From positions 1-38,703 of the forward strand of contig JAIFLC010000014.1 in NCBI GenBank assembly GCA_020049295.1: a DNA stretch of 38,703 bases, written 5' to 3'. The notes beneath the pieces are model-generated. The model saw only the letters and a list, made by a program, of their open reading frames with translations. It searched no databases and was not told the origin of the DNA. Of the stretch, positions 1-38,703 are shown in pieces. Every line of letters starts with the position of its first letter. Positions within the stretch are counted from its first letter, which is position 1. A program made the translations under genes and the position numbers. The DNA is from Bacteroidota bacterium. Its GTDB lineage: Bacteria; Bacteroidota; Bacteroidia; Bacteroidales; UBA12077.

Positions 1-116
1 AGCATGACGGAAACCCATTTTTCCAATATACCATTATTCCAAAACTCTGATGCAGATTGTTATCATATTAATATTAAATTATTAAAATAGTTCCTTTATT
101 AAAATCTCGCTCTTCC

Positions 117-1163
117 CTATCTCGCTTTTTTTCCAGCCAGCTGTCCACAAGCTGCATCAATATCCTGTCCGCGACTACGGCGAACATTTACAATCATATT
201 GCGGCTCTTTAAAAAGCTTACAAATGCATCTGTTGCTTTAGAATTTGACTTTTTAAATTTAGAATTACCTATCGAATTATATTCAATTAAATTAATCTTT
301 ACAGGGAAGCTTTTGCAATATTCAGCAAGTTCTTTAGCATCAGCAATTCCATCATTTATTCCGTCCATTAAAAGATATTCAAACGTAATCCTCTCCCCTG
401 TTTTTTTATTAAAATAGATTAATGCTTCTTTTAACGAGTCAAGCGAATTATGCTCATTTACAGGCATAAAGCTACTTCTTTTTTTATCATTTGCCGAATG
501 CAAAGAAACAGCTAATCCAAACTTTACATTATCATCGGCAAGGCGTTTTATCATTCGGGGTAAGCCAACGGTTGATAATGTAATACGTTGAGCAGACATT
601 CCCAGCCCTTTGTCGGAACAGATCATTTCAATAGCCTTTAATACATTGTCATAATTTAGTAAAGGTTCGCCCATGCCCATTAATACAATATTTGTTAAGG
701 AAAGATTGTATTTCTCTTTGGCAAGATTCATTATTTCGACAACCTGGTGATAAATCTCCCCTACACTTAAATTTCGTTTTAGCCCTAGCTTTCCTGTTGC
801 ACAGAACTCACATCCAAGATTACAGCCAACCTGAGATGATATGCATGCTGTTGAGCGATCATCTGATGGTATTAACACTCCTTCAACCCAAGAATTGTCG
901 TAAAGTCTAAAAGCCAATTTAATGGTTTTGTCTTTGCTTATTTGTAGATTCTCTGGTTTTACCGACTGAATAAAAAAATGGTTATCAAGTAAATCCCTCA
1001 AAGACTTGGATATATTTGACATTTCATCAAAACTTTTGCAATGTTTTTTCCATAGCCATTCATAAACCTGAGCAACACGAAAAGTTTTTTCATTGTTTTT
1101 TTCTAAAAAATCTTTTATCTCACTTAAAGATAAAGACAAAATATCTCTTTTAATATCAGCCAT
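117..1163 (-). CDS. rlmN: 23S rRNA (adenine-2503-C2)/tRNA A37 methyltransferase RlmN
   Basis: This is a cytoplasmic radical-SAM enzyme that methylates C2 of A2503 in 23S rRNA, and of A37 in some tRNAs. The 348 residues match the family length. The 4Fe-4S motif CxxxCxxC is at Cys114, Cys118 and Cys121. Cys107 (in TACISSQVGC) and Cys338 (in DIDAACGQLAG) occupy the places of the E. coli Cys118/Cys355 pair used for the methyl-transfer mechanism. The GMGEPLLNYDNV motif near residue 164 is the usual radical-SAM glycine-rich segment. The ATG at 1163 lies about 45 nt downstream of a TACCTTTG promoter element, which supports this start. The gene appears monocistronic in view: its 3' side is only 116 bases from the window edge and shows no identifiable gene. 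All key residues are present. Confidence 0.97.
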   Translation of the reverse strand: MADIKRDILSLSLSEIKDFLEKNNEKTFRVAQVYEWLWKKHCKSFDEMSNISKSLRDLLDNHFFIQSVKPENLQISKDKTIKLAFRLYDNSWVEGVLIPSDDRSTACISSQVGCNLGCEFCATGKLGLKRNLSVGEIYHQVVEIMNLAKEKYNLSLTNIVLMGMGEPLLNYDNVLKAIEMICSDKGLGMSAQRITLSTVGLPRMIKRLADDNVKFGLAVSLHSANDKKRSSFMPVNEHNSLDSLKEALIYFNKKTGERITFEYLLMDGINDGIADAKELAEYCKSFPVKINLIEYNSIGNSKFKKSNSKATDAFVSFLKSRNMIVNVRRSRGQDIDAACGQLAGKKAR

Positions 1164-1206
1164 AAATGAAGAATCGAAGTAATTTTGATGAACAAAAAAC
1201 CATCTG

Positions 1207-1214
1207 CAAAGGTA
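1207..1214 (-). promoter_or_regulatory. Bacteroidota -7 promoter element for rlmN
   Basis: The minus strand reads TACCTTTG followed by CAG, an exact match to the TAnnTTTG -7 element of the Bacteroidota primary sigma factor. It lies about 45 nt upstream of the rlmN ATG. No good -33 TTTG is seen at the expected distance. Confidence 0.65.
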
Positions 1215-1230
1215 TATTAAAAAATTACTT

Positions 1231-1238
1231 TATTTTTG
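1231..1238 (+). promoter_or_regulatory. Possible -7 promoter element for the S46 peptidase
   Basis: TATTTTTG fits TAnnTTTG and would give a leader of about 60 nt before the ATG at 1304. In such AT-rich DNA the match could be fortuitous, and there is no -33 TTTG. It sits back to back with the rlmN promoter in the same divergent intergenic region. Confidence 0.4.
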
Positions 1239-1303
1239 TTTTTTAAACCATTTGAAAGTTTACTAATCAAAGTAATCATTATATTAATCTTAAACAGAAA
1301 AAA

Positions 1304-3385
1304 ATGAAAAAAATATCCGTTTTGCTTTTAGGATTGGTTTTAATGTTAAATCCAACATTAAGAGCCGATGAGGGAATGTGGCTATTGCCGCTTATTCAAA
1401 AATTAAACATACAGAAAATGCAGGAAATGGGTCTTAAGCTTTCAGCTGAACAGATCTATAGTGTAAACAATACCAGTCTTAAAGATGCCATTGTTATTTT
1501 TGGCAGAGGATGTACCGGTGAAGTTATTTCTGAACAAGGTCTGGTTTTAACTAATCACCACTGTGGTTATGGAGCTATTCAACAACACAGTACTGTACAA
1601 AATGATTATTTAAAAGATGGGTTTTGGGCTATGTCGATGGAAGAAGAAATACCAACACCAGGATTATCTGTGACTTTTTTGGTTAGCATCGAAGATGTAA
1701 CAAGCAAAATAAATGAAGCTATTAAGCCTGAAATGAATGAAGGTGAAAGACAAAAAGCTGCATTTGCTAAAGGTCAGGAACTTACTAAAGAAGCTACTGA
1801 TGGTACAAATTACAGAGCAATTGTTCAGGACTTTTTTGGCGGAAATCAATATTTTATGATGGTTTACGAAGTGTATACTGATGTTAGAATGGTTGGCGCT
1901 CCACCATCATCAATAGGTAAATTCGGTGCTGATACCGACAACTGGATGTGGCCACGCCATACCGGTGATTTTAGTATTTTCCGTATTTATGCCGATAAAG
2001 ACAATAAACCAGCTGCTTACTCTCCAACCAATGTTCCGTATAAACCAAAACATCATTTACCTGTTTCAATAAAAGGTGTTAAAACCGATGATTTTGCTAT
2101 GATATTAGGATACCCAGGAAGCACAGAACGATATATGACTTCATGGGAAGTTGATGAAACAATTAAAATATCAAATGCAAATCGAATTTATATACGTGGT
2201 GTTCGTCAGGAAATTATTTTAGAAGATATGCTAGCTGATCCAGCAGTAAATATTAAATATTCTTCAAAATATTCTGGTTCTACCAACTACTGGAAAAATT
2301 CAATTGGAATGAACAAAGCATTAAAACGCTTAAAAATTTACGATAAGAAAAAAGTTGAAGAAACTGAATTTACCAATTGGGTAAATGCAACACCAGAAAG
2401 AAAAGCAAATTATGGCGAAGCATTAGACCTTATAAGCAAATCTTTAACTACACGTGGTGAGTACATGCATGTAACTCAATATTTATCTGAAGCTTTATTG
2501 AGAGGAACTGAGCTAATGTCAATCGCTTCGAGTGCTTCAAGATTAGAAGAAGCGTTAATATCTGCAAAAGCAGAAGATATTGCAAAAGCCTCACAAATGG
2601 TTAAAAACAGAGCTCATTCGTTCTATAAAGATTACAATGCATCAACAGATCAAAAAGTAGCTAAAGCAATGTTTAAAATTTATGCTCAGAATGTAACTAA
2701 AAATTATCATCCTGAAGTTTATAAAACCATTGAAGCTAAATACAAAAACGATTATAATAAGTTCGTAGATGAACTGTTTGCTAAATCTGTGTTTACCGAC
2801 TCAACTAAGCTTTTCAAGTTCCTTGAGAAACCAACATTAAAAGCATTGCAGAAAGATCCAGCTTTTATTGCTTCGAAATCAATTTATGCGTTATATTCTG
2901 ATCTTCAGAAGAAACTCGAACCTATGTATGATGATTTTGATAAAGGTCATCGTTTGTATGTTGCCGGAATATTAGAAAAAAATGAAGGTAAAGCAATGTA
3001 TCCGGATGCAAACTTTACAATGCGTTTAACTTATGGAACAATAAAAGATTACTATCCTATGGATGCTGTTCATTACGATTATGTTACTACTCTTGATGGT
3101 GTTATGGAAAAAGAAGATCCAGATAATTGGGATGGTAAAATGCCAGTAGCATTCCTTTCTACAAATGACATTACCGGTGGTAACTCTGGTAGTCCTGTAA
3201 TTAATGGTAATGGTGAGTTAATCGGAACTGCTTTCGATGGAAACTGGGAAGCAATGAGTGGCGATATTGTTTTTGAACCCGAACTCCAACGAACAATTAG
3301 TGTTGATATTCGATATACATTATTCATTATCGATAAGTACGCTGGTTGTACCCGACTAATTGACGAAATGACAATCGTACAATAA
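1304..3385 (+). CDS. dpp7: Secreted S46 dipeptidyl-peptidase, DPP7-like
   Basis: Peptidase family S46 releases dipeptides from the N-termini of peptides in the periplasm and feeds amino-acid catabolism. The 693-residue protein starts with a Sec signal peptide (about residues 1-21). The chymotrypsin-like triad is visible: His85/His86 in TNHHCGYG, Asp222 in HTGDFSIF and Ser628 in GGNSGSPV. The residue 18 positions after the catalytic Ser sets S1 specificity in this family. It is Gly646 here (AFDGNWEAMSGD), as in DPP7, which prefers bulky or hydrophobic residues; DPP11, the Asp/Glu-specific enzyme, has Arg at this place. The gene stands alone between a divergent promoter region and a strong terminator, so it is probably monocistronic. 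The family call is very secure; the DPP7 subtype rests on that one position. Confidence 0.95.
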   Translation: MKKISVLLLGLVLMLNPTLRADEGMWLLPLIQKLNIQKMQEMGLKLSAEQIYSVNNTSLKDAIVIFGRGCTGEVISEQGLVLTNHHCGYGAIQQHSTVQNDYLKDGFWAMSMEEEIPTPGLSVTFLVSIEDVTSKINEAIKPEMNEGERQKAAFAKGQELTKEATDGTNYRAIVQDFFGGNQYFMMVYEVYTDVRMVGAPPSSIGKFGADTDNWMWPRHTGDFSIFRIYADKDNKPAAYSPTNVPYKPKHHLPVSIKGVKTDDFAMILGYPGSTERYMTSWEVDETIKISNANRIYIRGVRQEIILEDMLADPAVNIKYSSKYSGSTNYWKNSIGMNKALKRLKIYDKKKVEETEFTNWVNATPERKANYGEALDLISKSLTTRGEYMHVTQYLSEALLRGTELMSIASSASRLEEALISAKAEDIAKASQMVKNRAHSFYKDYNASTDQKVAKAMFKIYAQNVTKNYHPEVYKTIEAKYKNDYNKFVDELFAKSVFTDSTKLFKFLEKPTLKALQKDPAFIASKSIYALYSDLQKKLEPMYDDFDKGHRLYVAGILEKNEGKAMYPDANFTMRLTYGTIKDYYPMDAVHYDYVTTLDGVMEKEDPDNWDGKMPVAFLSTNDITGGNSGSPVINGNGELIGTAFDGNWEAMSGDIVFEPELQRTISVDIRYTLFIIDKYAGCTRLIDEMTIVQ

Positions 3386-3410
3386 AAAAATAAAGAATGA
3401 ATTAAATTGG

Positions 3411-3443
3411 AAGGATTGGGTTAACCCGATCCTTTCTTTTTTT
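3411..3443 (+). terminator. Rho-independent terminator of the S46 peptidase gene
   Basis: A 10-bp stem (AAGGATTGGG, loop TTAA, CCCGATCCTT, one G-T pair) spans 3411-3434 and is followed at once by a T-rich tract. It lies 25 nt after the peptidase stop codon. Confidence 0.9.
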
Positions 3444-3474
3444 GGTAAAAAATTTTACTACTTTTATAAAATCT

Positions 3475-3948
3475 ATGACTCCAAAAATTACAATTTTTAC
3501 CGATGGTGCTGCACGAGGAAATCCCGGTCCGGGGGGTTATGGTATTGTTCTGATGTCGGGGAAACACCGTAAAGAATTATCGGAAGGATTCCGGCTAACA
3601 ACAAATAACCGAATGGAATTGCTTGCAGTTATTGTTGCTCTTGAAACGCTAAAAGTTGGTAACAGCATGGTGGATATTTATACCGACTCAAAATACGTGG
3701 TTGATGCTGTTGAACAAGGATGGCTTTTTGATTGGGAAAAGAAGCGATTTAATAAAAAGAAAAATCCCGATTTATGGATTCGCTTTTTAACTATATACAG
3801 AAAGCATAAAGTAAAATTTCATTGGGTAAAAGGCCATGCAAACAATAAAGAAAACGAACGCTGCGATCAACTTGCTGTTGAAGCATCCTTTAAATCTGAT
3901 TTACTCGTCGACACTGTTTATGAAACGATTGAAGGTGATTTAATATAG
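3475..3948 (+). CDS. rnhA: Ribonuclease HI
   Basis: RNase HI degrades the RNA strand of RNA-DNA hybrids (R-loops, primer remnants) in the cytoplasm. Numbered from the ATG at 3475 (157 residues), the four catalytic carboxylates are Asp10 (ITIFTDGAARGNPG), Glu48 (NNRMELLAV), Asp71 (IYTDSKYVV) and Asp131 (ENERCDQLA). His121 in VKGHANN matches the catalytic-loop His. Asp10 falls exactly at the E. coli position, which supports this start. The upstream in-frame TTG at 3442 lies in the T-tract of the preceding terminator and is unlikely. The length is close to the E. coli enzyme (155). It ends just before a perfect bidirectional terminator. Confidence 0.96.
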   Translation: MTPKITIFTDGAARGNPGPGGYGIVLMSGKHRKELSEGFRLTTNNRMELLAVIVALETLKVGNSMVDIYTDSKYVVDAVEQGWLFDWEKKRFNKKKNPDLWIRFLTIYRKHKVKFHWVKGHANNKENERCDQLAVEASFKSDLLVDTVYETIEGDLI

Positions 3949-3977
3949 TGCTTTTACTTTTAAATTTATCATAAAAA

Positions 3978-4011
3978 TACCCCAAAAGTTTTTTGTCTAA
4001 CTTTTGGGGTA
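3978..4011. terminator. Bidirectional terminator between rnhA and the M48 peptidase gene
   Basis: A perfect 13-bp inverted repeat (TACCCCAAAAGTT and AACTTTTGGGGTA) encloses an 8-nt loop. It sits between the convergent stop codons at 3948 and 4039. A-rich flanks on the left give a T-tract for the minus-strand transcript. Confidence 0.85.
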
Positions 4012-4038
4012 CAATTCAAAAATTGAGGATTTTCTTTA

Positions 4039-4863
4039 TTAAGGAAGGCTATTTTGAAATTCAGCGTATCGTGTGGCATATAATTCCCCAGTAGGAGAAC
4101 CAAGTGCGGTCCAAACCTCAGTAATATTATCAAGTCGATGTTCATCGCTTGGGTGAGTGCTTAAAAACTCAGGGGCACTGGTTGTTTCAGGATCAGTACC
4201 AATTTTTTCGAAAAATCCTGAAATTCCCTTTGGATCAAAATTGTTATCACCCGAAGCATCGTTTGTATATTTTACAGAAAATTCATCGGCTTCGTATTCG
4301 TTATCACGACTAAAATAAAGAGTTCCTAAACCCTGAGCTAAATCTGCTGCAATACCAGCAAGCATACCTGGATCATCGCCTAATAATGCAGACAATAACA
4401 TAGAAAAACCATATTCTTTGGTCATAATTTTTGTTGTGTGGCGTTTATCTGCATGGGCCATTTCGTGAGCCATAACTCCCGCAAACTGCGCTTCATTTTC
4501 TAAAAATTTGATTAATCCGGTGTAGAAATACATTTTACCGCCAGGTACGCAAAACGCATTGATAACATTGTCGTCGTTGATGATATATACATCCCAAGAA
4601 AAAGTACTGCCATAATTTAAGTTTGGGGATGTTTTTAAGGCATTTCGTATCCTGTCAAGGTGCTGATATGCAGTTGCAGAGGCAGTGTTGCGCGCAATCA
4701 AAGGGTACTCAGTTGGATTGGCAAGAAGCTGGTTGTGAAACTCTTCTCCAAATTCGATATCCTGTTCAACGGTAAATATATTAATTCCACCATCCTCATC
4801 ACAGGAATAGAATAGGCTTGAAAGACCTATTAAAACGGATAAAAATAAGATTTTTGTTTTCAT
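4039..4863 (-). CDS. M48-family zinc metallopeptidase lipoprotein
   Basis: The 274-residue protein begins with a lipoprotein signal ending in the lipobox LFYSC, with Cys21 as the lipidated residue. It is followed by the acidic stretch DEDGG, which resembles the Bacteroidota surface-export signal, so the protein may face outward (inference). The zinc site is HEMAH at His133-Glu134-His137, and the downstream EYEAD near residues 189-193 supplies the third ligand. This is the M48 (HtpX/BepA/Ste24-like) pattern, without the transmembrane helices of HtpX. BepA-type members degrade or assist misfolded outer-membrane proteins; that role here is by analogy only. It lies 67 bases downstream of tRNA-Val on the same strand and may be read through from the tRNA promoter, since no separate promoter was recognised. 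Confidence 0.9.
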   Translation of the reverse strand: MKTKILFLSVLIGLSSLFYSCDEDGGINIFTVEQDIEFGEEFHNQLLANPTEYPLIARNTASATAYQHLDRIRNALKTSPNLNYGSTFSWDVYIINDDNVINAFCVPGGKMYFYTGLIKFLENEAQFAGVMAHEMAHADKRHTTKIMTKEYGFSMLLSALLGDDPGMLAGIAADLAQGLGTLYFSRDNEYEADEFSVKYTNDASGDNNFDPKGISGFFEKIGTDPETTSAPEFLSTHPSDEHRLDNITEVWTALGSPTGELYATRYAEFQNSLP

Positions 4864-4930
4864 AATCGTTATATTTTTAATTTGGGATACTGTTTTTGTG
4901 CTTTATCTTTATTTGGAGATCAAGTGGTTT

Positions 4931-5008
4931 TGGTGGGATATACTGGACTCGAACCAGTGACTTCCACCCTGTCAAGGTGACACTCTGAACCAACTGAGTT
5001 AATATCCC
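4931..5008 (-). tRNA. tRNA-Val (anticodon GAC), CCA encoded
   Basis: The minus strand folds as a complete cloverleaf. The acceptor GGGATAT pairs with ATATCCC. The D-arm is ACTC/GAGT. The anticodon stem TCACC/GGTGG has loop TTGACAG, and the T-arm ACTGG/CCAGT has loop TTCGAGT. The anticodon GAC reads valine GUC/GUU codons. The discriminator A and the terminal CCA are encoded (4931-4934). A near-consensus promoter lies immediately upstream. Confidence 0.95.
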
Positions 5009-5016
5009 ATGTTAGA

Positions 5017-5046
5017 CAAATATACGATTTTTTATCCAGATACAAA
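5017..5046 (-). promoter_or_regulatory. Near-consensus Bacteroidota promoter of tRNA-Val
   Basis: On the minus strand the -33 element TTTG (5046-5043) is separated by 18 nt from the -7 element TATATTTG (5024-5017). The predicted transcription start is only a few bases before the tRNA 5' end at 5008. It is the only promoter in the window with both elements at good spacing. Confidence 0.8.
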
Positions 5047-5197
5047 TTAGGGTATTTAATGGCATTTAAGTTTGGATTTCTTTATATTTACATATTGTTT
5101 ATCTCCCATGTAAAACAATGTTTTACAATTCTCTGTATAAAAATGTCTTTGATTTTTTATCTGGTTTTTAAAACTACTAAATTCAACTTTCTGTACT

Positions 5198-5542
5198 ATG
5201 GAAGAACAAAACAACAGCATATTAAAAATATATGCAAGCACTACCGACAAAATTGAAAATCAAACGCTTTATGAGTACATTGTTCTTAAAGCACGCGAAG
5301 AGGGTATTTCTGGAGTAACTGTTTTCCGAGGAATAATGGGATATGGATCGAGCAGTAAGATTAGCTCTTCACAATACTGGGAATTAACAGAAAAACTGCC
5401 AGTTGTGATTGAACTAATTGATAAAACAGAGCATATTGTGCGTTTTTATAAAAAATTAAATCCAGCCTTAATCAATATGCCAAAGGGTTGCTTGGTTTTA
5501 ATAGAATCGGTAAACATTTTACTGAAGAAAGCTGGAAAATAG
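5198..5542 (+). CDS. DUF190 (PII-like) protein
   Basis: This 114-residue cytoplasmic protein matches DUF190, a PII-like ferredoxin-fold family. The diagnostic segment is GVTVFRGIMGYG (about residues 40-51), preceded by LYEYIVLKAREEGI and followed by a strand with LPVVIELID. DUF190 proteins are thought to be small-molecule-binding regulators and often neighbour transporters or CrcB-type fluoride channels; no such neighbour is visible here. The ATG at 5198 gives the family's usual length. The gene stands alone between the divergent tRNA promoter and ispD. The exact ligand is unknown. Confidence 0.85.
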   Translation: MEEQNNSILKIYASTTDKIENQTLYEYIVLKAREEGISGVTVFRGIMGYGSSSKISSSQYWELTEKLPVVIELIDKTEHIVRFYKKLNPALINMPKGCLVLIESVNILLKKAGK

Positions 5543-5754
5543 TTGGTTATAAATCTATTATTCCAACCTCAATAGAGGATATAAAATATATTGATAATTG
5601 GTACTTAACCAGTGGAAGAATTAATTTGGGTTGGTATTTATGTCCTTCTCTTTCTCTGATACCATTATATTTGCTTCATATTACTAATTAAGTCAAGTAA
5701 TCATGCCATTTTCTTGAGTTCAATAATACTTAAAAGATTAATCCATATTTTTCC

Positions 5755-5762
5755 TATCTTTG
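5755..5762 (+). promoter_or_regulatory. -7 promoter element for ispD
   Basis: TATCTTTG fits TAnnTTTG. It overlaps the upstream in-frame TTG at 5760 and so argues that translation starts at the next TTG (5784), giving a leader of about 15 nt. No -33 TTTG is seen. Confidence 0.55.
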
Positions 5763-5783
5763 ATTTTAATAAATACATTTATT

Positions 5784-6458
5784 TTGAAACGTTATGCCAT
5801 AATAGTTGCCGGTGGTACAGGTCAACGAATGAACAGTGAAGTGCCTAAGCAATTTCTTAAAATAAATAATGAAATTATTTTAATGAAAAGCATTAGGGCA
5901 TTTACCTTATTTGATCCTAAAATTGAGATTATTGTTGCTTTGCCGCAAGATCAACTTGAAACATGGAAAGAATTGGTTGATATCGAAGGATTTGAGATAA
6001 AACATTCAGTTGTTGCAGGTGGAGCAAGTCGGTTTCATTCAGTTAAAAATACGTTGTCCGTAATTGGATGTGATGGATTTGTTGCAATTCACGATGGTGT
6101 TAGACCGCTTGTAAGTCAAAAAACTATTTTCACGACATACGAAACAGCTGAAAAATCAGGAAATGCAATTCCTTATATTGATATAAACGATTCATTGCGA
6201 TTTGTTGATGGGTTAAAAAACACATCGGTCGATCGTTCAAAATACAAGTCCATTCAAACGCCCCAGGTTTTCGATTGCATTCTTATTAAAAAAGCATACG
6301 AACAAGAATACTTTGAAAAATTTACCGATGATGCTTCAGTAATAGAAAATTTAGGAATAAAAATCAACCTGGTTCAGGGCAATATCGAAAACATCAAAAT
6401 CACCACCCAGGTTGATCTAAAGATTGCAGAAGCACTCTCCGATTATTTATCGGAATGA
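5784..6458 (+). CDS. ispD: 2-C-methyl-D-erythritol 4-phosphate cytidylyltransferase IspD
   Basis: IspD transfers CMP from CTP to MEP in the non-mevalonate isoprenoid pathway in the cytoplasm. The nucleotide-binding loop is AGGTGQRMNSEVPKQFL near the N-terminus. HDGVRPLVS, SIQTPQVFD and TDDASVIENLG follow in family order, and the length (224 residues from 5784) is typical. The start is a TTG: it begins MKRYAIIVAGG as in homologues, whereas the more upstream TTG at 5760 lies inside the promoter element. Paralogous TarI-type ribitol-phosphate cytidylyltransferases look similar, but there is no teichoic-acid context. The last 16 bases overlap the 3' end of the convergent stress-protein gene. Confidence 0.92.
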   Translation: MKRYAIIVAGGTGQRMNSEVPKQFLKINNEIILMKSIRAFTLFDPKIEIIVALPQDQLETWKELVDIEGFEIKHSVVAGGASRFHSVKNTLSVIGCDGFVAIHDGVRPLVSQKTIFTTYETAEKSGNAIPYIDINDSLRFVDGLKNTSVDRSKYKSIQTPQVFDCILIKKAYEQEYFEKFTDDASVIENLGIKINLVQGNIENIKITTQVDLKIAEALSDYLSE

Positions 6459-7567
6459 AATACTAAAAATGGAATGTTTGTGTGAAATAGAACTTTACGT
6501 GCCATACTTGGATTCAGAAGTTTAGAAATCAACCCTCTTTTATGTGTTACCATCGAAATAATATCGATATATTTTTCGCGAATAAACTCTTGCATCCCGG
6601 CAAGAAAATCTTTGTCTTCGATAATATGACAATGAATTTCATAATCACTATAGTTTTTTTGTAATTTTTCCTTTAAACTATCCATTTTTACTCTATCCCA
6701 TACATTTGAGTCGGCAGTTCCTATATGTACACAATGCAATCTAAAATCGAAAGGAGACATAATATTAACTAACTTTTTTATAGCCAGATAATCTGAATCG
6801 TCGAAATCTGTTGTATACATAATATTAATTGTTGCTATACCTTGATAAATCGAATCTTCAGGAATAACCAAAACAGGAACCTTTGTTTCATCAATAATTT
6901 TAGCCGTTACGCTACCTATCAAATCATTTTCCCGTTCACCCTGACCCCTCGTTCCAATAATAATCACCTCAGGTTTATACGCTTCACTTTCAGCAATGAT
7001 TTCTTCGCTCGCAATTCCGCGCACAAGGGCATAATCTATTTTAATTCCTGAAATACCATCCTTCTCTATTTTTTCCTTTAAATCACTGTAAAACTTCTCC
7101 ATGCTTGTTTTTGCCCTGATCTCAATTTCGCGAATAATCTCATCCATATTTACCTGGTAATAATATGTATCGGTCAGCGGCATTGAGTTTACTACTGGAT
7201 TGTAGTAAACATGCATCAGCTTAATCTCCGCATTTAGCTTTTCAGCTAACCCGATAGCGTAACGGCATGCATTAACTGAATAATCACTAAAGTCAATTGG
7301 TACAAGTATTCGTTGAACACCTTGTGTAGTAATGTCGGTTTCTTCCTGATATTCATCACGCCAGTTTTCGCTTACTTTTTCAACTATTCGGAGAGCTTTC
7401 TCCAAATCGCGCGATGAAACCTGCACTTTTACACCACCAGAAATTGCAGAGTGAATTAAATTGATATTCTTTAAATAACACTCTACCCCTTCGGCCTGGA
7501 GCCTTGTTTTTAAAATCTCAGCTCTTGCATAATTGTGCACTGCAATGGTTATTAATTTATCTTCCAT
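6443..7567 (-). CDS. DUF2007 - universal stress protein (Usp) tandem fusion
   Basis: The 374-residue protein has three modules. Residues 1-68 match the DUF2007 type (putative signal-transducing domain). Residues 86-237 form a full UspA domain, starting QRILVPIDFSDYS and carrying the ATP-binding motif G-x2-G-x9-GS at Gly205, Gly208 and Gly218-Ser219. Residues 245-374 form a second Usp-like fold, ending in NIPFLVFHSDK, where that motif is not visible and nucleotide binding is probably lost. The protein is presumably a cytoplasmic ATP-binding stress or energy-state sensor. The first domain may bind ATP while the second serves as a pseudo-domain (inference). It is transcribed convergently with ispD, overlapping it by 16 bases. 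Confidence 0.9.
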   Translation of the reverse strand: MEDKLITIAVHNYARAEILKTRLQAEGVECYLKNINLIHSAISGGVKVQVSSRDLEKALRIVEKVSENWRDEYQEETDITTQGVQRILVPIDFSDYSVNACRYAIGLAEKLNAEIKLMHVYYNPVVNSMPLTDTYYYQVNMDEIIREIEIRAKTSMEKFYSDLKEKIEKDGISGIKIDYALVRGIASEEIIAESEAYKPEVIIIGTRGQGERENDLIGSVTAKIIDETKVPVLVIPEDSIYQGIATINIMYTTDFDDSDYLAIKKLVNIMSPFDFRLHCVHIGTADSNVWDRVKMDSLKEKLQKNYSDYEIHCHIIEDKDFLAGMQEFIREKYIDIISMVTHKRGLISKLLNPSMARKVLFHTNIPFLVFHSDK

Positions 7568-7617
7568 AATTTCTGGTTTTATATATTTCGAAATCCTGAT
7601 TAAAAAATTGAAGGAAA

Positions 7618-7740
7618 ATGACGCGTCGAGATTTCCTTAGGTTTTCGCTGCAACAATATGTAGTTGTGCTTTTCTCCATAATCTTTATTCGTTTCGAATC
7701 ATTAAGAATAAATGAGAATATGCAGCAAGAGAGTATGTAG
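7618..7740 (+). CDS. Possible 40-aa micro-protein with Tat-like N-terminus
   Basis: An ATG preceded closely by GAAGGAAA opens a 40-codon frame ending in TAG. It starts MTRRDFLRFSLQQ, which resembles the twin-arginine signal S/T-R-R-x-F-L-K, and continues with a short hydrophobic stretch YVVVLFSIIFI. No cargo domain follows, so it could be a small membrane peptide, the remnant of a Tat substrate gene, or chance. It lies between the divergent Usp and asnS genes, upstream of the asnS promoter element. No family is recognised. Confidence 0.25.
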   Translation: MTRRDFLRFSLQQYVVVLFSIIFIRFESLRINENMQQESM

Positions 7741-7841
7741 AATTCGATATAAATTACAACTTTTTAAAGCTAAAATCAAGTGAAATGATTTCTTTTTGGC
7801 AATAAATGTTGGCTGTCTGTTTATTATCGATGTAAAAATAT

Positions 7842-7849
7842 TATTTTTG
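7842..7849 (+). promoter_or_regulatory. -7 promoter element for asnS-rpoN
   Basis: TATTTTTG (TAnnTTTG) lies 27 nt before the asnS ATG at 7876, leaving a leader of about 20 nt. No convincing -33 TTTG is present. Confidence 0.5.
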
Positions 7850-7875
7850 TGCTGATACAAAAGAAATAATGGAAT

Positions 7876-9208
7876 ATGGATATTAGAAGAAGCTTTATTA
7901 AGGATTTATTAAAATCAACCGAAGTAGATAAACCGGTAAATGTAAAAGGTTGGGTAAGAACCAAAAGAGACAACAAACAGATTGCATTTATTGCAATAAA
8001 CGATGGATCGACAATAAATAATATACAGGTTGTATTAAATCTGTCCGATTTCGATGAAAATAAATTTAGATTAATTACTACAGGGTCGAGTTTAAGTGTT
8101 AACGGAACACTTGTTCAATCAATGGGGAAAGGCCAAAGCATTGAAATACAAGCAACTGAAATTGAATTATATGGTACTGCTGATCCAGAAACGTATCCTT
8201 TGCAAAAAAAGGGACATACACTTGAGTTTTTAAGGGAAATTGCCCATTTACGATTCAGAACAAATACCTTTGGTGCAATTTTCAGAATTCGTCATGCTAT
8301 GGCTTTTGCCATTCATAATTATTTTAACGATCATGGATTTTATTATTTACATACTCCCATAATTACCGGATCAGACGCTGAAGGTGCTGGTGAGATGTTC
8401 AGAGTTTCAACACTCGACATTCATAATCTTCCTAAAACAGAAGATGGAAAAATAGATTTTTCTCAGGATTTTTTTGGACACGAAACTAATCTTACGGTTT
8501 CCTTTCAGAGCTGAAAACTCAAACACACCGCGCCACTTAGCAGAATTCTGGATGATAGAACCCGAGATGGCTTTCTATGATATTCAGGATGATATGGATT
8601 TAGCCGAAGATTTTCTGAAATATCTAATTTCATACGCTCTTGATCACTGTAAAGATGATCTTGATTTTTTAAATAATATGTATGACAAAGAATTAATCGA
8701 AAGATTAAAATTTGTAGTAGAAAACAGATTCGAAAGAATTAATTATACCGATGCAATTGAAATTCTCACAAAATCTGGACAAAAGTTTGAGTATCCTGTA
8801 AAATGGGGATCAGATTTACAATCGGAACATGAGCGTTTTCTCGTTGAAAAGCATTTTAAAAAACCGGTAATTGTAACCAATTATCCAAAAGAGATAAAAG
8901 CTTTTTATATGAAACAAAACGATGATGGAAAAACTGTTCGTGCAATGGATGTTTTATTTCCACGTATTGGAGAGATTATTGGTGGATCGCAACGTGAGGA
9001 GATCTACGAAAAACTGGAACAAAGAATGAAAGAAATGAGTATCCCAGAAAAAGAAATGTGGTGGTATCTCGAAACGCGTAAATTTGGAACGGTTCCTCAC
9101 AGCGGTTTTGGATTAGGTTTTGAGCGATTGATTTTATTTGTTACCGGAATGGCTAATATTCGTGATGTAATTCCATTTCCAAGAACACCTAAAAATGCTG
9201 AATTTTAA
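7876..9208 (+). pseudogene. asnS: Asparaginyl-tRNA synthetase, disrupted by an internal ~62-nt deletion
   Basis: AsnRS charges tRNA-Asn with asparagine. The N-terminal part (7876 to about 8501) holds the OB-fold anticodon-binding domain ([18 protein letters not shown]) and the start of the class II catalytic core up to [11 protein letters not shown]. Ser209 is the last normal residue; the frame then reads FQS and stops at 8514. The remaining core resumes one frame over with [21 protein letters not shown] (motif 2), [11 protein letters not shown] and the motif 3 end GFGLGFERL, ending at 9208. Compared with known AsnRS sequences, about 21 residues between TVS and FRAEN are absent, including the conserved GQL...E amino-acid-binding strand and YTFGP. 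This corresponds to a loss of 62 nt at about 8501/8502, which also accounts for the frame change. All other conserved motifs are intact. Either the reference is wrong here or this copy is non-functional. Confidence 0.9.
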
Positions 9209-9234
9209 CTATATTTAGGAATATTTAATTACAG

Positions 9235-10701
9235 ATGTTAAAGCAAAGTTTACAGCAGAAGTTATTACAGAAGCTGTCTCCTCAACAAATTCAGCTCATT
9301 AAGCTATTGGAAATCCCTACCATGCAGCTTGAGCAGAGAATAAAACAGGAGCTTGAGGAGAATCCTTTGCTTGAAGAAGGTGTAAATGAAGACGAAAATA
9401 GTGAGGATGATTCTTTCGACGAGGAAATAAATGAAGACAACCTTAATGACAACAATGACGAATTCTCTCTTGAAGATTATATTAACGAGGAAGATGTTCC
9501 ATCCTATAAATTAGTTGCTAATAATTACTCTAAGGACGAAAAAAAAGAAGAAATTCCATTTACAACAGGAGTTTCTTTTCATGAGCATCTGCAAAATCAA
9601 ATCGGGTTGCGCGATCTTTCTGAAAAGGAACAAATACTTGCCTGGTATCTTATCGGCAACATAGATGACGATGGGTATATTCGTCGTAAATTAGAAGCTA
9701 TAGCCAACGATCTTTCCTTTTCGCAAAATATAGAAACAAACGAGGACGAATTGTTAGAAGTTTTGCGGATTATTCAGGATCTCGATCCGGCAGGCGTTGG
9801 TGCACGAAGCTTACAGGAATGTCTTTTGCTTCAGATTGAACCAAAAAATCAAGATTTACCAGAGATCGCTCTTGCACGAAAAATACTAAAATATTATTTT
9901 TTAGAGTTTACCAAAAAGCATTACGACAAAATAATTACTCGCCTTACTATTTCAGAAGATGATTTAAAGAATGCAGTAAATGAAATTTTAAGACTAAACC
10001 CAAAACCAGGCAGCAGTTATTCTGATTCACAATCCCGGGTTATTCAGACACTTATCCCTGATTTTACTCTTGAAAGCAAAGATGGGCAATTGTTGCTATC
10101 ATTAAACTCTAAAAACGTACCGGATCTTCGTTTAAGTAATGCGTACAATGATCTGATTCAGACTTATACAAAAAACAGCCGCAATGATAGAACAAAGGGC
10201 GAAAAAGAAGCAATAACGTTTGTAAAACAAAAACTCGATTCGGCAAAATGGTTTATCGATGCGATTAAGCAAAGACAAAACACCTTGCTTATAACCATGA
10301 ATGCCATTATCGATTATCAGTACAAATATTTTCTGGATGGGGATGAATCTTACCTCAGGCCTATGATTTTGAAAGATATCGCTGAAAAAACGAATCTTGA
10401 TATTTCAACTATTTCGCGAGTTGCAAATAGCAAATATGTTCAGACACATTTTGGAATTTTTCCATTAAAATATTTCTTTTCAGAAGGATTGCAAACTGAA
10501 TCAGGCGAAGAAGTATCTACCCGTGAAATTAAATCGATACTAAAAGAATGTATTGAAAACGAAAATAAAAAGAAACCACTTACCGATGATCGCTTAACTA
10601 TAATATTAAAAGAAAAAGGTTTTTTAATTGCCCGCAGAACAGTTGCTAAATACCGCGAACAACTCAACATTCCTGTTGCCCGACTAAGAAAAGAATTATA
10701 A
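9235..10701 (+). CDS. rpoN: RNA polymerase sigma-54 factor RpoN
   Basis: Sigma-54 directs RNA polymerase to -24/-12 promoters, which are opened by AAA+ enhancer-binding proteins. The 488 residues show region I (QSLQQKLLQKLSPQQIQLIK, glutamine- and leucine-rich, with EENPLLEE), an acidic region II (about residues 55-90), the core-binding and helix-turn-helix region (LKDIAEKTNLDISTISRVAN) and the C-terminal RpoN box ARRTVAKYREQLN starting at residue 466. The start at 9235 is 26 bases after the end of asnS, and the next gene begins 3 bases after the stop, so the three genes form one transcription unit. No enhancer-binding protein lies in the window. Confidence 0.97.
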   Translation: MLKQSLQQKLLQKLSPQQIQLIKLLEIPTMQLEQRIKQELEENPLLEEGVNEDENSEDDSFDEEINEDNLNDNNDEFSLEDYINEEDVPSYKLVANNYSKDEKKEEIPFTTGVSFHEHLQNQIGLRDLSEKEQILAWYLIGNIDDDGYIRRKLEAIANDLSFSQNIETNEDELLEVLRIIQDLDPAGVGARSLQECLLLQIEPKNQDLPEIALARKILKYYFLEFTKKHYDKIITRLTISEDDLKNAVNEILRLNPKPGSSYSDSQSRVIQTLIPDFTLESKDGQLLLSLNSKNVPDLRLSNAYNDLIQTYTKNSRNDRTKGEKEAITFVKQKLDSAKWFIDAIKQRQNTLLITMNAIIDYQYKYFLDGDESYLRPMILKDIAEKTNLDISTISRVANSKYVQTHFGIFPLKYFFSEGLQTESGEEVSTREIKSILKECIENENKKKPLTDDRLTIILKEKGFLIARRTVAKYREQLNIPVARLRKEL

Positions 10702-10704
10702 TTT

Positions 10705-11313
10705 ATGGGAAAATATATTGCAAAAACATTTTCAATTCTCTTTCACCCTCTGGTATTGCCAACATTAGCTATACTTGTGCTTTTTAATTCCGGTAGTTAC
10801 ATTGATTTTTTACCTTTTAATGCAAAGAAAATTGTTCTTCTTATTGTCTTCGTTAGCACGTTTGTTTTACCATTAACTTTTGTCCCTTTTTATTTATTTC
10901 AGAATATCATAACAAATATTCATATGGATAGTCATAAAGAAAGGCTTATTCCATTTTTTATTTCGTTTTGTTTATACTTGTTTTGCTATTATTTGCTTTA
11001 TCGCATTGGATCACCAGAAATCATTAACAGGCTCATTCTTTCAGGAGCTGCCTCTATTCTTGTACTGTTTCTTATTTCGATTAAATGGAAAATAAGTGCA
11101 CACATGATAGGATTAGGCGGGTTTACTGGTGCCCTAATCGTATTGTCATTTCTTTTAAAAGTTAATCTGCAATACTATATAATTGGTTCTGTATTGATTT
11201 CGGGCATTGTTGCATATTCGAGATTAACTTTAAAGGCCCACTTTCCAAAACAGATATATGTTGGATGGTTTGTCGGATTATTTGTTTCCTTTATTGTTCT
11301 CTATATTTTCTAG
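10705..11313 (+). CDS. PAP2-like integral membrane protein
   Basis: The 202-residue protein has about six hydrophobic segments. The C-terminal segment SRLTLKAHFPKQIYVGW resembles the third PAP2 phosphatase motif (SRxxxxxHxxxD) with Gln in place of the last Asp. SAHMIGLGGFTG resembles the second motif (PSGH), and HKERLIPF may replace motif 1. It is therefore a divergent PAP2-superfamily member of unknown substrate, whose catalytic competence is doubtful because the signature residues are only partly kept. The ATG lies 3 bases after the rpoN stop, which indicates co-transcription, and the 3' end overlaps the convergent glycosyltransferase gene by 36 bases. Confidence 0.75.
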   Translation: MGKYIAKTFSILFHPLVLPTLAILVLFNSGSYIDFLPFNAKKIVLLIVFVSTFVLPLTFVPFYLFQNIITNIHMDSHKERLIPFFISFCLYLFCYYLLYRIGSPEIINRLILSGAASILVLFLISIKWKISAHMIGLGGFTGALIVLSFLLKVNLQYYIIGSVLISGIVAYSRLTLKAHFPKQIYVGWFVGLFVSFIVLYIF

Positions 11314-12390
11314 CAACCTTTTTAAATCTGTAATTTTTTGTTTTAGTAGATCTTCTCCTAAATCAAAAGAGTTTTTAGAAAATACTATCTTATTCTTCAT
11401 TGCTTTATCAATACAAAACTCCTTTTGAGAAAGAGTGTAAAAGAATCCCTTTTTATAAAGATAGTCTGAAAGAAACTCTTGTTCTGTTTGACCTGGAGTA
11501 GGTACTAAAACTGCTGTTTTATTTAAAGCAACCATATCCATAATTGAGCTATAACCTGAACGGCATATTACCAACTCTGATTTAGCTATTAGTTGTAAAA
11601 GAGTTTTTGAATCAAGTAATTCAAATACATCAACATTTGCCGTTGGTTCAAGAATTTCCTTCGAATTTGTTCCTCTTACTATTGCTGCCTTGTAATCTTT
11701 TAAAGCTATTTGGTCATAGAATCGCTGTTCGAGTATCGTTCTCTGAGGTTCGGGGCCGGATAAGATTAAAAGACAATCATAGGTTTTCTTTTCTTCATTC
11801 GATAGGTCTTCTTTTTTAAACCGAGATAATGGGCCTAAATAATTTAACGTTGGATAATTAAACCCGTGCGATAATTTCCCCGATAAGTTATTGTCACCTG
11901 AAAAATCAGGAATCCAACATTCATCATATTTTCTAATAATAGATTTTACCATCCACTGAAAAACCGGTTTAAAGAGATTAAGCACCCCTGGAAAAATAAC
12001 CCGTAATTGATGTGTAATAAAAATTGAATGTACTGACCTATTCCACAAACCATATCTGTTGTCAGATATTACACATTTTATTTGTTCTTTCTTGATAATC
12101 CTTTTTAAAATAAAATGTTCCTTTATGCTTGAGAAAACCATTTCTGGTATAATTCTAAGCATGCTAAACACCTGTGAATTTGTTGATGAATATTCAACCT
12201 GGTATTGTGGAAAAGAAAAGAATTTCAGATTGGGGAATTCCTTTCGAAGAAATTCCAGGGCTTCGCCATCAGCAGCAATAATCACTTCAATCTCTTGTTG
12301 AATACATTGACGAATAACAGGAACCATTCTTGTTGCATGTCCTAAACCCCAATTCAGGGGACAAATTAATATGCGTAATCGATTATTCAT
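11278..12390 (-). CDS. MurG-like (GT28-type) glycosyltransferase family protein
   Basis: The 370-residue protein starts RILICPLNWGLGHATRMVPV, a GT-B N-terminal nucleotide-fold signature widely seen in Bacteroidota. The C-terminal half carries the GT28-like segment LVICRSGYSSIMDMVALNKTA, followed by VLVPTPGQTEQEFLS, which matches the MurG sugar-nucleotide-binding region. There is no signal peptide, so it is cytoplasmic or membrane-associated. The sugar donor and acceptor are unknown. It is the last gene of an apparent three-gene operon (18 bases after the amidohydrolase) and overlaps the convergent PAP2-like gene at its 3' end, leaving no room for a separate terminator. Confidence 0.85.
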   Translation of the reverse strand: MNNRLRILICPLNWGLGHATRMVPVIRQCIQQEIEVIIAADGEALEFLRKEFPNLKFFSFPQYQVEYSSTNSQVFSMLRIIPEMVFSSIKEHFILKRIIKKEQIKCVISDNRYGLWNRSVHSIFITHQLRVIFPGVLNLFKPVFQWMVKSIIRKYDECWIPDFSGDNNLSGKLSHGFNYPTLNYLGPLSRFKKEDLSNEEKKTYDCLLILSGPEPQRTILEQRFYDQIALKDYKAAIVRGTNSKEILEPTANVDVFELLDSKTLLQLIAKSELVICRSGYSSIMDMVALNKTAVLVPTPGQTEQEFLSDYLYKKGFFYTLSQKEFCIDKAMKNKIVFSKNSFDLGEDLLKQKITDLKRLLENIENNKGNK

Positions 12391-12408
12391 CTGAAAAAAT
12401 GAAATTTG

Positions 12409-13593
12409 CTAAACAAGAACACGAACATTGCTTTTATCTGCAATCTGCATGTTCGTAAAATCAAAATCAGTGATTAAATTTAATCCCGGGATTTTACCAA
12501 TTTCGATAGATCCAAGTTTTTCTTCTAATTTTAAGGCCCTTGCACCGTTTATAGTTCCCCATTTCAGAATTGTTTCAAATGACAAGGTTGATCCTAATTT
12601 TGCCAGAACTTTCATTTCTTCTAAAATCGAAAGGCTATTGTTGGATGCAAGACTATCGGTTCCTATTGTGATTTTTTCAGAAAAAGGCAGAAAATTATCT
12701 AAATCAGGATATTTGCTCTCAATAAAATAATTAGATAATGGGCATATTACAAAATAGGAGTTTAAAAATTCATTTGCTATGGAAGCAATTTCCTTTTTTG
12801 TACTATATAGATTATGCACAAAAAGAATATTGTTTTCTTTAGGAAAATTTTCCATAAGAAAATCTATTGAATTCTTTCCTGAGGGTTTCCAGCCTGAAAG
12901 ATCAATTCCTAAACTTGTAAAAAGATCAACCAGTTTGCCCTTTTTAGTTCTGAACATTTCGTTTTCTGATTCAGATTCCTGGTTGTGAACTGATAAAATA
13001 GAGTTATTTTCGGTTGCAAACTGAACGAGCAACTCAAATAGATTTTCAGAAACAGAATAGGGTGCATGAGGAATAAGTGAAGCTTTCAACCCTGAATTTA
13101 TAAACTCGCTATAAAGTAGAATGTTCTTATTGAATATCTCATTTGCATTACTTCCTAATCCAATCAATTCAATAAAATTATGATAATAGATTTTGCTTTT
13201 CTTTTTAATTTCAATTGTTAGAGTATTATTAACAATGTCTGCCACTGCTACAATTCCATTCTGTTTCATCAAGCTATCATGCAATCTGGCAACAGAAATT
13301 GCCTTTTCTGAATCTGTATTTTTTTTATAGCTTATCATTAGATTTATGAACCCGGGAATTGTTAATCCTTGATTGAGTTTTCCTTTCAATTCTGAAAGTT
13401 CAAGGTGGCAATGTGCATTAATAAACCCCGGAACAATGACTCCGTTATAAAACTCCAGATTGCGCGACTCGGTTAAATGCCCCTGTGTATCGATGATATT
13501 TAAAACAGAACCAGAATCATCAACTTCAATAATTCCATTTTTGAGAGGGGTTTTGGTAACAGGGAAAATATAGTTGGCTGATATTCGCCTCAT
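12409..13593 (-). CDS. Amidohydrolase (TRZ/ATZ type, possibly aminodeoxyfutalosine deaminase-like)
   Basis: This 394-residue metal-dependent hydrolase has the full ligand set of the TRZ/ATZ/guanine-deaminase type. His61-x-His63 sits in GFINAHCHLELSELKG, His176 in PHAPYS, His203 in VHNQESE and Asp313 in GTDSLASN. A small beta-sandwich is formed by the N- and C-terminal ends (ending GSIEIGKIPGLNLI). Close relatives deaminate nucleoside-like compounds; aminodeoxyfutalosine deamination in menaquinone synthesis is a plausible reaction but is unproven here, as no mqn gene is visible. It begins 2 bases after the DUF4296 gene and precedes the glycosyltransferase, forming one operon. Confidence 0.85.
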   Translation of the reverse strand: MRRISANYIFPVTKTPLKNGIIEVDDSGSVLNIIDTQGHLTESRNLEFYNGVIVPGFINAHCHLELSELKGKLNQGLTIPGFINLMISYKKNTDSEKAISVARLHDSLMKQNGIVAVADIVNNTLTIEIKKKSKIYYHNFIELIGLGSNANEIFNKNILLYSEFINSGLKASLIPHAPYSVSENLFELLVQFATENNSILSVHNQESESENEMFRTKKGKLVDLFTSLGIDLSGWKPSGKNSIDFLMENFPKENNILFVHNLYSTKKEIASIANEFLNSYFVICPLSNYFIESKYPDLDNFLPFSEKITIGTDSLASNNSLSILEEMKVLAKLGSTLSFETILKWGTINGARALKLEEKLGSIEIGKIPGLNLITDFDFTNMQIADKSNVRVLV

Positions 13594-13595
13594 TT

Positions 13596-13961
13596 TTATT
13601 CTTGTTCTATGGGTGCTTCCTGCAGTTCTCCCTTAACACCAGTTTCTCTTTCACTTAGTTTATTCAGTACTTCGATATAAATTTTATTATATTCATTAAT
13701 GTTATGACTATAATAATAAACAGATGTATCGAAATCTTCTCTTGTAAAGCCATGATGTTGAAAAATCAATTCGTAATAATTAGCACTATCTTTTGTTGCA
13801 TAAATAGTTCTTACATTATTATTAGTAAACATGCCATCAGCTAAGTGAATATCAACAAGTATTTCAATCATTTTTTCTTTTGGAATAATATTTTCCGGAA
13901 CATTCTCTTGGTATCCGCAAGAAGCAACAAAAACAATTAATACAATAATTAAATTTCGCAT
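13596..13961 (-). CDS. DUF4296 lipoprotein
   Basis: The 121-residue protein begins with a short hydrophobic signal ending in VASC, with Cys15 as the probable lipid anchor. The segment IPKEKMIEILVDIHLADGM and the later HHGFTREDFDTSVYYYSHN are typical of DUF4296, a Bacteroidota-restricted family of unknown function. It is first in an operon with the amidohydrolase and glycosyltransferase genes and has a TACCTTTG element about 25 bases upstream. Confidence 0.88.
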   Translation of the reverse strand: MRNLIIVLIVFVASCGYQENVPENIIPKEKMIEILVDIHLADGMFTNNNVRTIYATKDSANYYELIFQHHGFTREDFDTSVYYYSHNINEYNKIYIEVLNKLSERETGVKGELQEAPIEQE

Positions 13962-13985
13962 GATTTAATTTAGATAATATTAGAG

Positions 13986-13993
13986 CAAAGGTA
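13986..13993 (-). promoter_or_regulatory. -7 promoter element of the DUF4296-amidohydrolase-glycosyltransferase operon
   Basis: The minus strand reads TACCTTTG followed by CTC, an exact TAnnTTTG match located 25 nt upstream of the ATG at 13961. Confidence 0.65.
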
Positions 13994-14008
13994 TTATTTT
14001 AAATAATA

Positions 14009-14035
14009 AAAAACCGACTTGTAAAGCCGGTTTTT
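14009..14035 (-). terminator. Terminator after the PorP/SprF gene
   Basis: On the minus strand a hairpin AAAAACCGGCTTT / AAGTCGGTTTTT with one mismatch and a 3-nt loop ends in a T-rich run. It lies 24 nt after the stop of the PorP/SprF gene and just upstream of the next promoter. Confidence 0.75.
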
Positions 14036-14058
14036 GTTTTAATCATTTTATTCAAGCC

Positions 14059-14982
14059 TTATTTAATTGCATTGAATTTATAACCCACCATAATTTCAAT
14101 TGTACCATTTGAATACTTTCGTAATTCAGAAGTGGTTATATCATAAGCAATGCCCAGATAAATTTTATTTTCGTATAAATAACCAAACATAATAGCAACA
14201 GCATCGCTTGTTCTGTATGAAAGTGCTCCCCAAAGATTACGTTTATAGGTTAACTTAGCATTTATTTCGGCCTGAAACTGTCCTGGAGACATGTACTTTA
14301 TTAATGCTGAGGGTTGTATTAAATACTCTCTGTTTAATATCCAGCTATACCCCCCGGCCAAATAAAAATGTTGCTTTAATCGGTTAATACCCTTATCAGT
14401 ATCAACCCCTGAAATATCGCCATGCAAGTTATTAAGTTTGCTTCCAAATAATTGATGTGCCGAAAGACCGACATAATAATAGGTTGAATACATGTATACA
14501 CCAGCAGCTCCATCCAACGCATATGATTGTTCAACATTTCCAGTAAACGCAGGATCATAAATGCCTTCACCAAGATCTATCTGGGTATTATCAAGCTTAT
14601 AGCGTAAAAGGCCAAGGTTTATACCTCCTGATATTCGTATAGCATCATTAATAGCCATATTATAAGCATACGTTCCTCCTAATGAAAGTCTGCTATCGGG
14701 GCCGGTAATATCGTTATAAATATAACCACCATAACCCATTGGTTGTTTTTTAAGTGGTCCGTATCCTGCAATACTCATTGTTTGAGGAGCATCATTTATC
14801 CCAATCCATTGTATTCGTTCATTCGCTCTAATCTGAAATGAATTTAGTGTTCCTGCTACAGCTGGATTAATTAAATACTCATTAAACATCCACTGAGTAT
14901 AAAAGGGGGCCTGTTGAGATTTTGCTGACTCAGCAAAAATCAAACAGAATATAACCAATATAAGATATTTTAGTTTTTTCAT
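14059..14982 (-). CDS. PorP/SprF-family type IX secretion membrane protein
   Basis: PorP/SprF proteins are outer-membrane beta-barrels required for secretion or attachment of SprB-type adhesins through the type IX secretion system. From the ATG at 14982 (307 residues) there is a signal peptide, then the family-defining start of the mature protein QQAPFYTQWMFNEYLINPA, followed by GTLNSFQIRANERIQW and glycine/tyrosine-rich strands. The C-terminus is GYKFNAIK. The ATG is preferred over the upstream TTG at 14994, because it follows the stop of the adhesin gene by one base and begins MKKLKYL. This tight coupling with a giant adhesin is the standard arrangement for the family. Confidence 0.95.
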   Translation of the reverse strand: MKKLKYLILVIFCLIFAESAKSQQAPFYTQWMFNEYLINPAVAGTLNSFQIRANERIQWIGINDAPQTMSIAGYGPLKKQPMGYGGYIYNDITGPDSRLSLGGTYAYNMAINDAIRISGGINLGLLRYKLDNTQIDLGEGIYDPAFTGNVEQSYALDGAAGVYMYSTYYYVGLSAHQLFGSKLNNLHGDISGVDTDKGINRLKQHFYLAGGYSWILNREYLIQPSALIKYMSPGQFQAEINAKLTYKRNLWGALSYRTSDAVAIMFGYLYENKIYLGIAYDITTSELRKYSNGTIEIMVGYKFNAIK

Positions 14983-14983
14983 G

Positions 14984-17900
14984 TTAACGTACAATTGTTA
15001 CAGGTCCTGTAATTGGTTTATAACCTTTTTCATTTGTATGGATTATATAATAGTAGGTACCTGTAGGTAAATCGTTCCCATTTCCAGCTTTTCCATCCCA
15101 TTGTTTATTCGTATCGAGGTTAGAATATCCTGCTTGAATAAACACTTTTATTCCCCATCGAGTAAATACCTGTACCACATTGTTCGGGAAATCATCAATT
15201 CCCTCAATGTTCCAGTAATCATTTATTCCATCTCCATTTGGTGAAAATCCACCGGAGGCAAATACATTTGGAATAAAGTTTATATAAATCGAATCCAACT
15301 CAGCACAATCATCTGCAGTTAAAGCAGACAAATAATACCATCGTGCTACATCAGGAATAAGATCAGTAACTAAAGAGTTAACATTTTGAATACCTGTAAT
15401 TGGTGTCCAAGTGAATGTTGCACTAACAGTAATATTTTGAACCATTCCCACCAATGTATATCTAGACTCAGTTATTTTTACATCAATCGTATCATTTTCT
15501 GGTTCATCATCATCTAAAATACTCAAGCCAACACCTTGTTTTATATTGACAATTTCTTCAAAGGATGTAGTCTGACAGAATTCATTTAATGCAGTATATA
15601 AATAGCCAGATGTAACAAGCGGATCAAAATGAGCAATAAATGGATTAGAAGTAACGATGGAAGTATCCATATAAACCATACTAGCATCAACATCTCTTAT
15701 TTGCCAAATTATAGTATCGACAGCTGAAAGAGTAAATTCAAAATTTATTCCAGTAGTATAAGAACAAATATTATTTGTATCCAAAACATAGGAAATGCTT
15801 ATATCAAAAGCAGGATCCTCAATAATAGCAAGCGTATCGTATTGCTCGCAGCCTCTTTCATCAGTTACAATTAAGGTATATTCACCAACAACAGATAAAT
15901 TCCGTATGGTATCTTCGGTAGATGTATATCCTGCTGGACCAGACCATAAGTACACAAAATCAGGATCTCCACCAGTTACTGTTGGAATTATCCTTCCATT
16001 ACTTAGGGCTGGGTCTTTGGGTGTACTGGTTAAACAATAAATATTCTGAACTTCTGAAGAAACCAGAAATTCTTCAGGAGTTATTATGTCGGCAGTATCT
16101 AAAGCAATACAGCCATTAACATCCTCTACATATATGTAATAGGTTCCTTCAGGCAAATTAATAAATGTAGAATCGGCAAAAGTATTTGCACCTTCATCAA
16201 CAGAATAAATAAACGTTCCAACGCCGGTACCACCAATGGCATGAATTACTATTTCACCCAGATCACTAATATTAACACAATTTCGAACATTGATAATATC
16301 CAAAGAAGTAATAATCAGTTCATCCGGTTGACCGATAGTTATAACAGTATCAATCTGACAACCTGCTTCATCGCTTATAAAAATAGTATCGGTTCCTGCC
16401 CAAACGTCAATAAACAAGTTTGATGTTTGAGTTACTCCCCTAAATTTGTAAGACAAAGTACCCGAGCCGCCGCTTGCATAAACTCTGATTTGGCCTGTAC
16501 TATCGCCGTAACAACCTGAAACATCGGTTATAAATAAAGAGTCAACAATTATCGGTGCAGCATAGGTTATATGTATAAGCGAATCAAGCAATTTTGTACA
16601 TCCATTATCATCACGAACTGCCATTTGATAAAATCCTTCGGTTAAACTATTAAATGCTGAATCTGTCGTAAATGCTCCACCGTCTATTGAATAGTAAAGT
16701 TCTCCAACGCCTCCACTTCCATATACAATAATTTGCCCATCGGTTCCTCCACCAACACAACTTAACAAATTAACTTTTACCGAATCGATAGAAACAGAAT
16801 CTGGTTCAAAAATAATTTCAGGACCCCATATTCTCTCACATCCTACGCTGTCCATAACAGCAATATAAAATGTATCTCCAGGAAGATCAATAAACAATCC
16901 TCCATTATCGAAGTAAGTTGCTCCACTATCAATAGAATATTCTAATGGTCCTTGTCCTCCCAGAGCAGTAATTTGAATAGTTCCGTCATCATCACCCCAA
17001 CAAGTCACATCGGTATGAGTAACAGTTATTTGGATTGAGTCGGGCTGTATAAGTATAATAGTTGTGTCTTTAAAACAACCACTTAAATCACGAATAATAA
17101 CATCATACGTTCCTGCACCAAGATCTTCAAAGACATGACCGCTTGCAAACCAGTCAATACTGTCTAATGTGTACTCAAGGGTTCCTGTACCACCATTAAA
17201 CTCAAGCATAATAACTCCTGTTGAATCTCCATGGCAGGTAATATTTTCAATTGAATCATTCGTTATTTTTATTTCAGGAGGTTCATTGACCACTATAGAA
17301 TCTATAGCAATACAACCATGTGAATCGGTTATTTCAACATAATATGTACCTACGCATAAATCAACTGTATCTCCTGTTGCAATAGGACTACTAAAATCTA
17401 AGCTTGTACTCCATTTGTATGAAGCATATGGTGGTTGACCACCTGAACCTGTTGCTACGGCAGTTGCATCACACAATCCAAAGCAGGATGTTGTTAAACC
17501 TGTAAGAGATAAAACGTGTGAGGTACGAGCATATGGTCCTGATCCGGAATACTCTTTAATAGGTTTATGAATCAATGAATCCTCATATAAAACAGACTCA
17601 AAAATAGCATCTTGGTTAAAATCTGAGAATTTTAGCGTTGCCTCTTCAAGAAATCCATCTGGGCCACTAATATTTAGGGCATCTACAATTCTAATACTCC
17701 AGGCACCATTAGATGGATCTTGACCATGAAGTTGCTTTTTCCAATCTCCAGAAAACGCATATCTTCCGCTAGTAGGGCTACATGTTGAAATTGTTGATAA
17801 AGAAGCTGTATCCAGCGGATCATTATAAAAATTTAACGTTATATTTTGATTAGCTGATGGAAATCCAGTGCAATATGGTTTAAGTTCAACTACCGAATCA

Positions 17901-20900
17901 ACCGGAGATACAAGATATAACCCCAAATCTGCATTATATCTATGACTTGCAATTTTGATATAAACCTCAATATGTGTTGATGTAGAATCAATGTAGAATG
18001 GAGTAGGTTTACCTATTGCAGCTAGTAATTGTGGCAAATAAGTAATCCTCATAGTATCCGTAACATTACTGCAAGGGGCTGTTCCCTGAGCAGTTAAAAC
18101 AAGGTCAACAAATCCGTTTATTAAATCATTAGCACCAGGTGTATATGTTGGATCTATTATATTCGCATCATCAAAAGTGCCATCTCCACCAACGGACGAC
18201 CATGTAATAGAAGGAGTATCTGATGAATCAGCATCCTGAATATAATATGGAGTGCCATAGCATAATAAAGTATCAACACCAGCGTCTGCGGTGGCAGACT
18301 TATGAACCAAAACAGATATGTTATCAGTTCCTTTACATCCATTAATATCAGTTACAGTATAGGTATAATTATATGTACCAGATAACCCTGAGTTAAAAAT
18401 TGGATTCTGAATAGTTGGGTTACTTAACAAAGTTAAGTTTGTTCCTGTCCAAGCATGCGTATATGCAGGAGTTCCACCTAAAGGATTTCCATTAAGGTTA
18501 AGATCTACTGAGGTACAAGTAATCGCTGGATCCGGGGTAATACTGGCTGTTGGATTTGCAAATACCGTTACTGTAATACTTACAGCAGATGTATTATTGC
18601 AATCGCCTTCGAAACGAACATAATACGTAGTTGTTACCGCAGGAGCTGGAATACTTAGGTTTTGACCTGAGCCTACGCTGATTGTAAGGGCTGCATCAGA
18701 ATACCATTCTGCTGTTGCCCCTGTTCCTATTGTTCCGCCTGAATATGACAGGATGATATTAGTAAATATACCCGCACAAAAATTGTTATTATTAACAGCT
18801 GCACTTGTAGGAGCTACTGATTGTGTTTTTATTGTAACGGTTACTGAAGCCGGAGTTGTACTGTTGCAATCACCTTCGAAACGCACATAATACGTCGTGG
18901 TAACTGCAGGAGCTGCTATTACTAAATTTTGGCCTGTACCTACTAGGTTAGTAAAACCTGCATCTGAGTACCATCTCGCTACTGCGCCTGTACCCAAAGT
19001 ACCTCCTACATAACTCAACGTTATCGTTGGAAATGCTCCTGGACAGAAATTGTTATTGTTTACAGTCGCACTTGTTGGCGCTACCGATGCTACCTTTACA
19101 GTAACTGTTAAGTTTGCACAGGTTGTGTTGTTGCAATCGCCTTCGGCACGCACATAATACGTTGTGGTAACTGCCGGAGATACACTTATTGTTGTTCCGC
19201 TTCCAACCGATGTTCCTCCACAACTACCTGTATACCAACGCCATGTTGCATTCGTTCCTAAAGAACCTCCTGTTACGGTTAAGTTTGCTGTACCTCCAGG
19301 ACAGAAATTTGTGTTATCATTCGTAATTCCGGTTGGGGCTGTTGATTGTGTTTTTACTGTTACAGTAACGGAAGGTCCCGTTGTATTGTTACAATCACCT
19401 TCGAATCGAACATAATAGGTAGTTGTTACAGCAGGAGCTGCAATTATTAAATTCTGACCTGAGCCAATATTTGTTGTATAGGTGCCATCAGTATACCATT
19501 CTGCTGTTGCTCCTGTTCCTAATGTTCCTCCAACATAAGACAGAGTGATCGTTGGAAATGCTCCCGGACAGAAATTATTATTGTTTACACTAGCTGTTGT
19601 TGGTGCTATAGAAGCTACCTTAACAGTAATTGTTGTACTAACACAGAGTGTTGTATTGCAATCGCCTTCGGCTCGTACATAATAAGTTGTTGTTACTATA
19701 GGTGATACGCTTATACTTGCTCCGGAACCTGCCGATGTTCCTCCACAACTACCTGTATACCATCGCCAACTAGCACCAGTTCCTAAAGAACCGCCCGTTA
19801 CAGTTAAATTTGCTGTTTGGCCTGGACAAAAATTATTATTATCTGTAGATATTCCAGTGGGAATGGTTGATTGAGTTTTAACGGTTATAGTAATAGAGGC
19901 ACATGTGGTTGTATTACAATCGCCTTCAGCTCTAACATAATACGTTGTGGTTACAGCGGGTGTAACGTTAATACTTGCACCTGTACCTGCAGCAGTACCA
20001 CCACAGCTACCAGTATACCACTGCCAAGTAGCACCACCACCAAGGGATCCTCCCTGCACAGTTAGGGTAGTTGATTGTCCAGGACAGATATTATTTAAGG
20101 TACTATTAATACTTGTTGGGGCTGTTGATGAACTTAAAATAGTAACTGTAATCGATGCTGCAGTTGTATTATTACAATCACCTTCAAAACGCACATAATA
20201 AGTGGTTGTTACTGCAGGTGATGCAATAACTAAGTTTTGTCCTGTTCCTGCAAGAACGGTAAAACCAGCATCTGTATACCAGCGGGCAGTTGCTCCAGTA
20301 CCTAGAGTTCCTCCAACATAACTCAATGTTATATTGGCAAAAGCACCTGGGCAAAAATTATTATGATCTACGCTTGCTGATGTTGGGGCAACAGAAGCTA
20401 CTTTTACTGTCACATTAATATTATCACTTCCGGTACAACCAATATCATCTGTAACAGTATAAGTTAACGCATATGAACCTGATGTTGCATTTGTAAAAGT
20501 AGTGGATTGCGTATTTGTTGGACTTAAAGACGAGGAACCAGCTCCGGTCCAGGCATGGGTAACATATGTTCCTGAACCACCAGCAGGATTTCCATTAAGG
20601 GTTAATCCAACAGAAGGACATGTTGAAGCAGGATCTGGTGTAATACTTGCCGTTGGATTGGTAACTTCAGTAATTGTTACATCAGTACCTTTAATAGTAC
20701 ATCCATTTTCATCAATGGCATAGGTTTCGTAAGTATCATCTTGTAAACCTGTAAATACTCCATCTTCATCATAAGGAGGCCCAGTAGGTATTACTGCTAA
20801 ATCACTTTGTCTAATTAAATAATAATCGATATCTCCTGTTCCACCCGATGCAACCATTGTAATTGTACCATTGTCTGTACCAACACAAGTATTTTTTGAT

Positions 20901-22270
20901 GTAATACTAGTAAAGCTCAGTTCTTCTGGTATATATTCATCACTATCGTAACCCCGAATAAAAATAAGATTTGTGGAAACAAACCCACCTGCTCCGCAAC
21001 CATTTACATCTCTTATAATTACCTGATACCAACCTTGAGAAACTCCGGTTAATACTTTATTTGTTTCTCCAACTAAATCTTCCCAAGTAAGTGATCCAAA
21101 GTTATACTTTTGCCATTGGTACGTATATGGCGCTGTACCGCCTGTGGCGTACGCTTCCAGTTCGGCATCACTTGCATCAGAACAAGACAAGCCAACATTA
21201 ACACCGATAGATTCAGCAATAAATTCCGGTGGAGCTCCAAGGGTATAAGTACTACCAAAAACACTACCAATTGCATCTTCAACTCTTGCGTAATATGAAT
21301 CAGCTGTTAAACCAGTGAATGTTTTTACCACATCGTTTCCTACATAGGTTTGAGTAACCAATGTTCGATTATTTTTTAAAGTATATGTGTATGGTGTAAC
21401 CCCTCCTGAAACGGACATTGTAAATGTTCCATCCGCGCGGTCATGACAGGTAGCACTGGTAATAACAAACGGATAAACAACATAATCTGCCTTGCTTCCA
21501 GCCTTTGTTGCTTTTACCTCAATATTGTTTACAAGAACATTTCTTTTTACATTTTCTGATTTTACATAAACCAAATAGCTTTCACCAACATACTCTAGGT
21601 TTGATGTGTTTTGAAAATCCCACCTATTAACGGTTACGTTGGAGTTTGTCATATTTAATGCTCTAAAACTATCTCCGTTTCCAGTAAAGACATCACAATC
21701 AACATCTTTATTATTAAGATTTAAATCTCCAGCAATTAATTGTATATTTTTTGTGGTTGACAAATCGCTTTCAACAACCCAGGAACCTTTTTCACTATCA
21801 AAATATAAATTGCTGTTAAGTTGTGATTTAATTATTAAGAATGATTCTTTTTCAGCCCTTAAATAAATATCTCCAAAAAACTGATTATCAATATTTTCAT
21901 TAATTGTTACAGAGCCATAAATTTTAATATCTGCTTTTGTAGCTTCTTTAAATAAAAAGGATTTGCTTTTTAGTTCAGCCTTGTAATTGTCAACTTCCCA
22001 GGTAAAATCATTACAAGCAACGCTGCTTTTAATAATTACCTGCTGTCCGTTTTGGGTAAACGAATTATTATTAAAAATTACATTATCGAATTGCGTAGGT
22101 AATGTTGTGCCAGGTTTTCCTCCACTGGTTTCTGACCAATGATTAGGATCGTTCCACATTCCGCCACCATTTACCCAATATCGATTTGCAGCATTACCTA
22201 TTACTGTTATAATCAACATTAATAAAACAGTCAAGGCTTTTATTATTGAATTTCTCATATTATTGAACAT
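14984..22270 (-). CDS. Giant T9SS-secreted SprB-like adhesin with gliding-associated C-terminal domain
   Basis: The 2428-residue protein has an N-terminal signal peptide (MRNSIIKALTVLLMLIITV; the second ATG at 22258 is an equally good start). Residues 30-260 resemble the N-terminal region of other Bacteroidota adhesins (RYWVNGGGMWNDPNHWS). Three SprB-type repeats lie at about 264-537. A PKD/Ig-like domain (538-622), seven tandem Ig-like repeats (623-1236) and a second PKD/Ig-like domain (1237-1323) follow. Next come one more Ig-like domain (to about 1411), a proprotein-convertase P-domain-like module (about 1412-1552, with GAWSIRIVDAL) and seven SprB-type repeats (about 1589-2153). The C-terminal T9SS type B sorting domain (CHU_C/TIGR04131 type, FSPNGDGINDYW to the end) is at 2336-2428. 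It is presumably cell-surface anchored or secreted, for adhesion or gliding. SprF-type gene directly downstream. The gene is intact. Confidence 0.95.
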   Translation of the reverse strand: MFNNMRNSIIKALTVLLMLIITVIGNAANRYWVNGGGMWNDPNHWSETSGGKPGTTLPTQFDNVIFNNNSFTQNGQQVIIKSSVACNDFTWEVDNYKAELKSKSFLFKEATKADIKIYGSVTINENIDNQFFGDIYLRAEKESFLIIKSQLNSNLYFDSEKGSWVVESDLSTTKNIQLIAGDLNLNNKDVDCDVFTGNGDSFRALNMTNSNVTVNRWDFQNTSNLEYVGESYLVYVKSENVKRNVLVNNIEVKATKAGSKADYVVYPFVITSATCHDRADGTFTMSVSGGVTPYTYTLKNNRTLVTQTYVGNDVVKTFTGLTADSYYARVEDAIGSVFGSTYTLGAPPEFIAESIGVNVGLSCSDASDAELEAYATGGTAPYTYQWQKYNFGSLTWEDLVGETNKVLTGVSQGWYQVIIRDVNGCGAGGFVSTNLIFIRGYDSDEYIPEELSFTSITSKNTCVGTDNGTITMVASGGTGDIDYYLIRQSDLAVIPTGPPYDEDGVFTGLQDDTYETYAIDENGCTIKGTDVTITEVTNPTASITPDPASTCPSVGLTLNGNPAGGSGTYVTHAWTGAGSSSLSPTNTQSTTFTNATSGSYALTYTVTDDIGCTGSDNINVTVKVASVAPTSASVDHNNFCPGAFANITLSYVGGTLGTGATARWYTDAGFTVLAGTGQNLVIASPAVTTTYYVRFEGDCNNTTAASITVTILSSSTAPTSINSTLNNICPGQSTTLTVQGGSLGGGATWQWYTGSCGGTAAGTGASINVTPAVTTTYYVRAEGDCNTTTCASITITVKTQSTIPTGISTDNNNFCPGQTANLTVTGGSLGTGASWRWYTGSCGGTSAGSGASISVSPIVTTTYYVRAEGDCNTTLCVSTTITVKVASIAPTTASVNNNNFCPGAFPTITLSYVGGTLGTGATAEWYTDGTYTTNIGSGQNLIIAAPAVTTTYYVRFEGDCNNTTGPSVTVTVKTQSTAPTGITNDNTNFCPGGTANLTVTGGSLGTNATWRWYTGSCGGTSVGSGTTISVSPAVTTTYYVRAEGDCNNTTCANLTVTVKVASVAPTSATVNNNNFCPGAFPTITLSYVGGTLGTGAVARWYSDAGFTNLVGTGQNLVIAAPAVTTTYYVRFEGDCNSTTPASVTVTIKTQSVAPTSAAVNNNNFCAGIFTNIILSYSGGTIGTGATAEWYSDAALTISVGSGQNLSIPAPAVTTTYYVRFEGDCNNTSAVSITVTVFANPTASITPDPAITCTSVDLNLNGNPLGGTPAYTHAWTGTNLTLLSNPTIQNPIFNSGLSGTYNYTYTVTDINGCKGTDNISVLVHKSATADAGVDTLLCYGTPYYIQDADSSDTPSITWSSVGGDGTFDDANIIDPTYTPGANDLINGFVDLVLTAQGTAPCSNVTDTMRITYLPQLLAAIGKPTPFYIDSTSTHIEVYIKIASHRYNADLGLYLVSPVDSVVELKPYCTGFPSANQNITLNFYNDPLDTASLSTISTCSPTSGRYAFSGDWKKQLHGQDPSNGAWSIRIVDALNISGPDGFLEEATLKFSDFNQDAIFESVLYEDSLIHKPIKEYSGSGPYARTSHVLSLTGLTTSCFGLCDATAVATGSGGQPPYASYKWSTSLDFSSPIATGDTVDLCVGTYYVEITDSHGCIAIDSIVVNEPPEIKITNDSIENITCHGDSTGVIMLEFNGGTGTLEYTLDSIDWFASGHVFEDLGAGTYDVIIRDLSGCFKDTTIILIQPDSIQITVTHTDVTCWGDDDGTIQITALGGQGPLEYSIDSGATYFDNGGLFIDLPGDTFYIAVMDSVGCERIWGPEIIFEPDSVSIDSVKVNLLSCVGGGTDGQIIVYGSGGVGELYYSIDGGAFTTDSAFNSLTEGFYQMAVRDDNGCTKLLDSLIHITYAAPIIVDSLFITDVSGCYGDSTGQIRVYASGGSGTLSYKFRGVTQTSNLFIDVWAGTDTIFISDEAGCQIDTVITIGQPDELIITSLDIINVRNCVNISDLGEIVIHAIGGTGVGTFIYSVDEGANTFADSTFINLPEGTYYIYVEDVNGCIALDTADIITPEEFLVSSEVQNIYCLTSTPKDPALSNGRIIPTVTGGDPDFVYLWSGPAGYTSTEDTIRNLSVVGEYTLIVTDERGCEQYDTLAIIEDPAFDISISYVLDTNNICSYTTGINFEFTLSAVDTIIWQIRDVDASMVYMDTSIVTSNPFIAHFDPLVTSGYLYTALNEFCQTTSFEEIVNIKQGVGLSILDDDEPENDTIDVKITESRYTLVGMVQNITVSATFTWTPITGIQNVNSLVTDLIPDVARWYYLSALTADDCAELDSIYINFIPNVFASGGFSPNGDGINDYWNIEGIDDFPNNVVQVFTRWGIKVFIQAGYSNLDTNKQWDGKAGNGNDLPTGTYYYIIHTNEKGYKPITGPVTIVR
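18563..20404 (-). repeat. Seven tandem Ig-like repeat units (pattern A-B-B-A-B-A-A) in the adhesin
   Basis: These are coding repeats at protein residues 623-711, 712-797, 798-883, 884-972, 973-1058, 1059-1147 and 1148-1236. Units of type A are 89 residues (FCPGAF, LSYVGGTLGTGA, VRFEGDCN). Units of type B are 86 residues (WYTGSCGG, VRAEGDCN). All end with the motif AVTTTYYVR or IVTTTYYVR, then EGDCN. DNA identity is clear but the copies differ at many synonymous sites, so this is not a recent perfect duplication. Confidence 0.95.
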
Positions 22271-22470
22271 GAGTGAATAATTTATCTGATTGTTAATAAA
22301 ATAAATGCAATGTTAATAAAATTTTACGGGATGGCTCGATCATTTGTTTCAAAATAAGTATGATATCTCACATTTCTATCTAGTTTTTATTAACATTGGC
22401 TTCTTTTTTGACAAATTTGAATAATCCTTATTGTTAACAACTTACAGAAATTATCTTAACGCTATTAATT

Positions 22471-23706
22471 TTAATTCATCTCCATCTCGCTTAGAACGTA
22501 CCTTTTAGTAATATACCTAACAGGATACCAGGCTGCCACAAATCCAATAATCACTACCGTTACAAAAACTGCAACAAAATCTTTCCAGATCATTTTTACC
22601 GGATAGGCATCAATAATAAATGACCCAGAACCCTGAAGTCTGACAAATTCAAAATTTATTTGAAGCCAGCAAATAAGCCAACCCAAAGCCAAGCCAAAAA
22701 GAGCTCCAACAATAGAGATCATCCATCCCTCTGTAAGAAAAATTCGCCTAATAGTGCTTAGGTTTGCTCCCAAAGCACGAAGGATTGATATATCTTCTTT
22801 TTTATCAATAATTAACATGGTTAAAGAACCGATAATATTAAACGAGGCAATAATCAGTATAAAGGTTAGGATAAAAAAGATTGACCATTTTTCAGATTTC
22901 ATAATTTTATAAAACATTTCGTGTTGCTGATAACGATCTTTTACTACAAATTCGGGTCCTAATTTTTCAATTAAGTGGTTTTGTATTTTTTTTATGTTGC
23001 TTCCGGGTTTAACCTTAATTTCAAGAGATGAAATCTCATCCTGATATTCAAAAACACTTCGGGCAAAATCAATTGGAACAATAACATATTTTGCATCAAA
23101 CTCTTGTTGAATTCCAAAAACACCCGATGTAAAAATATATTTACGATTAAACATCTGTTCCGGGTTCATTGAAAGTTGTGCTTTCCTTTTCGGAACATAA
23201 ATAACCAAAGGATCAATAAAATTGATATTTAATGAGAGGAAAACAGCTACACCCTGTCCTACTACGGCATAATTCTGATCTTTGTTTTTGAGTATAAAAT
23301 CGCCGGCAACAATCATAGTATCTACTCCGGATACTGAAGTATAATTATCGCTTACTCCTTTTACTGTAGCCACGTATTGCTGATCGCTATATTTTAACAA
23401 GGCGTTTTCTTCGAGGGTTTCGGCAATATCAAATATTCCGGGATGATTCTTAATCTCATTAAATCCAGGAATGCTATTTAATTTAAAAACCTTTCCTTGA
23501 GCAGGAGTAACTTTCAGGTCAGGATCAAAAGCATTATACATTGATTTTATAACCCCATCAAATCCATTAAACACCGAAAGGACAACAATAAGTGCAGCAG
23601 TACCAATTGTTACGCCAATTATTGAAATCATCGAAATAATATTTATTGCATTTTTCGATTTTTTGGCAACAAGGTAACGTTTTGATATATAGAATGGAAA
23701 ATTCAA
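22471..23706 (-). CDS. LolC/LolE-type ABC transporter permease (FtsX family)
   Basis: The 411-residue inner-membrane protein has one N-terminal helix (about 22-47, IISMISIIGVTIGTAALIVV), a large periplasmic MacB/FtsX domain and three C-terminal helices with ILRALGANLSTIRRIFLTEGW between them. The start MNFPFYISKRYLVAKKSKNAIN is the classic LolC/E opening. These permeases extract lipoproteins from the inner membrane together with the ATPase LolD, which is not in this window. In Bacteroidota this gene is commonly found next to rbfA, as here. It is the last gene of rbfA-methyltransferase-permease and lies 200 bases upstream of the adhesin. Confidence 0.9.
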   Translation of the reverse strand: MNFPFYISKRYLVAKKSKNAINIISMISIIGVTIGTAALIVVLSVFNGFDGVIKSMYNAFDPDLKVTPAQGKVFKLNSIPGFNEIKNHPGIFDIAETLEENALLKYSDQQYVATVKGVSDNYTSVSGVDTMIVAGDFILKNKDQNYAVVGQGVAVFLSLNINFIDPLVIYVPKRKAQLSMNPEQMFNRKYIFTSGVFGIQQEFDAKYVIVPIDFARSVFEYQDEISSLEIKVKPGSNIKKIQNHLIEKLGPEFVVKDRYQQHEMFYKIMKSEKWSIFFILTFILIIASFNIIGSLTMLIIDKKEDISILRALGANLSTIRRIFLTEGWMISIVGALFGLALGWLICWLQINFEFVRLQGSGSFIIDAYPVKMIWKDFVAVFVTVVIIGFVAAWYPVRYITKRYVLSEMEMN

Positions 23707-23729
23707 TTTTTTAATTTATTAGGTTGCAT

Positions 23730-23782
23730 GTTGCTCGTTTCTGGTTTTTTAAAATTATAACTAGCAACCAGAAACCAGCAAC
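23730..23782. repeat. 17-bp imperfect inverted repeat between methyltransferase and permease genes
   Basis: The arms GTTGCTCGTTTCTGGTT (23730-23746) and AACCAGAAACCAGCAAC (23766-23782) are complementary except for one C-C mismatch, enclosing a 19-nt AT-rich loop. It fills most of the gap between two co-directional genes. GTTGCTGGTTTCTGGTT-like strings recur in Bacteroidota intergenic DNA (from memory). It could attenuate or stabilise the mRNA. Confidence 0.75.
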
Positions 23783-23786
23783 AATC

Positions 23787-24596
23787 TTATTTATATGCTT
23801 TAACAATAAGACCTGTTCCTGTTTTATGTTTAGTGTAAACATCAAAATAATTTAATATAAACGAAACGGGATACATAATAATATAATAAAAGGGCAATAA
23901 TACAAAAAAGGCTCTACTTTTATTTAGCATTAGGATAGGCCATTTCATTGAAATTTTCCAGGATATTTTTCCTGGTTTGCCATACGAATAATTTGCCTCA
24001 ACCTTTTTAAAACCAACCGATTTAAGCTTTTCTTCTATATCAATAATATTATATCCATCGCGAACATGTTCATCAATAAATGAATGCTCGTGTTGATCAT
24101 GTACATCAGAACCACCCTGGTCGGAAGGTGTTGATATTAATAACATGCCTCCAGGTTTCAATGATTCGTAAAAATTTTTAAACACCTTAACGTCATCCTC
24201 AATATGCTCCATTACATCAACGCTCAAGATCAAATCAAATGCCGATTCATTCACATACGAAGTTAAATCAGCGTATCTGAACTTTACCTGATGCTGTTTT
24301 CCTATTCGTACAAAAAAGTAATTACAATCTTCGATTTGCTCCGTTTTTACATCCACTCCGCGAATATGCCACTTTCTTGATTGTCTTGACATAAAATAAG
24401 TATACTGTCCAAACCCAGATCCTGCATCCAGAATATTGGTTTCAGAAAGATGGCTTTTTTTCCATTGGCGAATTGCCTTTTTTATGTGCCAGGCTCTAAG
24501 TAATAATAAATCGAGTAAAAAATAAAAAATCCTTCTTAACAATGGTATTCTATTAAAAACCCTTCCAAGACTACGTTTTATTGGATCGTATTGCAT
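23787..24596 (-). CDS. Class I SAM-dependent methyltransferase
   Basis: The 269-residue protein has the Rossmann methyltransferase motif I NILDAGSGFGQY (about 54-65), the acidic motif II end GVDVKTEQIED, motif post-I/III LILSVDVMEHIEDD and KPGGMLLISTPS. A hydrophobic C-terminal segment (AFFVLLPFYYIIMYPVSFIL, about 220-245) suggests membrane association. The substrate is unknown; relatives modify lipids, quinones or surface glycans. It lies 49 bases after rbfA and before the permease gene, in the same orientation. Confidence 0.88.
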   Translation of the reverse strand: MQYDPIKRSLGRVFNRIPLLRRIFYFLLDLLLLRAWHIKKAIRQWKKSHLSETNILDAGSGFGQYTYFMSRQSRKWHIRGVDVKTEQIEDCNYFFVRIGKQHQVKFRYADLTSYVNESAFDLILSVDVMEHIEDDVKVFKNFYESLKPGGMLLISTPSDQGGSDVHDQHEHSFIDEHVRDGYNIIDIEEKLKSVGFKKVEANYSYGKPGKISWKISMKWPILMLNKSRAFFVLLPFYYIIMYPVSFILNYFDVYTKHKTGTGLIVKAYK

Positions 24597-24645
24597 TTTT
24601 ATCAGCTTTTAGCTATTGGCTTTTTACCAATAGTTTATTTATTAT

Positions 24646-24981
24646 TTACTTTAATAAACCACCTATATTCTCAATATAATCAAGGGAATCATCTAAAAAG
24701 AATGCCAGTTCTGGTATTATTCGTAATTGGTGTCTTACGCGTTTACCTAATTCATAGCGTATCTGGCTTTCAACAGAAGTGATGTAAGTAATAAATGCCT
24801 CCTTATCTTTAACCGGGAATAAACTCAGATAAACCTTGGCTACAGATAAATCTGGAGAGACTCTTACTGTAGTTACGGTAATCATTTTACCTTGAAAAAG
24901 AGAAGAGGTGTTTTTTTGAAAAATATCACTAAGTTCCTTTTGAACGAGTCGTGATATTTTATTCTGACGAGTAGAACTCAT
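24646..24981 (-). CDS. rbfA: Ribosome-binding factor A
   Basis: RbfA is a small KH-domain protein needed for 30S maturation and cold adaptation. From the ATG at 24981 it has 111 residues, beginning MSSTRQNKISRLVQKELSDI and including ITVTTVRVSPDLSVAKVYLS and the conserved end RIIPELAFFLDDSLDYIENI. The upstream TTG/ATG extension to 25020 adds residues not found in homologues and would run into promoter-like elements. It heads an operon with a methyltransferase and a LolC/E-type permease and is divergent from cysS. Confidence 0.93.
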   Translation of the reverse strand: MSSTRQNKISRLVQKELSDIFQKNTSSLFQGKMITVTTVRVSPDLSVAKVYLSLFPVKDKEAFITYITSVESQIRYELGKRVRHQLRIIPELAFFLDDSLDYIENIGGLLK

Positions 24982-25024
24982 AATTTTCGATTTATTTAAA
25001 AGTTCAAAATTACACAACATTTAT

Positions 25025-25032
25025 CAAATATA
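25025..25032 (-). promoter_or_regulatory. -7 promoter element for rbfA
   Basis: The minus strand reads TATATTTG, matching TAnnTTTG, about 45 nt before the rbfA ATG. A second weaker candidate, TAATTTTG, lies at 25005-25012. No -33 TTTG at proper spacing is visible for either. Confidence 0.45.
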
Positions 25033-25098
25033 AGGAATCCTTGCTTATAAATTGATGATTCTTTTAGATTTAGGGTTTCTTGTTTCGACTTGTTTTTA

Positions 25099-25106
25099 TA
25101 CCTTTG
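25099..25106 (+). promoter_or_regulatory. -7 promoter element for cysS
   Basis: TACCTTTG followed by C is an exact TAnnTTTG match. A TTG sits 16 nt upstream as a weak -33 element. The location rules out the upstream in-frame ATG at 25052 and supports the start at 25133 with a leader of about 20 nt. Confidence 0.65.
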
Positions 25107-25132
25107 CTAACTGCAATTTTAAATTTATCGAA

Positions 25133-26602
25133 ATGGATAAGAATTTACAAATATACAATACCCTAACCCGCAAAAAAGAAGTTTTTGAACCCCTAAATCC
25201 TCCTTTTGTAGGAATTTATGTATGCGGACCAACTGTTTATAATGATGTTCATTTAGGTAATTGCAGAACCTTTATTTCATTCGACTTAATTTATCGCTAT
25301 TTATTACACTTAGGATATAAAGTACGCTATGTCCGTAACATTACAGATGCAGGCCATTTAGAAGGTGACCGAGATGAAGGAGATGATAAGTTTGCTAAAA
25401 AGGCTAAGCTCGAACAACTGGAACCTATGGAAATTGTTCAGAAATATACATTAAGCTTTCGTGAAGTAATGTCTGTTTTTAACACTCTGCCTCCAAGCAT
25501 TGAACCTACTGCTACAGGTCATATTTCTGAGCAAATCGAAATGATAAAAGAAATATTAAAGAATGGTTATGCCTACGAAAAAAATGGCACTGTATATTTT
25601 GATGTAGAAAAATACAATACTGTATTTCCTTATGGACAATTAACCAATCGAAAGCTGGAAGAACTTATTGAAGGTACACGAGAACTAAGTGGACAAGATG
25701 AAAAGAAAGGCCGGCTTGATTTTGCACTATGGATAAAATCTAAACCCGAAACATTAATGAAGTGGCCTTCACCTTGGGGTTGGGGATTTCCGGGTTGGCA
25801 TATCGAATGCTCAGCAATGAGTACAAAATATTTAGGTGAGAAATTCGATATTCACGGTGGTGGAATGGATTTACAGGCCACTCATCATACCAATGAAATT
25901 GCACAATCGCAGGCTTGCAGCAATACAGCTCCGGCAAAATACTGGATGCATACCAATATGTTAACAGTAAACGGAACCAGAATGTCAAAAAGTGCTGGAA
26001 ATGGATTTTTACCTCGGGAGTTATTTACAGGCAATCATCCTTTGCTGGACAGAGGTTATTCACCCATGGTGGTACGTTTTTTTATGGCTCAATCGCACTA
26101 TCGTAGCACGCTGGATTTTTCAAACGAAGCTCTTCAGGCTGCCGAAAAAGGATTCTTTAAATTAATGAAAGCCGGAGAAACTCTTGAAAAGCTATCCCCT
26201 TCAACAGAATCGACAGTTAATATTACCGAACTGGAAGATAATTGCTACAAAGCAATGAATGATGATTTTAACAGCCCTATATTGATCTCAAATTTATTCG
26301 AAGCGGTTCGAATCATTAATTCAGTAAATGACGGTAATGAGAAAATCAATAAAGAAGATCTGGAAAATCTCAAATCGCTCTTTCAGATTTTTGTCTTTGA
26401 TATTTTAGGGTTAAAAAACGAAAAATCAGGAGAGTCGTCCAATTTAGCAAATGACTTAATTGATATGATTTTAAATCTCCGATTAGATGCTAAGAAAAAC
26501 AAAGATTTTGCCACATCGGATAAAATTAGAAACGAACTAACTGCAAAAGGAGTTGTTATTAAAGATACAAAAGACGGTTTTGAGTGGGAATTAACCGATT
26601 AA
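25133..26602 (+). CDS. cysS: Cysteinyl-tRNA synthetase
   Basis: This class I synthetase attaches cysteine to tRNA-Cys. Numbered from 25133 (489 residues), the zinc-ligand Cys31 lies in YVCGPTVYNDVHLGN, whose HLGN is the HIGH motif. WHIECSAMS and HGGGMDLQATHHTNEIAQSQ supply further active-site and zinc residues. RMSKSAGN is the KMSKS loop with Arg for the first Lys. The C-terminal DALR-type helical region ends KDGFEWELTD. The ATG at 25133 is chosen because it follows the promoter element and matches the family N-terminus. It is divergent from rbfA and followed by a terminator. Confidence 0.96.
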   Translation: MDKNLQIYNTLTRKKEVFEPLNPPFVGIYVCGPTVYNDVHLGNCRTFISFDLIYRYLLHLGYKVRYVRNITDAGHLEGDRDEGDDKFAKKAKLEQLEPMEIVQKYTLSFREVMSVFNTLPPSIEPTATGHISEQIEMIKEILKNGYAYEKNGTVYFDVEKYNTVFPYGQLTNRKLEELIEGTRELSGQDEKKGRLDFALWIKSKPETLMKWPSPWGWGFPGWHIECSAMSTKYLGEKFDIHGGGMDLQATHHTNEIAQSQACSNTAPAKYWMHTNMLTVNGTRMSKSAGNGFLPRELFTGNHPLLDRGYSPMVVRFFMAQSHYRSTLDFSNEALQAAEKGFFKLMKAGETLEKLSPSTESTVNITELEDNCYKAMNDDFNSPILISNLFEAVRIINSVNDGNEKINKEDLENLKSLFQIFVFDILGLKNEKSGESSNLANDLIDMILNLRLDAKKNKDFATSDKIRNELTAKGVVIKDTKDGFEWELTD

Positions 26603-26633
26603 TAAATTATAATTGATTTTGATTTCATTACGT

Positions 26634-26663
26634 AAATACCAGAATAAATTTCTGGTATTTTTG
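26634..26663 (+). terminator. Rho-independent terminator of cysS
   Basis: An 11-bp perfect stem (AAATACCAGAA, loop TAAAT, TTCTGGTATTT) ends in a T-run, 31 nt after the cysS stop. Confidence 0.88.
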
Positions 26664-26724
26664 TTCGTTTTCGTACAGCAGCGTTCCAAAATCGTTCACT
26701 TTTTTAATTGGATTTTTTAAATAG

Positions 26725-26732
26725 TATTTTTG
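26725..26732 (+). promoter_or_regulatory. Possible -7 promoter element for the orphan gene at 26813
   Basis: TATTTTTG fits TAnnTTTG and would leave a leader of about 75 nt. The AT-rich context reduces confidence. Confidence 0.4.
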
Positions 26733-26812
26733 TTATTGCCTATTATCCTGATACTTATACAGTATGGTATAATTGATGATGGTTTTTTAAAAACCCATTA
26801 TTCGACATTTAC

Positions 26813-27259
26813 ATGAAAAAATATTACCGATTACTCGCTACTTTTATAAGTTTAGCTAGTTTTAGTGTTTTTTTATTCCTGTTTGGATATTTACTTACCT
26901 CAACAGAAAATTTTTCAAAAACTTCTGAAAACCAACCATCAAGTTATACGTATTTTTTTCTTAAGTTAACAACTAAACCACAAGAGCTTCTGGCACAATT
27001 AAAAAATGGGAAAGAAGATCTATTAAAAAAACAAGAATCTGAAAAAAGTACTGAAAAAGTAATTGTTCCAGTAATAAACCCATTAAAAAACGAACAACTC
27101 TCTGAAAGTGCGGATGCAAAAGAAAAGAGAGATTCCACCAATTACATGTTAGAGGAAAAATGGATTCAGCAAGTAATTCAGATGAATGGCTGCTTTGATA
27201 TTTACAATGACTTTATCGAAAAAGAATGGATGAAAGATCATAATTTTATTATTCTTTAA
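26813..27259 (+). CDS. Membrane-anchored protein of unknown function
   Basis: I do not recognise this 148-residue protein. It has a positively charged start (MKKYYR), one hydrophobic segment (about residues 8-30) acting as signal anchor, and a Lys/Glu/Ser-rich, probably extended or coiled middle (about 60-115). A more conserved-looking end follows (MLEEKWIQQVIQMNGC, then DIYNDFIEKEWMKDHNF). The short aromatic tail after a charged linker suggests a periplasmic peptide that docks onto a partner (inference). It has its own promoter-like element and is bracketed by two terminators, so it appears to be transcribed alone. Confidence 0.75.
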   Translation: MKKYYRLLATFISLASFSVFLFLFGYLLTSTENFSKTSENQPSSYTYFFLKLTTKPQELLAQLKNGKEDLLKKQESEKSTEKVIVPVINPLKNEQLSESADAKEKRDSTNYMLEEKWIQQVIQMNGCFDIYNDFIEKEWMKDHNFIIL

Positions 27260-27292
27260 TCCTTTTTTACATTTAACATAACTAATAATTAC

Positions 27293-27320
27293 AACTGCAT
27301 CAAATGATGCAGTTTTTTTA
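27293..27320 (+). terminator. Rho-independent terminator of the orphan gene
   Basis: A perfect 9-bp stem (AACTGCATC, loop AAAT, GATGCAGTT) is followed by seven T residues in a run. Confidence 0.92.
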
Positions 27321-27337
27321 TTTTGATCTGTTTGAGC

Positions 27338-27345
27338 TAATTTTG
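27338..27345 (+). promoter_or_regulatory. -7 element directly before the LuxE-like gene
   Basis: TAATTTTG fits TAnnTTTG and ends only 4 bases before the ATG at 27350. The transcript would be leaderless or carry just a few bases of leader. Confidence 0.5.
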
Positions 27346-27349
27346 CAGT

Positions 27350-28339
27350 ATGGACGATAAAATTATTGACCCGATTTTTTCAATTAAAAGCGAAAAGGAT
27401 TTTGAGTTCTTTGCTTTACAACTTTTTTATACTCAGGCAAGTAATAATCCTGTTTATAAAGATTTTTTAACGCATTTAAAAATTAATCCACTAACGATTA
27501 CACGTTTAAAAGAAGTCCCTTTTTTACCTATCGATTTTTTTAAAACGCATCAGGTAATTTGCGGCTCACAAACACCGGAAAAAACATTTTTTAGTAGCGG
27601 AACAACAGGTCTTATCAGAAGCAATCATTATATATCGGATCTTTCGGTTTACGAAAAAAGCTTTGTTAAAGGTTTTGAGCAGTTCTTTGGACCTATAAAT
27701 GATTATTGCTTTTTAGCCTTATTACCCAGTTATCTAGAAAATGAAAGTTCTTCCTTAGTATATATGGCCGATCATTTGATTCAACTATCCGGCCATGCCG
27801 ATAGTGGATTCTATCTTAAAAACACGGATGAACTAGTAACCAAAATAAGGCACCTTGAAGACAAAGGTCAAAAAACCATTCTTCTTGGAGTATCCTATGC
27901 ATTGCTTGATCTGGTTGAAAAATATCCACAAAAATTAAAACACACTATTGTAATGGAAACAGGTGGAATGAAGGGTCGAAGAAAAGAACTTACACGAGAC
28001 GAATTACATAAAATACTTACATCAGGGTTTGGTGTTGAAACAATCCATTCGGAATATGGAATGACCGAATTACTATCACAGGCTTATTCTAAAGGAAATG
28101 GTAAGTTCTACTGTCCTCCATGGATGAAAGTTTTTATACGCGACACCTATGATCCTTTTTCTTTTTTGGATGCAGGAAAATCTGGCGGAATAAACATTAT
28201 AGATCTGGCCAATATAAACTCGTGTTCATTTATTGAAACCAAAGATCTCGGAAAAATCAATTCTGAAGGTAGCTTCGAAGTTTCTGGGCGATTCGACAAT
28301 AGTGATATCAGAGGTTGCAACTTGTTAATTGCACAATAA
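27350..28339 (+). CDS. LuxE-like acyl-protein synthetase (ANL-related)
   Basis: The 329-residue protein matches the LuxE/acyl-protein-synthetase family. Members activate a carboxylate with ATP and hold it as an acyl-AMP or acyl-enzyme. The phosphate-binding loop FFSSGTTG is at residues 80-87, the adenine-contacting HSEYGMTELLSQAY at 233-246, and the hinge-like GRFDNSDIRGC at the C-terminus. Cys323 lies near the end, where LuxE carries its acylated Cys (tentative analogy). No luxCD or other lux genes are near, so a bioluminescence role is unlikely. In Bacteroidota such stand-alone genes have been annotated simply as acyltransferases. It is single between a terminator and the palindromic element. 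Confidence 0.88.
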   Translation: MDDKIIDPIFSIKSEKDFEFFALQLFYTQASNNPVYKDFLTHLKINPLTITRLKEVPFLPIDFFKTHQVICGSQTPEKTFFSSGTTGLIRSNHYISDLSVYEKSFVKGFEQFFGPINDYCFLALLPSYLENESSSLVYMADHLIQLSGHADSGFYLKNTDELVTKIRHLEDKGQKTILLGVSYALLDLVEKYPQKLKHTIVMETGGMKGRRKELTRDELHKILTSGFGVETIHSEYGMTELLSQAYSKGNGKFYCPPWMKVFIRDTYDPFSFLDAGKSGGINIIDLANINSCSFIETKDLGKINSEGSFEVSGRFDNSDIRGCNLLIAQ

Positions 28340-28488
28340 AAAGAGGTTGTATCAAAAGTAAGATTGTTGACTATTTTTCGACTCCCGAAAGCTTTCGGGA
28401 CAAAATGACAACAATCTAATAATCAATGTGTCACACTGAGCTTGTCGAAGTGATAATACGAAAAAGAGGCTTTTGATACAGCCTCTTT
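28340..28488. repeat. 149-bp nested-palindrome intergenic element (MITE-like)
   Basis: Three inverted repeats are nested. The outer arms are AAAGAGGTTGTATCAAAAG (28340-28358) and CTTTTGATACAGCCTCTTT (28470-28488), 18 of 19 complementary. The middle arms are AGATTGTTG (28361-28369) and CAACAATCT (28409-28417), perfect. The core is the 18-nt perfect palindrome TCCCGAAAGCTTTCGGGA (28383-28400). Between the middle and outer right arms lies CACTGAGCTTGTCGAAGTG, a string I recall as a recurrent intergenic motif in many bacterial genomes. The element occupies essentially the whole gap between two convergent genes and encodes no protein. Confidence 0.8.
28463..28488 (-). terminator. Terminator of the C1 peptidase gene, formed by the right end of the repeat element
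   Basis: On the minus strand AAAGAGGC, a 10-nt loop and GCCTCTTT form a perfect 8-bp stem followed by T-rich sequence, 4 nt after the stop of the peptidase gene. Confidence 0.8.
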
Positions 28489-28492
28489 AAAT

Positions 28493-29617
28493 CTATTTTA
28501 TTTTAAGTTTTTCCTTTATTTCTTTTGGAATTGTACTTTTATGAACAAGAATAGCTATCGTGTTTAATCTCATAAACTGTTCGGACATATAAAGGTAACC
28601 TCCAAATTTACCTCTATCGGTACCCCATGAGTTTTTTGTTTTATAATAAACTGTGCCATTCTGATCATTAGCCAGCCCTGTAATATGCATTAAATGATCA
28701 TCGAACGTAGAAAGATTATCAAATTCCTGTTGTCGATATTCCTGGGTAATATTTTTTTCAGGGGCAGGATGATCAAATTGAAGCTCGCCGGCGGGGACAA
28801 TTGCAACTCCATTTTTATGAGAAAAACCCGGTTGCGACATATCTCCATCCCAAACATAGGAATATCCCATATTTATTGAATTATTCATAATATTTATCAG
28901 ATCATCCAAAGGTACATTGTAATATAAATCTTTTGACCAATTATCGGGCACTTCGAGAATAAATTGTTCATAAAAAGGATGATGAGTAAATGAAGTTATC
29001 TCGATATAATCATCCGGATTAAACCCAATTTCTTTTGCAAAGGATTGTGGTGTGTACTGCTTACCATCAAAATCAAAATTTTCAGGTAATTTACCCATAT
29101 ATGTATCAATAATTGACTTATACGCATTTATCCAAACCGGAGTAAGTTTTCTATTTGGTTTCTTTACAGCAACATCAACGGCGGCTTTCAGCATTGCTTC
29201 CAGCTCGCCATGATTATAATAAGCTGGGTCATAGACGTTCCCACTATAAATTGACTGAGGTATAAGTCCATACTTTTTTATGATATTTAATACATCATGT
29301 GCTTGTCCGCCCTCGCCAAACGAGGCATTTCCAGAAAGACGAACATAGCCTTCGCCCTTTGCGATATAAGCATAATGAGCAAAGAACATTTCCGACAGAT
29401 CATACTCTGGTTTCCCTAGTCTCAATAATTCTGTTTCGATAAAAGATGTAGTAGCAAAACTCCAGCATGTTCCGGTATATTGTTGGTTTTTAACACTCGA
29501 TGCTTTTAAATCCTGTTTATCGGTAATAATATACCCCTGTGAAACTTCCTGTGATACAGCAGTAATAACCAATAAGCTAATAATCGCTGTAATTGAAAAA
29601 ATTCTTATTGTCTTCAT
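28493..29617 (-). CDS. Exported C1-family (bleomycin hydrolase-like) cysteine peptidase
   Basis: The 374-residue protein has an N-terminal signal peptide (about 1-22, FSITAIISLLVITAVSQ), so it acts outside the cytoplasm. The papain-like catalytic residues are Cys51 in YTGTCWSFATTS with the oxyanion Gln45 or Gln46 before it, His311 in HLMHITGLA and Asn329 in KTKNSWG. The order and the long insertion between them fit the C1B (PepC/bleomycin hydrolase) branch. An aminopeptidase or general peptide-processing role is likely but the substrate is unknown. It starts 23 bases after the DUF502 gene on the same strand and ends in a terminator shared with the repeat element. Confidence 0.92.
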   Translation of the reverse strand: MKTIRIFSITAIISLLVITAVSQEVSQGYIITDKQDLKASSVKNQQYTGTCWSFATTSFIETELLRLGKPEYDLSEMFFAHYAYIAKGEGYVRLSGNASFGEGGQAHDVLNIIKKYGLIPQSIYSGNVYDPAYYNHGELEAMLKAAVDVAVKKPNRKLTPVWINAYKSIIDTYMGKLPENFDFDGKQYTPQSFAKEIGFNPDDYIEITSFTHHPFYEQFILEVPDNWSKDLYYNVPLDDLINIMNNSINMGYSYVWDGDMSQPGFSHKNGVAIVPAGELQFDHPAPEKNITQEYRQQEFDNLSTFDDHLMHITGLANDQNGTVYYKTKNSWGTDRGKFGGYLYMSEQFMRLNTIAILVHKSTIPKEIKEKLKIK

Positions 29618-29640
29618 AGTTATATAATTAGGGTTTTTCT

Positions 29641-30222
29641 TTATTCATTATTTCTAAAACTGGCCACACCGCCAGTAACAACAAACTTCATAACATCACC
29701 AGGAGCAGCAGTGATTGGTTTTACCTGGTCAGCAGGGACGATAAACATTTCACCAGAAAAATTATACGAATGTGGAAAATAAACGGCCACTTTCTTTCCT
29801 TCAACACCTAAATCGGAAAGATGTTCACGGGTGATAAAGCCAACTTTTTCCAAATCAGAAATTAAATTCACTTTAACCAATACAGGTTGATTGAATTTCT
29901 TATCCTTACCAACAAAAGCCGAAATAAAATCTTTTATAGATGAATAAACCGTTTTTAACAATGGGGCTCTATCCAGAAAATGATTGATTAAAAACTTTAC
30001 CGGTTTAGCAATAATGGTTTGTCCGGCATATCCAAGTAAGGTAATAAGCAGAAACAATATAATAAATCCTATTCCCGGAATATGAAATCCAAAAATTTTA
30101 AATAACAATGGTTTAAAAACATCATCAACCAAGAAAAACGCTTTATATAAAATAAACAAGGTAATAGCAATAGGAGCCAGATACAGAAGACCCTGAAAGA
30201 AAAAGGCAATAAGTTTTTTCAT
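29641..30222 (-). CDS. DUF502 inner-membrane protein
   Basis: The 193-residue protein has two N-terminal transmembrane helices (about 5-27 and 48-68), the second containing GIGFIILFLLITLLGYAG. A conserved soluble C-terminal domain follows (RAPLLKTVYSSIKDFISAF, VAVYFPHSYNFSGEMFIVP), as in DUF502. The function is not established. A TACCTTTG promoter element lies about 25 bases upstream, and the C1 peptidase follows 23 bases after the stop, so it heads a two-gene operon. Confidence 0.9.
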   Translation of the reverse strand: MKKLIAFFFQGLLYLAPIAITLFILYKAFFLVDDVFKPLLFKIFGFHIPGIGFIILFLLITLLGYAGQTIIAKPVKFLINHFLDRAPLLKTVYSSIKDFISAFVGKDKKFNQPVLVKVNLISDLEKVGFITREHLSDLGVEGKKVAVYFPHSYNFSGEMFIVPADQVKPITAAPGDVMKFVVTGGVASFRNNE

Positions 30223-30245
30223 CTAATAAAATTTTTGACTATATA

Positions 30246-30253
30246 CAAAGGTA
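30246..30253 (-). promoter_or_regulatory. -7 promoter element of the DUF502-C1 peptidase operon
   Basis: The minus strand reads TACCTTTG, an exact TAnnTTTG match, 24 nt before the ATG at 30222. Confidence 0.65.
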
Positions 30254-30366
30254 ATAATTATTTTGGCCTGACGATTTTTACAATCAATTATTGTTTAATA
30301 CATTGTGATGTATAAATTGGAATAACTATTATGTGAAAGGGAAATCGACCCTAAATAATTAGCTTT

Positions 30367-31674
30367 TTATTTATTTACTTCAATTATTAAATTGAATCTT
30401 ACTTCTGATGAGATATTTCTATTATTTTCAGTTGCAGGTATCCATTTTCCAAGATTATTCATTACCCGTATAATCTCATCACAAAAGGCTTGGTTTGGAT
30501 AGTTTTTAAAACGAAAAGAACCTAACGATCCATCAGGATTAACAGTAAATATAACCCTGATTTTATGTTTTCCGGGCAATGCTTCTAGTTTAGAAAAATC
30601 AAGATTATCAATAACTTGCTTTTTATAATTATTAAAACTTACTTCCTTTGGCGGTTTCGCGTTATATTGAATCGACTCTTCTTCTTCGGCGTTTCGCTTA
30701 ACTCCAAGCGCAGTTACTACAACTTCATCCATTTCCAAATAGCTAGGTTCCATATAAACCAAAAGATTGGTGTCTCCCCTTAAATTTAGTTCTGTTGATT
30801 CCATTCCAACAAACTGAGCAATTAAGGTTTTTAAAGCCTGATCGTCATCGTAAGGAATGGTTAGCTCAAATTCGCCATCCATATTGGTGGTTGTTCCAAT
30901 GGCAGGATTGTCTTTTAAAACGATAGAAACACCAGGAATCGATAGGTTGTCCTCTGCTCCGATTACTTTACCTTTAATTGTGAGTTTTTCTTTTTTATAT
31001 GTTGATTTCTTTGCTGCAATCATCGGTTGGGCTGCAGTTTCAGCTTTATCTGCAACAACCCTTTCGGCAACAGGAATTGTTTCCTCAAAAATCTCATCAA
31101 CTTCTTCAAATGCAATTACGTTGATCTGATCGTCGGTATCAGAATCTGTCTCTTCGGTTATATATATCTCTTCTGCTATTAATGCATCATCTTCGATGAC
31201 GATTTTTTCCTTTGCTGCCTGGGGTTTCTTCTCCTTGTTCAAGGCAATTAGTTCTTTTCTCGCGGTATCTATGTTTTGCTCTGTAATAGCGAGTTCTGAA
31301 TCAAATAAAACACTATCTGCAATTTCCATTTCCATTGAAATCTGATCATTTAGAAATGAATCTTCCCAAACCCGGTTATTAAGGAACATAAGAACAGAAG
31401 CACCAATGCCAATTAGAATAATAATACTTGCTGCATATTTGAACCAAATAGGAACAATGCGTTTGGTCTTTCGACTTCTGTTTGCAATATTATGCTGTAA
31501 TTCCGTTAAGTCCTGATCTAATTCTACTGGATTAATGCTTGATAAACCATCAAATGCTTCTTCTTCAAAAGCATCCTGCATCATCTGTTTTTCGAATGCG
31601 TGCTTATCCTTATTCTGCAAGTTATTGCTGAAGTAATGCTTAAAATCGTTATATGTCAGTTTTCGTTTAGACAT
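30367..31674 (-). CDS. Hybrid anti-sigma factor with carboxypeptidase-regulatory-like and TonB-C-like domains
   Basis: This 435-residue single-pass membrane protein has an acidic cytoplasmic N-terminus (1-70) of the size expected for an anti-sigma domain and a helix at about 77-98. A long Glu/Ala-rich periplasmic linker (100-230) follows. Next is a carboxypeptidase-regulatory-like domain (232-309, NLSIPGVSIVLKDNPAIGTT) ending in EMDEVVVTALGVKR, the signature seen at the plug of SusC/RagA receptors. A C-terminal TonB-C-like domain (344-433) carries IRVIFTVNPDGSLGSFRFK and GKWIPATENN. The start overlaps the sigma gene by 8 bases (ATGTCTAA), implying translational coupling and the standard sigma/anti-sigma pairing. 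The combination is unusual; partner receptors are not visible in the window. Confidence 0.85.
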   Translation of the reverse strand: MSKRKLTYNDFKHYFSNNLQNKDKHAFEKQMMQDAFEEEAFDGLSSINPVELDQDLTELQHNIANRSRKTKRIVPIWFKYAASIIILIGIGASVLMFLNNRVWEDSFLNDQISMEMEIADSVLFDSELAITEQNIDTARKELIALNKEKKPQAAKEKIVIEDDALIAEEIYITEETDSDTDDQINVIAFEEVDEIFEETIPVAERVVADKAETAAQPMIAAKKSTYKKEKLTIKGKVIGAEDNLSIPGVSIVLKDNPAIGTTTNMDGEFELTIPYDDDQALKTLIAQFVGMESTELNLRGDTNLLVYMEPSYLEMDEVVVTALGVKRNAEEEESIQYNAKPPKEVSFNNYKKQVIDNLDFSKLEALPGKHKIRVIFTVNPDGSLGSFRFKNYPNQAFCDEIIRVMNNLGKWIPATENNRNISSEVRFNLIIEVNK

Positions 31675-32257
31675 TTTCTTTTTTCATATTTTCTTCAATA
31701 CATATCTTTAAATTACGTTTCCCGTTTTGTATAAAACTTTTAACCTTTAATTCATCAATTTTTAAGTGGGATGCTATTTCTTTATAACATTTTTTTTCAT
31801 AATAAAACAATTGTATGCATTGTTGCTGTTCTTCTTTTAACTTTTCAATACAATTTTTAAGTTGATCCTCAAGAGTCCTTTCCGAAACGTCATCTATAGG
31901 ATGAAAATAATCTGTTGATTCCATAAAATAATGTTCAGAAAATTTTTCAAATCGTCTTTTTTCGGTTTTGTTCTTTCGAATTTCCATTAAACAGTAATTC
32001 TTTGTAACCACATAAAGCCAACTCCTGAAGTTTTTTATATCAAATTTATGAATTTCTGTAATAAGCAGCTCAAATATTTTATTTACAGCATCTTTACTTT
32101 CGTCACGATTAGTAAGGTATTTTAAACATACTCCATAAACCAAGTGAATGTATCGGTTATAAACTTCACCTAAAATCTCAAGATTTCCTGTTTCGATATA
32201 TTTCTGGAGCATATCAGAATCGGAAAAAGAAGCCTTGTCTTTAAATGAACTCACCAT
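31667..32257 (-). CDS. ECF-type RNA polymerase sigma factor
   Basis: The 196-residue protein has region 2 (VYGVCLKYLTNRDESKDAVN, FRSWLYVVTKNYCLMEIRKN) and region 4 (LKEEQQQCIQLFYYEKKCYKEIASHLKI) of extracytoplasmic-function sigma factors, with an acidic linker between and no region 1 or 3. It is translated just ahead of, and overlaps by 8 bases, the anti-sigma gene that presumably holds it at the membrane. The divergent neighbour is a VWA-domain gene that may be a target, since the intergenic space is only about 125 bases. An autoregulatory promoter is expected there but no clear ECF consensus was identified. Confidence 0.93.
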   Translation of the reverse strand: MVSSFKDKASFSDSDMLQKYIETGNLEILGEVYNRYIHLVYGVCLKYLTNRDESKDAVNKIFELLITEIHKFDIKNFRSWLYVVTKNYCLMEIRKNKTEKRRFEKFSEHYFMESTDYFHPIDDVSERTLEDQLKNCIEKLKEEQQQCIQLFYYEKKCYKEIASHLKIDELKVKSFIQNGKRNLKICIEENMKKENV

Positions 32258-32381
32258 TTTTACACTTTGATTACCAGGATTTTAAATATTAAAACAAAAA
32301 ATAAATGAAACTTTTTATGGAATTCTTTTACCCACTGCACCCTATAAGAAAAACAACATGTTAAATATAAATTTTAAAGTT

Positions 32382-34232
32382 ATGAAAAAAAATGTAATTG
32401 CACTTTTTACCTTAATGGTAACTTTCCATTTTGCTTCGACAGCAGGCATTGTAATTGGAATCGTAACTTCAGCGGATGATAATCTTCCTATTCCTGGTGT
32501 GTCGGTAATTGTAAAAGAATCGCCAAGAATAGGAACAACAACCGACATTGACGGAAAGTATCTGTTGAATGCGCCTCAAAACGCTACCCTTGTATTTAGT
32601 TTCGTTGGTATGAAAACCAAAGAGATAATGATTGGCAACCAGACCATTATTAATGCAACGCTCGAATCAGAAAATCTCGAGCTAGATGAATGTATCGTTA
32701 TGGCCGTAGGAACATCACGACCCAGAAATCAGAAAAGTTTAAAAATTGGTGACAAAAAATACGATGCTGAAATATGTGATGAACTTTCAATTACATCTCA
32801 AATGAACCTTTACGAACAAGAAGATTTTAATACCGAAGGATATTCAACCATTCGTGAAAATGGGTTTAAAGAAGCAATAAAAACTCCTTTATCAACTTTT
32901 TCAATTGATGTTGATGCTGCATCGTATAGTAATGTTCGCCGCTTTTTAAACGATGGGCAAAAACCACCGGTAGATGCTGTTCGAATTGAAGAAATGATCA
33001 ACTACTTTTCATATGATTATCCTCAACCCAACAATGGACATCCGTTTGCCATTTACCATGAATTAGCAATATGTCCTTGGAATAAGGAATCATTATTACT
33101 TCATATTGGTTTACAGGGAGAAAAAATCAAAAAAGATAATCTACCTCCATCGAATATTGTATTCTTAATTGATGTTTCGGGATCAATGGATTATCATAAC
33201 AAACTACCATTGCTTAAAAAAGCATTTACCCTATTAGTACAGGAACTACGAGATGAAGATAAGGTTGCAATAGTTGTATATGCAGGAAGTTCTGGATTGG
33301 TTCTTCCATCTACTTCGGGAAAAGAGAAAAATAAAATTCTGGATGCATTAGAAAGATTACAGGCTGGAGGATCAACTGCAGGAGCTGCTGGTTTAAATCT
33401 TGCTTACCAGGTAGCATCAGAAAATTTAATAAAAGATGGAAATAACCGAATTATTCTGGCTACTGACGGTGACTTTAATGTAGGTATATCGAGTAATGCG
33501 GAAATGGAACGCCTTATTGAAAAAGAAAGAGACAAAGGGATTTTTATTTCTGTACTTGGGTTTGGAATGGGAAATTACAAAGATGATAAAATGGAAATAA
33601 TCGCCGATAAAGGAAATGGCAACTATGCATACATTGATAATATATTGGAAGCAAAAAAAGTATTGGTAAACGAATTTGGTGGAACACTTTTTACCATCGC
33701 CAAAGATGTAAAAATACAGATTGAGTTTAATCCTGCAATTGTTGAATCGTACAGATTAGTTGGCTACGAAAACAGATTGCTTAATAATGAGGATTTTGAA
33801 GACGATAAAAAAGATGCTGGTGAATTAGGTTCGGGACATACGGTTACTGCGTTATACGAAATCAGGCTAACCAATAATAGTGCATTAACTAAAAACGATC
33901 TTAAATACCAAACAACACAATTAAACACGCTGGCAAAAACAGGAGAAGAGGTAGCAACGGTAAAGTTTCGTTATAAAAAACCTGATGGCACCACCAGTAT
34001 ATTGCTCGAAAAAGTTATTCCATATAATGGTTCAAATTTTACAGATATGTCGGATAATTTTAGGTTCTCTGCCGCTGTAGCGAGTTTTGGAATGATTCTT
34101 CGAAATTCAGAATTCAAAGGTAGTGCAACCTATCAATCGGTTATTGATCTTGCCAAATACGCCAAAGGCGAAGATGCAGAAGGTTACAGAAGCGAATTTA
34201 TTCAACTGGTAAAACTCTCTGAGCACTTATAA
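32382..34232 (+). CDS. YfbK-like von Willebrand factor A protein with N-terminal carboxypeptidase-regulatory-like domain
   Basis: From the ATG at 32382 (616 residues; a start at 32358 is possible) there is a signal peptide (1-22). A carboxypeptidase-regulatory-like domain follows (about 23-97, IPGVSVIVKESPRIGTTT) with the plug-like LELDECIVMAVGTSR at 99-113. Then come the YfbK-type N-terminal domain (FSIDVDAASYSNVRRFL near 173) and a VWA domain with the MIDAS motif DVSGSM at 264-269 and later ATDGDFNVG. The C-terminal YfbK/DUF3520 part contains LVGYENRLLNNEDFEDD and AKYAKGEDAEGYR. It is an exported, probably metal-dependent binding protein of unknown ligand. It is divergent from the sigma/anti-sigma pair and followed by a terminator. 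Confidence 0.92.
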   Translation: MKKNVIALFTLMVTFHFASTAGIVIGIVTSADDNLPIPGVSVIVKESPRIGTTTDIDGKYLLNAPQNATLVFSFVGMKTKEIMIGNQTIINATLESENLELDECIVMAVGTSRPRNQKSLKIGDKKYDAEICDELSITSQMNLYEQEDFNTEGYSTIRENGFKEAIKTPLSTFSIDVDAASYSNVRRFLNDGQKPPVDAVRIEEMINYFSYDYPQPNNGHPFAIYHELAICPWNKESLLLHIGLQGEKIKKDNLPPSNIVFLIDVSGSMDYHNKLPLLKKAFTLLVQELRDEDKVAIVVYAGSSGLVLPSTSGKEKNKILDALERLQAGGSTAGAAGLNLAYQVASENLIKDGNNRIILATDGDFNVGISSNAEMERLIEKERDKGIFISVLGFGMGNYKDDKMEIIADKGNGNYAYIDNILEAKKVLVNEFGGTLFTIAKDVKIQIEFNPAIVESYRLVGYENRLLNNEDFEDDKKDAGELGSGHTVTALYEIRLTNNSALTKNDLKYQTTQLNTLAKTGEEVATVKFRYKKPDGTTSILLEKVIPYNGSNFTDMSDNFRFSAAVASFGMILRNSEFKGSATYQSVIDLAKYAKGEDAEGYRSEFIQLVKLSEHL

Positions 34233-34293
34233 AACCTATATATAATTAGTTAAACCTTTTTCACATTTTCGCAACAAACAGTTTAACTAATCA

Positions 34294-34327
34294 AAGTCCC
34301 CCTCTCCGGCTGAGAAGGGGCTTTTTT
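34294..34327 (+). terminator. Rho-independent terminator after the VWA gene
   Basis: The stem GTCCCCCTCTC / GAGAAGGGGC (one mismatch, loop CGGCT) is followed by six T residues, about 60 nt after the stop. Between 34328 and 34460 nothing else is recognised. Confidence 0.82.
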
Positions 34328-34460
34328 AGTTAATATTTTATCATGGATATAAATAATAACTTAATTTTTTCATAAAGTATTGTTATTTAAGGTAGGCTAG
34401 ACCGAAACATTCTTCAATTTGAAAATAGAATTTAAAAAAGAACAATCTGTTTTCTCTTAA

Positions 34461-35204
34461 TTAGAAATATGTTGTAATTACAAAATTTTTCCAATCTTCT
34501 TCAAATTGCTGCGTCGTTATTTCAAGTGTTTGTTGAATATTTCCATTTGATTTGATCAAGCTAACAAAGTGATTTTTATCCCAGTTTGTAATTATAAATT
34601 CTGAAAGAAGATAACCAACTGAATAGATCTTATTTTCTCCCGAATTAAAATCAGAATTAAGTTCAGCTAATGTCGGGAAATTACCACCAACTAAATAACT
34701 AATGGTAGTTGGATTTACAAATTCCCCTGCTTCGTAAATTGCTACTGCCTCCCATAGCCATCTTGGATTATTTCCAATTGTGCTGTTTACAACCAATGAA
34801 ACAGCGTGGCAAAATTCGTGAAGAGCAATTTGCGAAGTATAGTCTCCACGGTAAAGAATCCGAATATCGGTTGAGCTATAAACCCAACCTGATGCGCCTT
34901 GGTATCTTTGGCCAATTGCCTGTTCCATATCATCAAGAAAATTGGTTTCGTTATTCCATATTTTAACAGAAACCTTATTCATCGAACTAACTTCAAGATC
35001 GTTTAAAACTCTTAAATAACTCTCGTTTAGTTTCGAATTAATAGGATCAATAATACTCTGGGTTATTCCATCGTGAAGTACAAATGAAAAATGACTCTTT
35101 TCAATAACAATTGTATTATCATCATTTGTCTCTGTGTCTTTTGCACAATTGCTAAACACTGTAACAAGCAACAAATTAAAGCATATATACTGGAAGTAAT
35201 TCAT
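34461..35204 (-). CDS. HExxH (gluzincin-like) putative metallopeptidase lipoprotein
   Basis: The 247-residue protein has a lipoprotein signal ending in VFSNC (Cys20). Its zinc-binding motif is HEFCH at His129-Glu130-His133, followed 19 residues later by WLWEAVAIYEAG. There Glu152 (or Glu158) is the probable third ligand, as in peptidase-MA and related gluzincins. The rest shows no clear family. It would be an envelope-attached zinc peptidase with unknown substrate. The ATG overlaps the serine-hydrolase stop in TGATG, so it is translationally coupled to it and third in the operon with the PD40-ankyrin gene. Confidence 0.82.
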   Translation of the reverse strand: MNYFQYICFNLLLVTVFSNCAKDTETNDDNTIVIEKSHFSFVLHDGITQSIIDPINSKLNESYLRVLNDLEVSSMNKVSVKIWNNETNFLDDMEQAIGQRYQGASGWVYSSTDIRILYRGDYTSQIALHEFCHAVSLVVNSTIGNNPRWLWEAVAIYEAGEFVNPTTISYLVGGNFPTLAELNSDFNSGENKIYSVGYLLSEFIITNWDKNHFVSLIKSNGNIQQTLEITTQQFEEDWKNFVITTYF

Positions 35205-36253
35205 CAGTTAAAAGATGGAATAATTGAGTTTATAATTAATTCCAGAGTTCTATACCATTGTTCATTTGCAACGGATGATGTTACACCACTTAAACTATTT
35301 GTAGCAACAACAATAAGTTCCAGACTGGGGACAATTACAATAAATTGACCCCCGTAGCCATTTGCAAAGACATAGTCAATTTCATCTTTTTGTCCTAACC
35401 ACCAGCAATATCCATAACTGGAAGCAAAATTCATTGTATTACCGGTAGAAATTTTGGTTTGAGTTGAGATATCAATATAATCTGAAGAAACTATTGTTTT
35501 TCCTTTATAAATACCATGGTTAAGTACTAATTGACCAATTTTAATCATATCATGGGGTGTAAAAATTAATCCGGCACCACCATTACAATATCCCTGCTTG
35601 TCAACATACCAATCCACTTCTTCGATATCAATTGGATTAAACAGATATTGCAACGAAAACTCATAAGTTGATATTCCTGACTCTTTTGTGATTATATATG
35701 AAAGCAAGTGGGTGCCCGCTGAATTATAGGTAAATAATTGCCCCGGCTCTGAAGTTAAAGGCTTATCTAAAAGATATTGCACCTGGTTATCAGCCAAGAC
35801 CCATTGATTGTATCCTAAAACAGAAGTTAGTTCATCCCATTCAAAACCACTGGTCATGCTTAGGAGGTGGCTAATTTTTATTGAAGATTTTTCGGGAGTA
35901 ATTGTATAAACTGAAGTATCAATAAATTCGCCTAAAGTTTGATCGATGGAGGTAAGGTATCCTTTGTCTATTGCAATTCCAATTAAGATACTCATAACAC
36001 TTTTGGTAACGGAACGAACACCTTGTCGAACATCAGCACCGCCGGATCCATAAAACGCTTCTTTTATAATAGTATCATTATGAAAAACCACTAAACTCGT
36101 TATGCTTTCAATCTGCTGTGCTGATGAAAACGCCTCATTCAATTTTTTGTAATTTACTTCTGGTTTTGACGATGAATCTTCAGAACAGCTAATAGTAAAA
36201 ACAACAAAAAGAGAAGCAATTAACGATACTAAAAGAATTTTTGACTTTTTCAA
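35204..36253 (-). CDS. Beta-lactamase-fold serine hydrolase lipoprotein
   Basis: The 349-residue protein has a lipoprotein signal ending in FTISC (Cys23) followed by SEDSS. It carries the SxxK nucleophile motif SVTK (Ser81-Lys84), then Tyr176 in LFTYNSAGTHLL and a C-terminal GYGGQFIVIVP in place of the KTG-type motif. This is the penicillin-binding-protein/class C beta-lactamase fold. Such enzymes in Bacteroidota are typically esterases or peptidases; resistance activity should not be assumed. It starts 13 bases after the PD40-ankyrin gene and overlaps the next gene by one base (TGATG). Confidence 0.9.
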   Translation of the reverse strand: MKKSKILLVSLIASLFVVFTISCSEDSSSKPEVNYKKLNEAFSSAQQIESITSLVVFHNDTIIKEAFYGSGGADVRQGVRSVTKSVMSILIGIAIDKGYLTSIDQTLGEFIDTSVYTITPEKSSIKISHLLSMTSGFEWDELTSVLGYNQWVLADNQVQYLLDKPLTSEPGQLFTYNSAGTHLLSYIITKESGISTYEFSLQYLFNPIDIEEVDWYVDKQGYCNGGAGLIFTPHDMIKIGQLVLNHGIYKGKTIVSSDYIDISTQTKISTGNTMNFASSYGYCWWLGQKDEIDYVFANGYGGQFIVIVPSLELIVVATNSLSGVTSSVANEQWYRTLELIINSIIPSFN

Positions 36254-36266
36254 AATGATTATGTTA

Positions 36267-38703
36267 TTATTCTTTTGGTTTTAATGATTGAATAATTGCC
36301 GCATCAACCCAATAAACACTTTGTACCCCATTTTTCGTACTGTTGAAGAATAGATACTTTCCATCCGGAGTAACAACTGGACATAATTCGCCACCTTCAG
36401 TGTTAATTGATAATCCCATATTTATTGATTTACCCCACGAGCCATCCTTTTTGAGAAAACTTACAAAAAGATCATCATCACTATGAAATAAAAGATAGCT
36501 GCCATCAGGCGCAATAAATGGTGTCATTTCATTTTTTTCGGTATTTATCTGTTCTCCAAGATTCACAGGGGTATTATATTTTCCATTTTCAAACCGGGCA
36601 CAAAAAATATCCATCATTCCTTTTCCACCTGCAGCGCTGGAACCAAAATATACATTTCCAGTCCTATCAATTGAAAACTGCCAGTGCATTTCCTGTGCAT
36701 TTATAGTTGGGTCAAACGGATACATCTCCGACCAACCTGTAGTTGTCTTGTCCATAACCCACAGGTTTTCTTTTCTCGATCTGGGTTCCCCCGGCAATGG
36801 TCTGGTTGAAAGAATAAATAATTTTTTACCATCAACAGAAAAGAAAGGAACATCGTCATTTATATCAGCATTAAAGGGAGCTGGTTGTTGGGGTGCTGTC
36901 CAAATGCCGTTAACTCTTTTCATCATAAAAGGACCACCAGTAGAATACGCTGCATCGGGTTTTAAAATCATTGGCTTCCAGTAAACTTCGTTACCATCGG
37001 GTGAAAAAATGGCAGTACTATGTAATCCCCATATTGAAGAAATGATTCCCTGAGCAAAAACCACGGGGGTTTTACCTGGAGGTGTCTGACCAAGGTAATC
37101 GCCACGCAATACCGGGAATTTTATTGGGCTTTGATCTGCTTTATTTTTTAACAGTAATTGTTTTATGGCTTCGAATCCCTTTTCATCAGCAATATTAAAT
37201 GCAGATTGTCCAATTATGTTTCGGCTATTTACATCAGCTCCTTTTTCAATGAGTATCGAAAGAGCTTCAAGTCTGCCATTGAACGTGGCATAGTGCAATG
37301 GAGCCCATCCATTCAAATCCTTTTCGTTTATGTTAAATCCTTTATCAATAAGGGCTGAAACAATCTCCTTGGAACCGCCACTTGCAGCATCGTTTAAAAG
37401 AGTCGGAACTAATTTGAGATCAAATCCGCTTTCTGCGATTACATGAAATAACCGTACCATTCCCTTCTGAACTGCTGAAGCTAAAAGATCTATCATTACA
37501 TCTTTCTGAGTTGGAAGAGTTGCTTTATAATCGAGCAATATTTCAACAACAGGTCTATTACCTCTCCACGCTGCGAGAATGATTGCATTATCGCCAGAAT
37601 TGTCAACTGAGTTTATATCAGCTCCGGCATCGAGCAAAATCTTAATTACTTCGGGCCCTCCACGTTCCCTTGATCCAAGAACAAGAGGAGTTCTTCCGTA
37701 ATCGTCTTTAATTTCAAGATTTGCTCCACTTTTTGCCAAAACAGATACAATATCTTTTATTCCATATTGAGAGGCAAGAAAAGCGATGCTCCTTCTATAT
37801 GATTACGAACAGCAGCATAGTGAAGCGGAGTGCTCAAATCGCTTTCCTGGGCATTCACATCGGCTCCCTTTTCGATTAAGTATTTTTGAACCTCCAGATA
37901 TTTTCCTGAACAAGCTAAGTGCAAAGGTGTGGTACCATTTGCATCTTTTACTTTAACAAGATCATTGTTTTGTTCAACAAGTTCTTTTATTTGATCAAGG
38001 TTTCCGGTTTTTGCTGCTTCTAAAATATCTTGAGCAGGAGTGGTATTATTTGATCTCATTTGTTCAATAAAATCAGCCTTAACCCAATAGGAAGCAGCCT
38101 GACCAGCATTCCATGAGACATAAAAAAAGTATTTTCCATCAGGAGTAACATTTGGACAATTACTCGCTTGGTTAACATTGGCCTTTACAGTAATTGATTT
38201 TGCTACTGTCCAATTACCATCACTTTTAAGGAAACTAATAAAAACTCCCATTTGTTGACCTTGATTTGACGCACGAGCAAATAGCAAATAGTCGCCATTG
38301 GGTGAAATATAGGGTGAACCATCAGAATTGTTAGAATTTATTTTATTGCTTAACTTTTCAGGTTTACTATACTTACCATTCTCATACTTGGAGCAGAATA
38401 TCTCACCAAATTTCTTCCCTTCAGGGTCTTGGGCACCAAAATACAGATTTCCTTTTTTATCAGTTGAAATCTGCCAATGCAGATCAAGCGAATTAACAGC
38501 ATCAATTGGCTTTGGCTCTGACCAGCCATTCCCGTCCCTTGTAGCATACCAAATATTCTCTTTTAAAGTATTTTCACCACCTTTTTTTAAAGGTCTTCGA
38601 GAAACAAAAAAGATCTTACTCCCATCAGGAGAAACAAATGGGCAATCATCATCAAACCCAACTTTTGAAAAGGATGCAAGTTCTGGTTTACTCCACTTAC
38701 CAT
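36267..38703 (-). pseudogene. PD40 - ankyrin - PD40 protein, frameshifted and truncated by the window edge
   Basis: The minus strand is open in one frame from the window edge to the stop at 37757. It encodes a beta-propeller (PD40/WD40-like) with FVSPDGSKIFFVS, YISPNGDYLLFA and NVTPDGKYFFYVS, then ankyrin repeats starting near TTPLHLACSGKYLEVQKYL. At about 37785-37801 the frame changes. Downstream, more ankyrin repeats (for example NGWAPLHYATFNGRLEALS) and a second PD40 propeller (AIFSPDGNEVYWKP to VVTPDGKYLFFN) run to 36267. Ankyrin spacing from TPLHYAAVRNH to YRRSIAFLASQYG is 14 instead of 33 residues, fitting a loss of about 58 nt. No signal peptide is visible because the N-terminus is outside the window. 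Both propellers align along their length, so they are internal duplicates. The piece is probably an envelope or extracellular protein (inference). Confidence 0.8.

Follow-up and report, generated by a model that had tools for sequence, protein, structure and literature searches.

Spurious pseudogenes introduced by genome assembly have been shown in public bacterial genomes; by its own statement, that report did not include metagenome-assembled genomes among those assessed (PMC11017572). A search of the open-licence literature found no paper describing a class of drop-outs of 60-80 nt. The enzyme with which the present locus is to be compared is the bacterial asparaginyl-tRNA synthetase (TIGR00457 / NF003037). 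Both halves of an asnS gene found in the window, the entire 38,703-nt stretch of DNA analysed here, match this family, and the 3' part by itself scores 375 bits, above the TIGR00457 cut-off of 342.6. Unlike the family enzyme, the gene as assembled is without approximately 21 residues and its frame is broken, such that no continuous frame covers the whole TIGR00457 profile; one does so in each of the 10 relatives aligned at the junction. The best named loci for the encoded enzyme were all from Bacteroidales drafts, the top one being a Lentimicrobium draft at 82% identity. The locus occupies positions 7876-9208 of the forward strand and is arranged as follows.

7876 to 8501, forward strand: 5' part of asnS, comprising the anticodon-binding domain and the first part of the catalytic core; matches the NCBIfam asnS profiles to about position 200
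8501/8502, forward strand: junction at which 62 nt of the relatives are absent, with no microhomology measurable against the same-genus relative G002
8502 to 9208, forward strand: 3' part of asnS, comprising the remainder of the catalytic core, in a different frame; matches profile positions 218/220 to the end

The first-pass annotation had proposed an internal loss of about 62 nt, with a frame ending in TVSFQS and the core resuming in a different frame. Alignment to relatives placed the loss at exactly 62 nt, the junction given there as 8501/8502 proved correct, and both frames were seen as described. Beyond the junction the first frame (7876-8514) continues as far as a stop codon at 8512-8514 and ends in TVSFQS, while the core resumes from approximately 8502 and terminates with a stop at 9206-9208; a TTG-started frame of 8474-9208 in the ORF list spans the 3' part. 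Pairwise DNA alignment with the G002 gene gave a single 62-nt gap after position 8501 between flanks of 85% and 82% identity. By BLASTN against the same gene (L083), the match leaves off at 626 and takes up again at 629 of the window gene, against 1436 and 1501 in the relative. The net loss was 62 nt against each of three syntenic relatives (G002, G005 and G019), and the segment was present with an open frame in 10 of 10 relatives. The remainder of the gene was indeed intact, with no further stop or frame break seen away from the junction.

The absent stretch lies just before the FRAE motif and includes the SGQL stretch; it would contribute to the asparagine pocket, next to class II motif 2. 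The loss of about 21 conserved residues, also claimed in the first-pass annotation, was borne out by the comparison with relatives and with solved enzymes. On this conservation the gap is not a matter of chance, since the residues are nearly invariant in the 10 relatives and conserved in 6pqh and 5zg8. Two forms of asnS occur within the genus: a shorter one, with a C-half match of 702 nt (the window, G002, G005, G008, G015 and G019), and a longer one of 753 nt, or approximately 17 more residues (e.g. G006, G012 and G016).

The draft to which the window belongs (as contig C204) comprises 2,962,889 bases in 209 contigs with an estimated completeness of 78.63% and contamination of 2.68%; that it is a metagenome bin is suggested by how fragmented it is and by its relatives. 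G002, by comparison, is assembled in approximately 40 contigs and rated 100% complete. Sampling covered 572,922 bases of the draft in 39 contigs or contig parts, the window included (approximately 19% of the draft, the contigs being picked by number and length and not at random), and 1,614,215 bases of G002. The sampled draft bases contained no N letters and hence no visible scaffold gap. ORFs were called mechanically with a minimum length of 80 aa and compared in both directions at an identity of at least 60%. With 157 G002 ORFs (46,103 aa) as queries, eight gaps of at least 12 nt were found in the draft. Two of these, in frame and of 12 and 18 nt, were taken as natural; the six larger gaps fell in asnS, PFOR, the S46 peptidase gene, pcrA, gdhA and rpsJ. 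The reverse comparison, in which 143 draft ORFs (44,709 aa) served as queries, revealed no such loss in the better assembly. In all, eight clean losses of 62-81 nt were recorded at unrelated places in this one draft.

asnS: 62 nt
PFOR: 64 nt by DNA alignment, 55 by protein comparison
S46 peptidase gene (Dpp7-like), window 1304 to 3385, forward strand: 69 nt, in frame, at 3131/3132 of the asnS contig
LPP20-domain locus: approximately 71 nt
pcrA: 72 nt, in frame, broken up by the DNA alignment into several adjoining gaps
gdhA: 72 nt, in frame (24 residues)
rpsJ: 76 nt
gatE: 81 nt, in frame, lying outside the ORF-comparison sample

Six remain when the two in the window, which was chosen for its asnS finding, are set aside. 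Four of the eight lengths are not divisible by three, so the losses take no account of reading frame. Nor do they respect essentiality: rpsJ and asnS are genes that living cells normally cannot do without, and the sole rpsJ found in the draft is split over two frames that match profile positions 1-28 and 48-99. The 69-nt segment of the S46 peptidase gene is present in all three syntenic relatives compared and in the solved homologue 4xzy, and pcrA is without a stretch that the solved PcrA 1pjr possesses. The gatE loss is a single gap against two same-genus relatives and a split gap against two more distant ones. At the LPP20-domain locus, two adjoining G002 genes (452 and 449 aa) correspond to one frame of 880 aa in the draft. 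The gdhA gap was read from protein comparison and ORFs, the DNA alignment not having spanned the site, and its NCBIfam alignment starts late in the profile, which fits an inner gap or a shorter N terminus alike. The gdhA and LPP20-domain losses are the least certain of the series, and some of the in-frame losses could be natural because the relatives compared are other species with approximately 80% DNA identity.

Two further candidates were left uncounted. A loss of approximately 101 nt in relative G019 adjoins a run of N. Within the window, an ankyrin/PD40 gene (36267-38287, reverse strand) lies in two frames split near 37750, where the intervening bases seem to be present and the break is apparently a shift of one or two bases with no loss of 60-80 nt. 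Elsewhere in the window, positions 18800-20800 of the reverse strand, inside a 2428-aa frame (14984-22270), gave many mutually similar blocks in BLAST comparisons with the relatives' copies. These point to internal repeats, the number of which a short-read assembly may not render reliably.

Microhomology against G002 at the four junctions checked of the eight was 0, 0, 0 and 1 bp, so no repeat explains a natural deletion at these sites, and flanking repeats were dropped as the cause of a real deletion. For the two asnS halves compared with five relatives, dN/dS was 0.038-0.074, against 0.033-0.075 in eight of 10 pairs of intact relatives' genes, the other two pairs being undefined through saturation; the test is a coarse one, many synonymous distances exceeding 1. 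The halves are as constrained as intact copies and selection is unrelaxed.

Taken together, the clustered sizes, the one-sidedness against G002, the frame-blind losses, the involvement of rpsJ and asnS, the lack of repeats at the junctions checked and the unrelaxed selection on asnS argue that its interruption arose in assembling the draft, as one case of a recurring drop-out of 60-80 nt; to this reading we assign a probability of roughly 0.94 on the strength of these sequence comparisons. The first-pass annotation had put forward a consensus or assembly error among its readings, and the seven further losses of the same class, including that in the sole rpsJ found, support it strongly. The missing bases would thus be present in the organism, whose asnS is most likely intact and encodes an ordinary full-length asparaginyl-tRNA synthetase. 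Either during assembly itself or when pieces were joined afterwards, short segments, of 62-81 nt in the eight cases, would have been skipped and their edges fused with no N inserted and, at the junctions checked, no repeat common to both sides. A single technical step may have caused all eight losses, a candidate being the shutting of short coverage gaps or strain bubbles with a gap of zero length; a mixture of strains could be what misled the assembler. Against an artefact, the sampled bases show no scaffold gap, and the lost lengths vary, so that no single k-mer length accounts for all of them.

The best placed of the alternatives, although improbable, is a genuine and very recent deletion that has left asnS a pseudogene, while Asn-tRNA comes from a second asnS or from a non-discriminating AspRS working with an amidotransferase. 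The break is clean in an otherwise intact gene, as such a deletion would have it. A very recent lesion would leave no trace of relaxed selection in the dN/dS test, in which the unrelaxed values nevertheless count against a pseudogene. An alternative route, which the first-pass annotation had entertained, found no support in the draft: no second asnS was found in it, gatA gave no match at E 1e-5 and gatB none over the cut-off, its one match below the cut-off being an archaeal-type GatE. The aspS found is of bacterial type, truncated by the end of its contig. The GatE belongs to the Glu-tRNA(Gln) family and stands beside an intact asnS in relatives. A back-up gene could nonetheless be missing from a draft of this completeness, and because of that incompleteness the absence of such genes is weak evidence by itself; the argument rests on rpsJ and on recurrence, and a pseudogene would not account for the like losses in seven other genes, rpsJ among them. 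The tRNA genes recovered with 150 of 250 candidates scored include none for Asn, but those for Asp, Glu, Gln, Lys, Ile and Trp were missing too, so the lack of a tRNA-Asn carries no weight.

The search for asnS took in 39 genomes, the draft itself and 38 relatives. One strong match each was obtained in 34 of the relatives (that of G004 being partial); of the remaining four, asnS exceeds the family cut-off in G031 and G038, and G009 (78% complete) and G032 (91% complete) gave weaker matches only. gatA exceeded its cut-off in two of the 38 relatives, neither of the same genus, and in 18 more was matched below the cut-off only. Beside its full asnS, G038 carries a second asnS-like frame of 338 aa (contig C159:7880-8779, profile positions 138-450), which may be an AsnRS-like paralogue lacking the anticodon-binding domain.

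Archaeal-type GatE was found over its family cut-off in the draft and in 24 of the 38 Bacteroidales relatives, with one more below the cut-off; among 14 control genomes only the four archaea exceeded it. In the draft, gatE lies on contig C87 (L112:1135-2697), and a GlnRS over its own cut-off is present as well. In the two relatives whose loci were read, a GatD over the cut-off comes after gatE (L275:107-3468 and L276:1393-4795). A review places GatDE only in archaea (PMC8007984). The gatE-gatD pairs in Bacteroidales look like a better lead than the break in asnS and deserve more attention.

Somewhat less probable again than a pseudogene is a mixture of strains in which part of the sampled population truly carries the deletion and the short form became the consensus. 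Drafts of this kind can merge strains, and the estimated contamination would accommodate some mixing. Extended to rpsJ, PFOR, pcrA and the other genes, however, this account would demand many independent deletions, each of them common and two of them in genes that are normally needed. It is very improbable that asnS works as it stands, as a split enzyme or through a recoding event that joins both frames. Each half is an open, well-conserved frame, and the TTG-started frame covers the 3' part, but a change of frame cannot supply the absent conserved residues and the pattern recurs in unrelated genes. No Rfam family exceeded its threshold at 7600-9300, and a structured RNA at the junction was dropped on that result. 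Just as improbable is that the losses are real, in a Bacteroidales population with many deletions of 60-80 nt, those in asnS and rpsJ included, whose segments are supplied at the RNA or protein level, or in DNA from cells no longer growing.

If the interruption is the assembly artefact that we favour, a gene that is broken or shortened in frame cannot be given a biological interpretation in this draft, nor possibly in others produced the same way. Seven losses in approximately 138 kb of compared coding DNA (46,103 aa) amount to about one per 20 kb. Should this rate hold throughout the draft, part of its missing completeness and of its apparent gene losses would be artefactual. The in-frame drop-outs (pcrA, gdhA, gatE and the S46 peptidase gene) are the more deceptive kind because the affected gene still looks whole.

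The closest described counterparts of the window asnS are the spurious pseudogenes of PMC11017572. Metagenome-assembled genomes lie outside the scope of that paper, and the present draft differs further in the recurring loss of blocks of 62-81 nt. The likeness lies in the outcome, for in both cases genes appear broken and the lesion was introduced, here very probably, by the assembly.
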